Part shown: piece after piece, positions 1-64,000 of the stretch
How the letters are laid out: each line of letters opens with the position of its first letter
How positions within the stretch are numbered: position 1 is the stretch's first letter
Assembly (NCBI GenBank): GCA_944367045.1
Contig: CALVWI010000007.1
Location: forward strand, 31,444-95,443
Origin: an uncultured Clostridia bacterium
GTDB lineage: Bacteria; Bacillota; Clostridia; Christensenellales; Borkfalkiaceae
Direction: 5' to 3'
Length of the DNA: 64,000 nucleotides
Program-made: the position numbers and the translations under genes
Notes under the pieces: generated by a model
Told to the model about the DNA's origin: nothing
Databases searched by the model: none
What the model saw: the letters and a program-made list of their open reading frames with translations, nothing else

Positions 1-597
1 AATGTTGATATGGTATTCACGGGGCAGACGGACGTGCCCCTCTCGCCGCGCGGGGAGCATCAGGCAAAGCTGCTCGGCGAAAAGCTCCGCTCGCTCCCCA
101 TCGACGCCATCCACGCGAGCGACCTTCTTCGCGCCGTTCAGACGGTGACACCCGCGGCCGAGGCGCTTCATCTTCCCATCGTCCGCGAGAAGGGCCTCCG
201 CGAGATCTACGGCGGGCTGTGGGAGGGCATGTATATCCCCGACATCGAGAAGAAATACCCCGAAGACTACGCGCGCTGGGAGGAGGACATCGGCCTTGCG
301 CGCTGTACGGGCGGCGAGAGCTTCGAGGAAGTGCAGTGCCGCGGCCTTGAGACCGTCCGCCGCATCGCAGAGAAGCATGAGGGTCAGACCGTCGTCATCG
401 CGACGCACGCCGCCATGATCAGGGCGCTCACCTGCGCCTTCCGCGGCCTCCCCCTCTCCGAGATGAAGCATATCCCCTTCGTGCCCAACGCGTCACTCAG
501 CGAGGTGCGCTTCGAGGACGGCACATTCAAAATCGTCTCTTACGCCGACGTCTCCTTTTTGGGCGGCGATGTGACGAAATTGCCCGCGAATATCTGA
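1..597 (+). CDS. Histidine phosphatase family protein, 5' truncated by window edge
   Basis: This is the C-terminal part of a phosphoglycerate mutase-like histidine phosphatase, a cytosolic enzyme that forms a phosphohistidine intermediate. The frame is open from base 1 (N-V-D-M-V-F-T-G), so the catalytic RHGE motif lies upstream of the window. Still visible are the GQTDVPLSPRGEHQA segment that follows RHGE in this family, the ASDLLRAVQT arginine region, the acidic LREIYGGLWEG motif, and the second catalytic histidine in VIATHAAMIRAL. The substrate cannot be read from sequence; relatives include CobC-type alpha-ribazole phosphatases and broad-specificity phosphatases. The TGA stop (595-597) lies inside a palindrome, and the gene converges on rny with a shared bidirectional terminator between them. 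Confidence 0.9.
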   Translation, partial: NVDMVFTGQTDVPLSPRGEHQAKLLGEKLRSLPIDAIHASDLLRAVQTVTPAAEALHLPIVREKGLREIYGGLWEGMYIPDIEKKYPEDYARWEEDIGLARCTGGESFEEVQCRGLETVRRIAEKHEGQTVVIATHAAMIRALTCAFRGLPLSEMKHIPFVPNASLSEVRFEDGTFKIVSYADVSFLGGDVTKLPANI

Positions 598-649
598 CAC
601 AGTGTCAGGCAAAATCGCGCCGAAATTCCGCCATTTTGACACGGTGTCA
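595..649. repeat. Two palindromic direct repeats, TGACAC-N-GTGTCA
   Basis: TGACACAGTGTCA (595-607) and TGACACGGTGTCA (637-649) are the same 13-bp palindrome with a different centre base. Each is followed by GGCAAAA, and the copies start 42 bp apart. The first copy contains the stop codon of the phosphatase gene. They could be a duplicated protein-binding site or weak RNA hairpins; nothing here decides which. Confidence 0.6.
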
Positions 650-675
650 GGCAAAAAACCGCAAAAACCGCATGA

Positions 676-710
676 AAAACGCCGCTCCCAACGGAGCGGC
701 GCTGTTTTTT
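676..710. terminator. Bidirectional intrinsic terminator
   Basis: A perfect 8-bp GC stem (681-688 with 693-700, loop CAAC) has an A-run on its left and a T-run on its right (705-710). It can therefore end both the phosphatase mRNA (plus) and the rny mRNA (minus), which converge here. Confidence 0.85.
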
Positions 711-715
711 CGGAA

Positions 716-2332
716 TTATTTTGCGTATTCGGCGCTTCGGAATTCGCGGATGACGTTGACCTTGATCTGCCCGGGGTACTCGAGCTCGTTCTCGATCTTC
801 TTGGCGATGTCCTTGGCGAGGAAGATTGCCTTGGCGTCGTCGATCTGGTCGGGCTTGACGATGACGCGCACCTCTCTGCCCGCCTGAATGGCGTAGCTCT
901 TTTCGACGCCGTGGAAGCTCGAGGCGATCTCTTCGAGCTTTTCGAGGCGCTTGACGTAGTTGCTGCCCGTCTCCCTGCGCGCACCGGGGCGTGCGCCCGA
1001 GATGGCGTCCGCCGCCTGCACGAGGACGGCCTCGATGGTCTTGGGCTCCACGTCGCCGTGGTGCGCCATGATGGCGTTGACGATCATCGCGTTTTCCTTG
1101 TACTTCTTGGCAAGGTCTGCGCCGATCTGAATGTGCGTGCCCTCCTGCTCTCTGTCGACTGCCTTGCCGATGTCGTGAAGAAGGCCCGCGCGCTTTGCAA
1201 AGTTGACGTCGAGCCCCAGCTCCTGCGCCATGAGCCCTGCGAGCTGGGCGACTTCGATGGAGTGGCGGTAGACGTTCTGGCCGTAGCTCGTGCGGAACTT
1301 GAGGCGGCCGATGAGCTTGATGAGCTCGGGGTGCAGCCCGAAGATGCCCACTTCGAACATGGCGTTCTCGCCCGCGGCTTTGATCTGCTGGTCGATCTCT
1401 TTGGTGACCTTCTCCACCGTCTCCTCGATGCGGGCGGGGTGGATGCGGCCGTCGGCGATGAGCCGCTCGAGCGTGAGGCGGGCAATTTCGCGCCTTACGG
1501 GGTCGAAGCCCGAGAGGATGACGACTTCGGGCGTATCGTCGATGATGAGCTCGATGCCCGTCGCGTTCTCGATGGCGCGGATGTTGCGCCCCTCACGGCC
1601 GATGATGCGCGCCTTCATGTCGTCGTTGGGCAGCGGCACGACGGAGACCGTCGTCTCCGAAGCGTGGTCGGATGCGCAGCGCTGAATGGCGAGCGTGATG
1701 ATGTTCTTGGCGTTGAGGTCGGCCTCGTCCTTGGCCTGCTGTTCGAGGTTCCTCACCTGCACCGCGCAGTCGCGGCGGGTCTCGTCGAGGATCTCCTCGG
1801 TGAGCTGCGCCTTCGCCTCCTCCTTGGTGAGCTGGGCGACGCGCTCGAGCTCGGCGACCATGAGTTCGTGCTGATGCGAGACTTCCTCCCGCGTCTTTTC
1901 CACCTCTTCGAGGCGGTCTTTCAAGTTGTTCTTCTGCTGTTCGACGCTTTCGAGCTTCTTGGTGAGTTCTGCGTCCTTGCGCTCGAGGGCGTCCTCCTGC
2001 TTGTTGAGACGCGCTTCCGTGCGCTGCTGCTCGGCGCGCTTCTCCTTCATTTCCTGCTCAAACTCGTTTCTTCTCTTGAGTTCCTGCTCCTTGGCCTCGA
2101 GGACCGCTTCTTTTTTTAATTGCTTGCATTCCGCCTTCGCATTCGCGAGCATCTTCTCGACCTGCTGCGAGGTTTCGTCGAGCTTCTGTTCCGACTTCTT
2201 TTTGGCAATTTTTTGAAGAATGACATAGACCACGCCGCCGCCGATCGCGAGCCCCAAAATGGGCAGCACGATGAAGAGCGCGACGGCAAGTCCCGCCGAT
2301 ACATCAAGGAGCAGGCCGGTTAAAATCGTCAT
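716..2332 (-). CDS. rny: Ribonuclease Y
   Basis: RNase Y is the membrane-anchored endoribonuclease that starts bulk mRNA decay and riboswitch turnover in many Bacillota. The 538-residue product has the expected order: an N-terminal membrane helix (about residues 11-40), a long charged coiled coil (about 45-220), a KH domain with [15 protein letters not shown], then an HD domain with [18 protein letters not shown] and AHHGDVEPK. Length matches the family (about 520). The ATG is preceded by AGGAGG. It is transcribed alone from a near-perfect promoter and ends at a bidirectional terminator. Identification is secure from domain order and motifs. Confidence 0.97.
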
Positions 2333-2416
2333 TTTCAGCCTCCTGCTTTGTATAATTTTGACTTTTATCCAAGTAACCCCTTTGGCGAAGGAGTATAGTT
2401 AGGCATTGTCTTAATG

Positions 2417-2445
2417 ATTATACAATAATTTATGCGCATTGTCAA
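2417..2445 (-). promoter_or_regulatory. Sigma-A-type promoter of rny
   Basis: On the minus strand TTGACA (2445-2440) is followed after exactly 17 bp by TATAAT (2422-2417), a full consensus match. It lies about 85 bp upstream of the rny start, leaving a 5' leader of about 75 nt. Confidence 0.9.
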
Positions 2446-2507
2446 CCGGTTAAGCGCAAATCGTCAAAAAGAAAAACAAAGTGCCCGCCGCCGAACTTCC
2501 GGGCGCG

Positions 2508-2535
2508 AAAAACGCCCCTCATTCGGGGCGTTTTT
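2508..2535. terminator. Intrinsic terminator after ABC exporter operon
   Basis: A 6-bp stem CGCCCC/GGGGCG (2513-2518 with 2525-2530) is flanked by five A on the left and five T on the right. It ends the minus-strand exporter genes and protects the rny promoter from read-through. Confidence 0.85.
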
Positions 2536-2571
2536 GCAAAAATGACGGTCCCTTCGGGGCGCGCCGCGTTT

Positions 2572-4332
2572 TCAGCCGACGAACTGCGCCTTGTAGAGCT
2601 CGGCGTAGAAGCCGTTCTTTTCGAGGAGCTCTTTGTGAGTGCCCTGCTCGATGATGGTACCCGCCTTCATCACGAGGATGAGGTCCGCGTTCTCGATGGT
2701 GGAGAGGCGGTGGGCGACGACGAAGCAGGTGCGCCCTTCCATGAGCTTTGAAAAGGCGTCCTGCACGCGCATCTCGGTGCGGGTGTCGATGGAGCTCGTC
2801 GCCTCGTCCAAAATGAGCATGGGCGGGCGGCAGAGCATGATGCGCGCGATGCACAGAAGCTGCCTCTGCCCCTGCGAGAGCGCGCCCTCGTCGCCGATGA
2901 CTGTATCATACCCCTCGGGCAGGCGGGAGATGAACCCGTGGGCGTGCGCCGCGCGGGCGGCCGCGATCATTTCCTCCTCCGTCGCGGAGGGATTGCCCAT
3001 GAGAAGGTTCTCTCTGACGGTCGCCTTCTTCAGCCACGTCTCCTGCAGCACCATGCCATAGTGCTTGCGGAGGGAGGCGCGCGTCACCTCGCGGATATCG
3101 TGCCCGTCCACCGAGATGCTCCCGCCGTCCACGTCGTAGAAGCGCATGAGAAGGTTGATGAGCGTCGTCTTGCCGCAGCCCGTGGGGCCGACGATGGCGA
3201 CGCGCTTGCCCGCGGGCGCGAGCACGTTGAGGTGCTCGATGAGCGGCTTTTCGGGGTCGTAGGAAAAGCTCACGTCGGAGAGCTTGACCTCCCCCCTGAC
3301 GTTCACAAGTTCCGTGTTTCCCTCGTCGGAGGGCTGTTCCTCCTCGCCGATGAGCGCAAACAGGCGCGCCGCACAGGCGAGGGCGTTTTGGAACTCGGTG
3401 ATGACTTCGGTAATTTCGTTGAAGGGCTTTGTGTACTGCGTCGCGTAGGAGAGGACGGAGCTCAAATTGCCCACCGTGAAGGGCGCGGCCGCCCCCGCCG
3501 TTGCAATGACGAGGAAGGCGCCCACGAGCGCGACGACGGCGTAGACGATGTTGTTGACGAGCCGCGTGCCGGGGTTGGTGATGGAAGAATAGAAGATGGC
3601 TCTGAGCGACGTTGCGCGGAGGCGTTCGTTGATCTCGGCAAACTGCTCCTCGTTCTCCCCCTCGTGCGAGAAGGCCTTGACGACCTTCAAATTTCCGATC
3701 ATCTCGTCGATGAAGCCCGTCTGTTCGGCGCGCGTCGCGGCCTGTTTCTTGAACATGGAGTAGGTGTGCGAGGAGATGAACTTCGCGAGGAACAGGGAAA
3801 GCGGCGTCAAGACGAGCACGCAGAGGGCGATCTCCCAGCGCAGCACGAAGAGGATGATAAGCACGCCCAGGATGGTCGCCGCGCCCGTAAAGAGCTGCGT
3901 GAAGCCTAAAAGGAGGCCGTCGGAGAACTGCTCGGCGTCCGTGATGATGACGCTCGCCGTCTTGCCGTACGAGCGGCCGTCGAGGTACTTCAAGGGCAAT
4001 ACGCCGAGCTTATGGAAGGCGTCGCGGCGGATGTCCGCGAGCACGCGGTAGGCGATGTGATTGTTGCTCAGGCTCATCAGCCACTGCGAAAGGGCGGCGA
4101 GCGCGATACTCACCCCGATGGCGACAAGCAGCGCGTTGAGGCGGGGCCAGTCGACCGCCCCCGCGCCCGCCATACAGTCGATGGCAAGGCCCGCAAGGTA
4201 GGGAATGACGAGCGTCGCCGCGACGTAGACGGCGGCGCACACGACGGTGCAGGCGATATAGCCCCGATACGGTTTCAGGTAGTTCAGAATGCCGCGGAAG
4301 GTGCCTTCGGGATGACGTTTGATGCGTTTCAT
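2572..4332 (-). CDS. ABC exporter half-transporter, catalytically canonical subunit
   Basis: This is a type IV ABC exporter half-transporter: an N-terminal six-helix membrane domain and a C-terminal nucleotide-binding domain with Walker A GPTGCGKTT, signature LSQGQRQLL, Walker B MLILDEATSS and H-loop VVAHRLST, all intact. The open frame extends further upstream, but I set the start at the ATG at 4332 (MKRIKRHPEG), because AAAGGAGG precedes it and it overlaps the upstream stop as ATGA, the mark of translational coupling. It should pair with the degenerate subunit encoded upstream to form a heterodimeric drug or lipid exporter. The substrate cannot be inferred. Confidence 0.93.
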   Translation of the reverse strand: MKRIKRHPEGTFRGILNYLKPYRGYIACTVVCAAVYVAATLVIPYLAGLAIDCMAGAGAVDWPRLNALLVAIGVSIALAALSQWLMSLSNNHIAYRVLADIRRDAFHKLGVLPLKYLDGRSYGKTASVIITDAEQFSDGLLLGFTQLFTGAATILGVLIILFVLRWEIALCVLVLTPLSLFLAKFISSHTYSMFKKQAATRAEQTGFIDEMIGNLKVVKAFSHEGENEEQFAEINERLRATSLRAIFYSSITNPGTRLVNNIVYAVVALVGAFLVIATAGAAAPFTVGNLSSVLSYATQYTKPFNEITEVITEFQNALACAARLFALIGEEEQPSDEGNTELVNVRGEVKLSDVSFSYDPEKPLIEHLNVLAPAGKRVAIVGPTGCGKTTLINLLMRFYDVDGGSISVDGHDIREVTRASLRKHYGMVLQETWLKKATVRENLLMGNPSATEEEMIAAARAAHAHGFISRLPEGYDTVIGDEGALSQGQRQLLCIARIMLCRPPMLILDEATSSIDTRTEMRVQDAFSKLMEGRTCFVVAHRLSTIENADLILVMKAGTIIEQGTHKELLEKNGFYAELYKAQFVG

Positions 4333-6053
4333 GCCTGTGCCTCCTTTGCGTCGCGGAACTGCGTCGAGTAAATTTCGCGGTAGATGTCGCACGATTTCAA
4401 GAGCTCCTCGTGCCGCCCCATCGCGACCGCCTTGCCGCCGTCGAGGACGAGAATGAGGTCGGAGTGCATGACGGACGCTGCCCGCTGCGAGACGATAAAG
4501 ACGGTGCTGTCAAGGCTTCGCAAAGCGACGCGGAGGCGTGCGTCCGTCGCATAGTCGAGGGCAGATGCCGAGTCGTCCAAAATGAGGATCTCGGGCTTTT
4601 TGACGAGGGCGCGGGCGATGGTGAGGCGCTGGCGCTGGCCGCCCGAGAAGTTCTTGCCCTCCTGCTCGACGGGGGCATCGAGGCCGCCCTTGGAGGCGAC
4701 GACGTCCTCCGCCTGGGCGAGCCGCACGGCCTCCATGAGTTCCTCGTCGGTGGCGTTCTCGTTGCCCCACAGAAGGTTGCTGCGGATGGTGCCCTCGAAG
4801 AGGACGGCCTTCTGCGGGACGATGCCGACTTTGGCGCGCAATTCCTCATAGGGAACGCCGCGGACGTCGCGGCCCTTCAAAAGCACCCGCCCCTGCGTCG
4901 CCGCATAGAAGCGGGGAAGGAGCCCCACGAGCGTCGACTTGCCCGCGCCCGTGCCGCCGATGATGCCGATGGTCTCCCCGGGGCGCGCCATGAAGGTGAT
5001 GTCCGAGAGCGCATTCCCGCCGCCCGCATAGGCGAAGGAGACGTGCTCGAAGCGGACGGCCGCACTGTCCGCATGGCCCGCGGTGAGCGTCGGCTCGAGG
5101 ACGGAGGGCTCCCCTTCCATGTCTAAGACCTTCCCCACGCGCTGCTGGCAGGAGACCGCCTTGGTGATGGTGACGATGAGGTTGGCGAGCTTGATGAGCT
5201 CGACGAGGATCTGCGAGAGGTAGCTGTAGAGGGCGATGACGTCGCCGTTCAAAAGCACGCCCCCCTCGACCTGCCCCGCGCTGAAGTATAAGAGGGCGAT
5301 GAGCGCGAGGTTGATGAGGATATAGGTGATAGGCCCGGTGAGCGCGGAGATGCGCCCCACCTTGACCTGCGAATGTTCGAGCTCGGAGTTGTTCTTGTCG
5401 AAGGCCGCCTGCTCCTTCTTCTCCATGGAAAAGGCGCGGATGACGCGCACGCCAGCCAAATTTTCGCGCACGGAGAGAAAGACCTTATCGAGCTTGCCCT
5501 GCACCTTGCGATAGAGCGGGATGCACGCGCCCATCACCGAATAGACGGCGATGGCAAGTAGCGGAATGACGGCGACAAAGACGAGCGCGACCTTTGCATC
5601 GACGGTGAAGGCCATTGCCATCGCGCCGAACACGATGAAGGGCGAGCGCAGAAAGAGGCGGAGCGTCTGATTGACGCCCGTCTGCACCTGATTGACGTCG
5701 CTCGTCATGCGGGTGATCATCGTGGACGTGCCCATCTCGTCGATCTGGGAGAACGAGAAGGACTGGAGCTTTTTGAAGAGGCGGGTCCTCAGCTCCGCAG
5801 AACAGCCCACGGCGGCGCGCGCCGCGAAGAACTGCCCGGTGATGGAGAAGGCGCACCCCACCACCGCCATGCCCACGAGCAGAAGGCACATGAGCACGAT
5901 GAATCTGTGGTCGCCCTCCGCAATGCCGCGGTTGACGATGAGCGCGACGATGAGCGGGGTGATGAGTTCGAGGCTGGCCTCCAAGAGCTTGAAGAGGGGT
6001 GCGCAGACGCAGTCCAGGCGGAAGCGCTTGAGGCAGGACAAGAGATGTTTCAA
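4329..6053 (-). CDS. ABC exporter half-transporter, degenerate-site subunit
   Basis: This is the first gene of a two-gene exporter operon. The product (574 aa) has an exporter membrane domain followed by an ATPase domain with Walker A GGTGAGKST and signature FSGGQRQRL. Walker B reads ILILDDSAS, so the catalytic Glu is Asp, and the H-loop reads VSQR, so the His is Gln. Those changes are known from the degenerate half of heterodimeric exporters such as BmrC/BmrD-type pairs, and they fit pairing with the canonical subunit downstream. The start is TTG at 6053, chosen because TAGGAGTG lies just upstream and no closer ATG fits. The exported substrate is unknown. Confidence 0.92.
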   Translation of the reverse strand: MKHLLSCLKRFRLDCVCAPLFKLLEASLELITPLIVALIVNRGIAEGDHRFIVLMCLLLVGMAVVGCAFSITGQFFAARAAVGCSAELRTRLFKKLQSFSFSQIDEMGTSTMITRMTSDVNQVQTGVNQTLRLFLRSPFIVFGAMAMAFTVDAKVALVFVAVIPLLAIAVYSVMGACIPLYRKVQGKLDKVFLSVRENLAGVRVIRAFSMEKKEQAAFDKNNSELEHSQVKVGRISALTGPITYILINLALIALLYFSAGQVEGGVLLNGDVIALYSYLSQILVELIKLANLIVTITKAVSCQQRVGKVLDMEGEPSVLEPTLTAGHADSAAVRFEHVSFAYAGGGNALSDITFMARPGETIGIIGGTGAGKSTLVGLLPRFYAATQGRVLLKGRDVRGVPYEELRAKVGIVPQKAVLFEGTIRSNLLWGNENATDEELMEAVRLAQAEDVVASKGGLDAPVEQEGKNFSGGQRQRLTIARALVKKPEILILDDSASALDYATDARLRVALRSLDSTVFIVSQRAASVMHSDLILVLDGGKAVAMGRHEELLKSCDIYREIYSTQFRDAKEAQA

Positions 6054-6106
6054 GGGAACACTCCTAAAATTTTTTCAAAAGGTAAGGGCGACAGGCGCCT
6101 TTCCAA

Positions 6107-6135
6107 ATTGTAACCCTTCAATATGCAAAAGTCAA
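6107..6135 (-). promoter_or_regulatory. Promoter of ABC exporter operon
   Basis: TTGACT (6135-6130), a 17-bp spacer and TACAAT (6112-6107) on the minus strand. The -35 box lies inside the 3' arm of the hairpin ending the upstream acyltransferase gene, so terminator and promoter overlap. Confidence 0.8.
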
Positions 6136-6157
6136 GCGCGTTTTGTGCGCCTGACTT
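6129..6157 (-). terminator. Hairpin after the acyltransferase gene
   Basis: AAGTCA plus GCGC pairs with GCGC plus TGACTT across one mismatch (6129-6139 with 6147-6157). The following U-run is short, so termination may be weak. Confidence 0.5.
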
Positions 6158-6185
6158 GCTTTCAGAGATCCGTTTTCGGGACGGC

Positions 6186-7478
6186 TCACTTTACGCCGTG
6201 CTCCTTTTTGACGCGCTCCTGTGCGAGGCGGAAAATTTCTTCCGTCGCGAACGAGAACTTGGTGAGCTGCGTGCGGTTCGTGACGGGGTGCAGCCAGTAG
6301 CTGTCGTCGTGCACGGAGATGTCGATGCAGTCGCCGAAGATGTTCTTCTTATACTTCTCCTTGCGGAAGGGATAGTCGTATTCGATGTGCACGCTCTCGA
6401 GCTCGTTGCCCGTCCAGAAAAGATCGACTTTCTCCCCGTAGGCGGTGCAGGTGAGGTGCGTGCCCTCTAAGGTCTGCGTGAGGTGCCCCATGCCCTGATC
6501 GTAGAAGCGCTTGGCGTTCGGCAGGGTGTGGACGGTGACGTCGTCGTCGAAGCGGTAATTGCCGCTCTCCACTTCCTCTTTAACGTTCTTCCTTTCCCAC
6601 GCCATCCAGTCGGGAATGTGCGAAAACTCCGTCTCCCCTTCCACGGCCTTGAGTTCGCCCAGCTCGCTCATCTCCCACACCTTCTTGCAGGCGTTGCACC
6701 AGAGGCGGGTGCCCTTCGAGTACATCTCGAACTCCTTCTTGCAGTGCGGGCACTGGTAGAGGATGTGATGCAGCCCCTCGGCGCGCTTTTCGTAGGTATT
6801 GCGGATGCCCTCCTCCTTCTGCCATGCGTACTCGTCGCGCTGCAATTCCTGATGGATGCGGGCGTTGAGTTCGGGTGCGGGGAGCGACTTGACTTCCTCG
6901 GCGTTGGCAACGCACACAAGGTCGGCGCGGAGCGGGAGGTGCTGCTCCACCTTGTTCCACTGCGGCGCGGAGATGAACGGCCCGTACATGCGGAGCACGA
7001 CGACGGGAACTTTCAAGAGCTTTCCCGTCTTGCCCAAGGAATCGGGCAAAAACGACGTGGTGCCGTCGAAGGAGTACCGCGCCTCGGGGTAGACGCAGAC
7101 GATGTCATGAAGCGTCTCGGTGCAGTACTTCATGTTCTTGATGAGGTGCAAGTCCTTGACAAACTTGCGCTTGCAGATGCAGCCGAGCTGCCGCATGAGC
7201 CAGTCGCCCACGTCGCGAATGGCGTCGATGGCGACGACGTTGTTAGCGGCATAGGGCGCGACCGCCTTGTACATGACGGGGAAATCGAGCATGCTCGCGT
7301 GCGTCGCAAACAGAAGATAGGGCGGCTTGATGTCCTCCATATTGATCTTATTGACGGTGAGCGGGCGGCCCTTGAGACGCGGGTCGATGGCGAGGATATT
7401 GGCGAGCCACATCCACAGTTTACTTGGTTTTTTTGGTTTGCGCGTAAAGTCGTAGCGCTTGGGCTGTTTGGTTTTCAT
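6186..7478 (-). CDS. PlsC-like lysophospholipid acyltransferase with C-terminal zinc ribbon
   Basis: The N-terminal half looks like a membrane-associated glycerolipid acyltransferase: FATHASMLDF supplies the catalytic H-x4-D and VCVYPEARYSFDG resembles the phosphate-binding PEG motif. Around residues 240-265 two Cys pairs (CPHCKKEF, CNACKKVW) form a zinc ribbon, unusual in this enzyme class. The C-terminal 150 residues are a beta-rich region without a recognised motif. A paralogue with the same layout is encoded at 27389-28615. The start is supported by AAGGGAG. Likely role is acylation of a phospholipid or glycolipid precursor; the acceptor is unknown and the ribbon's role is a guess. Confidence 0.75.
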   Translation of the reverse strand: MKTKQPKRYDFTRKPKKPSKLWMWLANILAIDPRLKGRPLTVNKINMEDIKPPYLLFATHASMLDFPVMYKAVAPYAANNVVAIDAIRDVGDWLMRQLGCICKRKFVKDLHLIKNMKYCTETLHDIVCVYPEARYSFDGTTSFLPDSLGKTGKLLKVPVVVLRMYGPFISAPQWNKVEQHLPLRADLVCVANAEEVKSLPAPELNARIHQELQRDEYAWQKEEGIRNTYEKRAEGLHHILYQCPHCKKEFEMYSKGTRLWCNACKKVWEMSELGELKAVEGETEFSHIPDWMAWERKNVKEEVESGNYRFDDDVTVHTLPNAKRFYDQGMGHLTQTLEGTHLTCTAYGEKVDLFWTGNELESVHIEYDYPFRKEKYKKNIFGDCIDISVHDDSYWLHPVTNRTQLTKFSFATEEIFRLAQERVKKEHGVK

Positions 7479-7537
7479 GATATTCTCCCTTTCTTCTCCT
7501 GTATGGGCGGGCCGTGTGGCAGGACTCGCCCGTTTAC

Positions 7538-7566
7538 AGTATAACAGAGAGGGGGCGGTTTGTCAA
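7538..7566 (-). promoter_or_regulatory. Promoter of the acyltransferase gene
   Basis: TTGACA (7566-7561), a 17-bp spacer, then TATACT (7543-7538) on the minus strand, about 60 bp before the start codon. Confidence 0.85.
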
Positions 7567-7585
7567 GGCATGCGGGGAAATGCCT

Positions 7586-8164
7586 TCAAAATGCTTCAAA
7601 CAGGAGCTTGATGCCGATGAGGACGAGCACCAGCCCGCCCAGCTTTTCCGCCCCGACCGAGAATTTATCACCCATGAGCTTGCCGACCTGCACCGCCGCG
7701 AGAGAGAGGACAAACGTCGTCACGCCGATGATGAGGGTGCAGAGGGGAACGCCCATCGGGAGCGCGCCCGCCGCCTCCTGCGCCATCAGGGAGACACCCA
7801 CCGCGAGCGCGTCGATGCTCGTCGCAACGGCCTGCGCGGTGAGCGCCCCGAGGCCGAGCTTGGAATGTTTGTGAAGGTATCTGTCCCCCTCCTCCGTGGC
7901 GGCGTCGAAGAGCATCTTCCCGCCCAAGAACCCTAAGAGAATGAACGAGAGGTAGGGTGCGATGCGGGCGACGAGGGAGGAAAAGACGCTGCTCCCCCAA
8001 TACCCCAAGAGGGGCATGAGCGCCTGAAAGACGCCGTAGAAGAGCGCGATGAGGAGCGTCTTTCTGAATCCCATTTTTGGCTCCGCCATGCCGTTTGCCA
8101 TGCCGACGGCCGCCGCGTCCATCGAGAGCGCCGCGCCCAAGAGCAAGATGTCGAAAATACTCAT
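7586..8164 (-). CDS. mntP: MntP-type manganese efflux pump
   Basis: A 192-residue integral membrane protein of the MntP (DUF204) family, which exports Mn2+ to prevent toxicity. Six hydrophobic segments are arranged as two three-helix halves. The conserved acidic repeats occur in both: ALSMDAAAVGMANG in helix 1 and ATSIDALAVGVSL in helix 4, where the Asp residues are required for transport in the E. coli protein. Length matches the family (about 188). The gene follows a yybP-ykoY manganese riboswitch, which independently supports the function: high Mn2+ should raise expression. No other gene shares the transcript. Confidence 0.95.
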   Translation of the reverse strand: MSIFDILLLGAALSMDAAAVGMANGMAEPKMGFRKTLLIALFYGVFQALMPLLGYWGSSVFSSLVARIAPYLSFILLGFLGGKMLFDAATEEGDRYLHKHSKLGLGALTAQAVATSIDALAVGVSLMAQEAAGALPMGVPLCTLIIGVTTFVLSLAAVQVGKLMGDKFSVGAEKLGGLVLVLIGIKLLFEAF

Positions 8165-8190
8165 TTGTCCCGTTATCCTTCAGAGAAAAT

Positions 8191-8318
8191 AAAAGACCCG
8201 TGCACGGCGCGCAAAATTACGTTCCGTGCACAGGTCTCGATGTTTCAGGGTTCACCCGCGGCCATCGCCGCAATATGTGGATGAAGCCGCCCGAAAAGGG
8301 CCTTCTACTCCCCCATGC
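8191..8318 (-). promoter_or_regulatory. yybP-ykoY manganese riboswitch with terminator platform
   Basis: The minus-strand leader of mntP carries both hallmarks of the yybP-ykoY aptamer: GGGGGAGTAG (8314-8305) and CATCGAGACC (8242-8233), which form the Mn2+-binding loops. A GC helix (GAAGGCCC with GGGCGGCTTC) sits between them. Immediately downstream is a 13-bp terminator stem (8236-8224 with 8207-8195, one mismatch) followed by TTTTATTTT. Its 5' arm shares the GACC of the aptamer, so ligand-bound aptamer and terminator are mutually exclusive. This predicts an ON switch: Mn2+ prevents termination. Class assignment is by motif recall, not a covariance search. Confidence 0.9.
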
Positions 8319-8324
8319 CTCTCT

Positions 8325-8353
8325 ATGATAGCAAGAGCGCGGGGATTTGTCAA
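8325..8353 (-). promoter_or_regulatory. Promoter of mntP riboswitch transcript
   Basis: TTGACA (8353-8348), 17 bp, TATCAT (8330-8325) on the minus strand with an upstream TGC extended -10. Initiation near 8318 puts the aptamer at the very 5' end. Confidence 0.85.
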
Positions 8354-8359
8354 CTCATT

Positions 8360-8608
8360 TTATACCTTTGAAAGGACTTCCCGGAGCCTTCCCGCGGGGA
8401 CGGGCGCGGTCTGCTTGGTCCCGCGCTCCAATTTTACGACGGTGCCCTCCTTTGTAAGGTGCCCCTGCGGCGCCAAAACCTTATCGCCCTCCTTCAAAAA
8501 GAGAAGGTCGGGGGCGAGATACCACGCCGTCTCCTCGCCGAAGGAAATCTTCGCGAAGGTGTAGATTTGCCCGTCCGCGAGCACGCCGCCCGCAAGCGAA
8601 TGGATCAT
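8360..8608 (-). CDS. Small conserved-looking protein, 82 aa, function unknown
   Basis: I do not recognise this gene. It has a good ribosome site (TAAGGAGG, spacing 5) before ATG at 8608. It encodes a soluble, beta-rich 82-residue protein with no signal peptide or Cys. The segment YLAPDLLFLKEGDKVLAP followed by EGTVVKLE resembles the small barrel at the N terminus of PriA helicases (3' DNA-end binding) and other SH3-like folds, but the match is by eye and weak. It is the last gene of the trmL-orf-cls run, 9 bp after cls. The mntP promoter starts within its last codons. Confidence 0.6.
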   Translation of the reverse strand: MIHSLAGGVLADGQIYTFAKISFGEETAWYLAPDLLFLKEGDKVLAPQGHLTKEGTVVKLERGTKQTAPVPAGRLREVLSKV

Positions 8609-8617
8609 AATACCTCC

Positions 8618-10201
8618 TTAAAAGAGCGGCGCGAACGCCTTTAAGATTTCGCACACGCCCCGCCAGACGACGCTCTTCTTCGCGTCCTCCTCCGTCTGCA
8701 AAGCGCACTTTTCAAACGTCGCGAGATAGTCCGCCTTGAGTTCCTCGTTGGCGGCCGTGCGGTACATGAACACCGCGTTCTCGTAGTGGTGCATGAGCGA
8801 GCGGTAGTCGAGGTTGATGGTACCCACGACGCTCACGTCGTCGTCCGCGAGAAAGCTCTTGGCATGGACGAAGCCGGGGAGATACTCGTAGATCTTCACG
8901 CCGCCCTTGATGAGCGCCATGTAGTTGGAGCGGGTGAGCGCGAATGCCGTCTTTTTATCGGGAATGTGCGGCACGACGATGCGCACGTCCACCCCCCTCG
9001 CCGCCGCCGAGACGAGCGCCTCGCGCATACGGTAGTCGAGAATGAGGTAGGGCGTCATGATCCACACATAGTCCTTGGCGACGCTTAAGATATTGATGTA
9101 GAGGTCCTCGCCGAGATGCCGCCCGTAGAGGGGAATGGGGCCGTCGCTGTACGGCTGCACGAAGCCCTCGCCCGTAATTTTCAGATCGCTCTCTTCGGGG
9201 AGCCAGCGTGCAAAGTCCTCCGTCTCGCCGCTGCAGAGGTCCCAGAAGCGCAGGAACATGAAGAGAAGGCTCTTGGCACCCTCGCCCTCGAGGCGCACCG
9301 CCGTGTCCTTCCACACGCCGTAGGGCTGCTTGACGTTGATGTACTCGTCCGCCAAATTGATGCCGCCCGTGTAGGCGACCTTGCCGTCGATGACGGCGAT
9401 CTTGCGGTGATCGCGGTTGTTGTGGAAGTTGGAGACGACGGGCACGAAGGGGTTGAACTTATAGCACTTGATGCCCTGCTTGCGAAGGTATTTATAGTAT
9501 CCCGCGCGCACATAGCCCATGCTGCCGATGTCGTCGTAGAGAACGCGCACTTCGACGCCCTCCTCCACCTTCTTCTTTAAGATCTCGAGGACGCTCCCCC
9601 ACATCTCCCCGTACTCGATGATGAAGTACTCGAGGAAGATGTACTTCTTCGCGCTGTGCAGGTCGTAGAGGAAGTGGCGGAAGAAGTTCTCCCCCATCGG
9701 GTAGTACTGCGTCGCGGTGTTTGAATAGACGACGGCGTGCTCGTTCTTGGTGTAGAGCGCGCGCGAGACGCCCGCCCAGCGCCCCAAACTCTCTTTGAGC
9801 TCCTCGGGGGAGAGCATGGGCTTGGTGAACTTGTGTGCCTCCTGCTTTAAGGCGAGGAACTTCTTCCTCTGACGGCGGGAGGGGCGGTTGTAGGAGAACA
9901 CCACATAGACGGCGACGCCGAACACGCTGAGCGCGACGATGCACAAAAGCCAAAGGACTTTCGCCTCGGGCATCATGTTGCGGTTGATGATGTGAATGGC
10001 CGTCGCGACGAGCAGCAGCCAGCGCACGACGCTCGAGATGAGGTCGATCCACCATGCGCCGTCGGTGATGACGGCCTCGAGCACCAGTTTGAGCACATAG
10101 AACGCCCCCGCCACGACCAAAAACCCCGCGATGAACAGGGCGAGGATGGTGAGCGCCACCAGCGTAAAGCGGCTGAGTAAAATTCGTAAACGTCTCTTCA
10201 T
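8618..10201 (-). CDS. cls: Cardiolipin synthase
   Basis: A phospholipase D-superfamily enzyme that condenses two phosphatidylglycerols into cardiolipin. The 527-residue product starts with membrane helices (about residues 10-85), followed by two HKD catalytic motifs: HRKIAVIDG inside NNRDHRKIAVIDGKVAYTGG, and HAKSFLADDDVSVVGT near the C terminus, each followed by the usual N-L-D/A pattern. Length is typical for ClsA-type enzymes. The frame is open for 62 codons further upstream, but I chose ATG at 10201 because the hydrophobic N terminus begins there and GGAAAAGG precedes it. It follows trmL and an unknown membrane-anchored protein in one minus-strand operon. Confidence 0.93.
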   Translation of the reverse strand: MKRRLRILLSRFTLVALTILALFIAGFLVVAGAFYVLKLVLEAVITDGAWWIDLISSVVRWLLLVATAIHIINRNMMPEAKVLWLLCIVALSVFGVAVYVVFSYNRPSRRQRKKFLALKQEAHKFTKPMLSPEELKESLGRWAGVSRALYTKNEHAVVYSNTATQYYPMGENFFRHFLYDLHSAKKYIFLEYFIIEYGEMWGSVLEILKKKVEEGVEVRVLYDDIGSMGYVRAGYYKYLRKQGIKCYKFNPFVPVVSNFHNNRDHRKIAVIDGKVAYTGGINLADEYINVKQPYGVWKDTAVRLEGEGAKSLLFMFLRFWDLCSGETEDFARWLPEESDLKITGEGFVQPYSDGPIPLYGRHLGEDLYINILSVAKDYVWIMTPYLILDYRMREALVSAAARGVDVRIVVPHIPDKKTAFALTRSNYMALIKGGVKIYEYLPGFVHAKSFLADDDVSVVGTINLDYRSLMHHYENAVFMYRTAANEELKADYLATFEKCALQTEEDAKKSVVWRGVCEILKAFAPLF

Positions 10202-10244
10202 ATGTGCCTTTTCCGTTATTGATAATACCCGAATTCGGGGCGGT

Positions 10245-10934
10245 TCAAGCAGTTTCGAAGGTGCAGCCCGCGGGGAGATAGGCGACGAAGCGCTCGACGC
10301 CGAGCACGCTCTCCCAAAGCTCCCCGTCGCGGAGGAAGTAGGAACTCGGGGCGACGACATGGGTGAGGAGGCTGTCCTTAAGGTCATTCTCCCCTATCTC
10401 GCTCTCTTCCGTGAGATAGAGGGTCTGCGCGCCCGAATTGAGAAGAAAGTTCCCTTCGAAGCTGCCCGCAAGCAGGACGATTTCGGAAAACTGCGTCCTT
10501 TCGGTGCGCCAGACGCGGGTGCCGTCCCACGCGAAGGGCTCCCCGTCGTAGTATGCCCTTTCGCGGTAGAATTTCTCCACGGCCAGCTGCTCGAGGGGCG
10601 TGAGATCGCTCCCGTCGAGGGTGAGAAGCTCCAACAGCGTGCCGTTTTCGAGCGTTTCGACGACGGACGCAAGACATTCGGATGCACGGACCACCCCGCA
10701 CGTGCCGCTGCGCTCCAAGAGGACGCCCTCGCTTGAAACGCCCGCAAGATAGGGAAGGACGGAGGAAAGCGTCTCGGACGAGGTGCCGTCCTCCCAGTCG
10801 CAGGAGAAGCTGTCGGCCTCGGCGATCTCCCTCGGGCGGGGCAGGAGCACGATGAGCGCGAGCCCCGCAAGCAGCAGGACGAGGGCGAGGGCGAGCGCCG
10901 TCCTGAGCGCGTTGTGGCGAGTTTTGTCCGTCAT
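10245..10934 (-). CDS. Membrane-anchored extracytoplasmic protein of unknown function
   Basis: I do not recognise this 229-residue protein. A positively charged N terminus (MTDKTRHNALR) is followed by one strong hydrophobic helix (about residues 12-32), so it is predicted to be anchored with the remaining 195 residues outside. The exposed part is acidic with repeated leucine/valine strands and only two Cys. Its start codon overlaps the trmL stop as ATGA, indicating translational coupling, and cls follows 43 bp later. The context suggests an envelope role next to cardiolipin synthesis, but that is only an inference from position. Confidence 0.65.
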   Translation of the reverse strand: MTDKTRHNALRTALALALVLLLAGLALIVLLPRPREIAEADSFSCDWEDGTSSETLSSVLPYLAGVSSEGVLLERSGTCGVVRASECLASVVETLENGTLLELLTLDGSDLTPLEQLAVEKFYRERAYYDGEPFAWDGTRVWRTERTQFSEIVLLAGSFEGNFLLNSGAQTLYLTEESEIGENDLKDSLLTHVVAPSSYFLRDGELWESVLGVERFVAYLPAGCTFETA

Positions 10935-11422
10935 AAGTCGAGGCGGTGCTGCGAATCCGTCTTACAGAGCGCCAAAAAGTCATTCTGGCGCAGGCCCTCG
11001 TAGACGGCGATGGCGACGGAATTGGAGAGGTTGAGCGAGCGCGCCTCCTCCCGCATGGGGATGCGCACGCACGCCGCAGGGTGCTTGAGAAGCAGCTCGT
11101 TGGGAAGGCCCTTCGTCTCCTTGCCGAACACCAAGTAGTCGCCCTCGCGATAAGCGGCGTCCGAATAGGTGCGGGGAGATTTGGTCGTGAAGAAGTGGAG
11201 CTTCTCCTCGGGCACGCCCGAAAGGGCCTCCTCCACGCAGTCGTGCAATACGACGTTGACGAGGTACCAGTAGTCGAGACCCGCGCGCTTTAAGTACTTG
11301 TCGGAAATTTCAAAGCCGAGCGGGCGCACGAGATGCAAGGTACAACCCGTGGCGGCGCAGGTGCGCGCGATGTTGCCCGCGTTCTGCGGGATCTCCGGCT
11401 CGACGAGCACGACGTGGAACAT
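10931..11422 (-). CDS. trmL: tRNA (cytidine/uridine(34)-2'-O)-methyltransferase TrmL
   Basis: A SpoU/SPOUT-family methyltransferase that 2'-O-methylates the wobble nucleotide of certain leucine tRNAs using S-adenosylmethionine. The 163-residue length is typical of TrmL, essentially a bare SPOUT domain. Visible motifs are EPEIPQNAGNIARTCA (motif 1, with the catalytic Arg), LVFGKETKGLP (motif 2) and RIPMREEARSLNLSNSVAI (motif 3), which together form the trefoil-knot cofactor site. Ribosome site GGGAGG precedes the ATG. It is the first gene of a minus-strand operon with an unknown anchored protein, cls and a small protein, read from the promoter at 11450-11478. Confidence 0.95.
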   Translation of the reverse strand: MFHVVLVEPEIPQNAGNIARTCAATGCTLHLVRPLGFEISDKYLKRAGLDYWYLVNVVLHDCVEEALSGVPEEKLHFFTTKSPRTYSDAAYREGDYLVFGKETKGLPNELLLKHPAACVRIPMREEARSLNLSNSVAIAVYEGLRQNDFLALCKTDSQHRLDL

Positions 11423-11449
11423 ATCTTCCCTCCCTGTGTCTTTCCCTCC

Positions 11450-11478
11450 ATTTTAAGCGGGAGCGCGCCCGATGTCAA
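11450..11478 (-). promoter_or_regulatory. Promoter of trmL-orf-cls operon
   Basis: TTGACA (11478-11473), 17-bp spacer, TAAAAT (11455-11450) on the minus strand, about 28 bp upstream of the trmL start. Confidence 0.8.
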
Positions 11479-11543
11479 GCACTGATTTATGAAAATTGTG
11501 TTATAGAGCGTGCCCCGCGCCCCTCTCCCCGAAAAAAGGCACG

Positions 11544-11568
11544 AAAAAGACCGCCCGTGCGGACGGCC
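11544..11568 (-). terminator. Terminator of spo0A
   Basis: On the minus strand GGCCGTCC pairs with GGGCGGTC through two G-U wobbles and is followed by five U. On the plus strand the same positions would be A-C mismatches, so the hairpin works only for the spo0A transcript. Confidence 0.75.
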
Positions 11569-11596
11569 CTCCCCCTGATTTATTTCCGGCGCGGCT

Positions 11597-12352
11597 TCAG
11601 CCCATGTTCTCCAAGATGAGCTTATCGGCGACGAGCGCGATGAACTCGCTGTTGGTGGGCTTTTCGGTGCCGATGTAGACGCGCGCCCCGAAGATGGCGT
11701 TGACCGCGTCGATGCGGCCGCGGTTCCATGCGACCTCGATGGCGTGGCGGATGGCGCGCTCCACCTTGCTCGCCGTCGTCTGGAACTTCTCCCCGATGAC
11801 GGGATAGAGGCCCTTCGTGACGTTGTTGATGACGTGCGGGTCCTCAACGGCCATCTTGATGCCCTCGCGCAGGTAGGCATACCCCTTGATGTGGGGCGGG
11901 ATGCCGATGGAGATGAAGATGTTGCTGATGCGCTCGTCGAGGGAGTTGGCGCGGCGGCGCTCCAAGCTCTCGCGCTTGACGGGCTCGCCCGCGACTTCGG
12001 CGGCGCGCTCCGCAACGACGGACGCTTCGACGGGCTTCATGAGGTAGTACCTCGCCCCGAGCGCGATGGCGCGGTTGATGATCTTATCGTCCGAGAAGTT
12101 GCCCATGACGATGAACGCGCACTTCTTCTCGCTGCGGCGGGCCTCCTCCATCACCGTGAATCCGTCGAACCCCTTCAGAAAGAGGCTTAAGATCACGATG
12201 TCGGGATCTTCGCTCTTGAGAAGGGCGATGCCCTCCTCCCCGCTTGCCGAGACGCCGCACACCTCCCATCCCGTGCGAGAGGCGATCTGTTCCTTGAGTT
12301 CATTTGCAAATGCTTCGTTGCTTTCCAGGATCAACACCCGTTCCGTCTTCAT
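11597..12352 (-). CDS. spo0A: Spo0A-family regulator with a degenerate receiver domain
   Basis: Spo0A is the master response regulator of sporulation and stationary phase in Bacillota. The C-terminal effector domain is strikingly conserved: FISIGIPPHIKGYAYLRE, the recognition helix TTASKVERAIRHAIEVAWNRG and the end KPTNSEFIALVADKL match B. subtilis Spo0A closely. The N-terminal receiver fold is kept, but its active site is not. Aligned to B. subtilis, Asp10-Asp11 are Glu10-Ser11, the phospho-acceptor Asp56 is Ser56 (DIVILSLFLKG) and Thr84 is Gly84; only Lys106 remains. Phosphorelay activation should therefore be impossible. No spoIVB or other sporulation gene is adjacent. The ATG at 12352 follows a leader read from a strong promoter. 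Confidence 0.93.
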   Translation of the reverse strand: MKTERVLILESNEAFANELKEQIASRTGWEVCGVSASGEEGIALLKSEDPDIVILSLFLKGFDGFTVMEEARRSEKKCAFIVMGNFSDDKIINRAIALGARYYLMKPVEASVVAERAAEVAGEPVKRESLERRRANSLDERISNIFISIGIPPHIKGYAYLREGIKMAVEDPHVINNVTKGLYPVIGEKFQTTASKVERAIRHAIEVAWNRGRIDAVNAIFGARVYIGTEKPTNSEFIALVADKLILENMG

Positions 12353-12382
12353 TTTTCTGCCCCCAGATGAGTTGATACCTGT

Positions 12383-12411
12383 ATTATAATTCAGCTTTTT
12401 GCCGTTGTAAA
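12383..12411 (-). promoter_or_regulatory. Promoter of spo0A
   Basis: TTTACA (12411-12406), 17-bp spacer, TATAAT (12388-12383) on the minus strand. The 21-bp-spaced repeats lie directly upstream of the -35 box. Confidence 0.85.
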
Positions 12412-12420
12412 GCTATTTTT

Positions 12421-12476
12421 GTAAAAAAGTCATTGATTTTTTTACAAAAGTCGTCGAATTGTGTAAAAAAGTCGAA
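12421..12476 (-). promoter_or_regulatory. Three 21-bp-spaced AAAAGTC repeats upstream of spo0A promoter
   Basis: The heptamer AAAAGTC ends at 12431, 12452 and 12473, an exact 21-bp period (two DNA turns), so all copies face the same side of the helix just upstream of the -35 box. Two copies continue into GTCGAA (12453-12458 and 12471-12476), close to the Spo0A box core TGTCGAA. This looks like a multi-site operator or a phased A-tract activating region; autoregulation by Spo0A is an inference. Confidence 0.55.
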
Positions 12477-12536
12477 AACCTTGCCAAACGGTGCCGAATT
12501 TGCCTTCGGAAGGGCCGCTTTTATGATGAGAAAGAC

Positions 12537-12572
12537 GCCGCGCGGCCGCCCCGAAAGAGGCGGCCGCGCGGC
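12537..12572 (-). terminator. Long GC palindrome ending the ABC-F transcript
   Basis: A perfect 14-bp all-GC stem (12537-12550 with 12559-12572) around an 8-nt loop. It lies between the ABC-F stop codon and the spo0A regulatory region. The U-run on the minus strand is imperfect (GTCTTTCTC). Confidence 0.65.
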
Positions 12573-12622
12573 ATAAAACTTTAGCGTCGTACAATTTACC
12601 ACCGAGAGTTCGGCGGGTTTTA

Positions 12623-14200
12623 TCAGCCCTCCACGCTGTCGAGGTACTCGTCGAAGGTGATGCTCTTGTCGTAGACCTTGGTGCCGTCGAGGACGATGAT
12701 GCGGTTGGCGACGGTGTTCATGAGCTCCTGGTCGTGCGACGTCAAGAGCATGCAGCCCTTGAACGCCGTGAGGCCGTTGTTGAGGGAAGTGATGGACTCG
12801 AGGTCGAGGTGGTTGGTGGGCTCATCGAAGATGAGGAAGTTGCCGCCCTCGAGCATCATCTTGGCGAGCATGCAGCGCACCTTCTCGCCGCCCGAGAGGA
12901 CCTTCGCTTCCTTGAGCGCCTCCTCGCCCGAGAAGAGCATGCGTCCCAGCCAGCCGCGGAGGTACTCCTCGTAGTGGTCCTTGGAAAACTGCGAGAGCCA
13001 CTGCACGAGCGTCAGAGAGCAGCCGTCGAAGTACTCGGAGTTGTTCTGCGGGAAGTAGGAATACGAGATGGTCTTGCCCCACTTGACGGTGCCCTCGTCG
13101 GGCTCCTCCTTGCCCGTCAGGATGTCGTAGAGCATGGTGACGGCCGTCGACTTGTCGGAGAGGACGCCGATCTTGTCCCCCTTCTGCACGGTGAAGGAGA
13201 CGTTCTCGAAATACCCCTTCTTGGTGAGGCCCTCGACGGTGAGGATGTCGTTGCCGATCTCGCGCTCGTACTTGAAGTCGATGAAGGGGTACTTGCGGAG
13301 AGAGGGCTTGAAGTCGGAGATGGTGAGCTTTTCGAGCTCCTTCTTGCGGGAGGTCGCCTGACGCGACTTGCTCGCGTTCGCCGCGAAGCGGGCGATGAAT
13401 TCCTTGAGCTCCTGCGCGCGCTGCTCCGCCTTCTTGTTGGCGTCCTTCTGCTGGCGCGCCATGAGCTGCGAGGTCTGATACCAGAAGTCGTAGTTGCCCA
13501 AGTAGAGGTTGATCTTGCCGTAGTCGACGTCGCAGATGTGCGTGCAGACCTTATTCAGGAAGTGACGGTTGTGCGAGACGATGATGATGGTGTTCTCGAA
13601 GTCGAGAAGGTAATTTTCGAGCCAGCGCACCGTCTTGAGGTCGAGGTTGTTGGTGGGCTCGTCCAAAAGGAGCACGTCGGGGTTGCCGAAGAGCGCCTGC
13701 GCGAGCAGCACCTTGACCTTCTGCTTTGCGTCCAGCTCGCCCATCTGAAGGTTGTGGTACTCGGCGGGGATGTCGAGCTCGTTCAGAAGGGTCTCCGCTT
13801 CGCTCTCGGCCTCCCAGCCGCCGAGCTCCGCGAACTCGCTTTCGAGCTCCGCCGCCCGGACGCCGTCCTCCTCGGTGAACTCGGCGTGGGCATAGAGCGC
13901 GTCCTTCTCGTCCATGACTTCGACGAGGCGCTTGTGGCCGAGCATGACGGTACGCAGCACCGTCTCGAAGTCGTATTTATTCTGGTTCTGCGCGAGCACG
14001 CTCATGCGCTCGTTCTTGCCGAGCGTCACCTCGCCCTTGTTGGGCTCGATCTCGCCCGAGAGCACCTTCAAAAAGGTACTCTTCCCCGCGCCGTTGGCGC
14101 CGATGATGCCGTAGCAGTTGCCCGCCGTGAATTTGAGGTTGACGTCCTCGAAGAGTTTTTTGCTGCCGTATTGCAGGCTGACGCCCGTGACCTGTAACAT
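12623..14200 (-). CDS. ABC-F family ATPase (YbiT/EttA-like ribosome factor)
   Basis: A soluble tandem-ATPase protein without membrane helices, as in ABC-F factors that act at the ribosomal E site in translation control or antibiotic resistance. Domain 1 has Walker A GANGAGKST and Walker B VLLLDEPTNNLD; a linker rich in K/R/Q (about residues 240-300) connects to domain 2, which has LSGGEKVRC and FLIFDEPTNHLD. The second Walker A is degenerate (GVLSDKSTAVTMLYDIL), a change I recall from some clostridial YbiT-like proteins. Length (525 aa) is typical for a housekeeping ABC-F. It is monocistronic between its own promoter and a GC hairpin. Resistance function cannot be claimed. Confidence 0.88.
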   Translation of the reverse strand: MLQVTGVSLQYGSKKLFEDVNLKFTAGNCYGIIGANGAGKSTFLKVLSGEIEPNKGEVTLGKNERMSVLAQNQNKYDFETVLRTVMLGHKRLVEVMDEKDALYAHAEFTEEDGVRAAELESEFAELGGWEAESEAETLLNELDIPAEYHNLQMGELDAKQKVKVLLAQALFGNPDVLLLDEPTNNLDLKTVRWLENYLLDFENTIIIVSHNRHFLNKVCTHICDVDYGKINLYLGNYDFWYQTSQLMARQQKDANKKAEQRAQELKEFIARFAANASKSRQATSRKKELEKLTISDFKPSLRKYPFIDFKYEREIGNDILTVEGLTKKGYFENVSFTVQKGDKIGVLSDKSTAVTMLYDILTGKEEPDEGTVKWGKTISYSYFPQNNSEYFDGCSLTLVQWLSQFSKDHYEEYLRGWLGRMLFSGEEALKEAKVLSGGEKVRCMLAKMMLEGGNFLIFDEPTNHLDLESITSLNNGLTAFKGCMLLTSHDQELMNTVANRIIVLDGTKVYDKSITFDEYLDSVEG

Positions 14201-14229
14201 AGTGTTCCTCTCGCCCGAAGTTTTTTCCT

Positions 14230-14258
14230 ATTATACCAAACGGGGCAAAATTTTACAA
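14230..14258 (-). promoter_or_regulatory. Promoter of the ABC-F gene
   Basis: TTGTAA (14258-14253), 17-bp spacer, TATAAT (14235-14230) on the minus strand, divergent from the PFOR promoter. Confidence 0.75.
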
Positions 14259-14282
14259 CCGAAAGCGCGGAGGAAATGAAAT

Positions 14283-14302
14283 TTCACGCCAAATGACGTG
14301 AA
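14283..14302. promoter_or_regulatory. Inverted repeat TTCACG-N8-CGTGAA upstream of PFOR
   Basis: Six-bp inverted arms (14283-14288 and 14297-14302) lie in the divergent ABC-F/PFOR intergenic region, 48 bp upstream of the PFOR -35 box. A further TTCACG follows directly after that -35 box. A repressor or redox-regulator site is possible; it is not the Rex consensus. Confidence 0.35.
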
Positions 14303-14349
14303 CGGACAAAGAAATCTGTACTTTCCTGTTGTTTTTTTGAAAATGTGCC

Positions 14350-14378
14350 TTGACTTCACGCGGGAAAGCGGCTATAAT
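14350..14378 (+). promoter_or_regulatory. Promoter of PFOR gene
   Basis: TTGACT (14350-14355), 17-bp spacer, TATAAT (14373-14378). The leader is about 70 nt, with GGAGG at 14444-14448. Confidence 0.9.
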
Positions 14379-14455
14379 AAAGGCGGTGACGCAAAGGCGC
14401 CCGCCTTTTCGCGCGCCGAAACGATGAATTCTTTAATATTTATGGAGGTTTTAGG

Positions 14456-17400
14456 ATGACTAAAATGACAATCGACGGCAATACCGCCGCCTCCCACGTC
14501 GCTTACGCCTTCTCGGAAGTGGCGGCCATCTACCCCATCACGCCTTCCTCGCCCATGGCGGAGTCCGCGGATGAGTGGGCCACCCAGGGCAGAGTGAACA
14601 TGTGGGGACAGAAGCTCCGCATCGCAGAGATGCAGTCCGAAGGCGGCGCGGCAGGCGCCGTGCACGGCTCGCTCTCCGCAGGCGCGCTGACGACGACCTA
14701 CACCGCTTCCCAGGGGCTCCTTCTCATGATCCCCAATATGTACAAGATCTCGGGCGAACTTCTCCCGATGGTCATGCACGTTTCGGCGCGTGCGCTTGCC
14801 GCACATTCCCTGAACATCTTCGGCGACCATGCGGACGTCATGGCCTGCCGTCAGACGGGCTTCGCCATGATCGCCTCCTGCTCGGTGCAGGAAGTCATGG
14901 ACCTCGCCCTCGTCGCACACCTCTCCACCCTCCGTGCGCGCGTTCCCTTCATCTCCTTCTTCGACGGCTTCCGTACCTCCCACGAGGTCAGTAAGATCGA
15001 CGTCATCTCCTATGAGGAAATGAAGGCCATCGTCGACAAGAAGGGCCTTGAGAAGGACATCGCAGACTTCCGCGCAAGGGCACTCAACCCCGAGCACCCC
15101 ATCCAGAAGGGCACGGCGCAGAACGGCGATACCTACTTCCAGAACCGCGAGACCGCCAACAGCTACTACCTCGCCACCCCCGCCATCGTGCAGGAGATGA
15201 TGGACGAGGTCTCCGCGCTCACGGGCAGAAGCTACCACCTCTTTGACTACGTCGGCGCTCCCGATGCCGAGGAAGTCATCGTCATCATGGGTTCGGGCGC
15301 AGAGACGGTGGAAGAGTCCATCAACAAGCTCAACGCGATGGGCAAGAAGTACGGCCTCATCAAGGTCCGTCTGTATCGCCCCTTCGTCTCCGATGCGTTC
15401 GTCAAGGCCATCCCTTCGACCTGCAAGAAGATGGCTGTCCTCGACAGAACGAAGGAGCCCGGCTCCCTCGGCGAGCCCCTCTACCTCGACGTCTGCACCG
15501 CGCTCCTCGAGCACGGCATCAAGGACATCACCGTCGTCGGCGGCAGATACGGCCTCGGTTCCAAGGAGTTCAACCCCTCGATGGTGCTCTCCGTCTATAA
15601 GAACCTTGAGAAGGACGAGCCTAAGAACCACTTCACCGTGGGTATCTACGAGGATGTGACGAACAGCTCGCTCGACTTCTCCGAGAAGTTCGACGCCGCT
15701 CCCGCAGGTTCCACCTCCTGCAAGTTCTACGGCCTCGGCTCGGACGGCACGGTCGGTGCGAACAAGAACTCCATCAAGATCATCGGCGACCACACCGATA
15801 TGTACGCGCAGGCATACTTCTTCTACGATTCCAAGAAGTCGGGCGGCATCACCGTCTCCCACCTCCGTTTCGGCAAGACGCCCATCCAGAGCGAGTACCT
15901 CATCGATGCAGCAGACTTCATCGCCTGCCACAACCCCTCCTACATCATCCGCTACGACATGGTGAGCGACTTGAAGGACGGCGGTTCCTTCCTCCTCAAC
16001 GCGCCCTGGACGACGCTGGAAGAGCTCGAAGTCAACCTTCCCGCAAAGGTCAAGAACACGCTCGCCAAGAAGCACGCGAAGCTGTATGTCATCGACGCTA
16101 TCTCGATCGCGGCCAAGCTCGGCCTCCGCGGCAGGACGAACACCATCCTTCAGTCGGCATTCTTCCTCATCAATGAGCAGATCATGCCCTACACCGAGGC
16201 AGTCGACCTCATGAAGAAGATGGCATACAAGTCCTTCGCAAGAAAGGGCGACGCCGTCGTGCAGATGAACTACAACGCCATCGACTCCGCGAAGGAGCAC
16301 CTCGTCAAGATCGACATCCCCGAGAGCTGGGCTACGACCACCGAGGGCGCAGAGATGATCAAGCTCGCGGACAACGACTACTTCCGCAAGGTCATCGCTC
16401 CCATCCTCGCGCTCGAGGGCGACAAACTTCCTTCCTCCGCCTTCAATGCGGACGGCTCCGTGCCCACCGGTACCACCAAGTACGAGAAGCGCGGCGTCGC
16501 CGTCATGGTTCCCAAGTGGGTGAAAGAGAACTGCGTGCAGTGCAACCAGTGCTCCTTCGTCTGCCCTCACGCCTGTATCCGTCCCGCACTCGTCAAAGAG
16601 GGCGCAGACAAGCCCGCCGACTTCGACACCAAGCCTGCAACGGGCATCAAGGGCTATGAGTTCCGTATGCAGGTCTCCCCTCTCGACTGCATGGGCTGCG
16701 GCGTCTGCGCAGAGGTCTGCCCCGGCATGAAGGGCAACAAGGCGCTCGTCATGACGCCGTTTGCCGAGCTCGAAGTCACCGAAGCCAAGAACTGGGAGTA
16801 CGCCGTCGACCTTCCCGAAGTCGACCTCTCCGAGGTCAAGATGGCGGACGTCAAGAAGTCTCAGTTCACACCTTCGCTGTTTGAGTTCTCCGGCGCATGC
16901 GCAGGCTGCGGCGAGACGCCTTACGTCAAGGTCGTCACGCAGCTGTTCGGCGACAGAATGATCATCGCGAACGCAACGGGCTGCTCGTCCATCTACGGCG
17001 GTTCCTCCCCTACCTGCCCCTACACGGTCAACAAACAGGGCCACGGCCCCGCATGGGCAAACTCCCTGTTCGAGGACAACGCAGAGTTCGGCTACGGCAT
17101 GAACCTTGCTTACAAGGCAAGAAGAGCTGCGCTCAAGGACAAGATCGAGAAGCTCGAAGAGGTCTGGGCAACCGAGAACGCCGAGGGCAAGGCTGCCTGC
17201 GAGGCGTGGGTCGCGAACATGAACGATGCAGAGGGCAGCAAGAAGGCCTCCGCAGCGCTCATCGCAGAGCTCGAGAAGCACACCTCCTGCCCGACCTGCG
17301 GCACGCTTGTCAACGACATCCTCAAGGATAAGGACTGCCTCGTCAAGAAGTCCTTCTGGATCATTGGCGGCGACGGCTGGGCATACGACATCGGTTACGG

Positions 17401-17992
17401 CGGCCTCGACCACGTCCTTGCCTCCGGCGAAGACGTCAACGTGCTCGTCCTCGATACCGAGGTCTACTCCAACACGGGCGGCCAGGCTTCGAAGTCCACG
17501 CCTATCGGCGCGGTCGCGAAGTTCGCATCGAGCGGCAAGCGCGTCAAGAAGAAGGACCTCGGCATGATCGCAGCTACCTACGGCTATGTCTACGTCGCAC
17601 AGTGCGCGATGGGTTCGGACAAGGCACAGCTCGTCAAGGCCCTCAAGGAAGCAGAAGCTTACCACGGCCCTTCGCTCATCATCTGCTACGCGCCTTGCAT
17701 CAACCACGGCATCAACATGACGAAGTCCCAGTCCGAGGAGAAGGCGGCAGTCGACTGCGGCTACTGGCAGCTCTTCCGCTACAACCCCGAACTTGCCAAG
17801 GAGGGCAAGAACCCGTTCGTCCTCGATTCCAAGGATCCCACGGGCGACTACCAGGCATTCATCCTCGGCGAGACGCGCTACGCTTCCCTCAAGAAGACGC
17901 AGCCCGCCGTTGCAGAGGAGCTCTTCAAGGAGACCGAGGAGTCTTCGAGAGAGCGTCTTGCAGGGTACAAGCACCTCGCAGGCAGAGAATAA
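14456..17992 (+). CDS. nifJ: Pyruvate:ferredoxin (flavodoxin) oxidoreductase
   Basis: A single-chain 1178-residue enzyme that converts pyruvate and CoA to acetyl-CoA and CO2 while reducing ferredoxin, the centre of clostridial fermentation. Domains appear in the usual order: the pyrimidine-binding alpha domain (IYPITPSSPMAE near residue 25), the gamma/transketolase C-terminal-like domain, a 2x[4Fe-4S] ferredoxin domain with CVQCNQCSFVCPHAC and CMGCGVCAEVCPG, and the TPP-binding beta domain with GACAGCGETPYVK and GDGWAYDIGYGG. Conserved YAPCINHG is near the end. The ribosome site is GGAGG. Reduced ferredoxin made here can feed NfnAB (31127-33368). The gene is monocistronic. Confidence 0.98.
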   Translation: MTKMTIDGNTAASHVAYAFSEVAAIYPITPSSPMAESADEWATQGRVNMWGQKLRIAEMQSEGGAAGAVHGSLSAGALTTTYTASQGLLLMIPNMYKISGELLPMVMHVSARALAAHSLNIFGDHADVMACRQTGFAMIASCSVQEVMDLALVAHLSTLRARVPFISFFDGFRTSHEVSKIDVISYEEMKAIVDKKGLEKDIADFRARALNPEHPIQKGTAQNGDTYFQNRETANSYYLATPAIVQEMMDEVSALTGRSYHLFDYVGAPDAEEVIVIMGSGAETVEESINKLNAMGKKYGLIKVRLYRPFVSDAFVKAIPSTCKKMAVLDRTKEPGSLGEPLYLDVCTALLEHGIKDITVVGGRYGLGSKEFNPSMVLSVYKNLEKDEPKNHFTVGIYEDVTNSSLDFSEKFDAAPAGSTSCKFYGLGSDGTVGANKNSIKIIGDHTDMYAQAYFFYDSKKSGGITVSHLRFGKTPIQSEYLIDAADFIACHNPSYIIRYDMVSDLKDGGSFLLNAPWTTLEELEVNLPAKVKNTLAKKHAKLYVIDAISIAAKLGLRGRTNTILQSAFFLINEQIMPYTEAVDLMKKMAYKSFARKGDAVVQMNYNAIDSAKEHLVKIDIPESWATTTEGAEMIKLADNDYFRKVIAPILALEGDKLPSSAFNADGSVPTGTTKYEKRGVAVMVPKWVKENCVQCNQCSFVCPHACIRPALVKEGADKPADFDTKPATGIKGYEFRMQVSPLDCMGCGVCAEVCPGMKGNKALVMTPFAELEVTEAKNWEYAVDLPEVDLSEVKMADVKKSQFTPSLFEFSGACAGCGETPYVKVVTQLFGDRMIIANATGCSSIYGGSSPTCPYTVNKQGHGPAWANSLFEDNAEFGYGMNLAYKARRAALKDKIEKLEEVWATENAEGKAACEAWVANMNDAEGSKKASAALIAELEKHTSCPTCGTLVNDILKDKDCLVKKSFWIIGGDGWAYDIGYGGLDHVLASGEDVNVLVLDTEVYSNTGGQASKSTPIGAVAKFASSGKRVKKKDLGMIAATYGYVYVAQCAMGSDKAQLVKALKEAEAYHGPSLIICYAPCINHGINMTKSQSEEKAAVDCGYWQLFRYNPELAKEGKNPFVLDSKDPTGDYQAFILGETRYASLKKTQPAVAEELFKETEESSRERLAGYKHLAGRE

Positions 17993-18022
17993 GCACCTTT
18001 GCGGCATGACCGCATGAATACA

Positions 18023-18058
18023 AGAGAGACGGCTCTTTCGGGCCGTCTCTCTTTTTTT
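18023..18058 (+). terminator. Terminator of PFOR gene
   Basis: An 11-bp stem AGAGAGACGGC/GCCGTCTCTCT (18023-18033 with 18042-18052) runs directly into seven T. Confidence 0.92.
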
Positions 18059-18113
18059 GTCTTTGCACGCGGTGCGCCCCTCGCGCCTTCCCGCATAATT
18101 TTTTGACAAGCCG

Positions 18114-18142
18114 TTGACAATACAATATGGGCGTGCTACAAT
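18114..18142 (+). promoter_or_regulatory. Promoter of mscS operon
   Basis: TTGACA (18114-18119), 17-bp spacer, TACAAT (18137-18142) with TGC before the -10. Confidence 0.88.
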
Positions 18143-18194
18143 ATGGTTCGGGTGTGCCATACGCCCCCAAATAAAAACAATAAGGAGTGTTACT

Positions 18195-19049
18195 ATGACT
18201 TTTTGGGAAAAGATCGTAGACGGCGTCTCCGCGTTCTGGGAGGAATTCGTGAACAACACGGGCCTCACCATCATGCGGACGCTCGCCTTCCTCGTTCTCG
18301 GGCTCGTCGTCATCCGCATCGTGCAGATCATCGCCCGTTCCATCACGCTCAAGAGCCGCAAATTAGACCGCGCCGCGTCCTCCTTCGTGCTCTCCATCCT
18401 CTCGGTGGTGCTGTACATCGCGCTCGTCATCGTGGTCGTCAGCTCCTTGGGCTTCTCGACGGCCGGCATCATCGCGGCGTTCTCCGCCGTCGCCCTCGCC
18501 GTCGCCCTCGCCCTGAAGGACAGCCTCGGCAGCCTCGCAAACGGCGTCATCATCATCTTCACGAAGCCCTTCAAGAAGGGAGACAGCATCCAGATCAGCG
18601 GCTACACCGGCACCGTGCAGGAGATCCGCCTCTTCAACACCAAGATCTTGACCGCCGACAACGACACCGTCATCATCCCCAACAGCGAAGTGCTGGGGAG
18701 CGACCTCGTCAACTACAGCACCATGCCCATGCGCCGTATCGCGTTCGACTTCACCGCCGCCTACGGCGAGGACCCCGAGAAGGTCAAAAAGGTCGTTTTG
18801 GAGGGCGTGAAACGCATCCCCAACGTGCTGGAGACCCCCGCGCCCTCCTGCGTCATCACCGACTACGGCGACAGCGCCGTCGGCTACTCGGTGCGCCTGT
18901 GGACGCCCAACGAATTCTACTGGGACACTCACGCCGCCATGCGCGACACCGTCATCAAAGTCCTCAACGAGAACAACATCGAGATCCCCTACAACCGCCT
19001 CGAAGTCACGATGCGGCCCAATGCTTCCTACGGAGGTGACGAGAAATGA
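18195..19049 (+). CDS. mscS: Small-conductance mechanosensitive channel, MscS family
   Basis: A 284-residue channel that opens on membrane tension and releases solutes during osmotic downshock. Three N-terminal hydrophobic segments are followed by the pore-lining helix with the small-residue pattern ALAVALALKDSLGSLANGVIII. Next come the beta domain (FKKGDSIQISGYTGTVQEI, NSEVLGSDLVNYS) and an alpha/beta C-terminal domain, the full MscS architecture. The frame is open upstream, but ATG 18195 is chosen because AAGGAG lies 7 bp before it and the upstream codons overlap the promoter. The next gene overlaps by ATGA and is probably co-translated. Confidence 0.95.
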   Translation: MTFWEKIVDGVSAFWEEFVNNTGLTIMRTLAFLVLGLVVIRIVQIIARSITLKSRKLDRAASSFVLSILSVVLYIALVIVVVSSLGFSTAGIIAAFSAVALAVALALKDSLGSLANGVIIIFTKPFKKGDSIQISGYTGTVQEIRLFNTKILTADNDTVIIPNSEVLGSDLVNYSTMPMRRIAFDFTAAYGEDPEKVKKVVLEGVKRIPNVLETPAPSCVITDYGDSAVGYSVRLWTPNEFYWDTHAAMRDTVIKVLNENNIEIPYNRLEVTMRPNASYGGDEK

Positions 19050-19558
19050 GTACGTTTTTGCTTTTGACGGATACCGCCGAGACCGTCGCAGAGACCTCGG
19101 GCGGCAAGCTGCTCCTCGATTACCTCATCTACCTCGCCATCATCATCGTCGGCATCATCGTGCTGCTCCTCTTGAGGAAGGCGACGCAGCTCCCCTCGCA
19201 CACGGCAGTCAAGGAGCGCCTGACCGCCTTTGCAAAGGCCATCGCCGAGACCGAGCAGAGCGCGCCCGAGCGGCTCGTCGAACGCCTCAACCGCGTGGGC
19301 AAGCTCGTCTCCGAGTGCGACAAGCTCGTCTATGAGACGAGCGCCCTCGCCCGCAAGGAGCGCGACGGCGATATGGACAGCATCTGCACCCTCCTCGAGG
19401 AGGCGCGGAACGAGCTCTCCGCCTTCCGCGTCGGCGACGGCAACGAAGTGTGGCGGCTCACCGAGGCCCGCACCCGCGTCGAGAACGCCATCGGCACCCT
19501 CGACAATATCTTGGCGCGCGACAAGACGCTCAAGAAGAACAAGAAACAGCGCGCCTGA
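19046..19558 (+). CDS. Single-helix membrane protein with coiled-coil tail, unknown
   Basis: I do not recognise this 170-residue protein. A short N-terminal stretch leads into one strong transmembrane helix (about residues 25-43, YLIYLAIIIVGIIVLLLL). The remaining 125 residues are charged, helical and rich in E, R and A, suggesting a cytoplasmic coiled coil, and end in a basic tail (KKNKKQRA). Its ATG overlaps the mscS stop as ATGA, so the two are likely translated together. It could be an accessory subunit of the channel or an independent membrane-tethered helix; only the gene order supports the former. Confidence 0.7.
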   Translation: MSTFLLLTDTAETVAETSGGKLLLDYLIYLAIIIVGIIVLLLLRKATQLPSHTAVKERLTAFAKAIAETEQSAPERLVERLNRVGKLVSECDKLVYETSALARKERDGDMDSICTLLEEARNELSAFRVGDGNEVWRLTEARTRVENAIGTLDNILARDKTLKKNKKQRA

Positions 19559-19597
19559 AACGCGCACACCAGCGCGCCCCCGAACGGCGCATACCGA

Positions 19598-19630
19598 GAC
19601 GCTCCCGCTCCCAAGCGGGGGCGTTTTTTT
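19598..19630 (+). terminator. Terminator of mscS operon
   Basis: GACGCTCCCGCT pairs with AGCGGGGGCGTT (from 19598 and 19614) around CCCA, then seven T. Confidence 0.85.
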
Positions 19631-19693
19631 GTCATTTTCGGGGCCGCCGCGCCTCGCGCGCCCGCCGAAGCCCTTCTCCCGAAAATTACCCCC

Positions 19694-19722
19694 TTGAAAT
19701 TATCAAAGAACTGTGTTATAAT
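19694..19722 (+). promoter_or_regulatory. Promoter of HEPN-like/CBS gene
   Basis: TTGAAA (19694-19699), 17-bp spacer, TATAAT (19717-19722), 28 bp upstream of the ATG. Confidence 0.85.
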
Positions 19723-19750
19723 TCAGATATGAAGATACAGGGAGGAAATT

Positions 19751-20491
19751 ATGGACATCTCCAACGCATCGCGGTTCATCAACAGCTATAACCGCATCGA
19801 GGCGCAATTAAAGCTCGTCTACAACGCCAAGGCGACGCAGAACTTTACCGACCTCGTGAAGCGCTGCGCCGACCTCGACATCACCGTGCGCCGCTATGAG
19901 AACGAGCTCATCGACTACGGGAAACTCAGGAACGCCATCGTCCACCGCACGGACGGGGGCGCGGGCGAGACCGTCATCGCCGTCCCCTGCGACGAGGTCG
20001 TCCGCCAGATCGAGTTCATCGAAAAGCTTTTATGTCACCCGCCCCGCCTCATGGACGCCATCAAAGTGAAGAAGGTGACCTCCGTCTTTGCCGACAAGCC
20101 CATCATGTCCGCCGTCGAGACCTTCGCCGCCTACCGCCAGAAGACGCTGCTCGTCTACGACCACGGCACCATGATCGGCGCCGTCAATACCTACCTTCTC
20201 TACTCGAAAATTTTACAGGTGGCGGCATCGGGCAAGAGCGTCACCGACTATCTGAAGCAGACGCCCTGCCGCGAGCTCGTCGACGAGGAGGAGATGAAGC
20301 GCTACCTCATCATGAGCCAGGCGGCGACCGTGTTCGACGTGTTTGTCGCGTTTGAGGAGAAGAAGGACTTAACAGCCGTCATCGTGACGGAAAACGGCGT
20401 GTTCGGCGAGAAGGCGCTCTCCATCATCACCCCCTCCGACTTCCCCCGCATCAACAGGTACCTCGAGAACTACAATGCCAAGCCGTTTTAA
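19751..20491 (+). CDS. CBS-domain protein with HEPN-like N terminus
   Basis: The C-terminal 150 residues look like a pair of CBS modules, small nucleotide-sensing folds: DAIKVKKVTSVFADKPIMSAVETFAAYRQKT and the IMSQAATVFDVFVAFEE region with TAVIVTENG. The N-terminal 90 residues are all-helical and include YGKLRNAIVHRTDG; the R-N-A-I-V-H stretch matches the R-x4-H signature of HEPN proteins, many of which are RNases or nucleotidyltransferase partners. I infer a ligand-controlled HEPN protein, but the motif is short and could be coincidental. The 246-residue protein is cytosolic and monocistronic, with GGAGG before the ATG. The ncRNA candidate starts about 125 bp downstream from its own promoter. 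Confidence 0.7.
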   Translation: MDISNASRFINSYNRIEAQLKLVYNAKATQNFTDLVKRCADLDITVRRYENELIDYGKLRNAIVHRTDGGAGETVIAVPCDEVVRQIEFIEKLLCHPPRLMDAIKVKKVTSVFADKPIMSAVETFAAYRQKTLLVYDHGTMIGAVNTYLLYSKILQVAASGKSVTDYLKQTPCRELVDEEEMKRYLIMSQAATVFDVFVAFEEKKDLTAVIVTENGVFGEKALSIITPSDFPRINRYLENYNAKPF

Positions 20492-20583
20492 GGAAAAATG
20501 TGCAGCGCTTTCACAATTTGAACGGGAGAAAAACTTTTTCGAAAAAAAGTTGCAAAAAAGGGAAAATATTTTTCCCGAAACGC

Positions 20584-20611
20584 TTGACAAAATCAAAAAG
20601 CGTGCTATAAT
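20584..20611 (+). promoter_or_regulatory. Promoter of large ncRNA candidate
   Basis: TTGACA (20584-20589), 16-bp spacer, TATAAT (20606-20611) with an extended TGC before the -10. No start codon with a ribosome site follows, yet this is one of the best promoters in the window. Confidence 0.85.
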
Positions 20612-20617
20612 GAAGGC

Positions 20618-21378
20618 ACAACAAGGAAGTAACCGAAACGGCGAACCTTCTTAAAAGATTTTAAGAAAAGCCAAGTTTGACTTCCCGATCAAAAGGACAA
20701 TTTCTGAAAGGATAAATTGTTTGATTTAAGGAACGTAAGTTTTCTCTGTGGACGATCTTGAAATAAGGTCGAAACCGAGATCCTTAAAAAAGACAAGATA
20801 TGTAAGTAAGAGATGCCTCCCCCAAATCGGAAAGAAAAATTTTGGAACTGACTTAAAAGATGATAAGAAGTCATTCCTTCCACAGACGGTTTATTTCAAG
20901 CGCAGGAATAAAACGGGAAAGCGCCAAGGAAGTTACCGATTTGTTGGGGCGGATATCAAATTTATCGCTCGAAACCCTTCAAATCGCATTCAGAGGGAAC
21001 AAAGTCTTTGGAAAATCAGGAATTTTTCAAAAGGAAATTTTTGAAGGAACTTGATTTTGACCGAGGAACGGTTTCAGGAAAGAAAAATCGGAATTTTGGA
21101 AGCGGACAAGATGAAAACTTGGAAGCGGAAGAAAGGAAAGAGGAATTCGAGGCCTGAAAATTCAGAAACAACACGGAATGGATAGGAAGAAAAGAGCAAG
21201 AAGGTCGTAAAAAGGAAAGAAAAATTTTTCCGGATCGTGATTTTGACCGAATGAAAAAAGTAGGGAAAAGCCTGTAAGTTCGATCCATGAGAAATACTTT
21301 TCAGAATCAGCGATCGGATCCATAAATTTCATATTCGTCTACAAGCGGTGCATCATCCGATGCACCGCTTACTTTTTG
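20618..21378 (+). ncRNA. Candidate large structured non-coding RNA, about 760 nt
   Basis: A consensus promoter and a 12-bp intrinsic terminator bound about 760 nt with no credible reading frame. Composition changes abruptly from GC-rich to A/G-rich. Local hairpins are easy to find: 20648-20667 (9-bp arms), 20697-20720, 20754-20782 with an inner GGT-CGAA-ACC loop, 20844-20877 (10 bp, one bulge) and 21026-21045. CCGATC (20685-20690) can pair with GATCGG (21312-21317) to join the ends. Two motifs recur: AAGGAAGTWACCGA (20623, 20926) and TGATTTTGACCGA (21052, 21238). Size and style recall large bacterial RNAs such as ROOL or GOLLD, but I cannot assign a family from memory. Confidence 0.72.
21343..21378 (+). 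terminator. Terminator of large ncRNA candidate
   Basis: A perfect 12-bp stem (21343-21354 with 21359-21370, loop ATCC) is followed by ACTTTTTG. The opposite strand has no U-run, so it terminates plus-strand transcription only. Confidence 0.9.
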
Positions 21379-21446
21379 TGTTTTTGGGGTTGACGAGCGC
21401 TCCCCTCCCCCACCGAGGGACGCGGCGGGAAGATTTATAAGGGAAG

Positions 21447-21640
21447 GTTGAGACGGCGGCATGAACGGAAGCGGTTTCCCCTACCCGATACGCCGTTTCC
21501 TTTTGTGTTCTGGGCAGAGTTGAGACGGCGTTTTGGGGGCACCCCCCACCGAAGGGGAAGGAAACGGCCCCAGCCCCGATACGCCGTTTTCTTTTTAATT
21601 TAGGGGAGTTGAGACGGCATTTTGGGGCAACTCCTCCCCT
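21447..21640. repeat. Imperfect tandem intergenic repeats, about 72-91 bp period
   Basis: GTTGAGACGGC begins at 21447, 21519 and 21608, and CCCGATACGCCGTTT at 21484 and 21575, so an imperfect unit is repeated two to three times. Spacers between the anchors differ but stay GC-rich with runs of C or G. A minus-strand frame through the region (21353-21889) translates the repeats and has no ribosome site. Origin and function are unknown. Confidence 0.65.
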
Positions 21641-21710
21641 ATTGAGTGAGGGGGCATGAACACGGTCCGCCGAGAGGCGCTTCGAGGTGATCGGCCTCCC
21701 GCACATAGGA

Positions 21711-21755
21711 ATGCCGCCGCGCGGCCGTGTTCGGCCGCGCGGCGGCATATTTTTT
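21711..21755 (+). terminator. 17-bp perfect GC palindrome followed by T-run
   Basis: A 17-bp stem (21711-21727 with 21732-21748, loop TGTT) is followed by seven T. No plus-strand gene ends here, so it may end a transcript of the repeat region or block read-through into the protease gene. Confidence 0.7.
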
Positions 21756-21876
21756 TCCATTGCACGATCGATCATTTGCCCATCGCTCGGCAGAAGAATG
21801 TTCCTCTCCGCCCCATGTTCGCACAATTTTAACAAAAAACACATACGGCCGTAACGCTTCTTTACGATTTTTTGGG

Positions 21877-21882
21877 TATAAT
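21877..21882 (+). promoter_or_regulatory. -10 element upstream of HtrA-like gene
   Basis: TATAAT at 21877-21882 with no good -35 at 16-18 bp. It gives a leader of about 56 nt before ATG 21945. Confidence 0.5.
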
Positions 21883-21944
21883 TATACATGAAGAAAACGA
21901 GCGGGCGGTGCGGCGCACACCGCGCCCCCGCGGGAGGCTACCAT

Positions 21945-23420
21945 ATGAAACATGCAAAGACGGCCGCCATCGCAGCGACGGCGGGAATATTGGCGCTCGG
22001 GCTTGCGCTCACCGGCTGCTCGACGGGCGGCACGGTGGAGGCGGTCTACGTCACCTCCATCTCTCAGTCGACAGCCGAAGACGGCTCTTCTCAATATACG
22101 GTATTCTATTCGGACGGAACTTCAACGACCCTCTCGGGCGCAGGTACGTCCGCGGGAAGCGGCAATGTCGCGCGGGACGCCTACGAGGCATACCTCGAAG
22201 AGACGGGCGAGGACATCACCTACACCGAGTTCCTCAAGACCTTCCTCTCGGCGGACGACGACAGCAACGCACAGGCGGTCGCGGCGTGCCTCAACTCCAC
22301 CTTGAAAATTTACGCCGAGAGCGTCGTCACGCAGAGCTCCTTCAACCCCTTCTGGGGCACGACTTCCGTCTCCGACCTCGCCATCTCGACGGGCGCGGCA
22401 GTCATCTACCGCATCGACGAGGAGAGCGACACGGCGTATCTCGTCACCAACTATCACGTCGTGTATAACGAGGACGCCGACACGCAGAAGAACGGCGGCT
22501 ATATCGCCCGCGCGGTGTACGGCTACATCTACGGCAGCGAGGGCGCGCCCACGCCCGTGGACGAGAACGGCGACGGCCGTGCCGATACCGATTCGGACGG
22601 CTACACCAAGTACGACTACGGCGACAGCGCCGTTGCCTTCACCTATGTGGGCGGCTCGGTGGAGAACGACATCGCGGTCCTCAAGGGTTCGCTCTCCGCG
22701 CTCCGCGCACTCAACCCCGACGTCAAGGCGGTGACGCTCGCGGACGGCTACTACGTGGGCGAGACGGCCATCGCCATCGGCAACCCCGAGGACGGCGGCC
22801 TCAGTGTGACGCAGGGCATCATCAGCACCGAATACGAACAGATCCAGCTCGAGATGGGCGGCGTGGTCCGCTCCTACCGGTCGCTCCGCATCGATACGCC
22901 CCTCTATTCGGGCAACTCGGGCGGCGGGCTGTTCAACCTCGACGGCGAGCTCATCGGCATCACCAACGCGGGCAACAAGACGGATCAGAATATCAACTAC
23001 GCGGTGCCGCTCGACCTCGTGACGGGCGTTGCCGACAACATCCTCTACTACGCGAACGACGGCGACGATTCGACGAACGGCGCCTACCGCATCACCCTCG
23101 GCTTTTCGGTGACGGCGGACAGCTCCCGCTACGTCTATGACAGCGCGACGGGCTACGGGCACATCGAGGAAGTCGTGACGGCCTCCTCCGTCTCGGCGGG
23201 CACCATCGCGGGAAAGCTCGGACTTGCAGAAGGCGATCGCATCGATGCAATCGTCGTCAACGGCACCGAGTACGACGTTTCCCGCACCTTCCACATCTAC
23301 GATATCCTTCTCACCGTGCGCGCGGGCGACAGCATCCGCATCCGCTATGAGCGCGACGGCAGCCTGCAGATGACGGACAGTTACGCCGTCACCTCGGCCG
23401 ACCTCTCCCCTATCTCCTAA
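21945..23420 (+). CDS. HtrA/DegP-like trypsin-family serine protease lipoprotein
   Basis: A 491-residue surface protease. The N terminus MKHAKTAAIAATAGILALG ends in the lipobox LTGC, so it should be lipidated and membrane-tethered. The catalytic triad is visible: His in LVTNYHVVYNE, Asp in ENDIAVLKG and Ser in YSGNSGGGLFN. A PDZ-like domain follows (VSAGTIAGKLGLAEGDRIDAI). Between His and Asp is an acidic loop DENGDGRADTDSDG that looks like a calcium-binding repeat. I chose ATG 21945, not the in-frame ATG 57 bp earlier, because GGGAGG precedes it and the signal peptide starts there. A paralogue lies at 51914-53476. Role: probably envelope protein quality control. Confidence 0.9.
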   Translation: MKHAKTAAIAATAGILALGLALTGCSTGGTVEAVYVTSISQSTAEDGSSQYTVFYSDGTSTTLSGAGTSAGSGNVARDAYEAYLEETGEDITYTEFLKTFLSADDDSNAQAVAACLNSTLKIYAESVVTQSSFNPFWGTTSVSDLAISTGAAVIYRIDEESDTAYLVTNYHVVYNEDADTQKNGGYIARAVYGYIYGSEGAPTPVDENGDGRADTDSDGYTKYDYGDSAVAFTYVGGSVENDIAVLKGSLSALRALNPDVKAVTLADGYYVGETAIAIGNPEDGGLSVTQGIISTEYEQIQLEMGGVVRSYRSLRIDTPLYSGNSGGGLFNLDGELIGITNAGNKTDQNINYAVPLDLVTGVADNILYYANDGDDSTNGAYRITLGFSVTADSSRYVYDSATGYGHIEEVVTASSVSAGTIAGKLGLAEGDRIDAIVVNGTEYDVSRTFHIYDILLTVRAGDSIRIRYERDGSLQMTDSYAVTSADLSPIS

Positions 23421-23448
23421 ACGCATCCCTCCTTATATCATAACTTGA

Positions 23449-23488
23449 AGAAGCGGCGGGGCGCCCGAAAGGGCGCCCCGCCGCTTCT
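23449..23488 (+). terminator. 18-bp GC hairpin with GAAA loop after HtrA-like gene
   Basis: Perfect 18-bp stem (23449-23466 with 23471-23488) capped by GAAA, followed only by CCTTTG. It is the first of three adjacent hairpins reaching 23545. Confidence 0.65.
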
Positions 23489-23490
23489 CC

Positions 23491-23511
23491 TTTGCGCTCT
23501 TTGAGCGCAAA
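23491..23511. other. 9-bp hairpin between two long GC palindromes
   Basis: TTTGCGCTC pairs with GAGCGCAAA around TTT. It sits back to back with the hairpins on either side in the convergent region between two genes. Confidence 0.5.
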
Positions 23512-23545
23512 AGGGCGCGCCCGCCATGCGGCGGGCGCGCCCTTT
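23510..23545 (-). terminator. 16-bp hairpin ending the small membrane protein gene
   Basis: Perfect 16-bp stem (23510-23525 with 23530-23545, loop ATGC) just downstream of the minus-strand gene at 23557. The minus-strand 3' side ends in CCCTTTTGCG. Confidence 0.65.
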
Positions 23546-23556
23546 CCTAAGTCAGA

Positions 23557-23883
23557 TCAGGTAGAAGGGATGAAGTTCAGAAGGTTCTCGTACGTTCCCG
23601 GGAAGAAGATGAAGATGACGCAGATGGCAAGCAGCGCCAAAAAGATGATGAAGAACAGGAAGTTGCGCTTGACCATCGCCTCCAGCCCCACGACTGCCGC
23701 GATGACGAACGCACCGTAGAACCAAATGCCCTTGAAGATGGCGTACAGCCAGTCGACATTGCTGATAAACGGCCACTGCGCGTCGATGAGCAGCAGCGCA
23801 AACACGACCACATACACCACGGCGAGCACTTCGCCGATGATATCGAACACGCTCGAGAGCGTATTCTTCCAGTTTTTACCCAT
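23557..23883 (-). CDS. Small membrane protein of unknown function, 108 aa
   Basis: I do not recognise this protein. It has three hydrophobic segments (about residues 14-33, 50-70 and 76-96) and short polar ends, so it is an integral membrane protein. No catalytic motif or Cys pair is visible. The gene has a strong ribosome site (AGGAGGTG) and its own consensus promoter, and it stands alone between the HtrA-like protease and pnuC, so it is probably expressed. Context gives no functional clue. Confidence 0.7.
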   Translation of the reverse strand: MGKNWKNTLSSVFDIIGEVLAVVYVVVFALLLIDAQWPFISNVDWLYAIFKGIWFYGAFVIAAVVGLEAMVKRNFLFFIIFLALLAICVIFIFFPGTYENLLNFIPST

Positions 23884-23912
23884 AAAAGCACCTCCTTGCG
23901 CTTGGTGCCTCT

Positions 23913-23941
23913 ATTATAGCCGTGCCTCGGGGCGCTGTCAA
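23913..23941 (-). promoter_or_regulatory. Promoter of small membrane protein gene
   Basis: TTGACA (23941-23936), 17-bp spacer, TATAAT (23918-23913) on the minus strand. A second TTGACA lies 14 bp further upstream. Confidence 0.88.
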
Positions 23942-23969
23942 GACCGCTGTCAAGGACTTCACGAAAATT

Positions 23970-24713
23970 TCACTTTGCGGCGGCCTGCCCCTCTGCCTGC
24001 AGCTTGTCTGCGGTCTTTTCGGTCTCTCGCTGGTGCTTCGCCATCTTCCGCCAGTTGATGAAGCCGTAGAGATCGTTGATGAGGAACATCACGAAGCAGA
24101 TGATGACGGAGAGATACGAGATGTCCTCGACGGCGGCGAGCGACCACAGGACGATGAGGACGACGTCGTTCGCGGCATAGGCGAGCGCGTACCACGGGCT
24201 GCGGCGGAAGGTGAGATAGACGGCGATGAAGCTCGTCGCGACGGACACCGTGCTCGGGATGAGGTTGGCGGTGTTGAGCGCGCGCAGGATGAAGTAGAAG
24301 GCAAACGTCACGGCGACGGTGAGGACGAACGCAAAGACAAACTCTTTCGCCTTCAGGTGGTTGACCTTGACCTCGCTCTTGTTGCCGTTGAAGGGGTGAC
24401 GAAGCCATGCGACGAGCGCGACGACGGCCATCGGGGCGGTCATGCCGAGGTAGGTGATCATCTCGCCGTAATAGGCGAACGTCCACGAAATGACGCCGTA
24501 GAGGGCGCTGAAGACGAGCATGAGGACCTGCCCTATCGGGTTGCCCTTGGCGCAGAAGATGAGCGACGTCGCCCCCACGAGCGAGGCGATGAGGGTGAGC
24601 CAGTTGGTGCGGTCGAAGACGCAGAAGGACACCGTGATGAGGAGGACGGACGCGCCCCAGAGCGCGAGCTCGCCCTTTGAAAAGGAACGGAAGAACTTTT
24701 TGACTGCCTGCAT
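23970..24713 (-). CDS. pnuC: PnuC-family vitamin transporter
   Basis: PnuC proteins facilitate uptake of nicotinamide riboside or related vitamins without energy coupling. The 247-residue protein has about seven or eight hydrophobic helices. It shows family landmarks: NPIGQVLMLVFSALYGVISW early, and later SVATSFIAVYLTFRRSPWYALAYAANDVV with the conserved W and N/D positions, ending in LINDLYGFINWRKM. Paralogues carry thiamine (PnuT) or riboflavin (PnuX), so the substrate is not certain. The gene is preceded by a structured 5' leader (24714-24822) that may sense the vitamin or its cofactor. The charged C-terminal tail is cytoplasmic. Confidence 0.88.
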   Translation of the reverse strand: MQAVKKFFRSFSKGELALWGASVLLITVSFCVFDRTNWLTLIASLVGATSLIFCAKGNPIGQVLMLVFSALYGVISWTFAYYGEMITYLGMTAPMAVVALVAWLRHPFNGNKSEVKVNHLKAKEFVFAFVLTVAVTFAFYFILRALNTANLIPSTVSVATSFIAVYLTFRRSPWYALAYAANDVVLIVLWSLAAVEDISYLSVIICFVMFLINDLYGFINWRKMAKHQRETEKTADKLQAEGQAAAK

Positions 24714-24822
24714 AATTTACCTCACAAAAAAGGACACCCGCAGCAGCATCTTCCATGACCTAACGATGCCGCAACGAATGCCCTCTGCATTCCCTACCCG
24801 GTGGCAGGATGTTTTTGAATTT
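24714..24822 (-). promoter_or_regulatory. Structured pnuC leader, candidate riboswitch of unassigned class
   Basis: The 110-nt untranslated leader can fold into a three-way junction. P1 pairs CATCCTGC (24811-24804) with GCGGGTG (24741-24735), with one bulge and one wobble. P2 is GAATGC/GCATTC (24776-24792), and P3 is GCGGCATC/GATGCTGC (24772-24765 with 24750-24743, one wobble). A U6 run (24731-24726) follows P1 after three nucleotides, so P1 formation may cause termination. I do not recognise the TPP, FMN, preQ1, THF or NAD aptamer consensus in it. Confidence 0.5.
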
Positions 24823-24827
24823 TCTCT

Positions 24828-24856
24828 AATATAGCAGACCCTTCCCGTGAAGTCAA
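24828..24856 (-). promoter_or_regulatory. Promoter of pnuC
   Basis: TTGACT (24856-24851), 17-bp spacer, TATATT (24833-24828) on the minus strand, with TGC before the -10. It lies just past the MATE stop codon. Confidence 0.82.
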
Positions 24857-24861
24857 GCGTT

Positions 24862-26307
24862 TTACGCGCATTTTTCGGGGGAAGTTTGCTGTGCCGCCGA
24901 AGGCTCCGCCCCTTCCGAGACCTCGCGCCTTGCGAGGGCCTCGGCGATCTTGCGGCGCGTCTTTTTATAGGCGTAGGCGAAGTAGGCGATCTCGCACGCC
25001 GCCGTGATGATCCACGAGACGGGATAGAGCAGATAGAGAAGCGTCGTCGTACCCTGAATGGGGAAGATGACGTACACCCAGAACACACGGAACACGCACG
25101 AGCCGAGAATGACCATGACGGTCGGGACGATCGTCCTGTTCAAGCCGCGCGAGGCCGCGATGGTGCAGTCCATGAACGCCGAGAGCGCATAGGAAAAGCA
25201 CATGACGCGCAATCGGTCCTTGCCCGCGGCGATGATGGCGGCGTCCCCCGTGAAGATGGAGAGGAACACATCGGCAAAGGCGAAGATCAGAAGGCCGAAG
25301 ACGAGCCCCGCGCCGAAGGAGTAGGCGAGGCTTATGAAGTAGCTCTTGAGCATGCGGTCGGGAAGTCCTGCGCCGTAGTTTTGGCCGATGAAGCTCGTGC
25401 AGCCCGTGTAGAAGGCGGCCATGAGCTCGAAGACGAGGGTATCCGCATTGACGGCGGCCGTGTTGCCCTCGACGACGGTGGGCGAGAAGGAATTGACGCC
25501 CGCCTGAATGAAGAGGTTGGCGAGCTGGAAGATGGCGTTCTGAATGCCCGCTGGAATGCCCAGCATGAGCACGAGCCGCGCGATGCGCCAGTCCATTCTG
25601 AGCTTGGAAAAGCGCAGCTTGTACGGCCTCTTGGAGCGATGGAGGGCGGCCAAGATGAGCACACACGACAGCCACTGCGAGATGGAGCTTGCGAGCGCGA
25701 CGCCCGCGACGGACATATCGCAGACGATGACGAAGAAGAGGTTCAAAACGATGTTGGTGACGCCCGAGATGCTCAGGTAGATGAGCGGCTTCTTGGTGTC
25801 GCCGTCGGCGGAAAAGACGCCGTTGCCGAAGTTGTAGAGCGCCGTGCCGATCGCACCCGTGAAGTAGATGTAGATGTAGAGGAGGGCGCCGTCGAGGAAC
25901 TCCTCCTTCGTCTTCATGAGGATGAGCACGGGGCGGGCGAGGCCCATCGCAAGCGCCGCGACGACGACGCCGAACGCAGCCGCTACCAAAAAGGCGGTGT
26001 GCGCCGCGCGGGAGGTGTATTCCTCGTCATTGGCGCCGATGCGCTGCGCGACGACGGCGTTGATGCCCGCGCCGAGACCGATGAGAAGGCCCGTGAAGAG
26101 GGCGACGTAGGTCGTCGTGGAGCCGACGGCACCTAAAGCGCTCTCGGGGCCGAACCTTCCGACGACGGCGACGTCGGACATATTGAAGAGCACCTGCAGC
26201 ACGTTGGAGAGCATGAGCGGCAGGCTGAAGAGGAAGATATTTTTGAGGAGCGGGCCCTTCGTCATCGTGAGGGCGTTCGCCTTGTGTCTTGCGTGCGTCT
26301 TTTGCAT
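24862..26307 (-). CDS. MATE family efflux transporter
   Basis: A 481-residue multidrug and toxic compound extrusion pump, exchanging drugs or metabolites for Na+ or H+. Twelve hydrophobic segments fall into two pseudo-symmetric halves. Family-typical stretches are LPLMLSNVLQVLFNMSDVAVVGRFG near the N terminus, ALGAVGSTTTYVAL, and GIPAGIQNAIFQLANLFIQAGVN at the start of the second half. Length is normal. The ATG at 26307 follows AGGAAAAAG; a second ATG at codon 15 (MTKGPLL) is a possible alternative start. It has its own promoter. The substrate cannot be inferred. Confidence 0.93.
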   Translation of the reverse strand: MQKTHARHKANALTMTKGPLLKNIFLFSLPLMLSNVLQVLFNMSDVAVVGRFGPESALGAVGSTTTYVALFTGLLIGLGAGINAVVAQRIGANDEEYTSRAAHTAFLVAAAFGVVVAALAMGLARPVLILMKTKEEFLDGALLYIYIYFTGAIGTALYNFGNGVFSADGDTKKPLIYLSISGVTNIVLNLFFVIVCDMSVAGVALASSISQWLSCVLILAALHRSKRPYKLRFSKLRMDWRIARLVLMLGIPAGIQNAIFQLANLFIQAGVNSFSPTVVEGNTAAVNADTLVFELMAAFYTGCTSFIGQNYGAGLPDRMLKSYFISLAYSFGAGLVFGLLIFAFADVFLSIFTGDAAIIAAGKDRLRVMCFSYALSAFMDCTIAASRGLNRTIVPTVMVILGSCVFRVFWVYVIFPIQGTTTLLYLLYPVSWIITAACEIAYFAYAYKKTRRKIAEALARREVSEGAEPSAAQQTSPEKCA

Positions 26308-26333
26308 AACTTTTTCCTGTTTACCGAAGGAAT

Positions 26334-26362
26334 AGTATAATGACGCGGCCCGTGAAAGTCAA
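26334..26362 (-). promoter_or_regulatory. Promoter of MATE gene
   Basis: TTGACT (26362-26357), 17-bp spacer, TATACT (26339-26334) on the minus strand. Confidence 0.82.
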
Positions 26363-26396
26363 CGATTTTATACCCCCTTTCAAGAGAAAAAGAAAC

Positions 26397-26422
26397 TACC
26401 CGGCCGAGTGTTCGACCGGGTA
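26397..26422 (-). terminator. Terminator of tRNA-Ala
   Basis: TACCCGG pairs with CCGGGTA (26397-26403 with 26416-26422), with a further CGA/TCG inside. The minus strand continues as GTTTCTTTTTC. Confidence 0.75.
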
Positions 26423-26427
26423 TCCTG

Positions 26428-26503
26428 TGGTGGAGATAACGAGACTCGAACTCGTGACCTATACGTTGCGAACGTATCGCGCTACCAACTGTGCTATATC
26501 CCC
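26428..26503 (-). tRNA. tRNA-Ala (anticodon CGC)
   Basis: A complete 76-nt cloverleaf on the minus strand with encoded CCA. The acceptor stem is GGGGATA/TATCTCC and contains the G3-U70 wobble that defines alanine identity. The anticodon stem ATACG/CGTAT encloses TTCGCAA, so the anticodon is CGC (codon GCG). The T arm has GTTCGAGTC. It has its own promoter at 26542-26569 and a terminator. Confidence 0.97.
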
Positions 26504-26541
26504 AAACCGATGTGCGGGCAAACTGCCCGTTTGTGCCTATG

Positions 26542-26569
26542 ATTATACCACAAACGGCGGAAAATGCAA
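26542..26569 (-). promoter_or_regulatory. Promoter of tRNA-Ala
   Basis: TTGCAT (26569-26564), 16-bp spacer, TATAAT (26547-26542) on the minus strand. Confidence 0.7.
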
Positions 26570-26630
26570 GCGTTTTTTCGGCATGGACGAAATTTTCATG
26601 CGGCGGGCGCCCTCGGCATTTTTATCTTCG

Positions 26631-26659
26631 TTGACTTTGTGGTCAATTTATGCTATTAT
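26631..26659 (+). promoter_or_regulatory. Promoter of HAD-acyltransferase-symporter operon
   Basis: TTGACT (26631-26636), 17-bp spacer, TATTAT (26654-26659) with TGC before the -10. Confidence 0.82.
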
Positions 26660-26714
26660 TTCCTATGGAAACGAGTAAAGGGCGGCATTTTTCGCCCGAA
26701 AACGGGAGGAAGGT

Positions 26715-27386
26715 TTGGAGCGCAGCGCATCACAACATATGCAGGCGGCCGTGTTCGACCTCGACGGCACCCTCTTCAACTCCCTCGGCGTTTGGGACGA
26801 CGCCGACCGCGCCTTCCTCTCCCGCCGCAATATCGAACTCACGCCCGACTACACCGAGGCCGTCAAGCTCATGCACCTCGAGGAGGCCGCCCTCTACACA
26901 AAATCGCGCTATTCCCTCTCCGAGAGCCCCAAGGACATCATGGACGAGTGGCTCGCCTACATCCGCGCCGCCTATGCGACCATGCCCTTGAAGCCCTACG
27001 CGAGGGAATACCTCGAACTTCTGCACGCCGCGGGCGTCAGACTCGCCATTGCGACCTCTTCGGACAGGCAGATCTTCCTGCCCGCCCTTAGGCACAACCA
27101 AATCGACGGCCTCTTTTCCGCCGCCGTCACGGTGTGCGAGGTGGACCGCGGCAAGGAGTACCCCGACGTCTACCTCGAAGCCGCGCGGCGCATCGGGGCA
27201 GAACCGCAAACCTGCGCGGTGTTTGAGGACATCCTCCCCGCCGTGAAGGCTGCAAAGGCGGGCGGGTTCTTTACCGCGGCCGTCTTTGACGAGGGCTCCC
27301 GCCGCGACGAGGTGGCGCTCAAAAGCACCGCCGATCTCTTCCTCACGTCCTATGAGGAAGTACTCCTCTCCCCCATTCTCTTCTGA
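26715..27386 (+). CDS. HAD-superfamily hydrolase (beta-phosphoglucomutase-like)
   Basis: A 223-residue cytosolic phosphatase or phosphomutase of HAD subfamily IA. Motif I is VFDLDGTLFNS with the nucleophilic Asp, motif II LAIATSSD, motif III the Lys of RGKEYPDVYLEAARRIG and motif IV VFEDILPAVKAAKAGG. An alpha-helical cap lies between motifs I and II. The start is uncertain: TTG 26715 has GGGAGG 5 bp upstream, while ATG 26739 (MQAAVFDLDG) begins where family members usually start but lacks a ribosome site, so I prefer TTG. It is the first gene of a three-gene plus-strand operon. The substrate is unknown. Confidence 0.88.
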   Translation: MERSASQHMQAAVFDLDGTLFNSLGVWDDADRAFLSRRNIELTPDYTEAVKLMHLEEAALYTKSRYSLSESPKDIMDEWLAYIRAAYATMPLKPYAREYLELLHAAGVRLAIATSSDRQIFLPALRHNQIDGLFSAAVTVCEVDRGKEYPDVYLEAARRIGAEPQTCAVFEDILPAVKAAKAGGFFTAAVFDEGSRRDEVALKSTADLFLTSYEEVLLSPILF

Positions 27387-27388
27387 AT

Positions 27389-28615
27389 ATGGCAAACGAT
27401 CAAGATAAACGCAAATCGAAAAACAAGAAAAAGAACAGATGGAGACGCTTCCGGCACGGCGTCGTGAAGTCGCTCGTCCTGCCCCTCTCGCCCCTCGTCA
27501 AGCTGTGGTACGGCGCGAAAGTGGACCGCATGAAAAAGCCCGGCAAGCGACCCTATCTGCTGCTTTCCAACCACCAGACCGCCTTTGACCAGTTCTTCGT
27601 GGGCATGGTGTACCGAAAGCCCGTCTACTATGTGGCGAGTGAGGACCTCTTCTCCAACGGGTTCATCTCGCGCATGCTCGAGTGGGCGGTGCGGCCCATT
27701 CCCATCCGCAAGCAGACGACGGACGTGCGCGCCGTGATGACGTGCGTGAAAGTCGCGAAGGAGGGCGGCACCATCGCCATTGCGCCCGAAGGCAACCGCA
27801 CCTACAGCGGCAGGACGATGTATATCAACCCTGCGATCGGCGGGCTCGTCAAACTCCTGCGCCTGCCCGTCGCGTTCATCCGCTCCGAGGGCGGCTACGG
27901 CGTCCAGCCCCGCTGGGCAAACAACGTCCGCAAGGGCAAGATGCACGTGTACGTCTCGCGCATCATGGAGCCCGAGGAATACAAAAATCTTTCCGACAGT
28001 GAAGTCGCCGACATCGTCAAGAAGGAGCTCTACGTCAACGACTTCGACTACGGCGGCCGTTACAAGAGCAAGGCGCGCGCCGAGTTCATGGACCGCTTCC
28101 TGCACGTCTGCCCCGACTGCGGGCTTGCGACTTTCCACGCGGAAAAGCAGACGATCACCTGCACCAAATGCCATCGGACGTGGACGTACCTCGAGGACCG
28201 CACCTTCGACAAGGGCCCCTTCAAGAACCCCCTCGAGTGGTACGACTATCAGGGGAGCTACATCAACTCCCTCGATCTTTTAAACATGGAGGACGAGCTG
28301 CTCTTCACCGACCGTGCCTCGATGAAGGAGGTCATTCTCTATAAGAACAAGCAGCTCATCGCGGAGGACGCGGAGCTGAAGTTATACGGCGGAAAGCTTG
28401 AAGTGACGTTCGGCGGCAAGACGCTTTGCTATCCTTTCCGCGAAGTCTCGGCGTTCACGGTACTGGGGCGCAACAAACTCAACCTCTACTTCGGGGACAA
28501 GGTCTTTCAGTTCAAGGGAGATAAGCACTTCGACCCCGTGAAGTATATGCAGCTTCACCACCGCTTCCAAAACCTTTTGAAAGGAGACGAATATGGAAAA
28601 TTTTTGGGATTCTAA
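27389..28615 (+). CDS. PlsC-like acyltransferase with zinc ribbon and C-terminal beta domain
   Basis: The second of two paralogous acyltransferases in the window (the other at 6186-7478). After a very basic N terminus (KRKSKNKKKNRWRRFR), suited to membrane surface binding, come LLSNHQTAFDQFF with the catalytic H-x4-D and IAIAPEGNRTYSG with the PEG motif. At about residues 243-270 CPDCGLATF and CTKCHRTW form a zinc ribbon. The last 110 residues look like a PH-like beta domain. It starts 2 bp after the HAD stop and overlaps the symporter gene, so all three are likely co-translated. It probably acylates a lysolipid; the acceptor is unknown. Confidence 0.78.
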   Translation: MANDQDKRKSKNKKKNRWRRFRHGVVKSLVLPLSPLVKLWYGAKVDRMKKPGKRPYLLLSNHQTAFDQFFVGMVYRKPVYYVASEDLFSNGFISRMLEWAVRPIPIRKQTTDVRAVMTCVKVAKEGGTIAIAPEGNRTYSGRTMYINPAIGGLVKLLRLPVAFIRSEGGYGVQPRWANNVRKGKMHVYVSRIMEPEEYKNLSDSEVADIVKKELYVNDFDYGGRYKSKARAEFMDRFLHVCPDCGLATFHAEKQTITCTKCHRTWTYLEDRTFDKGPFKNPLEWYDYQGSYINSLDLLNMEDELLFTDRASMKEVILYKNKQLIAEDAELKLYGGKLEVTFGGKTLCYPFREVSAFTVLGRNKLNLYFGDKVFQFKGDKHFDPVKYMQLHHRFQNLLKGDEYGKFLGF

Positions 28616-29993
28616 TGTGTGGGGCAGTTTCAACGTCATTGCCGTCCTGCTCATCAGCCTGCTGGTCGCGAATGCGCTCAAGCGGCTCATCAAGCCGCTC
28701 GGCAATTCGCTCATTCCCACCTCGGTGCTGGGCGGCATCATGCTGCTCATCATCTCGTCCATCTACACGGGCGTGACGGAGGATTACCTCTTCGACACCG
28801 AGTTCTTCGGCGGCAACGGCATGGCGTTCTTGGAAATTTTGACCTACCACACGCTGGCGCTCGGCTTCATCGCCTCGACGCTCAAGAGCACCAAGGGCAA
28901 GATGAACAAACAGCGCGGCGTGGAAATCTTCAACACGGGCGTGACGACGGTGGCGACCTACCTTTTGCAGGGCATCTTCGGGCTTGCCATCACCATTCTT
29001 GCGGCGTTCGTCATTCCCGGATTCTTCAAGGCGGCGGGCATTCTTCTCCCCTTCGGCTACGGGCAGGGCTCGGGCCAGGCGATGAACTACGGTAACATCT
29101 ACGAGACACAGTACGGCTTTGAGGGCGGCAAGAGCTTCGGCCTCTCCGTCGCGGCGCTGGGCTTCCTGAGTGCGGCCATCGGCGGCGTCGTGCACCTCAA
29201 CATCATCAGGCGGAAAGGCAGGGTGCGCCGCGTGGGCGACGAGAAGGACTTCATTCCGAGCAGCGAAGTGCACAACGAGGGGGATATCCCCATGAACCAG
29301 GGCATCGACAAGATCACCATTCAGATCGCGTTCATCGCCCTCTCCTATGTGCTGAGCTACTTCCTGATGTACGGCTTAGGGCTGCTTCTCCCCTCGATGA
29401 AGGCGACCATCTACGGCTTCAACTTCTTCCTCGGCGTGCTCGCAGCCGTCATCGTCAAGGCGATCTTAAACCTCTTCCACAAGAAGAACATCGTCAAGAA
29501 GCAGTACACGAACAACTTCCTTCTCACGCGCATCAGCAACTTCTTCTTTGACATCATGATCGTCGCGGGCATCGCGGCCATCAAGCTGGATACCCTCAAG
29601 CAGTACTGGCACATTTTGCTCATTCTCGGCATCGTCGGGCTGTTTATCACCTACTTCTACAACCTCTGGATCGCAAGGAAGCTCTTCCCCTCCTACTCCG
29701 AAGAGCAGTTCCTCGTCATGTACGGCATGCTGACGGGCACGGCGTCGACGGGCGTCATCCTCCTTCGCGAGCTCGACCCCGACCTCGCAACGCCCGCTGC
29801 CGACAACCTCGTCTACCAGAACTTCCCCGCGATGGTGTTCGGCTTCCCCATGATGCTGCTCGCGACCTTCGCGCCCGAACAGCCCGAATGGACGCTTTTA
29901 ATTCTCGTCGGGTTCTTCATCGTGATGAACATCATTCTCTTCCGAAGTCAGATCTTCCGCAGGCGCAAAAAACCCGCCGCACCGCTCGAATAA
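28593..29993 (+). CDS. GltS-like sodium/glutamate-type symporter
   Basis: A 466-residue membrane protein with about ten to twelve hydrophobic helices in two halves, resembling sodium:glutamate symporters (GltS). The glycine-rich GYGQGSGQAMNYGNIYE near residue 150 and LTGTASTGVILLRELDP near residue 385 sit where GltS has its re-entrant substrate loops. A charged cytoplasmic loop (RRKGRVRRVGDEKDF) separates the halves. The ATG has AAGGAGA before it and overlaps the acyltransferase gene by 23 bp. The cargo could be glutamate or another dicarboxylate; the link with the upstream lipid gene is unexplained. Confidence 0.75.
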   Translation: MENFWDSNVWGSFNVIAVLLISLLVANALKRLIKPLGNSLIPTSVLGGIMLLIISSIYTGVTEDYLFDTEFFGGNGMAFLEILTYHTLALGFIASTLKSTKGKMNKQRGVEIFNTGVTTVATYLLQGIFGLAITILAAFVIPGFFKAAGILLPFGYGQGSGQAMNYGNIYETQYGFEGGKSFGLSVAALGFLSAAIGGVVHLNIIRRKGRVRRVGDEKDFIPSSEVHNEGDIPMNQGIDKITIQIAFIALSYVLSYFLMYGLGLLLPSMKATIYGFNFFLGVLAAVIVKAILNLFHKKNIVKKQYTNNFLLTRISNFFFDIMIVAGIAAIKLDTLKQYWHILLILGIVGLFITYFYNLWIARKLFPSYSEEQFLVMYGMLTGTASTGVILLRELDPDLATPAADNLVYQNFPAMVFGFPMMLLATFAPEQPEWTLLILVGFFIVMNIILFRSQIFRRRKKPAAPLE

Positions 29994-30005
29994 AACGGCA
30001 TACAA

Positions 30006-30042
30006 AAAGCCCCGTGCAAGCAAGCACGGGGCTTTGTTTTTC
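30006..30042. terminator. Bidirectional terminator
   Basis: Perfect 12-bp stem AAAGCCCCGTGC/GCACGGGGCTTT (30006-30017 with 30024-30035) between the convergent symporter and degV genes, with A- and T-rich flanks. Confidence 0.88.
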
Positions 30043-30910
30043 AGTTGAGGCAGCGCGTCACCGAGCAGGCGATGACGCCGGGGCCGACGTGGCAGGCGAT
30101 GCTTAGGGGCAGCGGGTCGCAGAAGCTCACGGGAATGTTGGGGAAGGCAGCTGCAAGCTCGTCGGCGAACTCCTTGATCTCCTTCTCGCGCTCGGTGTGG
30201 GCGAGGAAGATGCGCATCTCCCCTGCCGCGACGTAATCGGCAAAGCGGGTCGCGAGGTCGCTCTTTAAGGCGTCGATCATGACCTGCTTGGCCTGCTTGA
30301 CCGTCTGCACCTTCTTGAAGGCGTCGAGCTTGCCGCCCTGGATCTGAAGGACGGGCTTGACGCGCAAGATGGTGCCGATGAGCGCCGCCGCGGGCGTGAG
30401 GCGGCCGCCCTTCTTCAAGTACTTCAAGGTCTCGAGCGTGAGATAGATGCTGCTGTCCTCCGCCGTCTGCTCGAGCTTTCTTGCGATCTCCTTCGCAGAC
30501 ATGCCGCGCTCGGCCAACGAGATGGCGTCGTAGACGCTCTGCTTCAAGGTAATGGAGATGCGGCGGTTATCCACCACCTGCACCTTGCCGCCGTAGTCCT
30601 TTGCAAGGTTCTGCGCCGTGTGGCAGGACTCGGAGAGCGCGCTCGACATGGGGATATGCACGACTTCGTACCCCTCGTTCACCAATGCGTCCCACACCTC
30701 GGTGACGCTCACCGAAGAGGGCTGCGAGGTGGAGACGGAGGCGTCCCCCTGCAAGTGCTCGTAAAACTGTGCCTGTGTGAGGTCAACGTCCTCGAAATAC
30801 TGCTCGCCATCGATGACAAACGGCATGGGGATGACGGAGATTCCCAGTCTCTCCGCCTCGGCCTGCGAGATGCCGCTGTTGGAATCGGTGACGATCTTTA
30901 CCATAGCCAT
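30041..30910 (-). CDS. DegV family fatty-acid-binding protein
   Basis: DegV/FakB-type proteins bind a single fatty acid; some present it to fatty acid kinase FakA for incorporation into phospholipids. The 289-residue product has the two-domain layout, the N-terminal KIVTDSNSGIS with the conserved DS, the fatty-acid headgroup loop STSQPSSVSV, and the C-terminal GPGVIACSV that closes the pocket. No FakA gene is adjacent, so assignment as FakB rather than another DegV role is open. ATG 30910 follows TTGGAG. It is monocistronic with a consensus promoter. Confidence 0.93.
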   Translation of the reverse strand: MAMVKIVTDSNSGISQAEAERLGISVIPMPFVIDGEQYFEDVDLTQAQFYEHLQGDASVSTSQPSSVSVTEVWDALVNEGYEVVHIPMSSALSESCHTAQNLAKDYGGKVQVVDNRRISITLKQSVYDAISLAERGMSAKEIARKLEQTAEDSSIYLTLETLKYLKKGGRLTPAAALIGTILRVKPVLQIQGGKLDAFKKVQTVKQAKQVMIDALKSDLATRFADYVAAGEMRIFLAHTEREKEIKEFADELAAAFPNIPVSFCDPLPLSIACHVGPGVIACSVTRCLN

Positions 30911-30956
30911 GATCGTTTCTCCAATTCTTTGTTATTGTTCACTTCGTGACTTTTTC

Positions 30957-30985
30957 ATTATAGAAACTTTTCCCATGCTTGTCAA
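30957..30985 (-). promoter_or_regulatory. Promoter of degV-family gene
   Basis: TTGACA (30985-30980), 17-bp spacer, TATAAT (30962-30957) on the minus strand. Confidence 0.9.
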
Positions 30986-31028
30986 CCAAACGGGCGCGCT
31001 TTCGGGAAGAAAAAAACAAAAAAGAAAC

Positions 31029-31057
31029 TTGACAATCTGTATCCTGCGTTCTATAAT
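31029..31057 (+). promoter_or_regulatory. Promoter of nfnAB
   Basis: TTGACA (31029-31034), 17-bp spacer, TATAAT (31052-31057), giving a leader of about 63 nt. Confidence 0.9.
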
Positions 31058-31126
31058 AAGAGGTGCGGGCGAGGCGGAACTTTTCCCCCTTTTTGCCCCC
31101 GAAACCCAAGATAACAGGGAGGAATT

Positions 31127-31969
31127 ATGTACCGTATCTTAAAGAAAAAGAGCCTCAATCCCACCGTGACGCTGATGGAGATCGAGGCGCCCTTCGTGGC
31201 GAGAAAGGCGCGCGCGGGGCAGTTCATCATCCTCCGTGCGGACGAGCGGGGAGAGCGCATCCCCCTCACCGTGGCGGGGACCAACAAGGAGACGGGCGCC
31301 GTCACCATCATCTTCCAGATCGTCGGCGGCGCGACGATGACGCTGAACTCGCTGAATGAAGGCGACTGCGTCGCCGATTTCGTCGGGCCCCTCGGCAACC
31401 CCACCGAAGTGGAGGGCATCCAAAAGGCGTGCGTCGTGGGCGGCGGCGTGGGCTGCGCCATCGCGCTCCCCATCGTTCGCGAGCTCCACGAAATGGGCTG
31501 CAACGTCACCTCCATCGTCGGCTTCCGCAACAAGGACCTCGTCATTCTCGAGGACGAATTCAAGGCGGCTTCCGACAAGTTCGTCATGATGACGGACGAC
31601 GGCAGCTACGGCGAGAAGGGCAACGTCACCGTGCCCTTGAAGGCGATGCTCGAGGCGGGAGAGACGTTCGATAAAGTCATCACCATTGGCCCGCTCGTCA
31701 TGATGAAATTTGTAGCTTTGGCAACGAAGGAATACAATATCCCCACCATCGCATCGATGAACCCCATCATGATCGACGGCACGGGCATGTGCGGCGGCTG
31801 CCGCCTCACCGTCGGCGGCGAGACCAAGTTCGCCTGCGTGGACGGGCCCGACTTCGACGCCCACCTCATCGACTACGACGAGGCGATGAAGCGCTCGCGC
31901 ACCTATCAGGAATTTGAGGCAAAGGCCCGCGAAAGACACTGCAATCTCTTCAAGAAGGAGGTCCGCTGA
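31127..31969 (+). CDS. nfnA: NfnA: ferredoxin/NADP+ oxidoreductase small subunit
   Basis: The flavin-containing small subunit of the electron-bifurcating transhydrogenase NfnAB, which couples NADH and reduced ferredoxin to NADP+ reduction. The 280-residue protein follows the dihydroorotate dehydrogenase electron-transfer (PyrK-like) fold: an FAD-binding barrel (AGQFIILRADERGERIPLT), a nucleotide-binding domain (CVVGGGVGCAIALPIV) and a C-terminal [2Fe-2S] motif DGTGMCGGCRLTVGGETKFAC. It sits 1 bp before nfnB. The same subunit type is sometimes annotated as sulfide dehydrogenase beta (SudB), so exact physiology depends on the partner. Confidence 0.9.
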   Translation: MYRILKKKSLNPTVTLMEIEAPFVARKARAGQFIILRADERGERIPLTVAGTNKETGAVTIIFQIVGGATMTLNSLNEGDCVADFVGPLGNPTEVEGIQKACVVGGGVGCAIALPIVRELHEMGCNVTSIVGFRNKDLVILEDEFKAASDKFVMMTDDGSYGEKGNVTVPLKAMLEAGETFDKVITIGPLVMMKFVALATKEYNIPTIASMNPIMIDGTGMCGGCRLTVGGETKFACVDGPDFDAHLIDYDEAMKRSRTYQEFEAKARERHCNLFKKEVR

Positions 31970-31970
31970 G

Positions 31971-33368
31971 ATGGCAAAATTCAATATGGATCCCAAGAAG
32001 CACCCCATGCCCTCGCAGGATCCCCTCGTGAGAAATAAGAACTTCAAGGAGGTCGCGCTCGGCTACTCCGCGGAGACCGCCGTCGAGGAGGCAAAGCGCT
32101 GTTTAAACTGCAAGAACCAACCCTGCGTTGCGGGCTGCCCCGTCAACGTCGCCATTCCCGAATTTATCGCGCTCGTCGCGGAGGGCAAGTTCGAGGAGGC
32201 CTACCAGGTCATCGCGCGCACGTCGTCGCTCCCCGCCGTCTGCGGCAGAGTCTGCCCGCAGGAGACGCAGTGCGAAGGAAAATGCACGCGCGGCATCAAG
32301 GGCGAGCCCGTCGGCATCGGCCGTCTCGAGCGCTTCGTCGCGGACTGGCACAACTCCCACGCGACGGAGGCCCCCGCAAAGCCCGCTCCCAACGGGCACA
32401 AGGTCGCCATCGTCGGCTCGGGTCCCGCAGGCCTCACCTGCGCGGGCGACCTCGCCAAGCTCGGCTATGACGTGACCGTCTTTGAAGCGCTGCACCTCGC
32501 GGGCGGCGTGCTCGTCTACGGCATTCCCGAGTTCCGTCTCCCGAAGGCCATCGTCGAGAAGGAAGTGGACAACCTCAAAGCCCTCGGCGTCAAGGTGATG
32601 ACGGACATGGTCATCGGCAAGGTTTTGACCATCGACGAACTCAAGGAAGAGTTCGGCTTCGAGGCGGTGTTCCTCGGCACGGGCGCGGGCCTTCCCCGCT
32701 TCATGAACATTCCCGGCGAGAATGCCAAGGGCGTGTTCTCCGCCAACGAATACCTCACCCGCAGCAACCTCATGAAGGCGTATGAGCCGGACAGCGAGAC
32801 CCCCATCTACCACGGCAAGAAGGTCGCCGTCGTGGGCGGCGGCAACGTCGCAATGGACGCGGCGCGCTCTGCAAAGCGCCTCGGTGCGGACGTCGTGTAC
32901 ATCGTCTACCGCCGTTCGGAGGCGGAACTTCCCGCCCGCCGCGAGGAAGTCGAGCACGCCAAGGAGGAGGAAATTATCTTCAAGCTCCTCACCAACCCCG
33001 TCGAAGTCTTGACCGATGCGGACGACAACGTCGTGGGCCTCCGCTGCATTCAGATGGAGCTGGGCGAACCCGACGCCTCGGGCCGCCGCCGTCCCATCGA
33101 GAAGAAGGGCAGCGAGTTCAACATGGACGTCGACTGCGTCATCATGGCGCTCGGCACCTCCCCCAATCCCCTGCTCAAGAAGACGACCGCGAGCCTTGAG
33201 ACCAAGCCGCGCGGCGAGATCGTTGCGGACGAGCACGGCAAGACGTCGCTTGACGGCGTGTATGCGGGCGGCGACGCCGTGACGGGCGCTGCGACCGTCA
33301 TCCTCGCGATGGGCGCAGGCAAGACTGCCGCCAAAGCGATGGACGAGTATATCCGCTCCAAATCTTAA
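31971..33368 (+). CDS. nfnB: NfnB: NADPH-binding large subunit (glutamate synthase beta-like)
   Basis: The large subunit of NfnAB, related to the small subunit of glutamate synthase. Two [4Fe-4S] clusters are predicted from CLNCKNQPCVAGCPV and CGRVCPQETQCEGKC near the N terminus, followed by an FAD Rossmann motif VAIVGSGPAGLTCAGDL and an NADPH-binding VAVVGGGNVAMDAARSA. The final GGDAVTGAATVILAMGAGK completes the FAD site. I set the start at ATG 31971 (AAGGAGG upstream) rather than the longer open frame, placing it 1 bp after nfnA. No glutamate synthase large subunit is nearby, which favours Nfn over GltD. It supplies NADPH using ferredoxin reduced by PFOR. Confidence 0.9.
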   Translation: MAKFNMDPKKHPMPSQDPLVRNKNFKEVALGYSAETAVEEAKRCLNCKNQPCVAGCPVNVAIPEFIALVAEGKFEEAYQVIARTSSLPAVCGRVCPQETQCEGKCTRGIKGEPVGIGRLERFVADWHNSHATEAPAKPAPNGHKVAIVGSGPAGLTCAGDLAKLGYDVTVFEALHLAGGVLVYGIPEFRLPKAIVEKEVDNLKALGVKVMTDMVIGKVLTIDELKEEFGFEAVFLGTGAGLPRFMNIPGENAKGVFSANEYLTRSNLMKAYEPDSETPIYHGKKVAVVGGGNVAMDAARSAKRLGADVVYIVYRRSEAELPARREEVEHAKEEEIIFKLLTNPVEVLTDADDNVVGLRCIQMELGEPDASGRRRPIEKKGSEFNMDVDCVIMALGTSPNPLLKKTTASLETKPRGEIVADEHGKTSLDGVYAGGDAVTGAATVILAMGAGKTAAKAMDEYIRSKS

Positions 33369-33378
33369 AAGGCACACA

Positions 33379-33413
33379 AAAAAAGGCCCCCTTTGAAAGG
33401 GAGCCTTTTTTTG
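33379..33413 (+). terminator. Terminator of nfnAB
   Basis: Seven A plus GGC, a mismatch, then CCC pair with GGG, GCC and seven T around a short A/T-rich loop. The right arm and following bases recur after the next gene. Confidence 0.82.
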
Positions 33414-33469
33414 CGCTTTTGCGAAAGGTTTTTGCCCCGTCGCGCGAGTTATGTATAGGAGGTGTTTGC

Positions 33470-33952
33470 ATGAAAAAGATGTTTGCGTCCGTCTTCCTTG
33501 CCCTTGCCGCCGCGCTCTGCCTGATATTTCCCGCCTGTTCGGAAGGCGTGCCCTATGAAGTGCGCTATGTGAAGGCACCGCTCGGTCGGGACGAGGGCAG
33601 CGCACCCCGCATCCTTAAAAGCGCGGACGAATTTGAGGACTACATCGCCGCCGAGACGGAGGCCGTGGAGGTCCCCGTCACGCTCTTTGAGGACGACTTC
33701 CTTGCACGGTACGACGACGCGTTCTTCGAGGACGGCTTTGTCGTCGCGTTCATGGTCGCGCTCGGCAGCGGCTCGTACGGCTTTCAAGTCCGCGGCGTCA
33801 CTTCGGAAGATGAGATGCTCCTGATCGCCTGCGAGGTCGGCTACCCGCCTCCCGGCACCGCCGTGACGGAAGATATGGCGTATTGGTACACCTTCGTCGA
33901 GCTTGAGAGCGGCTATGACTTTGCAGGGACCGTCGAGCTCATCGTAAACTAA
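33470..33952 (+). CDS. Predicted lipoprotein of unknown function, 160 aa
   Basis: I do not recognise the mature domain. MKKMFASVFLALAAALCLIF followed by PACSEG is a lipoprotein signal peptide with the lipid-attachment Cys near residue 23, so the protein should be anchored outside the cell. The rest is acidic with alternating strand-like segments and no extra Cys. The ATG at 33470 has AGGAGGTG upstream; the frame is open further 5' but lacks a signal there. The gene stands between two terminators that share 24 identical bases, and no clear promoter lies in the 57 bp before it. Confidence 0.72.
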   Translation: MKKMFASVFLALAAALCLIFPACSEGVPYEVRYVKAPLGRDEGSAPRILKSADEFEDYIAAETEAVEVPVTLFEDDFLARYDDAFFEDGFVVAFMVALGSGSYGFQVRGVTSEDEMLLIACEVGYPPPGTAVTEDMAYWYTFVELESGYDFAGTVELIVN

Positions 33953-33955
33953 ACG

Positions 33956-33987
33956 AAAAGGCTCCCTCAAAGGGAGCCTTTTTTTGC
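33956..33987. terminator. Bidirectional terminator between lipoprotein gene and dnaJ
   Basis: Perfect 12-bp stem AAAAGGCTCCCT/AGGGAGCCTTTT (33956-33967 with 33971-33982, loop CAA) with T-run on the plus strand and A-tract on the other side. Confidence 0.88.
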
Positions 33988-33990
33988 GCT

Positions 33991-35127
33991 TTATTGTCTG
34001 TAGGCGTCCGTGCCGTAGAGGGCGGACATGTCGTCCGAATACTTCTTGGCCTTGTCGTACTGACGGACATCGCACGCCGCGCCCGCTTCCTGCACCTTTT
34101 TCTTCTGATCGCGGTTGAGGTGCGTGGGCACTTCGACAAAGACGTTCAAATACAGATTGCCCGTGCCGTTGCGCGTCTTCAAGCCCTTGCCGCGGATGGT
34201 GAACGTCGTGCCCGTCTGCGTGCCCTCGGGAATGGGATAGTCGAAGGCGTCGTCGATGGTGGGAACGCGCACCGTGCCGCCGAGGCAGGCCGTCGCGAAG
34301 GGAATGGGAAGGTCGACGTAGAGGTCCATGTTCTTGCGACGGAAGATCTTGTGCGGCTCCACGCGGAACACGACGATGAGGTCGCCCGCGGGGCCCCCTT
34401 CCGTACTCGCCTGACCGAACCCGCGCTTGCGGATATACGAATTGGTATCCACGCCCGCAGGAATGGACAGCGAGACCTTGGTCTCCTTCCTGATATAGCC
34501 CTTGCCCTTGCAGTCGGGGCATTTATCGGTGATGATCTTGCCCTTGCCGCCGCAGTCGGGGCAGGCGCCGACGCGGACCATGCGGCCGAACATCGTGTCC
34601 TGCGAGAATCTCACCTGACCCTTGCCGCCGCAGCGGGAACACGTCTTATAGGCCGTGCCGCCCTTTGCGCCCGTGCCCTTACAGGTCGGGCAGGGCTCGT
34701 TGCGGTAGTAGCTCACTTCCTTGACGCAGCCCTTCGCAGCGTCCATGAACGAAAGGCGCATCTCGAGCTGGATGTCCTCGCCCGAGGTATCGCGCTGGAC
34801 GGAGGCGTTGCCGCCGAAGCCCTGGAAGATGCTGTCGAAGATGTCGCCGAATCCTCCGCCGCCGAAGCCGCCGAACCCGCCTGCGCCGCCCATGCCTCCC
34901 ATACCGGGATGCTCCTGCTCGTAGTCGTAGGCCGCGCGCTTTTGTTTATCGGAGAGCACTTCGTTCGCCTCGTTGATCTCCTTGAACTTCTCGGCCGCGA
35001 GCTTGTCGTTGGGGTGCAAATCGGGGTGATACTGCTTGACGAGCTTCTTGTAGGCCGCCTTGATCTCCTCCTCCGTTGCATCCTTGCTCACGCCGAGCAC
35101 TTCGTAATAGTTCTTCTTTTCTGCCAT
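33991..35127 (-). CDS. dnaJ: Chaperone DnaJ (Hsp40)
   Basis: The DnaK co-chaperone that delivers unfolded clients and stimulates ATP hydrolysis. The 378-residue protein is a type I DnaJ: J domain with [10 protein letters not shown] (HPD motif), a Gly/Phe-rich linker ([19 protein letters not shown]), a zinc domain with four repeats ([32 protein letters not shown]), and C-terminal substrate-binding barrels. It is the last gene of the grpE-dnaK-dnaJ group on the minus strand, 133 bp after dnaK. An 11-bp GC hairpin lies in that gap. Confidence 0.98.
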
Positions 35128-35210
35128 GACGAAGATGACCTCCTCTGAATGTAGGCCCCTCGGGAAGGCCCGCCCTTTTCAAGCGGGAGCGCGCCCTCCG
35201 AATGACCCCA

Positions 35211-35235
35211 TAAGGGGCGGCAGCGCCGCCCCTTA
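35211..35235 (-). other. GC hairpin between dnaK and dnaJ
   Basis: Perfect 11-bp stem (35211-35221 with 35225-35235, loop AGC) without a U-run. It could protect the dnaK mRNA end or reduce read-through into dnaJ. Confidence 0.6.
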
Positions 35236-35260
35236 CATCGCCTTATTACGGCTGTTTACG

Positions 35261-37120
<1,860 letters not shown>

Positions 37121-37717
37121 TTACTTTGTGACGTGGACCTGCGCGTACCGAAGTACTTTGCCGTCCTTTTCATAGCCCTTGGAAAACACTTGCTTGACGA
37201 TGCCGCTCTCTTCGCCCTCATCAGGATCGGAGGCCATGATGGCCTCGCACTTCTCGGGGTCGAAGGGCTGCCCGACGGGATCGATGGGGGTAATCTTCTC
37301 ATCCTCCAGGATCTTCTCGAAGGCCTTCAGCACCATCTCGATGCCCTTGTGCGTCTTTTCGTCCTGACAGGATTGAAGTGCGCGCTCGAGGTTGTCCGCG
37401 ATGGGGAAGAGCTTCGATACGACGTCCGACCTGCCCTCGGCGTAAGCCTGAGCGCGGGTCATGGCCGTGCGCTTCCGATAGTTGTCGTACTCGGCAGTTA
37501 CCGAATACCACTTGCGCTTGAAGTCCTCGGCCGCCGCCTTCGCCTCTTCGCAGGCCTTGAGTGCGGCGTCAAGCTCCGCGTTCCCGACTTCCTCGAGGGC
37601 TTCCGCTTCCTTCATTTCTTCCTGAGCGTCCGCCTGTGCCTCGGTCACGGGAACTTCTTCTTGTTGTTGATTTTTTTCTGCTTTGCTCATACCGCCCTTT
37701 GCCTTTTTCGTTTTCAT
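37121..37717 (-). CDS. grpE: Nucleotide exchange factor GrpE
   Basis: GrpE exchanges ADP on DnaK and acts as its thermosensor. The 198-residue protein has an acidic, Gln-rich disordered N terminus, a long dimerising coiled coil (about residues 45-110), the conserved RKRTAMTRAQAY segment, and a C-terminal beta domain ending GKVLRYAQVHVTK. The start is ambiguous: ATG 37717 (MKTKKAKGG) has a weak ribosome site, while ATG 37690 (MSKAEKNQQQ) follows AAAGGGCGG. No hrcA gene precedes it and no CIRCE element is visible upstream, so heat-shock control here is not the usual HrcA type, or the operator lies elsewhere. Confidence 0.95.
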   Translation of the reverse strand: MKTKKAKGGMSKAEKNQQQEEVPVTEAQADAQEEMKEAEALEEVGNAELDAALKACEEAKAAAEDFKRKWYSVTAEYDNYRKRTAMTRAQAYAEGRSDVVSKLFPIADNLERALQSCQDEKTHKGIEMVLKAFEKILEDEKITPIDPVGQPFDPEKCEAIMASDPDEGEESGIVKQVFSKGYEKDGKVLRYAQVHVTK

Positions 37718-37799
37718 TCACTTCTAATATAAGGTGATTTCGCCCCGCTTAAACGCTTTTCCACCGATTTTTTGCGCCTTTTTCGGAAATTTTTTCCAC

Positions 37800-37827
37800 G
37801 AAAAAAGCGGACCCGCAGCGAGCCCGC
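37800..37827 (-). terminator. Terminator of pyrimidine operon
   Basis: On the minus strand a 9-bp stem starting AGCGG and ending CCGCT, with two G-U wobbles, is followed by TTTTTT. It lies 17 bp after the pyrE stop. Confidence 0.75.
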
Positions 37828-37843
37828 TCTCTTGAAAATGATT

Positions 37844-38497
37844 TTATGCGCCGTACTGTGCGCGATAAGCGCGCATGGCGGGAAGGTACTCTCTTCCCCC
37901 GATGACGCCCTCCTCGATGGCCGAGATGATGTCCTCCATCGTCACGATGGAATATACCTTGATGCCGAACGTGTCGAAGGCCTCTGCGACGGCCGACTTC
38001 TCGCCCGTGCCCTTCTCCTGACGGTCGACGGAGATGATCATCGCCTCGACATTGACTTTCGCTTCCTCCTCGAGCTTGGGGAGAATTTCCCGAAGCGCCT
38101 TGCCCGAGGTCATGACGTCCTCGATGATGCACACCGTGTCGCCGTCCGAGAGCTTCTGCCCGACGAAGAGACCGCCCTCGCCGTGGTCCTTGACTTCCTT
38201 CCTGTCGAAGCAGAAGCCGACGTCCACGCCGTGGTTCTTCGCAAGCGCGATGGCCGTTGCGACGGCGAGCGGGATGCCCTTGTAGGCGGGGCCGACGAGC
38301 GTTTGAACGTTCACGCCGTGCTCCAGATAGCACTCTGCGTAGTATTCGCCGAGCTGGGCGATCTGCGCGCCCGTGCGGTACTTGCCCGCGTTGATGAAGT
38401 AGGGCGCCTTTCTGCCGCTCTTTAAGGTGAAATCGCCGAAGAGAAGCACTTCGTTTTCCACCATGAACTTGATGAACCGCTGTTTGTAGTTGAGCAT
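37844..38497 (-). CDS. pyrE: Orotate phosphoribosyltransferase
   Basis: PyrE joins orotate to PRPP to make orotidine 5'-phosphate, the fifth step of UMP synthesis. The 217-residue product carries the PRPP-binding motif TVCIIEDVMTSGKALRE, plus FTLKSGRKAPYFINAGKY near the N terminus and LVGPAYKGIPLA. ATG 38497 has AAGGAG upstream; the open frame continues far upstream in the pyrD region but is not coding there. It is the last gene of the pyr operon, and pyrF supplies the next enzyme. Confidence 0.97.
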   Translation of the reverse strand: MLNYKQRFIKFMVENEVLLFGDFTLKSGRKAPYFINAGKYRTGAQIAQLGEYYAECYLEHGVNVQTLVGPAYKGIPLAVATAIALAKNHGVDVGFCFDRKEVKDHGEGGLFVGQKLSDGDTVCIIEDVMTSGKALREILPKLEEEAKVNVEAMIISVDRQEKGTGEKSAVAEAFDTFGIKVYSIVTMEDIISAIEEGVIGGREYLPAMRAYRAQYGA

Positions 38498-38514
38498 ATG
38501 TTTTCTCCTTTTTG

Positions 38515-39417
38515 TTATTGCAGTGCGCCCGTGAGGGAGGTGACGTGCGAGACGCCGTGGCGGTCGCACCAGTCGTGAAGGCCCGCGATGATCTTCGGGC
38601 AGGCGAAGGTATCCGTAAAGTTGTGCGTGCCCACCTGCACGGCCGTGGCGCCCGCCATCAGAAATTCCACGGCGTCCTCGGCGGTGCAGATGCCCCCCAT
38701 GCCGATGACGGGAATGTGGACGGCGCGGCTCGCCTCGTACACCATGCGCACGGCGATGGGCTTGATGCCCGCGCCCGACACGCCGCCCGTCATGTTGGCA
38801 AGCAGCGGTTTCCTCTTTTCGATGTCGATGACCATGCCCGTGAAGGTATTGACGAGCGAAATGGCGTCCGCGCCTCCCCTCTCCGCCGCCTGTGCGTTGA
38901 GCGCGATGCTCTCCACATTGGGCGAGAGCTTGACGATGAGGGGCGTCCTTTTCAGGCTCCCCTTCGCGGCGCGGGTGACTTCCTCGATGGTCTCGGGGCG
39001 GATGCCGAACGCCATGCCCCCGCACTTCACGTTGGGGCAGGAGATGTTGAGCTCCACAAAGTCGACGAGGCCGTCAAGCCGCGCGCAGATCTCCGAATAG
39101 TCCTCGATGGTGCTGCCCGCGACGTTGGCAAGCACGCGGGTCTTACTTTTCAGCCACTCCAAATCGTTCTCGATGAACGCCTCGACGCCCGGGTTTTGAA
39201 GCCCGACGGCGTTGAGGATGACGCTCTTCCCCTCTGCAATGCGGGGAACGGGGTTGCCGAGGCGGGGCTTTAGGGTGAGGCCCTTGGTCGCCACGCCGCC
39301 GAGGCAGGAAATATCGTAGAGTTCGTTGAACTCCCGCCCGAACCCGAAGGTGCCCGAGGCGGGGATGACGGGGTTCTTGAGCTTCACCCCGCAAAGCTGC
39401 AAAGAAAGGTCTGCCAT
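38515..39417 (-). CDS. pyrD: Dihydroorotate dehydrogenase B, catalytic subunit
   Basis: The class 1B enzyme that oxidises dihydroorotate to orotate and passes electrons through PyrK to NAD+. The 300-residue FMN barrel shows NPVIPASGTFGFG near the N terminus, the catalytic Cys in FVELNISCPNVKCGG, VKLSPNVESI, and FMN-phosphate motifs IGMGGICTAED and LMAGATAVQVGT. I place the start at ATG 39417 with GGGAG upstream. In the operon it is separated from its partner pyrK by a small membrane protein gene, which is unusual since pyrK and pyrD are normally adjacent. Confidence 0.97.
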   Translation of the reverse strand: MADLSLQLCGVKLKNPVIPASGTFGFGREFNELYDISCLGGVATKGLTLKPRLGNPVPRIAEGKSVILNAVGLQNPGVEAFIENDLEWLKSKTRVLANVAGSTIEDYSEICARLDGLVDFVELNISCPNVKCGGMAFGIRPETIEEVTRAAKGSLKRTPLIVKLSPNVESIALNAQAAERGGADAISLVNTFTGMVIDIEKRKPLLANMTGGVSGAGIKPIAVRMVYEASRAVHIPVIGMGGICTAEDAVEFLMAGATAVQVGTHNFTDTFACPKIIAGLHDWCDRHGVSHVTSLTGALQ

Positions 39418-39419
39418 GT

Positions 39420-39887
39420 TTATTCTCCCTTGCCCTCGCTTGCATATTCGCGCATGAGGGTGATGAGGCGGTCGTGGACCGCTTCCACGTCGGCGACAAA
39501 GTCGCTCTCGATGCTCCCGCCTGCATAATCCACTGTGAGCTTGCCCCAGCCGTAATCGCCATACCGAGAATGGGCACGGCGGCAGCGCACGTTCAGAATG
39601 TCCTTCAGCGGAATGTTCTTTCCCAAAAATAAGATGTGATCGCCCTCGCGCTCGCAGATGACGTCGGGCGTTTTCATCGCCTTGACGAAGTAAACAGTGC
39701 CGAGGACGGCGACGAGCACCCCCGCGACGATGAGCAGCCCCCATGTAACGGACTGCCCCGTCTCGCCGTCCGCCTGCCCCATGAAGAGCACCGAAACGAT
39801 GAGGAGAGCGACGCCAAAAAGGGCGGCGCAGAAGTACATCGGCCGAGCGGCGCCCGTGCGGCGGGCGATGACTTCGGGCTCCGTCAT
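39420..39887 (-). CDS. Two-helix membrane protein with PH-like domain, inside pyr operon
   Basis: I do not recognise this 155-residue protein as a pyrimidine enzyme. Two hydrophobic helices (about residues 15-37 and 45-67) form a hairpin, followed by a roughly 85-residue cytoplasmic domain (VICEREGDHILFLGKNIPLKD) with the strand pattern of bacterial PH-like domains. Its ATG overlaps the pyrK stop as ATGA, and pyrD starts 2 bp after its stop, so it is translated together with both subunits of dihydroorotate dehydrogenase. It might tether the PyrK-PyrD complex to the membrane or be an unrelated passenger. Low-GC relatives normally lack such a gene here. Confidence 0.75.
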   Translation of the reverse strand: MTEPEVIARRTGAARPMYFCAALFGVALLIVSVLFMGQADGETGQSVTWGLLIVAGVLVAVLGTVYFVKAMKTPDVICEREGDHILFLGKNIPLKDILNVRCRRAHSRYGDYGWGKLTVDYAGGSIESDFVADVEAVHDRLITLMREYASEGKGE

Positions 39888-40636
39888 AGGGCGACCTCGT
39901 TGATGTTGAACACGGGGCCGTCCTTGCAGACGCGGGCGTGCGCGCCGTCCGTCTTTTCGCACACGCACACGAGGCACGCGCCGATGCCGCACCCCATGCG
40001 CTCTTCCAAAGAGACGTAGACGGGGATATTGCGCCCCTCCGTCGCCTTTTTCAAGGCGTGCAGCATGGGGACGGGCCCGCAGGAGAGGATAATATCGGGC
40101 TTGATCTCCTCGATCTCCTCCATGAACGCCTGCACGGACGTGCCGTGATAGCCCATGCTGCCGTCGTCCGTCGCAACGACGAGGCGGTCGCTCCGCTGCA
40201 GTTCATAGGGCATGCAGTACGCCGCGCGGTTACGAAAGCCCATATAAGAGAAGAGCTGCTTCTTGCCCTGATAGGCACGGATGACGGAGATGAGCGGGAA
40301 GATACCGACGCCGCCGCCCACGAGGGCGACGCGCTGTTCCTGCTCCCCCACATAGAACCCGTTGCCAAGGGGAAGGAGCACGGAGAGCTTTTCGCCCTGT
40401 TTATACGTTTCCGCGAGGGCGCGCGTGCCGCCGCCCTTGAGCTGATAGCACACGGTGATGCGCTCCCCTTCCGCCTTGCACACAGCGATGGGACGGCGCA
40501 GGGGGAACCCCGCCACGCCCACCATGCAGAACTGCCCGGGGCGCACTTTGAGTTCATCTTCCGTCGCAAACGTCAGGGAATAGATATTCTCCGCAATGCG
40601 GATATTTTCCAAAATGGTCGCCGTTACTTCGCGCAT
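39884..40636 (-). CDS. pyrK: Dihydroorotate dehydrogenase electron transfer subunit
   Basis: PyrK binds FAD and a [2Fe-2S] cluster and carries electrons from PyrD to NAD+. The 250-residue product has the FAD barrel (RPGQFCMVGVAGFPLRRPI), a nucleotide-binding domain (VALVGGGVGIFPLISV) and the C-terminal cluster motif MGCGIGACLVCVC followed by a fourth Cys in VCKDGPVF. The start is ATG 40636, which overlaps the end of pyrF by 13 bp. It is followed, with ATGA overlap, by the unknown membrane protein. NfnA in this window is a related flavoprotein. Confidence 0.96.
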   Translation of the reverse strand: MREVTATILENIRIAENIYSLTFATEDELKVRPGQFCMVGVAGFPLRRPIAVCKAEGERITVCYQLKGGGTRALAETYKQGEKLSVLLPLGNGFYVGEQEQRVALVGGGVGIFPLISVIRAYQGKKQLFSYMGFRNRAAYCMPYELQRSDRLVVATDDGSMGYHGTSVQAFMEEIEEIKPDIILSCGPVPMLHALKKATEGRNIPVYVSLEERMGCGIGACLVCVCEKTDGAHARVCKDGPVFNINEVAL

Positions 40637-41535
40637 ATTGCCCCCAAGACGCTCTGAAGGTCCGCCCGCATGTCGAGGCAGGCCTGCCGCGCCGCTTCGT
40701 CGTAATTCCCGCCGCGCTTTCTGTAGGCGCACAGCACCCCGCGCGAGTTGTTGACGACGCCGCCGAGGCCGCACGAATCGAAACAGTTCTTGAGCATCTC
40801 GGCGTTCGCGCCCTGCGCGCCGTATCCGGGCACGAGGAAGAAGGTGTGGGGAAGCCTTGCGCGCAGCACTTTGGCCTCCTCGGGATAGGTCGCGCCCACG
40901 ACGGCTCCGACGCGCGAATAGTCGTACTTACCGACGGTGCCCTCGCCCCACTTTTCCACCATGTCGCCCATGCACTCGTAGACGGTGCGGCCGTCCGCGA
41001 GTTTGAGATTCTGAAGCTCGCCCGAGGAGGGGTTGCTCGTCTTGACGAGGACGAAGATGCCCTTATCATGCGCATTGCACTGCTCTACAAAGGGCACGAT
41101 GCCGTCCGAGCCGAGATAGCCGTTGACCGTCAGAAAGTCGGACGGGAAGGCGGGAAAGGTATTCCCCTCCACCTTGCTCTCGCCGAGGTAGGCGGTCGCG
41201 TACTGGGAGGCCGTCGCGCCGATGTCGTTGCGCTTGGCGTCCGTGATGACGACGAGGCCCTGCTCCTTGGCATAGCGGAGCGTCTCCAAAAACGCCTTCA
41301 TGCCCGCGGGGCCGTATTGCTCGTAGTAGGCGATCTGCACCTTGACGGAGGGCACGATGTCGTAGACCGCGTCGATGATGCCGCGGTTGAACATCAGAAT
41401 GGCTTCCGCCGCGTCCTCCGCTGTCTTTGCACCCGCGCGCATATTCTCGGGCAGGTAGTCGAAGGAGGTATCCAGCCCCACGCAGGTGGGGTTTTGCTTT
41501 TCGATGATTTTCTCAATGAGGGTATCGACGATCAT
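40624..41535 (-). CDS. pyrF: Orotidine 5'-phosphate decarboxylase
   Basis: The last step of UMP synthesis, decarboxylating OMP. The 303-residue length and the segments NPTCVGLDTSFDYLP and VVITDAKRNDIGATASQYA place it in the longer type 2 subfamily; the Asp-Lys-x-x-Asp catalytic tetrad is in DAKRND. VVGATYPEE and FLVPGYGAQG form the phosphate-binding end of the barrel. ATG 41535 follows AAGGAG, 10 bp after pyrC. The order pyrC-pyrF-pyrK-x-pyrD-pyrE places this last-step gene upstream of pyrE. Confidence 0.97.
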   Translation of the reverse strand: MIVDTLIEKIIEKQNPTCVGLDTSFDYLPENMRAGAKTAEDAAEAILMFNRGIIDAVYDIVPSVKVQIAYYEQYGPAGMKAFLETLRYAKEQGLVVITDAKRNDIGATASQYATAYLGESKVEGNTFPAFPSDFLTVNGYLGSDGIVPFVEQCNAHDKGIFVLVKTSNPSSGELQNLKLADGRTVYECMGDMVEKWGEGTVGKYDYSRVGAVVGATYPEEAKVLRARLPHTFFLVPGYGAQGANAEMLKNCFDSCGLGGVVNNSRGVLCAYRKRGGNYDEAARQACLDMRADLQSVLGAICAK

Positions 41536-41545
41536 AATTTTCTCC

Positions 41546-42802
41546 TTATTTCTCGCGGTATTTGACGTCGCCGTCCACGACGGTATATTTGACGCGGCCG
41601 TAAACTTCCCTGCCCGTAAACGGGGTGTTCTTGCCCTTGGAGACGAACTCCTCGGGGTCGATGGTCCACTTTTCGGTGAGGTCGACGGCGGTGAGGTCGG
41701 CGGGCGCACCCACCTGAATGGCGCCGCCCTCCAAATTTAAGATATGGGCGGGGTTATAGCTCATCTTTTTGGCGAGCTCTTCGATCGACAGCGCGCCGCC
41801 CTTGACGAGCTGGGTATAGGAGAGCGCGAAGCTCGTCTCCAATCCGCTGATGCCGAAGGCGGCGAGATCGTACTCGACGTTCTTGTCGTCCTCGTGGTGG
41901 GGCGCATGGTCGGTGACGATGCAGTCCAGCGTGCCGTCCTTTAAGCCCTCGATGACGGCGAGGCGGTCCTTCTCCTCGCGAATGGGCGGGTTGACCTTGG
42001 TGTTGGTATCAAACGAGGCGATGACCTCGTCGGTGAGCGTGAAGTAGTGCGGACAGGTCTCGGCGGTGACTTTCACGCCGCGCGCCTTGGCCTCGCGGAT
42101 GAGCTGCACGCCGCTGTACGTCGAGACGTGGCAGATGTGCACGGGGATATCGAGGCTCTCGGAGAGGCAGATCTCGCGGGCGATGATGATGTCCTCCGCC
42201 GCGCGGATGCTCCCTTTGAGGCCGGTGAGCGTCGAATAGTACCCCTCGTTGACGACGCCGCCGTCGACGAGCGATTTGTCCTCGCAGTGGCAGAGGCAGA
42301 TGAGGCCGAAGTCGGAGGCGTACTTCATCGCGTTGGCCATCAAATTGGTCGCGACGACGGACTTGCCGTCCTCGCTGAGCGCGACCGCACCCGCCGCCTT
42401 CATGCCGCCGATGGCGGCGAGCTCCTTGCCCTCCTGCCCCTTGGTGATGGCGCCGATGGGACGAACTTTGCACAAATTCACGTCCTTTGCGCGCGAGAGG
42501 ATGTAGGTGACGACCACCTTGCTGTCCGTGACGGGGTTGGTGTTGGGCATGCAGCACACCTGCGTGAACCCGCCCTTGACGGCGGCCTTACTGCCGCTTT
42601 CGATGTCCTCCTTGCGCTCGAAGCCGGGCTCGCGCAGGTGGACGTGCATATCGATGAGCCCCGGGAAGACGGTGAGCCCGCTCCAATCACAGCCCTCCCC
42701 GTCGATGTGTTCGGCAATTTCCGCGATCTTTCCGTTCTCCGTGCGGATGTCGGCGCGGCGCAGCCCTTCGGGCAAAATCAGCGTTGCATTCTTGAAGATC
42801 AT
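41546..42802 (-). CDS. pyrC: Dihydroorotase
   Basis: A zinc amidohydrolase that cyclises carbamoyl aspartate to dihydroorotate. The 418-residue length and motifs identify a type I enzyme: GLIDMHVHLREPG with the metal-binding H-x-H, CHCEDKSL, HICHVST, and VTDHAPHH with the catalytic Asp. The bridging lysine found in some relatives is not obvious. Its ATG overlaps the pyrB stop by 4 bp. It forms the early pathway pair with pyrB upstream. Confidence 0.97.
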   Translation of the reverse strand: MIFKNATLILPEGLRRADIRTENGKIAEIAEHIDGEGCDWSGLTVFPGLIDMHVHLREPGFERKEDIESGSKAAVKGGFTQVCCMPNTNPVTDSKVVVTYILSRAKDVNLCKVRPIGAITKGQEGKELAAIGGMKAAGAVALSEDGKSVVATNLMANAMKYASDFGLICLCHCEDKSLVDGGVVNEGYYSTLTGLKGSIRAAEDIIIAREICLSESLDIPVHICHVSTYSGVQLIREAKARGVKVTAETCPHYFTLTDEVIASFDTNTKVNPPIREEKDRLAVIEGLKDGTLDCIVTDHAPHHEDDKNVEYDLAAFGISGLETSFALSYTQLVKGGALSIEELAKKMSYNPAHILNLEGGAIQVGAPADLTAVDLTEKWTIDPEEFVSKGKNTPFTGREVYGRVKYTVVDGDVKYREK

Positions 42803-43719
42803 ATCTCCTCCTTGGTGAGCAAAAAGAGCATGGACATCCTCACCGCGATGCCCGAGAGGACCTGTTCCTCGATGCGGCTACTTTCCCCGTCGATGAGCCC
42901 GCTCGTGAGCTCCACGCCGCGGTTGACGGGCCCGGGGTGCATGACGAGGGCCGTGGGCTTTGCGTACTTCATGAGCGCCTCGCTGACGCCGTAGAACTTG
43001 CTGTATTCGCCGAGGGACGGGAAGTTGCCCGCGTGCTGGCGTTCGAGCTGGATCCTCAGACCCATGACGACGTCGGCGCCCTCCACCGCCTCCTCGCGGG
43101 AGCGGCACACCTTGGCGCCCATCTTCTCGATGCCCGTCGGAATGAGCGTCTTGGGGGCGTACATCGTGACCTCCGCGCCTAGCTTCTTGAGGCCGAAGAG
43201 GTTGCTCTTTGCGACGCGCGAGTGGGAGATGTCCCCCAAGATGGCGACCTTGAGCCCCTCGATGGAGCCGAAGTTCTCGCGCATCGTGAGCATATCCAAA
43301 AGCGCCTGCGAGGGGTGCTCGTTCATGCCGTCGCCCGCGTTGACGACGTGCGCCTTGACCGTCTTTCCTAGCAGCGCGGGAGCCCCGCCCATCGGGTGAC
43401 GGATGACGATGATGTCGTTCTTCATCGCGTCCAGCGTCTTGCCCGTGTCGACGAGCGTCTCCCCCTTCTTGACGGAGGAGCTCTCCGCGGAGATGTTGAC
43501 GACGTGCGCGCCCATGTACTTTGCGGCGAGCTCGAAGCTGCAGCGCGTGCGCGTCGAGTTCTCGTAGAAGAGCGTCGTCACCGACTTGCCCTGCAAATGG
43601 GGCAGTTTCTTGATGTTCTGGCGAAGCAGCTTCTTCATGCTCATGCCGACGGTGAGGATCTCGTCGATCTCCTCCGCGGGCATTTCGCGAAGCCCTAAGA
43701 TGTCTTTCCTTTTCAGCAT
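42799..43719 (-). CDS. pyrB: Aspartate carbamoyltransferase catalytic subunit
   Basis: PyrB makes carbamoyl aspartate, the committed pyrimidine step. The 306-residue protein has the carbamoyl-phosphate motif YENSTRTRCSFE, HPSQALLDMLTMRE and the aspartate-domain motif MHPGPVNRGVE. No regulatory subunit gene (pyrI) follows, so feedback is likely only at the expression level through the attenuator and pyrR, as in Bacillus. It overlaps pyrR by 7 bp and pyrC by 4 bp. Confidence 0.97.
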   Translation of the reverse strand: MLKRKDILGLREMPAEEIDEILTVGMSMKKLLRQNIKKLPHLQGKSVTTLFYENSTRTRCSFELAAKYMGAHVVNISAESSSVKKGETLVDTGKTLDAMKNDIIVIRHPMGGAPALLGKTVKAHVVNAGDGMNEHPSQALLDMLTMRENFGSIEGLKVAILGDISHSRVAKSNLFGLKKLGAEVTMYAPKTLIPTGIEKMGAKVCRSREEAVEGADVVMGLRIQLERQHAGNFPSLGEYSKFYGVSEALMKYAKPTALVMHPGPVNRGVELTSGLIDGESSRIEEQVLSGIAVRMSMLFLLTKEEI

Positions 43720-44252
43720 TGGTTCCTCCCGATGATGGAGAGCTCATCGCACTCCGCGCCGAGCTCCTTGAAGTGCACGCTCACATATTCCGCGCGCGAC
43801 GTGGGTACGTTCTTTCCGACGAAGTCCGCCCTGACGGGCAATTCCCGCCCGCCGCGGTCGACGAGGACTAAAAGCTGGATGCGCTCGGGACGGCCGAGAC
43901 GGAAGAGCGCCTCGATGCCTGCGACCGCGCTCCGGCCCGTGTGCAGGACGTCGTCGCAGAGGACGACGCACTTGCCCGTGATATCGAACCCGAAGTCGTT
44001 GACGCCCGCATCGGGCACGAAGAAGGCGGAGACGAGATCGTCCCGCGTCATGCCGATGTCGAGCCCCGCACAGGGGAGCGTGACCCCCGCGCCCCGTTCG
44101 ATCTCCTCCTTGAGGCGTTCGGCGACGATCTCCCCGCCGCGTTTGACGCCGATGAGCACCACTTTTTCAAGCCCTTCGTTCCGCTCCTCGATCTCGTGCG
44201 AGAGGCGGACGATGGTGCGCTTCAAGCCCTTTTCATCCAAAATGACAGGCAT
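43713..44252 (-). CDS. pyrR: Bifunctional pyr attenuator regulator / uracil phosphoribosyltransferase
   Basis: PyrR binds pyr mRNA when UMP is high and promotes transcription termination; it can also have uracil phosphoribosyltransferase activity. The 179-residue protein carries the PRPP motif CVVLCDDVLHTGRSAVAGI and the N-terminal LTRLSHEIEERN-like helix (TIVRLSHEIEERNEG). ATG 44252 follows GGGAGG; the frame is open further upstream but runs through the leader terminator. It is the first gene of pyrR-B-C-F-K-x-D-E, directly behind an intrinsic terminator that should be its target. Confidence 0.95.
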   Translation of the reverse strand: MPVILDEKGLKRTIVRLSHEIEERNEGLEKVVLIGVKRGGEIVAERLKEEIERGAGVTLPCAGLDIGMTRDDLVSAFFVPDAGVNDFGFDITGKCVVLCDDVLHTGRSAVAGIEALFRLGRPERIQLLVLVDRGGRELPVRADFVGKNVPTSRAEYVSVHFKELGAECDELSIIGRNQC

Positions 44253-44307
44253 ATGTCCTCCCTGCGGCTCCTGCCGCGCACTGCGCCCGCGTTTTGAGTG
44301 GCAGGCG

Positions 44308-44343
44308 CAAAAAAACAGCCCTGCGGACCTTCCGCAAGACTGT
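44308..44343 (-). terminator. Attenuator terminator in the pyr operon leader
   Basis: A 13-bp stem (44343-44331 with 44327-44315, two G-U pairs, loop AGG) followed by a U-run, located between promoter and pyrR. Upstream bases CGGGGCA/TGCCCG can form a competing hairpin. I do not see the canonical PyrR-binding loop sequence known from Bacillus, so the anti-antiterminator is not assigned. Confidence 0.85.
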
Positions 44344-44347
44344 GCTC

Positions 44348-44406
44348 TTAAAACAAGCGGGCAATGGGTGCCCCGATCATTCAAATTCGCTGCGTCTTGT
44401 CGGCAT
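44348..44406 (-). other. Two overlapping mini-ORFs in the pyr leader
   Basis: ATG 44406 opens MPTRRSEFE and stops at 44377; its stop overlaps the ATG of MIGAPIARLF (44380-44348) as ATGA. The second stop lies just 4 nt before the attenuator stem. The coupling and position resemble leader peptides, but the ribosome site before the first ATG is weak. Confidence 0.4.
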
Positions 44407-44436
44407 CACGGTACCGCTCTTAAAAACGACGCCTAT

Positions 44437-44465
44437 ATGGTAGCAGAAAATGCAGGGCTTGTCAA
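44437..44465 (-). promoter_or_regulatory. Promoter of pyr operon
   Basis: TTGACA (44465-44460), 17-bp spacer, TACCAT (44442-44437) on the minus strand with TGC before the -10. The leader is about 180 nt. Confidence 0.82.
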
Positions 44466-44470
44466 GCCTT

Positions 44471-45166
44471 TCAAACAATTTGGGTGAGGGTAAAATGCAC
44501 TTTGTCGCACGACGTCAGAAAGTACTCGATGCCGTTCTTCTCGCACTTCAAAGGAAAGTAGACGCTGCCGTGGAGGTGGCCGAACACGACCTTATCCACC
44601 CTGTTCTCCTCGAAGATGGAGGTGAAGATGGTGTCCTCCTTGCGGATGCCGAAGGGCGGGTAGTGAATGAGCGCGATGAGGATATCCCCCTCCTCCCGCA
44701 CTTTCTTGACTTCCTGAAAGGCGAGGCGGAAGCGCTCCCCCTCGCGGCGGTAGAGGGCCTCGTCGTGCTCGGTGTAGTCGGCGCTCCCCGGGCACGCCCA
44801 CCCGCGCGATCCTGCAATGACGACGTTCCCGATCTTGACGCAGTCGTTCTGCAGGAAGGTGAACCTTGCGTCGGGCGCGGAGGCGCGCACCCGCGTGATG
44901 CCGTTCCACCAATAGTCGTGGTTGCCGCGGATGAATACCTTGCGCCCCTTGAGCGGCGCCAAAGAGGCGACGTCGTACATGCCCTCGTCGAGGTACATCC
45001 CCCACGAGGTATCGCCGCCGATGAGGACGACGTCCTCGTCCGTCACCTTCTTCTCCCAGTCCGCCTTGATTTTTTCGAAATGCCCCTCCCAGTCGGCGCC
45101 GAACACGTTCATCGGCTTGTTGCACTTGCCCGAGAGGTGCAGATCGCTGATCGCAAACACCTTCAT
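44471..45166 (-). CDS. Calcineurin-like metallophosphoesterase
   Basis: A 231-residue cytosolic metallophosphoesterase with the complete two-metal motif set: AISDLHLSG (D-x-H), VLIGGDTSWG (GD), IRGNHDYWW (GNHD), HYPPFG and FGHLHG (GH-x-H). Substrate could be a cyclic nucleotide, dinucleotide or phosphoprotein; sequence does not say. The first ATG of the motif frame is at 45166 with no ribosome site, and the -10 hexamer ends only 7 nt upstream, so the mRNA probably starts at the ATG itself (leaderless). An upstream in-frame TTG at 45202 would lie inside the -35 box and is not credible. Confidence 0.88.
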   Translation of the reverse strand: MKVFAISDLHLSGKCNKPMNVFGADWEGHFEKIKADWEKKVTDEDVVLIGGDTSWGMYLDEGMYDVASLAPLKGRKVFIRGNHDYWWNGITRVRASAPDARFTFLQNDCVKIGNVVIAGSRGWACPGSADYTEHDEALYRREGERFRLAFQEVKKVREEGDILIALIHYPPFGIRKEDTIFTSIFEENRVDKVVFGHLHGSVYFPLKCEKNGIEYFLTSCDKVHFTLTQIV

Positions 45167-45173
45167 GGCGATG

Positions 45174-45202
45174 ATTATAGCATAATTTCCCCAAATTATC
45201 AA
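45174..45202 (-). promoter_or_regulatory. Promoter of a probably leaderless metallophosphoesterase mRNA
   Basis: TTGATA (45202-45197), 17-bp spacer, TATAAT (45179-45174) on the minus strand with TGC before it. Transcription at +7 would start at the A or one base before the ATG at 45166. Confidence 0.85.
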
Positions 45203-45267
45203 GCGTTTCCCTATGCGAACGCGGGAAGTTCGCCGCGCCGCCGAACGAGGAAGCCGCTGTGCGTTGG

Positions 45268-45306
45268 GCCGCGCCGCCCGCCCGTTATACGGGCGGGCGG
45301 CGCGGC
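45268..45306. terminator. 17-bp perfect GC palindrome
   Basis: Stem 45268-45284 with 45290-45306 around TTATA, made only of G and C. It is one of two adjacent hairpins between the ABC exporter genes and the metallophosphoesterase promoter. Confidence 0.6.
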
Positions 45307-45309
45307 GTA

Positions 45310-45348
45310 AAGAAAAGCGCCCCGCGGCGTTCTGCCGCGGGGCGCTTT
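45310..45348 (-). terminator. Terminator of MarR-ABC operon
   Basis: Perfect 15-bp stem (45314-45328 with 45334-45348, loop GTTCT) just after the exporter stop. On the minus strand it is followed by CTTTTCTTT-type U-rich sequence. Confidence 0.8.
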
Positions 45349-45358
45349 CAAAATTTCC

Positions 45359-47308
45359 TTATTCAAGCTCGAACTTGCCCGTATAGAGCTCGTAGTACTT
45401 GCCCTTCTGGGCCATGAGCTGGTCGTGGTTGCCGCGCTCGATGATGCGGCCGTGCTCGAGCACCATGATGGCGTGGCTGTTGCGCACGGTGGAGAGGCGG
45501 TGGGCGATGACGAACACCGTTCTCCCTTCCATGAGCTTATCCATGCCCTTTTCGATGAGCGCCTCGGTGCGCGTATCGATGGAGCTCGTCGCCTCGTCGA
45601 GGATGAGGACGGGGCAGTCGCTGGCCATCGCGCGGGCGATGGACAAAAGCTGCCGCTGGCCCTGCGAGAGGTTGGCGCCGTCCGCGGTGAGCATGGTGTC
45701 GTACCCGTCGGGAAGATGGCGGATAAAGCTGTCCGCCCCCGCGAGGCATGCCGCCTTGATGCACTCGTCGTCCGTCGCCGTCATACGGCTGTAGCGGATG
45801 TTGTCCATGACCGTCCCCGTGAAGAGGTGGGTATCCTGCAAAACGGTGCCCAGCGAATGGCGAAGATCGCTCTTTCTGATGTCGCGGATGTTGATGCCGT
45901 CGTAGGTGATGGTCCCCGACTGGATGTCGTAGAAGCGGTTGATGAGGTTGGTGATGGTCGTCTTGCCCGCGCCGGTGGAGCCGACGAAGGCGATCTTCTG
46001 CCCGGGCTTTGCGTAGAGGGAGATGTCGTGAAGGACGGTCTTGCCCTCCTCATAGCCGAAGGTGACGCCGTAGAAGCGGATGTCGCCCTTCAGAAGGACG
46101 AAGTGATGGGCCTCGCCCGAGCCGTCGGGCACCTTCCATGCCCACAGCTCGCCGTCCTCGCGCTCCTCGTACCAATTCTCGCCCGTCTGCGTGACCTTGA
46201 CGAGCGTCACGTCGCCGCCCTCGTCCTCGGGAACGGCGTCGAGCATCTCGAAGATGCGCTCCGCGCCCGCGAACGCCTGCACGATGGCGTTGAACTGCTG
46301 CGTGATCTGCTGGATGGGCATGTTGAAGGAGCGGACGAAGTTGAGGAAGGACACGATGGCGCCCAACGTCAGCGCGCCGCCCACGCCCGCCACGGTGAGG
46401 CCGTAGAGGGAGAGTGCCGCCCAGCCGCCGTTCATGACGAGCGCCGCCGCCACGAACGCGACGATGATATACTGGATATAGCCGATGTTGTTGGAGATGG
46501 GCCCGATGACGTTGGTCAGAACGTTTGCCTTGGTGGAGTTGACGCGGAGGTCCTCATTCAGCGTGCGGAAGGCCTCCTTGGCGCGCTCCTCGTGACAGAA
46601 CACCTTGACGACCTTCTGGCCGCTCATCATCTCCTCGATATAGCCGTTGACGGCGCCGAGGGCACGCTGCTGCGAGAGGAAGTAGCCGCCGCTCTTCTTG
46701 GCGAGCATCTGCGTGAAGAGGAACATGCCCACGACGAACACCATCGCGACGGCGGTGAGCGTCGCCGAATAGAACACCATCATGCAGAAGGTGCCGACGA
46801 TGGTGATGGCCGAGTTGATGATCTGCGGGATGGTCTGCGAGAGCATCTGACGGAGCACGTCGGTATCGTTCGTATAACGGCTCATGAGCGCGCCGTGCGT
46901 GTGCGTATCGAAGAACTTCAAGGGCAGCTTCTGCATGTGCGAGAACATCTCGTTGCGGAGGCGCTTTAAGGTCCCCTGCGCCACGACGACCATGATGCGG
47001 TTGTAGGTGTAGTTGCAGATGACGCCCGCGAGGTAGATGCCGCCCATCGCAATGAGCGCGCCGATGAAGCCGCTCCAATCGGGGTTTTCGACGCCAATGA
47101 GGGGGCTGATGAATTCGTCGACGAAGATGCCGAGGAACATCGAGCCGCCCACCGAGGCGAGCGCGGAGATGACGATGAGCACGCAGGCGAGAAGGAACTT
47201 GCCCTTGTGATCGCGGAACATGTAGCCCATGAGCCGCGAGAATACCTTCTTGCTGTTTGCGTCCAGTTTGACGGGGACGCGCGAACGGTTGTTATTGGGC
47301 ATCGGCAT
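45359..47308 (-). CDS. ABC exporter half-transporter, canonical subunit (MarR operon)
   Basis: A 649-residue exporter half: six-helix membrane domain, then an ATPase domain with intact Walker A GSTGAGKTT, signature LSQGQRQLL, Walker B VLILDEATSS and H-loop VIAHRLST. A polar insertion of about 50 residues (EDEGGDVTLVKVTQTGENW) precedes the ATPase domain. I chose ATG 47308 (MPMPNNN) because AGGAGGTG lies 8 bp upstream; the longer frame starts at GTG 47317, which overlaps that site. It overlaps the upstream subunit gene. With that degenerate partner it should form a heterodimeric exporter under MarR control. Confidence 0.93.
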   Translation of the reverse strand: MPMPNNNRSRVPVKLDANSKKVFSRLMGYMFRDHKGKFLLACVLIVISALASVGGSMFLGIFVDEFISPLIGVENPDWSGFIGALIAMGGIYLAGVICNYTYNRIMVVVAQGTLKRLRNEMFSHMQKLPLKFFDTHTHGALMSRYTNDTDVLRQMLSQTIPQIINSAITIVGTFCMMVFYSATLTAVAMVFVVGMFLFTQMLAKKSGGYFLSQQRALGAVNGYIEEMMSGQKVVKVFCHEERAKEAFRTLNEDLRVNSTKANVLTNVIGPISNNIGYIQYIIVAFVAAALVMNGGWAALSLYGLTVAGVGGALTLGAIVSFLNFVRSFNMPIQQITQQFNAIVQAFAGAERIFEMLDAVPEDEGGDVTLVKVTQTGENWYEEREDGELWAWKVPDGSGEAHHFVLLKGDIRFYGVTFGYEEGKTVLHDISLYAKPGQKIAFVGSTGAGKTTITNLINRFYDIQSGTITYDGINIRDIRKSDLRHSLGTVLQDTHLFTGTVMDNIRYSRMTATDDECIKAACLAGADSFIRHLPDGYDTMLTADGANLSQGQRQLLSIARAMASDCPVLILDEATSSIDTRTEALIEKGMDKLMEGRTVFVIAHRLSTVRNSHAIMVLEHGRIIERGNHDQLMAQKGKYYELYTGKFELE

Positions 47309-49064
47309 CGTTCCCACCTCCTCTCACCTGAGATTCGTAGATCCCGCGGTAAATTTCGTTGGACCTCAGAAGTTCTTCATGCGTCCCGAACGCGGAGATG
47401 CGGCCCTCGTCGAGAACGAGGATGCGGTCGGCGTCCTGCACCGAGTTGATGCGCTGGGCGATGATGATCTTGGTGACGTCGGGCGCGTGCTCACGGAGCG
47501 CTGCACGGATGCGGGCGTCCGTCTTGGTATCGACGGCGGAGGTCGAGTCGTCCAGGATGAGCACCTTCGGGCTCTTTAAGAGGGCGCGCGCGATGCAGAG
47601 GCGCTGCTTCTGCCCGCCCGAGACGTTGACGCCGCCCTGGCCGAGGTCGTATTCATACTTCCCGGGGAGCTGCTCGATGAACTCATCGGCGCACGCCTGC
47701 TTGCAGGCGAACTCGAGCTCCTCCTGCGTCGCGTCCTCCTTGCCCCAGCGCAGGTTCTCCGCGACGGAGCCCGAGAAGAGGACGTTCTTCTGCAGCACCA
47801 TCGCGACGGCGTTGCGGAGCGCGGTCAAATCGTACTCCCTGACGTCGCGGCCGCCCACCTTGACGGAACCCTCCGTCACGTCGTAGAGGCGCGGGATGAG
47901 CGAGACGAGCGTACTCTTTGCAGAGCCCGTCTGCCCGATGATGCCGATGGTCTCGCCCGAGGCGATCTTGAAGGAGACGTCGTGGATGACGTCCTCCCCC
48001 TCGCTCCCCTTGCGGTAGGCGAAGCTGACGTGGTCGAACTCGATCGCGCCGTCCTTGACTTCAAAGACGGGGTTCTCGGGGTCCTCGATGGTGCTCTCCT
48101 CCGAGAGGATCTCGGCAAGACGCTCCATGGCGGGGCGGGACATGGCAATGAAGGTCAGGACCATCGCGACCATCATGACGCCCGAGAGGATCTGCGTCGC
48201 ATAGGAGAGAAGGCCGGTGAGGTCGCTGACGCCGATGCCATGGCCCACGATGCTGATGCCTCCCACCGTAAGAAGGATGATCATCGTCGCGTACATGATG
48301 ATCTGCACGATGGGCGACATGGCCGCCATGATCTTTTCGGCGCGGACGGAGTAGTCGTACACCTCCTGCGTCGCCTTCTGATACTTCTCGATCTCGTAGT
48401 CCTCAAGCACATAGCTCTTGACGACGCGGATGCCGATGAGGTTCTCCTGTGCGACGGCATTGAGGCGGTCGTACTTCTTGAACATCTGGCGGAAGTAGGG
48501 CTGTGCGCTGTTCATGAGCACGATGACGAGCACGAAGAGGATGGCCGCCGCCACGAGGAAGATCCACGCGATATCGGGGGCGATGACGAAGGACATGATC
48601 GCCGCGAAGATGAACATGACGGGCGCGCGCACGAGCATGCGGATGCACATCTGGAAGGACTGCTGCACGCTGGTGATATCCGTCGTCAGCCTCGTGATGA
48701 GCGAGGACGTCGAGAATTTATCGATATTCGCGAAGGAATACGTCTGGATCTTGTCGTAGGCGTCCTGGCGGAGGTTGGCGGCAAAGCCCGCGCTCGCCTC
48801 GGAGGCAAGTTTCCCGCCCAACGCGCCGCTCGCAAGCGACACGATGCCGAGCGCGAACATGATCCCGCCGTACATGGCGATCTGCCCGAAGTCCGCCGAG
48901 GTGAGGGCGATGCCCGCTTCCTGAGCGTCCTCGATGACGCCGATGAGCAGCTTCATGACGTAGGGGATGAGGATCTCCATCGCCGCCTCCACGATCATGA
49001 CGACGGGCGTTAAGATGGCGCGCGACTTATACTGCCGCACGCTCTTGAGTAACGTCTTGACCAT
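47292..49064 (-). CDS. ABC exporter half-transporter, degenerate subunit (MarR operon)
   Basis: A 590-residue exporter half that precedes the canonical subunit. Its ATPase domain has Walker A GQTGSAKST (Ala replaces the penultimate Gly), signature VSGGQKQRL, Walker B VLILDDSTSA (catalytic Glu replaced by Asp) and Q-R instead of H-R in the switch loop (IIAQRINS). This repeats the pattern of the other exporter pair at 2572-6053 and marks the non-hydrolysing site of a heterodimer. It starts 12 bp after marR. Control by MarR suggests a toxic or phenolic inducer as substrate; this is inference. Confidence 0.92.
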   Translation of the reverse strand: MVKTLLKSVRQYKSRAILTPVVMIVEAAMEILIPYVMKLLIGVIEDAQEAGIALTSADFGQIAMYGGIMFALGIVSLASGALGGKLASEASAGFAANLRQDAYDKIQTYSFANIDKFSTSSLITRLTTDITSVQQSFQMCIRMLVRAPVMFIFAAIMSFVIAPDIAWIFLVAAAILFVLVIVLMNSAQPYFRQMFKKYDRLNAVAQENLIGIRVVKSYVLEDYEIEKYQKATQEVYDYSVRAEKIMAAMSPIVQIIMYATMIILLTVGGISIVGHGIGVSDLTGLLSYATQILSGVMMVAMVLTFIAMSRPAMERLAEILSEESTIEDPENPVFEVKDGAIEFDHVSFAYRKGSEGEDVIHDVSFKIASGETIGIIGQTGSAKSTLVSLIPRLYDVTEGSVKVGGRDVREYDLTALRNAVAMVLQKNVLFSGSVAENLRWGKEDATQEELEFACKQACADEFIEQLPGKYEYDLGQGGVNVSGGQKQRLCIARALLKSPKVLILDDSTSAVDTKTDARIRAALREHAPDVTKIIIAQRINSVQDADRILVLDEGRISAFGTHEELLRSNEIYRGIYESQVRGGGNDADAQ

Positions 49065-49076
49065 AAACTGTTTGTG

Positions 49077-49556
49077 TTAAACTCCTTCCCGGTCACCCGG
49101 AGCGATCGTACGGGAGAGTGCGTCGAGGTTATCCGCCATGCGCGAGAGACAGGAGATGACGGTTTTCCGTTCCTCCTCGCTCAACCCGAGCGAGAGTGCC
49201 TCCTCTACCCTGAGCCTGAAATTCTGACACTGCTCGGCAATGCCTGCGCCGCGCTCGGTGAGCCGCACCTGCTTGACGCGGGCGTCCTTGCCCGCCTCCC
49301 GCGTGATGTAGCCCTCCCGCTCCAGCGTCTGCAAAAGGCTCGTGACGGACGAGGGGCGCGTGCTGCAGCATTCGCGGCAGATCTGCTTCTGAGAGCAAGA
49401 TTCCCCGCGGATATACTTCTCCGCGAGGTACCCCAAAAGATTGATCTGCGCGAACCCTAAGCCGAGCGAGCGAAGGTTGCCGTCGAAGAGGCGGTAGAGC
49501 CTGCGCGCCGTCCTGCCAAGCGCGAATCCGATGTCCTGTTCGTTTGCCTGTTTCAT
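49077..49556 (-). CDS. MarR family transcriptional regulator
   Basis: A 159-residue winged-helix repressor typical of MarR. The DNA-binding helices lie in SQKQICRECCSTRPSSVTSLLQTLEREGYITRE, followed by the wing DARVKQVRLTERG, with dimerisation helices at both ends. Two adjacent Cys (ECCST) at the start of the recognition region could be redox-sensitive, but that is only a possibility. ATG 49556 is chosen because the frame upstream runs through the promoter. It leads the operon with two exporter subunits, and a perfect palindrome at 49580-49606 just after the -10 is its probable operator. Confidence 0.95.
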   Translation of the reverse strand: MKQANEQDIGFALGRTARRLYRLFDGNLRSLGLGFAQINLLGYLAEKYIRGESCSQKQICRECCSTRPSSVTSLLQTLEREGYITREAGKDARVKQVRLTERGAGIAEQCQNFRLRVEEALSLGLSEEERKTVISCLSRMADNLDALSRTIAPGDREGV

Positions 49557-49579
49557 CCTGTAAGACCGCAAAAAAATGA

Positions 49580-49606
49580 TTAGGAATCTAACTGATAGAT
49601 TCCTAA
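49580..49606. promoter_or_regulatory. MarR operator palindrome
   Basis: Inverted repeat TTAGGAATCTA-ACTGA-TAGATTCCTAA with perfect 11-bp arms. It lies directly downstream of the -10, over the transcription start, so binding should block initiation. Confidence 0.8.
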
Positions 49607-49608
49607 CC

Positions 49609-49637
49609 ATTATAGACGAGCCCAACTTGTTTGTCAA
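49609..49637 (-). promoter_or_regulatory. Promoter of marR-ABC operon
   Basis: TTGACA (49637-49632), 17-bp spacer, TATAAT (49614-49609) on the minus strand, full consensus. Confidence 0.92.
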
Positions 49638-49679
49638 GCGCACGCGCGCCGTCAAGATGAAAGTCGCGTGAAAAACGCT

Positions 49680-49844
49680 TCAGCGCACTTTCTCCGCTTC
49701 GACGCGGAACACTTCGCCGTTTGGAAAGGTGAGCAGGACCGCTCCCCCCTCCCGCCTGACGTCTGCCGTAAAACAGACCTTGAGCATCGCGGCGATCTCC
49801 TCCGTCAAACTTTCCAAGCCGATCTTTTCTTCGAGTACTTCCAT
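49680..49844 (-). CDS. Small protein, 54 aa, function unknown
   Basis: I do not recognise this protein. It is acidic, starts MEVLEEKIGLESLTEEIAAM (helical) and ends in a short beta-like part (GGAVLLTFPNGEVFRVEAEK) with a single Cys. The ribosome site GGGAGG at good spacing before ATG 49844 and a TATAAT at 49876-49881 on the minus strand support expression. The frame upstream of the ATG is open but noncoding. It stands between the marR operon promoter and the tRNA-Gly promoter region. Confidence 0.6.
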   Translation of the reverse strand: MEVLEEKIGLESLTEEIAAMLKVCFTADVRREGGAVLLTFPNGEVFRVEAEKVR

Positions 49845-50000
49845 CGTTTTCCTCCCTCGGTGATTTGATACGCAAATTATAACAGGGGCGCGCCGTCGAA
49901 TGGTGAGACGTTTTGTCCCTTCCTGTCGAATCGTGTGGAAAACATTGAAAAGTTTCGGCAAATTTCGGAAAAATTTCTTGGCGCCCGCCATTTTTTGCGC

Positions 50001-50029
50001 TTGACAGCCCGCCCGTTTTCCGTTATAAT
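50001..50029 (+). promoter_or_regulatory. Promoter of tRNA-Gly transcript
   Basis: TTGACA (50001-50006), 17-bp spacer, TATAAT (50024-50029), full consensus. It lies about 330 bp upstream of the intact tRNA, so the primary transcript must include the interrupted copy. Confidence 0.88.
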
Positions 50030-50103
50030 AGAGGAACATTCGGACTTTCCCCAAAACGGGGAGGCGGTAGCTCTCCGGAAACGGGAGGCGGCAGCCCGGA
50101 AAT

Positions 50104-50270
50104 GAATATGCAGGAATCGCCTAGCATCGTCGGAGCAAACCTCGCTTCCAAGGCAGCTTGCGAAAGCAACCTGCCCCCTTTGCGCGGTTGCCCCTCCTCT
50201 TCCCACAAAATCTTGCTTCGCAATCTTTTGCGGGAGCCCTGTTAAAAGTCAGCTTCCCAAGCTGATCCCG
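50104..50270 (+). repeat. Interrupted partial copy of tRNA-Gly
   Basis: The 22 bases before and including the tRNA 5' end through the D arm (50352-50373) occur identically at 50104-50125. The 23 bases of the anticodon arm (50382-50404) occur identically at 50248-50270. In the intact tRNA these blocks are 8 bp apart; here 122 bp separate them, and the T arm and 3' half are missing. Near 50324-50340 an inverted T-arm-like CGGGAGTCGAACC is present. Confidence 0.7.
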
Positions 50271-50357
50271 TGCGGGGGCGTGCGTCAGCCACCGAGCGCC
50301 GAACGGCGCGACGGTACTCCCGCTTCTCGGGAGTCGAACCAAAATAAAACCGAATAT

Positions 50358-50432
50358 GCAGGAATCGCCTAGCGGTATGGCGTCAGCTTCCCAAGCTGAT
50401 CCCGGCGGGTTCGACTCCCGTTTCCTGCTCCA
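50358..50432 (+). tRNA. tRNA-Gly (anticodon CCC)
   Basis: A complete 75-nt tRNA with encoded CCA. The acceptor GCAGGAA pairs with TTCCTGC, the anticodon stem TCAGC/GCTGA encloses TTCCCAA (anticodon CCC, codon GGG), and the T arm contains GGTTCGACTCC. It is followed by a strong terminator. Part of it is duplicated upstream in interrupted form. Confidence 0.96.
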
Positions 50433-50437
50433 TAAAA

Positions 50438-50465
50438 AAACGGACCAACAGGTCCGTTTTTTTTT
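50438..50465 (+). terminator. Terminator of tRNA-Gly transcript
   Basis: AAACGGACC pairs with GGTCCGTTT (50438-50446 with 50451-50459, loop AACA) and continues into a run of T to 50465. Confidence 0.92.
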
Positions 50466-50508
50466 GCGTGCAAAGCGCGTTCGCGGCGGCAGGAGAGGCA
50501 ATTATCGG

Positions 50509-50537
50509 TTGACTTTTCCAAGGAAAGCAAATATACT
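50509..50537 (+). promoter_or_regulatory. Promoter of cysteine desulfidase-like gene
   Basis: TTGACT (50509-50514), 17-bp spacer, TATACT (50532-50537). Confidence 0.8.
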
Positions 50538-50569
50538 TTATTTCGTCAACATTTTTACGGAGGAATACT

Positions 50570-51829
50570 ATGGAGGAGACCCTCAGGCGCGCGTGCATCG
50601 AACGCCTCAAGGAGGAACTCGTGCCCGCGATGGGCTGCACCGAACCCATCGCCGTCGCCTATGCCGCCGCCCTCGCCAAAAAGACGCTGGGCGCCCTTCC
50701 CGAACGCGCCGAGATCGAAGTGAGCGGCAACATCTTAAAGAACGTCAAGAGCGTCATCGTCCCCCACACGGGCGGGCTGCGCGGGGTGGAGAGCGCCGCC
50801 GCGGCGGGCTTCGTCGTCGGAGATGCGGACCTCGAGCTCGAAGTGCTCTCCTGCGTCGAGGAACAACAGTACCCCCTCATCGCGGAATACCTTGAAAAGA
50901 CGCCCCTCACCGTCAAAGAGGCGCAGGGCGGCTGCGTGTTCGACATCGGCATCCGCGCCTATTCCGGCGGGCACACCGCGTACGTGCGCATCACGGGGCA
51001 CCACACCAACGTCGTGCGCGTCGAGAAGGACGGCGAAGTCCTCGTAAACCGCACCGAGAGCGGCGAGGCGGGCGAGGAAAAGGACACGCTCACCGTGCGC
51101 GGCATCGTGGAATTTGCGGACGAGGACGACCTCTCCGAAGTCAAGGACGCCCTCGAGCGGCAGATAGAGTACAACACGGCCATCTGCGACGAAGGTCTCA
51201 AAAACGACTGGGGCGCGCGCGTGGGCAAGACGCTCCTAAACGCCTTCGGGGACGACATCCACAACCGCGCCAAGGCGTGGGCGGCGGCGGGCTCGGATGC
51301 GCGCATGAACGGCTGTCCCCTCCCCGTCGTGGTCGTCTCGGGCAGCGGCAATCAGGGCATCACGGCCTCCGTGCCCGTCATTGCCTATGCGAAACACCTA
51401 GGCTCCTCCCATGAGAAGCTCCTTCGGGCGCTCGCCCTCTCCGATCTCGTGACCATCCACTTGAAGTCGGGCATCGGGCGGCTCTCGGCGTACTGCGGCG
51501 CGGTGAGCGCGGGCGCGGGCGCGGCGGCGGGCATCTGTTACCTTCTGGGCGGCGGCGTGGATGAAATTTCGCACACCATCGTCAATACCATCGCCATCGA
51601 CTCGGGCATGGTGTGCGACGGCGCGAAGTCGAGCTGTGCCGCAAAGATCGCCTGTGCCGTGGAATCGGGGCTCATCGGCCTCGAGCTGTACCGCGCGGGC
51701 GGACAGTTCTACGGCGGCGACGGCATCGTCGAGAAGGGCGTGGAGAACACCATCCGCAACGTGGGCGAGCTCGCGCGCGAGGGCATGCGCGAGACGGACG
51801 AGGAGATCATCCGCCTCATGCTCAAATAA
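50570..51829 (+). CDS. CyuA-like L-cysteine desulfidase / UPF0597 protein
   Basis: Members of this family use a [4Fe-4S] cluster to split L-cysteine into pyruvate, ammonia and sulfide, and are related to iron-sulfur L-serine dehydratases. The 419-residue product has the conserved GCTEPIAVAYA near the N terminus, SGSGNQGITASVPV in the middle, and Cys residues in YCGAV, ICYLLGG and MVCDGAKSSCAAKIA that can hold the cluster. The ATG follows ACGGAGGA. It is monocistronic, with its own promoter and a strong hairpin. Activity on cysteine versus serine cannot be decided from sequence. Confidence 0.88.
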   Translation: MEETLRRACIERLKEELVPAMGCTEPIAVAYAAALAKKTLGALPERAEIEVSGNILKNVKSVIVPHTGGLRGVESAAAAGFVVGDADLELEVLSCVEEQQYPLIAEYLEKTPLTVKEAQGGCVFDIGIRAYSGGHTAYVRITGHHTNVVRVEKDGEVLVNRTESGEAGEEKDTLTVRGIVEFADEDDLSEVKDALERQIEYNTAICDEGLKNDWGARVGKTLLNAFGDDIHNRAKAWAAAGSDARMNGCPLPVVVVSGSGNQGITASVPVIAYAKHLGSSHEKLLRALALSDLVTIHLKSGIGRLSAYCGAVSAGAGAAAGICYLLGGGVDEISHTIVNTIAIDSGMVCDGAKSSCAAKIACAVESGLIGLELYRAGGQFYGGDGIVEKGVENTIRNVGELAREGMRETDEEIIRLMLK

Positions 51830-51847
51830 GGAATTTGAATCTAGAAA

Positions 51848-51889
51848 GCGGCGCGGCGGGAGCAAAAGCTCCCGCCGCGCCGCATTATT
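51848..51889. terminator. 16-bp GC hairpin between convergent genes
   Basis: Perfect stem 51848-51863 with 51868-51883 around AAAA, followed by ATTATTTTG. It separates the desulfidase gene from the convergent HtrA-like gene. Confidence 0.78.
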
Positions 51890-51913
51890 TTGCTTTGACT
51901 TCTCTGCCGCGTT

Positions 51914-53476
51914 TTACGCAAACAGGGTGAACATGGAATCGTCGTTGTAGGTGATGCGCGCCTCGTACTCGATGCCGCCGCGCTCATAGGTGATGACGAC
52001 GGTATCGCCCTTTCTCACGTCGAACATGAAGGTCGTGACGGTGTGGAGATAGACGGTCGGCTCCGCCTCGCCGCCTTCAAAGGCGATGCTCTTGATGATA
52101 TCCCCCACCTCGAAGATGCCGTCTGCGGGCGCACCCGCGGTGACGGACTTCACGGAGAGCGTCTCGACGATGTGCGAGATGCCCGTCTCCTCATCGTAGG
52201 TACTCGTGCGGGAATCCACCTGCACCTCGACGCCCAGCGTGGCGCGGAAGGCGCCCTTTTCGCCGCCCGCAGCGACGTTGTCGATGATGTTCTGCGCAAC
52301 GCCGACTGCGATGTTGGAGAGGATGGCATAGCCGAAGTCGTTGATCGCGGGATAGCCGCCCTCGATACGGGCGTTGACGATGCCGATGAGCTCGCCGTCG
52401 GCATTGAAGAGGCCGCCGCCCGAATTGCCGTGGTTGATGGCCGCATCGACGCGGATCTCGAACAGGCTGAGCTTGTGCGTTCCGTCCGCGGAATCGATGT
52501 CGGTGATCTGCTCATAGGGCACCGAGACGACGCCGCGCGTCACAGAATGTCCCTCGCTGTTGGGGTTGCCGATGGCATACACCGTCTCACCCACTTTGAT
52601 CTCGTTGGAATCGCCGAGCTTGGCGGCGAGAGCCGCGCTCTCTTTGAGCTGTTCGCTGTCCTCGATGCGCAGGACGGCGATATCGAACTCCATCGCGCCG
52701 CCCACATAATTCGCCACGATGTACTGATAGAGATAGTGCTGCCCGTAGAGGTAGACGCGGATCTCGTCGGCAATGCCCGCGTAGTCCTGCTCGTAGACGA
52801 CGTGGTAGTTGGTGATGATGTAGGCGTCGCCCTCCTCCTTATCGAGGCTGTAGATGACGCCCGCGCCCGAGAAGGTGGCCGCGATCTCGGGCTCTTCCGC
52901 GGTGAGATCTGCGTCGTCCTCATAATACACCGCGCTCACGGAGACGACGGACTGGATCGCCGTGCCCACCGTATAGGCAGGCTCTTCGGAGCCGCCGTAG
53001 CCGAGCTCCTTTAAAAAGTCGACGAACGTGCCCGTGTAGCCGTCCTTCTTGGCGTCCTGATAGAGGCGGTACAGCTCGGTGCTGTCGTCCTCGGTGGTGT
53101 CACCGGCGGGATCGTCGGGTTCGTCGGGGTCGACGGGCGTATCCGGCTCGTCGGGGTCGACGGGCGTATCCGGCTCGTCAGGGTCGACGGGCGTATCCGG
53201 CTCGTCAGGATCGACGGGCGTATCGGGTTCGTCGGGATCGACGGGCGTGTCGGGCTCGTCGGGATCGACGGGCGTGTCGGGCTCATCGGGCTCGTCGGGG
53301 TCGACGGGCGTATCGGGTTCGTCAGGGTCGACGTCGGGATCGGGCATGACGATCTGACCATCGCCGCCGCCGGGCGTTTCGCTGTCGGTGGGTGCAAAGA
53401 ACGTGCATCCCACGAGCGAAAACGTGAACATTCCCGCCAACAGGACGGAAAGAACGGCCATCGTAAATTTCTTCAT
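51914..53476 (-). CDS. HtrA-like serine protease lipoprotein with Pro/Asp repeat stalk
   Basis: A 520-residue surface protease and paralogue of the protein at 21945-23420. MKKFTMAVLSVLLAGMFTF ends in LVGC, a lipobox. Next comes a low-complexity stalk of about 85 residues with repeats of the octet D-E-P-D-T-P-V-D, probably spanning the cell wall. The protease domain has His in IITNYHVVYEQD, Asp in EFDIAVLRIED and Ser in NHGNSGGGLFN, then a PDZ-like domain (VTAGAPADGIFEVGDIIKSI). ATG 53476 follows AGGAGG. The stalk is encoded by 24-bp DNA repeats (about 53110-53335) and may vary in length. Confidence 0.92.
   Translation of the reverse strand: MKKFTMAVLSVLLAGMFTFSLVGCTFFAPTDSETPGGGDGQIVMPDPDVDPDEPDTPVDPDEPDEPDTPVDPDEPDTPVDPDEPDTPVDPDEPDTPVDPDEPDTPVDPDEPDTPVDPDEPDDPAGDTTEDDSTELYRLYQDAKKDGYTGTFVDFLKELGYGGSEEPAYTVGTAIQSVVSVSAVYYEDDADLTAEEPEIAATFSGAGVIYSLDKEEGDAYIITNYHVVYEQDYAGIADEIRVYLYGQHYLYQYIVANYVGGAMEFDIAVLRIEDSEQLKESAALAAKLGDSNEIKVGETVYAIGNPNSEGHSVTRGVVSVPYEQITDIDSADGTHKLSLFEIRVDAAINHGNSGGGLFNADGELIGIVNARIEGGYPAINDFGYAILSNIAVGVAQNIIDNVAAGGEKGAFRATLGVEVQVDSRTSTYDEETGISHIVETLSVKSVTAGAPADGIFEVGDIIKSIAFEGGEAEPTVYLHTVTTFMFDVRKGDTVVITYERGGIEYEARITYNDDSMFTLFA
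53110..53335 (-). repeat. 24-bp coding tandem repeats (Asp-Glu-Pro-Asp-Thr-Pro-Val stalk)
   Basis: Repeated GTCGACGGGCGTATC-type units with small third-position changes encode the eight-residue repeat of the protease stalk, with one irregular unit (an extra EPD) near 53287. Identical units make slippage or recombination likely. Confidence 0.85.
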
Positions 53477-53630
53477 AGCATCCTCCTGCCGCAAGCGCGG
53501 CATCGCTTGTTGAACTGTGTGCGCACTCTCCTATGGTGTATTCTACCGGACATTCCTGAAAGACAGTTTACAGTCGGATGAAAACTGCATGGAAATGAGA
53601 ACCGGACTCCCCACGGGGCTGCGCTCATTC

Positions 53631-53659
53631 ATTATACCATATACTCGCCCCGAATACAA
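53631..53659 (-). promoter_or_regulatory. Promoter of second HtrA-like gene
   Basis: TTGTAT (53659-53654), 17-bp spacer, TATAAT (53636-53631) on the minus strand, giving a leader of about 150 nt. The rest of 53477-53630 shows only one weak hairpin near 53490. Confidence 0.7.
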
Positions 53660-53689
53660 CAAAAAAGAAGGACGAACGTGCGCCCTTCT
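53660..53689 (-). terminator. Terminator of rubrerythrin-peptide transcript
   Basis: On the minus strand a 9-bp stem AGAAGGGCG/CGTCCTTCT (53689-53681 with 53674-53666, one G-U) is followed by six U. The stretch 53700-53873 upstream of it contains no gene I can support. Confidence 0.75.
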
Positions 53690-53873
53690 CTTTTTTCTTA
53701 CTTTTGTGAACGGATGACACCGCTTTGTTCGCACTTAAAGGTCGTCCGCATCCTGACGGGGGAGCCCGCCGTCGCGGGGAACGCCCGTGTAAGAACCGAG
53801 CGCATCCCCTTCGGAGCGCATGTCCGCCCCCTCTTCAAGCCGCTTGCCCTTTTTGCGAACGGAATACAATGCC

Positions 53874-53975
53874 TCAGTCACAGTTCTTTTCCGTCTTCTG
53901 CGTCTTCTGAGCCTTCGCGCCCGTCTTCTGAGCGTTCTTCGTGCAGCCCTTCGTGCAATTCTTCTTTTCCGTCAT
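53874..53975 (-). CDS. Tiny Cys/Lys-rich peptide, 33 aa
   Basis: A very short frame starting at ATG 53975 behind a textbook ribosome site (ACGGAGGTCAAT). The product starts MTEKKNCTKGCTKNAQ and ends KNCD; it has three Cys (a C-x3-C pair and one near the end), many Lys and no hydrophobic segment. It begins 45 bp downstream of the rubrerythrin stop and shares its terminator, so it is likely co-transcribed. Metal binding or a redox role is possible given the neighbour, but this is inference. A frame this short could still be spurious. Confidence 0.55.
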   Translation of the reverse strand: MTEKKNCTKGCTKNAQKTGAKAQKTQKTEKNCD

Positions 53976-54019
53976 ATTGACCTCCGTTGTAAATGGCATT
54001 TTTGAGGCGTCTTGCGCCT

Positions 54020-54610
54020 TCAGATGCCCTCGTACGGAAGATGCAGTTGGACTTCCCCCTGCTTTGCGCCGCAGAGCGGGCAGACCTTCCACGGCTCCTT
54101 GGAAGTGTGCATATAGCCGCACTCGCCGCAGATCCAGATGACGGGGTGCTCACAGGAATACAGCGTGCCGTTCTTCACCGCATCGTACAGATAGCGGAAG
54201 ATGATCTCATGATTTTCCTCCACCTTTGCGACCTGCTCGTACTTCAAAGCGATGTCCTCGAACCCCTCCTCCCGCGCCGTGCGCGCAAAGGCGGGATAGA
54301 TGTTCTCGTGCTCGCTCTTTTCATCCTCGGCGGCAAACAAGAGGCTCTCGGCGATCGTGCCCGTGTGGAAGGGGTACCCCGCCTCGACGGGGATGTTTTC
54401 CCTGCTCCCCGCATGTGCCACAAGCGCCTCGAAGAACACCCGCGCGTGGTTGGTCTCGTTCTTTGCGATGGTGCGGAGGGTATCCGCCAGCGATTGAAGT
54501 CCCGCTTTCGTTGCCTCCCGCGCGACGAGCTGATAGCGCATGCCCGCCTGACATTCCCCCGCAAAGGAACGCGCCAAGTTAAAATAAGTTTGGCTCTTAG
54601 AAAAGTCCAT
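54020..54610 (-). CDS. rbr: Rubrerythrin family protein
   Basis: Rubrerythrin reduces hydrogen peroxide in anaerobes with a non-heme diiron site and a rubredoxin centre. The 196-residue protein has a ferritin-like four-helix domain with metal-binding E-x2-H patterns (AKNETNHARVFFEAL, KVEENHEIIF and EDEKSEHENIYP) and a C-terminal rubredoxin domain with ICGECGYMH and CPLCGAKQG. The N terminus MDFSKSQTYFNLARSFAGECQ is typical of the family. The ATG follows GGAGGAATT. A tiny Cys-rich peptide follows on the same strand. No PerR-box-like palindrome was found upstream. Confidence 0.95.
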   Translation of the reverse strand: MDFSKSQTYFNLARSFAGECQAGMRYQLVAREATKAGLQSLADTLRTIAKNETNHARVFFEALVAHAGSRENIPVEAGYPFHTGTIAESLLFAAEDEKSEHENIYPAFARTAREEGFEDIALKYEQVAKVEENHEIIFRYLYDAVKNGTLYSCEHPVIWICGECGYMHTSKEPWKVCPLCGAKQGEVQLHLPYEGI

Positions 54611-54670
54611 CTGAATTCCTCCGTTACAACGCTTATTTTCGGCGCTTCGGAGCGTTTTTATGCGGAATTT

Positions 54671-54714
54671 ACAAAAATAGCCCGCCCGCCGCGCTTTGAG
54701 CGCGGCGGGCGGGC
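54671..54714 (-). terminator. 16-bp GC hairpin ending the membrane protein gene
   Basis: Perfect stem 54680-54695 with 54699-54714 (loop TTG). On the minus strand it is followed by TATTTTTG. Confidence 0.85.
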
Positions 54715-54728
54715 CGTTCTTCCTTCTA

Positions 54729-55331
54729 TTAAAGGCTGTACTTTGCGGTGAGCTTCAAGACCGCCGAGAGGCAGTCGTTGAGGGCGCGCGCATCGCCTGC
54801 GGAGAGCGCCCTGCCGCGGTAGTCGTCAAGCGAGCGGGCGACGGCATCGAGCTCCAGCCGGTCGGCGGGGTCGAGCTCCGCCGTGCGCAGCTTTTCGATG
54901 AGGGAATCGACGTGCTTGAGCTGCAGCTCCCCCTCTTCCAACGTGAGGGCGGGGGGAAGCTCCGTCTCCATCGGCTTGCCCATATCGAGGTCGGCGTGGA
55001 AGGCCTGATAGATGTCCTCATTGCGGTTCTTTGCCTTCTTTCTCTTGGGGAAGGGAATGTAGAAGAACACCTTGACGAGCGCCGCGACGGCGAGGTAAAT
55101 GGCCGCCCATGCGACAAAGTCGGTGAAACTCTCTGCGATGCTCGCGACGAGGAACATACCCACGCCGCCCAGGAAGAGCGCGACGGGCGGATAGGCGCGG
55201 TCGGCATGCACGGCGGCGAGGATGAAGCCCGTCAGGATGAGCAGCACGGGCGCGCAAAAATACAAAAACCAGCCGGGCAGCTGGGCGACGCTCCCTAAGA
55301 CGTCTCTGATTGATTGAATGATCGATTGCAT
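54729..55331 (-). CDS. Membrane protein with cytoplasmic helical tail, unknown
   Basis: I do not recognise this 200-residue protein. The first 115 residues hold three or four hydrophobic segments (WFLYFCAPVLLILTGFILAA, VALFLGGVGMFLVASI, FVAWAAIYLAVAALVKVFF). A basic junction (PFPKRKKAKNR) follows, then an acidic helical cytoplasmic tail of 85 residues. ATG 55331 has AAGGAGA upstream and a good promoter. The gene is monocistronic between addA and rubrerythrin, with no functional clue from context. Confidence 0.72.
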   Translation of the reverse strand: MQSIIQSIRDVLGSVAQLPGWFLYFCAPVLLILTGFILAAVHADRAYPPVALFLGGVGMFLVASIAESFTDFVAWAAIYLAVAALVKVFFYIPFPKRKKAKNRNEDIYQAFHADLDMGKPMETELPPALTLEEGELQLKHVDSLIEKLRTAELDPADRLELDAVARSLDDYRGRALSAGDARALNDCLSAVLKLTAKYSL

Positions 55332-55383
55332 ATTGTCTCCTTTTTGCGATGATAGCCGAGTTTGCGGCTCGAATGACGTCCTT

Positions 55384-55412
55384 ATTGTACCCGTTTTGGC
55401 GGAATTTGTCAA
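55384..55412 (-). promoter_or_regulatory. Promoter of unknown membrane protein gene, overlapping addA end
   Basis: TTGACA (55412-55407), 17-bp spacer, TACAAT (55389-55384) on the minus strand. The -35 box contains the addA stop codon. Confidence 0.85.
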
Positions 55413-58400
55413 ACGTCCGTCTCAAACCCGCGGGCGATGTTGAGGATGCGCGCGCGCACGGTGCTCTCCTTCACGTGCATAGCGCGGGCGACCGCCTTCT
55501 TGTAGAGCGCGATCTGGGGGGCGTAGTCGCGGCGGAGGCGTTCCTTTTCGTGCGAGGAATACTTGTAGTCGACGAGCAGCCAGCCGTCCTTCGTCTCGGC
55601 GAGAAGGTCGACGGCGCCCTGAAAGACGATCATATCGTCCGTCTCGGCAAGCCCCGCCTCGCGCGCGGTAAGGCGCAGAAGGAAGGTCTGCTCGCGCAGG
55701 ACGCGGGAACACGTCGCCGCCTCTTTGAGGGAGGGCAGGGCGAGGATGCCTTCGAGCTTCTTTTCATCGAGCAGGGCGAGCTGCTCTTCGGTGAGAAGGC
55801 CCTCTTTCTCCATGCGGGAAAGCTCCTTCTTGACGTCCTCGCCGAAGCGGACGTGCTGCAGAAAGGCGTGGTAGGCGGTGCCCTCCTCGGCGGAGTACCC
55901 CTTGCCCGTGTGTTCCTCGGCGGAGAGGACGGGCCACTCGGCGTTCACGCGCTGCACAAGTTCGGTCGCCGTGCTCTTGACAGGAAGAGAGGTGCTCGCC
56001 TCGAAGGGGTACGGCCGTGCGTAGACGGCGGAGAGCGCGTCCTCCTCTCTCGCCTCGAAGGCGGCGTCCCCATCAGGGTCCCTCTCGGCGGCCTCGGGCA
56101 CTTCCCGAAGATAGCGGCGGAAGATCGCCCCGCCGACGAAGTCGGAGAAGGTGTTCGCAAGCTCGGCGGGCTTTTCGGCGGGCCTCTCGGAATAGACGAG
56201 GAAGAGCTTGAACTTGGCGCGCGTCATAGCGACGTATAAAAGGTTGAGCTCCCCCTTCTTCTCCTCGTCCGCCTTTTCAAGCTCGATGAGATAGCGGTGC
56301 AGCGTGGGGCAGGCGGCGCTCCTTTCCGCGTCGAAGCTCTTGGGCGCGAAGGAGAAGGCGTCCGAATAGTACACCTCGTCGCGGTCCTTGCCGTGGAAGG
56401 AGCGGTCCATGTCGAGCAAAATGACGACGGGGTACTCAAGCCCCTTGGAAGAGTGCATGGTGAGCACCTTGACGGCGTTCTCGCCCCCGCTCTCGCGGAA
56501 GTCGATCTCGTTGTCCGCCGCCTTCAAGCGGTGCAGGAAGGCGTTGACGTTGCCCTCCGCCGCCTCGGCGAGGCGCAGCACGCGGCGAAGGCGCAGTTCG
56601 CCCTCCTCCTTGGCCAAAATTTCCGCTTCGAGCCCGTCCGAAAGGAGGAGCCCCACCATTTCGCGCGCGGAACGCACGCGGGCGAGCAGGCGGTAGTGCT
56701 CCGAGAGGGCGAAGAAGTCCTTGAGCTTTGCAGAGAGCGCGTCCGTCAGCTTTTCCGTGTATTCGCGGCAGGCGGCGCGGAAGGTGGGCGCGAAGGGGAA
56801 TCTAAGGCGCACGGCGGTGAGGTCGGTCTCCTTGAGCCCGCCGAGGAAGGAGAGCATCGCCCCCGCCATGGGGATATCCTGCTCGGCGTTGTCGAGGAAG
56901 GAGAGCCAGTCGAGGATGAGCCGTGCCTCCCAGAAGTCACAGACATTGACGTCCGCCGTCGCGGCGACGGGGATGCCCGCATCACTGAGTGCCCGCACGC
57001 AGCGCGTCGTGAGCCCCTGATTGGTGCGGCCGAGGATGGCGATGTCGCCGTAGGTGACGGGGCGTTCCCTGCCCGCGTCGGCGTCGAACCACATCGTGCC
57101 CGCCTGAGCCTGCACGAGGCGCACCACCGTGCCCGCGACGAGGTCGTCCTCCTCCTGCGGGCGCGGGTCGAGCACGGAATACACGCCGCGCTCCCGCGTC
57201 TCCTTCTCCGCCTTGGGGGCGAGCACGAACTGCACCTCGCCCGTGTGCTCCCCATAGCGCGCGCCGCCCTTCATCTTGGCGTCCTTCGCGTAGTCGAGCC
57301 CGCACGTCTCCGCGGTCATCGCGCGCGAAAAGACGCGGTTGACGGCGTCGAGCACGGCCGAGGCGGAGCGGAAGCTCTCGCTCAGCGTCAGAGAGACGGG
57401 AAATTCCCGCGTCTTTTGCAAAAAGTACTTAGAGCGGCTCCCGCGGAAGCCGTAGATGGCCTGCTTGGCGTCGCCGACGAGGAACACCTCCTCCCCGCCC
57501 ACGAGAGAGAGAAGTTCCTCCTGCACGAGGTTGACGTCCTGATACTCGTCGACGAACACATAGCGGTACTTCTCGCGCACGCTCTCTCGGATGTCCTCCC
57601 GCCGCAGAATGCGCAGGGCGGCGTGCTCAAGGTCGTGATAGTCGAGGATGCCCGCCTCGTTCTTGAGCGCCGCGAAGCGCTCGCGGTATGCAAGGGCGAG
57701 CTTTGCAAGGGAACGGGCGCGCGCGGAGGCGTCCTCGTGGCGGGCGCGCTCCGTCTCCTCGTCGGAGAGGGCCGCAAGCTCCTTTTTGAGGGCTTTCAGC
57801 TCCTCCGCGAGCGATTTGAGACGTTGAAGGCGGTCGAGCTCCTCCCCCTCGAGCTTGGTCGCCGCAGGGGCGCGCGGGAAGGTCTTTTCGCTCTCGTTTG
57901 CGATCTTGACGGCGTCGAACAGCCCCGCTGCCCCGTACAGGGCGGCAAGCTGCCCGATGATGGCGGAGGCAAGCGCCGTCGCCGCCTTGCTCCCCTCAAA
58001 GGCGGGAAGAAGCTCCTCCGCCCCCTTCAGGAGAAAGGCGATGCGCCCGCGGATGCGCTCCCAGAGCATGGGCACGAGCTCTTCGAAGGAGAGCATACCC
58101 GCCCGTTCGAGCGTTTCGGCGGGGTCGACGCTGTCCTCCGCCGTCGCGTTCATCTGAAGGACGATGCTCCTGAGCATCCGATCGCTCTTCTTGCGGAAGT
58201 AGAAGGCAAGAAGGGCGCGAAATTCCTCTCCGCCCGACTTGTAGGCCTCGTCGAAGGTCTCGTCGAGGGCGCGGGAAGAGTAGCTCTTCCACTCGGCGTC
58301 GTCCTCCCCCGCGATGCGGAAGGCGGGGTCGACGCCCTCCACATAGAAATAGGTGCGGATGAGCCGCGCACAAAAGACGTGCATGGTGCAGATGTCGGCA

Positions 58401-58684
58401 AGCGGGAGCGAGGTGATCTGCTCCTTGAGGCGGGCGCGGAGGGCACTGTCCTGCGTCTCCCCCACCGCCTTGACGAGCGCCGCACGCAGTTTTTCGCGCA
58501 TCTGCGCCGCCGCCTTTCGCGTATAGGTGACGGCGAGCACGTTCCGCACGTCCACGCCGCCCACGATGAGGGAGACGAGGCGTTCGATCATGACGAAGGT
58601 TTTGCCGCTGCCCGCCGACGCGGAGACGATGACCTTGCCGCGCGCGGAAATGGCGGCCTGCTGTTCCTGTGTGGGATTGGGCAT
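55409..58684 (-). CDS. addA: ATP-dependent helicase/nuclease subunit A
   Basis: AddA is the helicase and one of two nuclease subunits of AddAB, which resects double-strand breaks for RecA, the Bacillota counterpart of RecBCD. The 1091-residue protein has an N-terminal UvrD-like helicase with Walker A VSASAGSGKTFVMIERL, helicase motif YVFVDEYQDVN and later VKVLTMHSSKGLEYPVVI, and a C-terminal RecB-type nuclease with WLLVDYKYSSHEKERL. The ATG at 58684 overlaps the addB stop as TGATG, with GGAGG 7 bp upstream; a GTG 3 bp earlier is less likely. The two genes form one operon. Confidence 0.96.
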   Translation of the reverse strand: MPNPTQEQQAAISARGKVIVSASAGSGKTFVMIERLVSLIVGGVDVRNVLAVTYTRKAAAQMREKLRAALVKAVGETQDSALRARLKEQITSLPLADICTMHVFCARLIRTYFYVEGVDPAFRIAGEDDAEWKSYSSRALDETFDEAYKSGGEEFRALLAFYFRKKSDRMLRSIVLQMNATAEDSVDPAETLERAGMLSFEELVPMLWERIRGRIAFLLKGAEELLPAFEGSKAATALASAIIGQLAALYGAAGLFDAVKIANESEKTFPRAPAATKLEGEELDRLQRLKSLAEELKALKKELAALSDEETERARHEDASARARSLAKLALAYRERFAALKNEAGILDYHDLEHAALRILRREDIRESVREKYRYVFVDEYQDVNLVQEELLSLVGGEEVFLVGDAKQAIYGFRGSRSKYFLQKTREFPVSLTLSESFRSASAVLDAVNRVFSRAMTAETCGLDYAKDAKMKGGARYGEHTGEVQFVLAPKAEKETRERGVYSVLDPRPQEEDDLVAGTVVRLVQAQAGTMWFDADAGRERPVTYGDIAILGRTNQGLTTRCVRALSDAGIPVAATADVNVCDFWEARLILDWLSFLDNAEQDIPMAGAMLSFLGGLKETDLTAVRLRFPFAPTFRAACREYTEKLTDALSAKLKDFFALSEHYRLLARVRSAREMVGLLLSDGLEAEILAKEEGELRLRRVLRLAEAAEGNVNAFLHRLKAADNEIDFRESGGENAVKVLTMHSSKGLEYPVVILLDMDRSFHGKDRDEVYYSDAFSFAPKSFDAERSAACPTLHRYLIELEKADEEKKGELNLLYVAMTRAKFKLFLVYSERPAEKPAELANTFSDFVGGAIFRRYLREVPEAAERDPDGDAAFEAREEDALSAVYARPYPFEASTSLPVKSTATELVQRVNAEWPVLSAEEHTGKGYSAEEGTAYHAFLQHVRFGEDVKKELSRMEKEGLLTEEQLALLDEKKLEGILALPSLKEAATCSRVLREQTFLLRLTAREAGLAETDDMIVFQGAVDLLAETKDGWLLVDYKYSSHEKERLRRDYAPQIALYKKAVARAMHVKESTVRARILNIARGFETDV

Positions 58685-61600
58685 CACTCTCCCTCCTTTG
58701 TCTTTTTGACGATCCCTGCGATCTCACGGCAGGTCACTTTTCCCTCGGCGCGCTCCTCGCCCACGAAGCCGCACAGCGAGCGGAACTTGCAGTAGCGGCA
58801 CGCGCCCTTATAGGGCGACGGCTCGATGTTGCCCGCCTTCATCTCTCCCTCCGCCCTTGCGGAGACGAGCACGGAGTAGTCGAGGAAGTTTGAAAAGTCC
58901 TCGCCGCTCATGGCACGGTCCTTCTTCTTCCCGTCCCACGAATAGTCGATGACGGCGCTCGCCCCGCCCTCTTGAAGAGTGCTGTCCATGCGGCGGATGA
59001 CGTCCTCCTCGCCCGAGAAGAACCCGCGCATGCGGTAGCGCCGTTCGGCGTCCTCGGGGGAGACGATGTCGCTCGCCGCAGGGAAGTAGAATGCCCCCGC
59101 GGGCGTGCGGCCCTCGGCTGCCGCCTTTAAGTAGAGTTCAAGCTGCAGCTTTCTGCCCGTATAATAGGCGGAGGGGCTGTCCTCGATCTCCCCCGTCTTG
59201 TAGTCGATAATGCGGATGTAGTCGTCCGAGCTGTCCACGCGGTCTGTCTTCCCCGTGAGGCGGAGGTCGGGAAGGCCCACGCGCGCCTCCGTCTCGAGCA
59301 CGGAGAATCGGGAGCCGGCGAGCTGGCGGTAAGCGGCCGCCGCGACTTCCTGCCCCTCTTTGATGAGACGTTCGCCCGTATAGGCGCCCGCGTCGGTATC
59401 GGCAAGGCCCTGAAAGCGGGGCGTCTTCAAGAGCTCTTCGCCCGTCTTTTTAGCGAGGGCGCGGCACTCCTCCTCGGAGGTGAGGGAAGGGAAACTTCTC
59501 GCCGTCTCCTCGAGCACGGCGTGCATGAAGTTGCCCGTGTCCGTCGCCATGACGGTGCGCTCCTCGCGCTCCTGCAGTTTGAGCCCGCGCGCGGCGAAGC
59601 CCTTGTAGGGGCAGTCGAAGTAGGTCTCGAGCAGCGTCGGAGAGACGTTCCCGCGGAAGTAGAGCTCCCTCCCGTTGACGCGCGGCTTTTCGTCCTGCCC
59701 TAAAAGGCGGCCGACGTTCTCCCCCCGCTCCTCCAAAAAGGCGGCGATGGCCTGAAAGCGGCCTTGTTCCCGCTCCCCTCTCTCCCTGCGGCGGCGCAGC
59801 ATCCCGCGGATGGCGGGCATCCTTTCCGAGCAGTCGTAGGGGAAGAGGTCGGGCATCGGGGGCATCTCGAAGAGCTTCTCCGCCGAGCGGAAGATCTCCC
59901 CGGGCTCGCTCTCCTCTCCCCCGCGTTTCAGGGGACAGGAGAGGTACAGCCGCTCTTCAAAGCTCCCCAGCCCGAGCGCCAGTCCCTCGCGGGCACGGGC
60001 GTTGACCTCGGCGATGGCGGGCTCGATGACGACCTGCAAATCGGAGAGCGCGGCGATCTCCCCGTCCGAGATGACGGCGGTGTCCTGCGCGGCACGGGGA
60101 AGGCCCGCGTTCAGCCCCGTTGCGAACAGGACTTTGACGCGCGAGAAGCGGCTCTCCGTCGCATCGCCCACAAAGACGGCGTCGACGGACTGCGGGATCA
60201 TGGAAATTTCGAGGGCCTCGAGCCCGCTCTTTAAAAGCGTGGAAAACTCGCGCACCGTCATGCTGCCCTCGGCGACAGCGGCGATCTCCTGAAGCACGCC
60301 CTCGAGGGGGGTGAGGTCCAAAAAGGCGCGTTCGGAGCCTTCGAACTGTTCGGAAAGGCTCTCGGTGACCTTCTCCGCGTCCACGACTTGCATGAGCGCG
60401 CGCACGCCGTCCGCAAAGCGCGCCCCGTTCCCCTTTTGGGGGAAACAGCTAAGCGCAGCGAGCATCCGTTCGCGGCAGGCAACGAGGGCGTCCCTATGAT
60501 AGTCCTTGACGGCGTCGCCCTGTTTTATTTCCCGCCGCACCGCCCCGCGGTAGCCGCCGAACTTCAAGAGATAGTTGCGGTATTCGTCCCCGTTCCCGAA
60601 GTAGACAGAGGACGCGACGGCGTCGGCCTCGTCGGGCAGCGCCCCGTCCGCAGCGGCGGAGAGCACGTCCAGAAGAAAGAGGCAGAAGGGATGCTCGGAA
60701 AATGGCCGCTTTTCGTCCGCGAAGTAGGGAATATGGTAGGCGGAGAACACGCGGCGGACGAGCGAAAAGCTCTCTTTGTCCTGCACGAGCACGGCGAAGT
60801 CGGAGTAGCGGTACTTGTCCTCAATGATATGTTTCTTGATGAGCGCGGCGACGGCGCAGAATTCCTCCTCCTCGTCGAGGACGGTGAAAGCGCGTACCCG
60901 CTCCGTCTTTTTGGGCGGTTCGACGAGCTTTTCGGGGGAATAGAGCCCCTCCGAAAGGTGCTTGGCGTCCTCGTTCTGCGAGCTTTTGAGCTGTTTGGGT
61001 GCATCCTTTCCGCGCTCCTTGGCGACTTCGCGGAAGATGCGCGCCGCGGCGTTGGTATACATGCCCGCGTGCCCCGCAAGGAAGATGCCCTGAACGCGCT
61101 TGGCGCACTCGAAGGCGGCCTCGATGCCCTCCCGCGCCTGCCGCGTGAAGGAGGGAAAGGCGAAGAAGATGATATTTGTCTCCCCGAGGTTCGCCTCCTT
61201 CAGGGCCTCGGGAAGGAGCGCGAGATAGCCGTTCTCGTCGGTGAGGCCCTTCTCCCTGAGAAAGGCCTTATATTCCGCAAAGAGCAGGGCGAGGTCCTTG
61301 AGTTTCCCGCCCAGCGTGCCGCCCGCCTCCGCCGCACCTTGCAAGAGAAGTTCCTCGTCGACGCGGGACGCGGAGAGCTGGGCAAGCGTCTCGTACACCG
61401 CCTGTGCCGCGCCCTTTTTAAAGTAGTTGAGCTCGCTCTCCTTCTTGGAGAGGATGGCGGAGACGGCCATGACCGAGCCCTGCTTGGAGAGGAGCTTGAT
61501 GCCCTCGCGCCCGCCCGAGAGGAAGCGCGCAAAGGTGGTGACTTCGGTGAGCATGGTGCCCCCCGCCGCGTCCAAAACGGCGCGCTCCGAAAGCAGGGTG

Positions 61601-61716
61601 AGCCTGTCCTCCGAAAAGATGAGCGTCCTCTCCCCGTTTTTTTCGTTCTCCGCGACGGCCGCGGAGAGGCAGACGAGCGCGTCGGAGAGCGTGGGTGCGC
61701 CGATGATCGTGGGCAT
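58684..61716 (-). CDS. addB: ATP-dependent helicase/nuclease subunit B
   Basis: AddB is the partner of AddA and carries the second nuclease and an iron-sulfur staple. The 1010-residue product has the nuclease core IRIIDYKTGEIEDSPSAYY and the four-Cys pattern of the [4Fe-4S] staple, Cys in YFDCPYKGFAARG plus CRYCKFRSLC near the end. The N-terminal helicase-like domain lacks a recognisable Walker A: the region that reads GxSGSGKT in Bacillus is IIGAPTLSDALVC here, so ATP binding by AddB may be lost. ATG 61716 is chosen because GGAGGAACGT precedes it. A TATAAT lies at 61757-61762 on the minus strand, with no clear -35. Confidence 0.92.
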   Translation of the reverse strand: MPTIIGAPTLSDALVCLSAAVAENEKNGERTLIFSEDRLTLLSERAVLDAAGGTMLTEVTTFARFLSGGREGIKLLSKQGSVMAVSAILSKKESELNYFKKGAAQAVYETLAQLSASRVDEELLLQGAAEAGGTLGGKLKDLALLFAEYKAFLREKGLTDENGYLALLPEALKEANLGETNIIFFAFPSFTRQAREGIEAAFECAKRVQGIFLAGHAGMYTNAAARIFREVAKERGKDAPKQLKSSQNEDAKHLSEGLYSPEKLVEPPKKTERVRAFTVLDEEEEFCAVAALIKKHIIEDKYRYSDFAVLVQDKESFSLVRRVFSAYHIPYFADEKRPFSEHPFCLFLLDVLSAAADGALPDEADAVASSVYFGNGDEYRNYLLKFGGYRGAVRREIKQGDAVKDYHRDALVACRERMLAALSCFPQKGNGARFADGVRALMQVVDAEKVTESLSEQFEGSERAFLDLTPLEGVLQEIAAVAEGSMTVREFSTLLKSGLEALEISMIPQSVDAVFVGDATESRFSRVKVLFATGLNAGLPRAAQDTAVISDGEIAALSDLQVVIEPAIAEVNARAREGLALGLGSFEERLYLSCPLKRGGEESEPGEIFRSAEKLFEMPPMPDLFPYDCSERMPAIRGMLRRRRERGEREQGRFQAIAAFLEERGENVGRLLGQDEKPRVNGRELYFRGNVSPTLLETYFDCPYKGFAARGLKLQEREERTVMATDTGNFMHAVLEETARSFPSLTSEEECRALAKKTGEELLKTPRFQGLADTDAGAYTGERLIKEGQEVAAAAYRQLAGSRFSVLETEARVGLPDLRLTGKTDRVDSSDDYIRIIDYKTGEIEDSPSAYYTGRKLQLELYLKAAAEGRTPAGAFYFPAASDIVSPEDAERRYRMRGFFSGEEDVIRRMDSTLQEGGASAVIDYSWDGKKKDRAMSGEDFSNFLDYSVLVSARAEGEMKAGNIEPSPYKGACRYCKFRSLCGFVGEERAEGKVTCREIAGIVKKTKEGE

Positions 61717-61816
61717 ACGTTCCTCCTTCGGGCGGAACACCGCCCATGGTCCCTCCATTATAGCACATTCGGGGCATAAATTTCATGAAATTTTCTCTGA
61801 TTTTCGGTGATTTGTT

Positions 61817-61845
61817 TTTACAAACGGAAAAAAGTGTGCTATAAT
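61817..61845 (+). promoter_or_regulatory. Promoter of C-terminal-region lipoprotein gene
   Basis: TTTACA (61817-61822), 17-bp spacer, TATAAT (61840-61845) with TGC before the -10. Confidence 0.85.
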
Positions 61846-61876
61846 AGATATCGACTTTTCATATCGAGAGGTTTCA

Positions 61877-62881
61877 ATGAAGAAAATTCGTCTGGCGGGG
61901 CTCTTACTGCTCGCCCCCCTTACCCTCCTCACCGCGTGCTCGGGAGGCGTGCCCCTCTCCTTTACGGCCAACTGGTACCGCAACACGGCGCTGGGCGCTT
62001 CCGTCAACGATACGCACGAGGAGCTCGTCTATGAAGTCACCTTCACGCCCGAAGAGGCGGACGGCGGCCTTGAAGCGGAGTATGAGACGGGCACCTATAC
62101 GACCAGCCTCGTCAACACCAACGTGACGCTTTCGGACGGCACCACGACGGAGGGATACATCTACACGACCGAGCTCACGATCTCGGGGAGATACCGCCTC
62201 GGGAGCGAGGTGAGCGACACGTTCCACGATTCCATCACCTCCACCGTCACCTTCCTGCGCGTCACCGACGGGATGCGGCCCGTTCAAAGCGAAAAGGAAG
62301 TCATCTCCACCTCCGCGTCCGTCTCCGTTCCCGAAACGCTCGAGGGCGCCTACACGACCTACCACTACACCTACAGCGTCTCTTACGACGCAGGGCTCAC
62401 CACGGCGACCGCGACGTACACCGACCTCACGGAAAAAGAGGACGGCACCACGGCGGAACCAGAAGTGCGCGAATACGACATCGACGGAGATACGTCCTTC
62501 CTCGACAACGAGCAGATCCTCTTCGCCCTGCGCGGGCTGGACCTCTCCTCCGCTCACTCCTTCCGCACCATCAACTCGGTGATGGGCATCGTCTCCACCG
62601 TCTCGACGAGCTCGGCTTCCTCGGCGCCCACCGCCGTCAAAGAGAACGTTGACTTCACGATGGACGGCACCGCCGTCGACGAGGAGATCGACGCCATCCA
62701 GGTCAATCTCGCCTATACGACGAAGCCCTCGGGCCAACCGCAGACGCTCGTCTATGCCGCGACGACCGACCCCGCAAACAACACCTACCGCAATGTGCTG
62801 CTCCGCATGGAAGTGCCCGTGCCCAATTCGCTCGGCACCCTCGTCTACCGCCTGACGGATGCGCAATTCGCCACCAAGTGA
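61877..62881 (+). CDS. Predicted lipoprotein of unknown function, 334 aa
   Basis: I do not recognise the mature domain. MKKIRLAGLLLLAPLTLLTAC is a lipoprotein signal peptide with the attachment Cys at residue 21. The remaining 313 residues have no Cys and are very rich in Thr, Ser, Asp and Glu with alternating strand patterns (YTTYHYTYSVSYDAGLTTAT), as in beta-sandwich surface proteins. The ATG is 31 nt after the -10 and has GAGAGG upstream. It is monocistronic, ending at a strong terminator. A surface or cell-wall role is likely from the signal; nothing more can be said. Confidence 0.8.
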   Translation: MKKIRLAGLLLLAPLTLLTACSGGVPLSFTANWYRNTALGASVNDTHEELVYEVTFTPEEADGGLEAEYETGTYTTSLVNTNVTLSDGTTTEGYIYTTELTISGRYRLGSEVSDTFHDSITSTVTFLRVTDGMRPVQSEKEVISTSASVSVPETLEGAYTTYHYTYSVSYDAGLTTATATYTDLTEKEDGTTAEPEVREYDIDGDTSFLDNEQILFALRGLDLSSAHSFRTINSVMGIVSTVSTSSASSAPTAVKENVDFTMDGTAVDEEIDAIQVNLAYTTKPSGQPQTLVYAATTDPANNTYRNVLLRMEVPVPNSLGTLVYRLTDAQFATK

Positions 62882-62948
62882 TCTGATGATACGAACAGTC
62901 CTTACAACAAAACGGTTGAGGAATACGCCTCAAAACCATATGCCCAGT

Positions 62949-62988
62949 GATAAGAACTCGGGGGTCCCTGAGTTCTTATCTTTTTTTT
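62949..62988 (+). terminator. Terminator of lipoprotein gene
   Basis: Perfect 11-bp arms GATAAGAACTC/GAGTTCTTATC (62949-62959 with 62970-62980) around a G/C-rich loop, followed by eight T. Confidence 0.92.
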
Positions 62989-63128
62989 AAGCGCATTGAA
63001 TGACGGGCCGCTCTCCGCCCGTGCGCGGGCGCGTGCGGCACTTTGTCATAGAGGAGACACCGCGGGAGATTTTTCCGCGTCGCAATAAATGAAGAGAAAC
63101 AGAGAAACTAAGAAAAAGGAGAAGAAGT

Positions 63129-64000
63129 GTGCAACAACAAGAGTATTTCAGCTGCCCCGCGGATGAAGTAGTGACCTCCCTCGGCACGGATGCCGCGAAG
63201 GGCCTCACGGAAGCGGAAGCACAGGAGCGGAAGGCGCGCTACGGCGAGAACAAGCTGCAGGAACAGAAGAAAAAGAGCATGCTCGTGCGCTTTTTGGAAC
63301 AGTTCAAGGACGTGATGATCATCATCCTCCTCATCGCGGCGTGCGTGTCGTTCGGCGTCATCTGCTATCAGGTGTTCGTCACGGGCGAGGAGAGCCCCAT
63401 CGAGTTCGTCGAACCCGCCCTCATCATCTTCATCGTCGTCTTGAATGCCATCATGGGCCTCGTGCAGGAGAGCAAGGCGGAAAAGGCCTTGGAGGCCCTC
63501 AAGAACATGTCCGCCCCTCACGCGCGCGTGCTGCGTGACGGCAAGGAGAAGTTCATTCAGGCGTCCGACCTCGTCCCCGGCGACATCATCTACCTCGAAG
63601 CGGGCGACTTCGTTCCCGCAGACGCCCGCCTTCTGACAAGCTCCAACTTGAAGTCCGAAGAGAGTGCCCTCACGGGCGAGAGCGTGCCCTCCGAAAAGGA
63701 CGCGCGCGCCGAGGTCAAGGAGAAGGCCTCCGTCGGCGACAGGACCAACATGGTCTTCTCGGGCTGCTCCGTCACCTACGGTTCGGCGACCGCCGTCGTC
63801 ACGGGCACGGGCATGAACACCGAGATGGGCAAGATCGCAGGCCTGCTTGCAGGCGAGAAGGAAGTGCGTACGCCCCTTCAGGATAAGCTCGCACAGCTCG
63901 GCAAGTACCTCGGTTTCGTCGCCCTCGCGGCGTGCGCCATCATCTTCATCGTGGGCGCGTGCGTGGGCCTCGACTGGCTCGAGCTCTTCATGACGGCCGT
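63129..64000 (+). CDS. Ca2+-type P-ATPase (type IIA), 3' truncated by window edge
   Basis: The first 290 residues of a cation-transporting P-type ATPase of the calcium (SERCA/PMCA-like) group; the frame is open to the last base. Visible are the cation-ATPase N-terminal domain (GLTEAEAQERKARYGENKL), helices 1-2 (MIIILLIAACVSFGVI and ALIIFIVVLNAIMGLV), the actuator domain with DLVPGDIIYLEAGDFVPADARLL and the dephosphorylation motif EESALTGESVPSEK, and the start of helix 3. The phosphorylated DKTG motif lies beyond the window. The start is GTG 63129 (V-Q-Q-Q-E-Y-F), preceded by GGAG at 63117-63120; a GTG 2 bp earlier is out of frame. No clear promoter is seen in 62989-63128. Confidence 0.92.
   Translation, partial: MQQQEYFSCPADEVVTSLGTDAAKGLTEAEAQERKARYGENKLQEQKKKSMLVRFLEQFKDVMIIILLIAACVSFGVICYQVFVTGEESPIEFVEPALIIFIVVLNAIMGLVQESKAEKALEALKNMSAPHARVLRDGKEKFIQASDLVPGDIIYLEAGDFVPADARLLTSSNLKSEESALTGESVPSEKDARAEVKEKASVGDRTNMVFSGCSVTYGSATAVVTGTGMNTEMGKIAGLLAGEKEVRTPLQDKLAQLGKYLGFVALAACAIIFIVGACVGLDWLELFMTA

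What the first reader, a model, noticed from the sequence alone, without database searches (positions are those of the whole stretch)
20618..21378. Candidate large ornate non-coding RNA (about 760 nt)
Sequence shows a TTGACA-16-TATAAT promoter with extended -10, then about 760 nt without a credible reading frame (no ribosome site or recognisable product in any frame), then a perfect 12-bp terminator with U-run. Composition switches sharply from GC-rich to A/G-rich. Several hairpins have 7-10 bp arms, CCGATC (20685) can pair with GATCGG (21312) to close the molecule, and two 13-14-nt motifs each occur twice (AAGGAAGTWACCGA; TGATTTTGACCGA). Known large bacterial RNAs of this size class are GOLLD, ROOL and OLE; membership is not established here and it may be a new class.
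Basis: partly seen in the sequence, partly recalled or inferred. Interest (0 to 1): 0.85.

Follow-up and report, generated by a model that had tools for sequence, protein, structure and literature searches.

The report
Large gut-bacterial RNA beside nuclease-like gene
This stretch belongs to a real and so far uncatalogued family of large folded non-coding RNAs in gut bacteria; it nearly always lies right beside one gene for a protein that looks like a nucleotide-sensing RNA cutter, which suggests that the two work together.

Summary
Window 20584-21376 has a 12/12 consensus promoter, about 750 nt of non-coding purine-rich sequence and a 12-bp terminator. No Rfam 15 family matches, so it is not ROOL, GOLLD or OLE. 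It is one member of an RNA family (576-925 nt in 34 measured) in Candidatus Gallimonas, Borkfalkia, Protoclostridium and relatives, with a shared promoter, 5' start, 3' domain and terminator. Pairs of the 3' domain covary against a tree-aware null; reading frames are not conserved.

New: the RNA lies directly downstream of a gene for a CBS-pair protein with a HEPN-like N-terminal domain (19751-20491). In the genus, the 27 of 103 genomes with the RNA are exactly the 27 with this protein clade. In a named-genome scan 64 of 71 such genes have the RNA by model, two more by eye, five lack it. The pair occurs in several neighbourhoods.

Best explanation: a strongly transcribed structured RNA that is the dedicated partner of a nucleotide-sensing HEPN-like RNase. 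The RNA family is well supported, the partnership is inferred, the biochemistry is untested, and the HEPN assignment is weak.

The parts
19751..20491 (+). Gene of 246 aa: HEPN-like N-terminal domain (invariant RNAIVH, R60 to H65) followed by a CBS pair; candidate protein partner of the RNA
   Evidence: Pfam CBS E 0.002 and HEPN_RiboL-PSP E 0.0014, both under the curated cut-offs; CBS in 58 of 58 relatives, HEPN_RiboL-PSP in 10 of 58; model pLDDT 89.4 with a CBS-pair fold; co-occurs with the RNA in 27 of 27 genomes of the genus
20584..20611 (+). Promoter: TTGACA, 16-bp spacer, TATAAT, extended -10
   Evidence: 12 of 12 consensus matches; spacer of 16 in 34 of 34 relatives measured
20612..21370 (+). 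Non-coding RNA (start inferred at about 20618)
   Evidence: Promoter and terminator, homologues, covariation, no conserved frame
20615..20634 (+). Conserved 5' start GGCACAACAAGGAAGTAACC
   Evidence: Alignment A2, several columns invariant in 24 RNAs
20745..20752 (+). Long-range helix P1, 5' arm UCUGUGGA
   Evidence: Pairs with 20879-20886; arms found in 31 of 34 RNAs, 96.0% paired against 86.6% with arms exchanged; not significant on a tree-aware null, E 1.0
20753..20771 (+). Hairpin P2 (20753-20760 with 20764-20771)
   Evidence: Arms listed per RNA; chosen there as the best local hairpin, so supportive only
20879..20886 (+). Long-range helix P1, 3' arm UCCACAGA
   Evidence: See 20745-20752
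20890..20912 (+). Hairpin P3 with loop AAGCGCA (GCGUACG in most relatives)
   Evidence: Read from the sequence and alignment A2; not tested statistically
21204..21313 (+). Conserved 3' domain (model R1)
   Evidence: 99 bits, E 1.1e-16 in a search of 571,930 bases; the window copy was among the sequences the model was built from
21205..21208 (+). Helix P8, 5' arm, pairs with 21310-21313; closes the 3' domain
   Evidence: Pairs 21205-21313 E 0.005 and 21208-21310 E 0.08 on the tree-aware null; not part of the model's structure
21214..21219 (+). Helix P5, 5' arm, pairs with 21297-21302
   Evidence: GC in 49 and AU in 18 of 67 at 21214-21302, E 0.05
21232..21237 (+). Helix P6, 5' arm, pairs with 21281-21286
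   Evidence: Pair 21233-21285: GC 39, AU 26, GU 2 of 67, reached by none of 200 simulations
21242..21269 (+). Helix P7 region; in the window's own subclade partly unpaired (21245 G, 21266 A)
   Evidence: Pairs 21244-21267 E 0.01 and 21245-21266 E 0.06 over 67 sequences
21281..21286 (+). Helix P6, 3' arm
   Evidence: See 21232-21237
21297..21302 (+). Helix P5, 3' arm
   Evidence: See 21214-21219
21310..21313 (+). Helix P8, 3' arm
   Evidence: See 21205-21208
21343..21376 (+). Intrinsic terminator, 12-bp stem and T-rich tail
   Evidence: stem pair 21351-21362 covaries on the full-length alignment of 27 RNAs, E 0.017

Best explanation
The locus makes an abundant structured non-coding RNA of about 750 nt from its own strong promoter. 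The RNA is the dedicated partner of the protein encoded just upstream, a CBS-pair protein with a HEPN-like domain. Proposed working: the CBS pair reads an adenine nucleotide, the RNA binds the protein and holds or steers its RNase domain, and a change in the nucleotide pool or another trigger alters what the enzyme cuts. Shown here: the RNA family, its non-coding nature, helices of its 3' domain, and its genetic linkage to the gene. Inferred: abundance (from the promoter), physical binding, RNase activity, nucleotide sensing and the direction of regulation.
For: Same 27 of 103 genomes of the genus carry RNA and clade-A protein. All 7 RNA-positive genomes of 396 in the order have the protein. 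64 of 71 clade-A genes in named genomes have the RNA downstream by model, 2 more by eye. Gene stop to -35 is 38-260 nt, median 78, in 66 loci. The pair stays together beside different genes: MscS, spoIIGA and a sigma factor, a pyruvate formate-lyase-like gene, saccharopine dehydrogenase, GH3. On an rpoB tree of 70 genomes the pair needs at least 4 gains or losses, 2 forced by starred branches. 13 flanks of more distant paralogues were read and showed no such RNA. Promoters are near consensus: TTGACA in 65 and TATAAT in 59 of 66 (the search pattern required TTGAC and one of four -10 forms). Precedents from papers: HEPN-CBS fusions (PMC3710099, passage), the CBS-HEPN defence protein DS-11 (PMC13092281, passages), AbiF held by the RNA RCd22 (PMC12373285, abstract and one section).
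Against: No binding, transcript or activity data. 5 of 71 clade-A genes have no RNA downstream (L206, L208, L218, L230, L237). One genome (G068) has a second RNA copy without the gene beside it. Adjacent genes can be lost together by one deletion. The HEPN assignment is weak: Pfam under cut-off, 10 of 58 relatives at E 0.01, no PDB fold match at E 0.001 for the N-terminal model. The window protein matches no PADLOC or NCBIfam family.
Confidence: 0.45

Rival explanations
1. Independent scaffold RNA: like ROOL, GOLLD or OLE it forms an RNA-only homo-oligomer with its own role, and the neighbouring protein only processes or turns it over.
For: Similar size, conserved 3' region with variable 5' part as described for GOLLD (PMC12286853, passages), stable fold. 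Many members carry the self-complementary UCUGCAGA in the 3' arm of P1, which could pair between molecules.
Against: Tight linkage and joint gain and loss with one protein clade, unlike ROOL, for which no protein partner is known. No relative in viral contigs by the protein, or in phage or plasmid records by blastn.
Confidence: 0.22
2. RNA-guarded defence or toxin-antitoxin module: the RNA neutralises a HEPN-type toxin until infection or stress releases it, as RCd22 does for AbiF.
For: CBS-HEPN protein DS-11 protects against phage (PMC13092281, passages); RCd22 neutralises AbiF by direct binding (PMC12373285). Patchy presence in the genus (27 of 103).
Against: Neighbours identified are ordinary chromosomal genes. 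No PADLOC match for 3 of 4 proteins tested, and a chance-level Cas11a match for the fourth; DS11_antiphage only weakly matches a distant paralogue (L247, E 4.6e-4, cut-off 260 bits against 19.4). RCd22 is about 100-132 nt and upstream; this RNA is several times larger, downstream and with its own promoter.
Confidence: 0.2
3. Hitch-hiking: RNA and gene are neighbours by shared ancestry only and do not interact.
For: Five clade-A genes lack the RNA and one RNA copy lacks the gene.
Against: The pair persists across several different gene neighbourhoods and the presence sets in the genus are identical.
Confidence: 0.12
4. Protein-coding, degraded gene or sequence artefact.
For: Longest ORFs exceed mononucleotide shuffles, mean 79 against 55 aa, one of 185 aa in L227.
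Against: Indel lengths 0/1/2 modulo 3 were 78/254/104 among seven relatives; substitutions about even over codon positions; the 185-aa frame is not kept in relatives; stop in the window ORF's nearest relative; covarying base pairs.
Confidence: 0.01

Closest known systems
ROOL, GOLLD and OLE (large ornate bacterial RNAs; PMC12286853, abstract and passages seen)
   Same: Size class, stable elaborate fold, own transcript; [quoted passage not shown]
   Different: No covariance-model match; chromosomal beside a CBS/HEPN-like gene, with no phage or plasmid relative found, whereas ROOL and GOLLD are described as prophage and phage RNAs near tRNA islands.
AbiF with RNA RCd22 / abiF motif RF03085 (PMC12373285, abstract and section 7 seen)
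   Same: An RNA gene with its own promoter and terminator beside a gene of a HEPN-related protein.
   Different: RCd22 is about 100-132 nt, lies upstream and is co-transcribed with abiF; here the RNA is 576-925 nt and downstream. Neither family model matches.
HEPN-CBS proteins, including the defence protein DS-11 (PMC3710099 and PMC13092281, passages seen)
   Same: HEPN plus CBS in one protein; nucleotide control of an RNase is proposed for both.
   Different: DS-11 is described as a one-protein system; NCBIfam DS11_antiphage does not match the window protein. No RNA partner is reported in the passages seen.
raiA motif RNA / ModT (PMC11706538, abstract and passages seen)
   Same: Abundant structured non-coding RNA of Bacillota with a cellular role.
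   Different: Its probing profile covers residues 19-210, so it is much smaller; no Rfam match here.

Membership tests
ROOL | Match to the Rfam covariance model | tested here: not met
   No match at gathering score in the window nor up to E 10 on 20500-21450
ROOL | Carried by phages or prophages, often near tRNA islands | tested here: not met
   No phage record by blastn, no viral contig by the linked protein; nearest tRNA in the window at 26428
GOLLD | Match to the Rfam covariance model | tested here: not met
OLE | Match to the Rfam covariance model | tested here: not met
ROOL, GOLLD and OLE | RNA-only homo-oligomer by cryo-EM | not testable with these tools
   Needs purified RNA
abiF motif RNA (RF03085) | Match to the Rfam model | tested here: not met
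AbiF system | Abi_2/AbiF protein family | tested here: not met
   No such Pfam match to the neighbouring protein up to E 0.1
HEPN superfamily | RxxxxH motif | tested here: met
   R60 N A I V H65 invariant in 58 aligned proteins; that this is the HEPN motif is recalled
HEPN superfamily | Profile match over the curated cut-off | tested here: not met
   HEPN_RiboL-PSP 19 bits against 28.4, E 0.0014; 10 of 58 at E 0.01, best 3.5e-4
HEPN superfamily | HEPN fold | tested here: inconclusive
   N-terminal model pLDDT 83.2; no PDB match at E 0.001; the sacsin HEPN domain is listed at E 9.7, TMq 0.49
CBS-pair proteins | CBS profile and fold | tested here: met
   CBS in 58 of 58 members; PDB profile search E 1.2e-9; fold matches E about 5e-6 to CBS pairs, some solved with AMP, ADP or Ap4A
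DS-11 defence protein | Match to NCBIfam DS11_antiphage | tested here: not met
   No match for the window protein; only L247 at E 4.6e-4 and 19.4 bits against a cut-off of 260
Type III toxin-antitoxin | RNA antitoxin that neutralises a toxic nuclease | not testable with these tools
   Needs toxicity and binding assays

The most novel reading that the evidence does not exclude
A new kind of ribonucleoprotein switch: a very large structured RNA that is the obligate regulatory or guiding subunit of a HEPN-type nuclease controlled by adenine nucleotides through a CBS pair.
Probability: 0.3. Interest if true: 0.92.

Novelty: new variant of a known kind. Interest (0 to 1): 0.8.

Why it matters
The functions of large bacterial RNAs such as ROOL and GOLLD are poorly understood, and for ROOL no protein partner is known. 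This family comes with a genetically linked candidate partner whose biochemistry can be predicted, so the question of what such an RNA does becomes directly testable. If true it joins CBS nucleotide sensing, a HEPN-like RNase and a large RNA in one system, in little-studied gut Clostridia.

Tried and rejected
Known RNA family: Rfam at gathering score on the window gave two tRNAs only; up to E 10 on the region only sub-threshold matches. Of 15 further loci scanned at gathering score, 11 of which hold the RNA, none gave a match apart from rRNA in L198.

Protein-coding frame: rejected, although longest ORFs exceed shuffles.

Covariation without a structure-fitted alignment: on a MAFFT alignment of 27 full-length RNAs with a tree-aware null only two pairs reached E 0.5, one in the terminator (E 0.017) and 21174-21237 (E 0.1), the latter in no helix proposed here. 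P1: its pair 20749-20882 is the best of its region but E 1.0, so P1 rests on pair counts, in which the arms had been chosen for complementarity. In several relatives, L198 and L202 among them, no matching 5' arm was seen.

Mobile element: no relative in viral contigs with the protein alignment, none in phage or plasmid records with the RNA by blastn.

Do distant HEPN-CBS paralogues have their own RNA: 13 3' flanks were printed and read, one of them only 124 nt long; none showed it. L240 (43% identity) may be an exception.

In print: searches gave no report of this RNA or of a HEPN-CBS gene with an RNA. The library lacks most subscription journals and bioRxiv preprints.

Full report
What is there. 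The region has a sigma-70 promoter that matches the consensus at all 12 positions (20584-20611), an extended -10 and a 12-bp intrinsic terminator at 21343-21370. The RNA folds more stably than dinucleotide shuffles (z -5.1; -1.7 to -7.1 in 10 relatives). The two repeats are real and beyond chance, but one copy of each is missing in the nearest relative. No Rfam 15 family matches at gathering score except two tRNAs elsewhere in the window, and only sub-threshold matches appear up to E 10 on the region.

Homologues. A blastn search found matches in 12 of 61 genomes, the window's own included; two others are full length at 92% and 78% identity. Most of the short matches lie at the 5' end or in the 3' domain, and reading on from them showed complete RNAs with the same promoter and a terminator (one locus, L012, shares only promoter and start). 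Twenty-four full-length RNAs were aligned (A2). A covariance model of the 3' domain (R1) found the RNA in 28 of 103 genomes of the genus, one of them a weak partial match that I do not count (G086, E 0.008); in 7 of 396 genomes of the order, in three genera; in 8 of 14 genomes of one of these genera; and in 1 of 391 genomes of the class, the window's own. Searches over many genomes use stricter filters, so divergent members may be missed. From the -10 box to the end of the terminator stem the RNAs are 576-925 nt long, and the promoter spacer is 16 bp in 34 of 34 measured.

Non-coding. The 98-aa ORF in the window has an in-frame stop in the 92% relative, at 70% protein identity. Among seven related RNAs pairwise indel lengths fall 78/254/104 into classes 0/1/2 modulo 3, and substitutions are about even over the three positions in 10 pairs of RNAs. 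Against this, longest ORFs are longer than in mononucleotide shuffles (mean 79 against 55 aa, one of 185 aa), but the longest is not kept in its relatives.

Structure. In an alignment of 67 3' domains (A5) 95.3% of cells pair and 160 cells have changes on both sides, against 48.6 in shuffles and at most 44 with partners slid. That alignment was fitted to the model's structure, which favours it. I therefore scored covariation against 200 alignments simulated on the maximum-likelihood tree. Six pairs reach E 1 or less. Four are pairs of the proposed helices (E below 0.005, 0.01, 0.05, 0.06). The other two (21205-21313, E 0.005; 21208-21310, E 0.08) belong to a helix that was not in the model. 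The remaining 14 of 18 model pairs are not significant on this test, several because they do not vary. A long-range helix P1, such as UCUGCGGG with CCCGCAGA, starts 92-134 nt apart and pairs fully in seven arm combinations; arms were found in 31 of 34 RNAs, 96.0% paired against 86.6% with arms exchanged, 0 of 10,000. On a tree-aware null its best pair reaches only E 1.0. A test on 27 full-length RNAs with no structure given found one terminator pair at E 0.017.

The neighbour. In the 27 RNA-bearing genomes of the genus a homologue of the window gene 19751-20491 lies directly upstream on the same strand; the second RNA copy of G068 lacks it. The protein has a CBS pair (58 of 58 aligned relatives; PDB matches) after an N-terminal domain with an invariant RNAIVH motif, the RxxxxH form known for HEPN RNases (recalled). 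The HEPN assignment is not secure: Pfam HEPN_RiboL-PSP reaches E 0.0014, under its cut-off, and E 0.01 or better in 10 of 58; a fold search with a model of the N-terminal domain alone gave no match at E 0.001, with the sacsin HEPN domain listed at E 9.7. In the genus 44 of 103 genomes have a match to this protein; 27 have the clade-A form (67-100% identity), and these are the 27 with the RNA. The other 17 have only distant paralogues. Of 13 paralogue flanks that I read none showed the RNA.

Named genomes. A scan of named genomes with the protein alignment found 89 relatives and kept 80 loci, from Candidatus Gallimonas, Borkfalkia, Protoclostridium and unnamed Clostridia. Contigs of Gallimonas species have the lengths and positions of genomes in the window's genus, so the window is taken to be a Gallimonas-like genome. 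Of 71 loci with at least 55% identity, 64 have an R1 match downstream. L220 has the promoter and 5' end before its contig stops, and L236 has a diverged copy (E 0.083). L206, L208, L218, L230 and L237 have none. From gene stop to -35 there are 38-260 nt, median 78, in 66 loci.

Linkage or hitch-hiking. The pair lies near different genes in different clades: MscS in the window, spoIIGA and a sigma factor, a pyruvate formate-lyase-like gene, saccharopine dehydrogenase, GH3 (one representative of each was identified by Pfam). On an rpoB tree of 70 genomes the pair needs at least four gains or losses, two forced by starred branches. Of 103 genomes 77 had an rpoB match and seven partial ones were left out; 19 of the 27 RNA-bearing genomes are in the tree, which is a quick one. 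Both partners come and go together in this genus. This favours a functional pair, although neighbours can be lost in one deletion.

Mechanism. HEPN domains fused to CBS domains were proposed to regulate RNA stability in response to nucleotides (PMC3710099, passage). DS-11, a CBS-HEPN protein, defends against phage and needs its HEPN catalytic residues and a CBS tyrosine (PMC13092281, passages). AbiF with RCd22 shows that a protein with links to Cas13 can be held by an adjacent RNA (PMC12373285, abstract and section 7). From these I infer that the present RNA is the regulatory or scaffold subunit of the CBS/HEPN-like protein. Ordinary chromosomal neighbours and the absence of viral, phage and plasmid relatives argue against a purely mobile or defensive role without excluding it.

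Compared with known systems. It resembles ROOL, GOLLD and OLE in size class (PMC12286853, abstract and passages) but no covariance model matches. A survey of human-microbiome RNAs lists candidates of 27-219 bp only (PMC8040213, passages). Searches found no report of this RNA or pair.

Noticed in passing
L012 from about 1503 (+), L023, L092, L095, L096: A second, different transcript family in the same genus with the same promoter type and start (GGYACAAAA), roughly 370-640 nt, ending in a CCCCCGTGCGGTTGCGCGGGGG-like hairpin and holding several Shine-Dalgarno plus mini-ORF units; no Rfam match at gathering score and only chance-level matches at E 0.5.
   Followed up: partly
L056 (Protoclostridium gallicola), inside the RNA: CAGGAGTGTAATCGAATG occurs three times about 100 nt apart within the RNA; a related CAGGAGTGAAATCGAATG occurs in the RNA of L088.
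   Followed up: no
L025 (G068 contig 9): A second, diverged copy of the RNA with its own promoter and terminator but no HEPN-CBS gene beside it.
   Followed up: no
L195, L196, L197, L199, L216 and others: The 3' arm of helix P1 reads UCUGCAGA, a perfect palindrome, which could allow pairing between two RNA molecules.
   Followed up: no
L240, downstream of 4717: A more distant HEPN-CBS gene (43% identity) has the same promoter type 63 nt downstream, perhaps a further divergent RNA without an R1 match.
   Followed up: no
L049 11795-12499 and the like: Distant HEPN-CBS paralogues (about 37% identity) lie about 5 kb from the RNA-linked gene in several genomes such as G015, G004, G013, G017 and G075.
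   Followed up: partly
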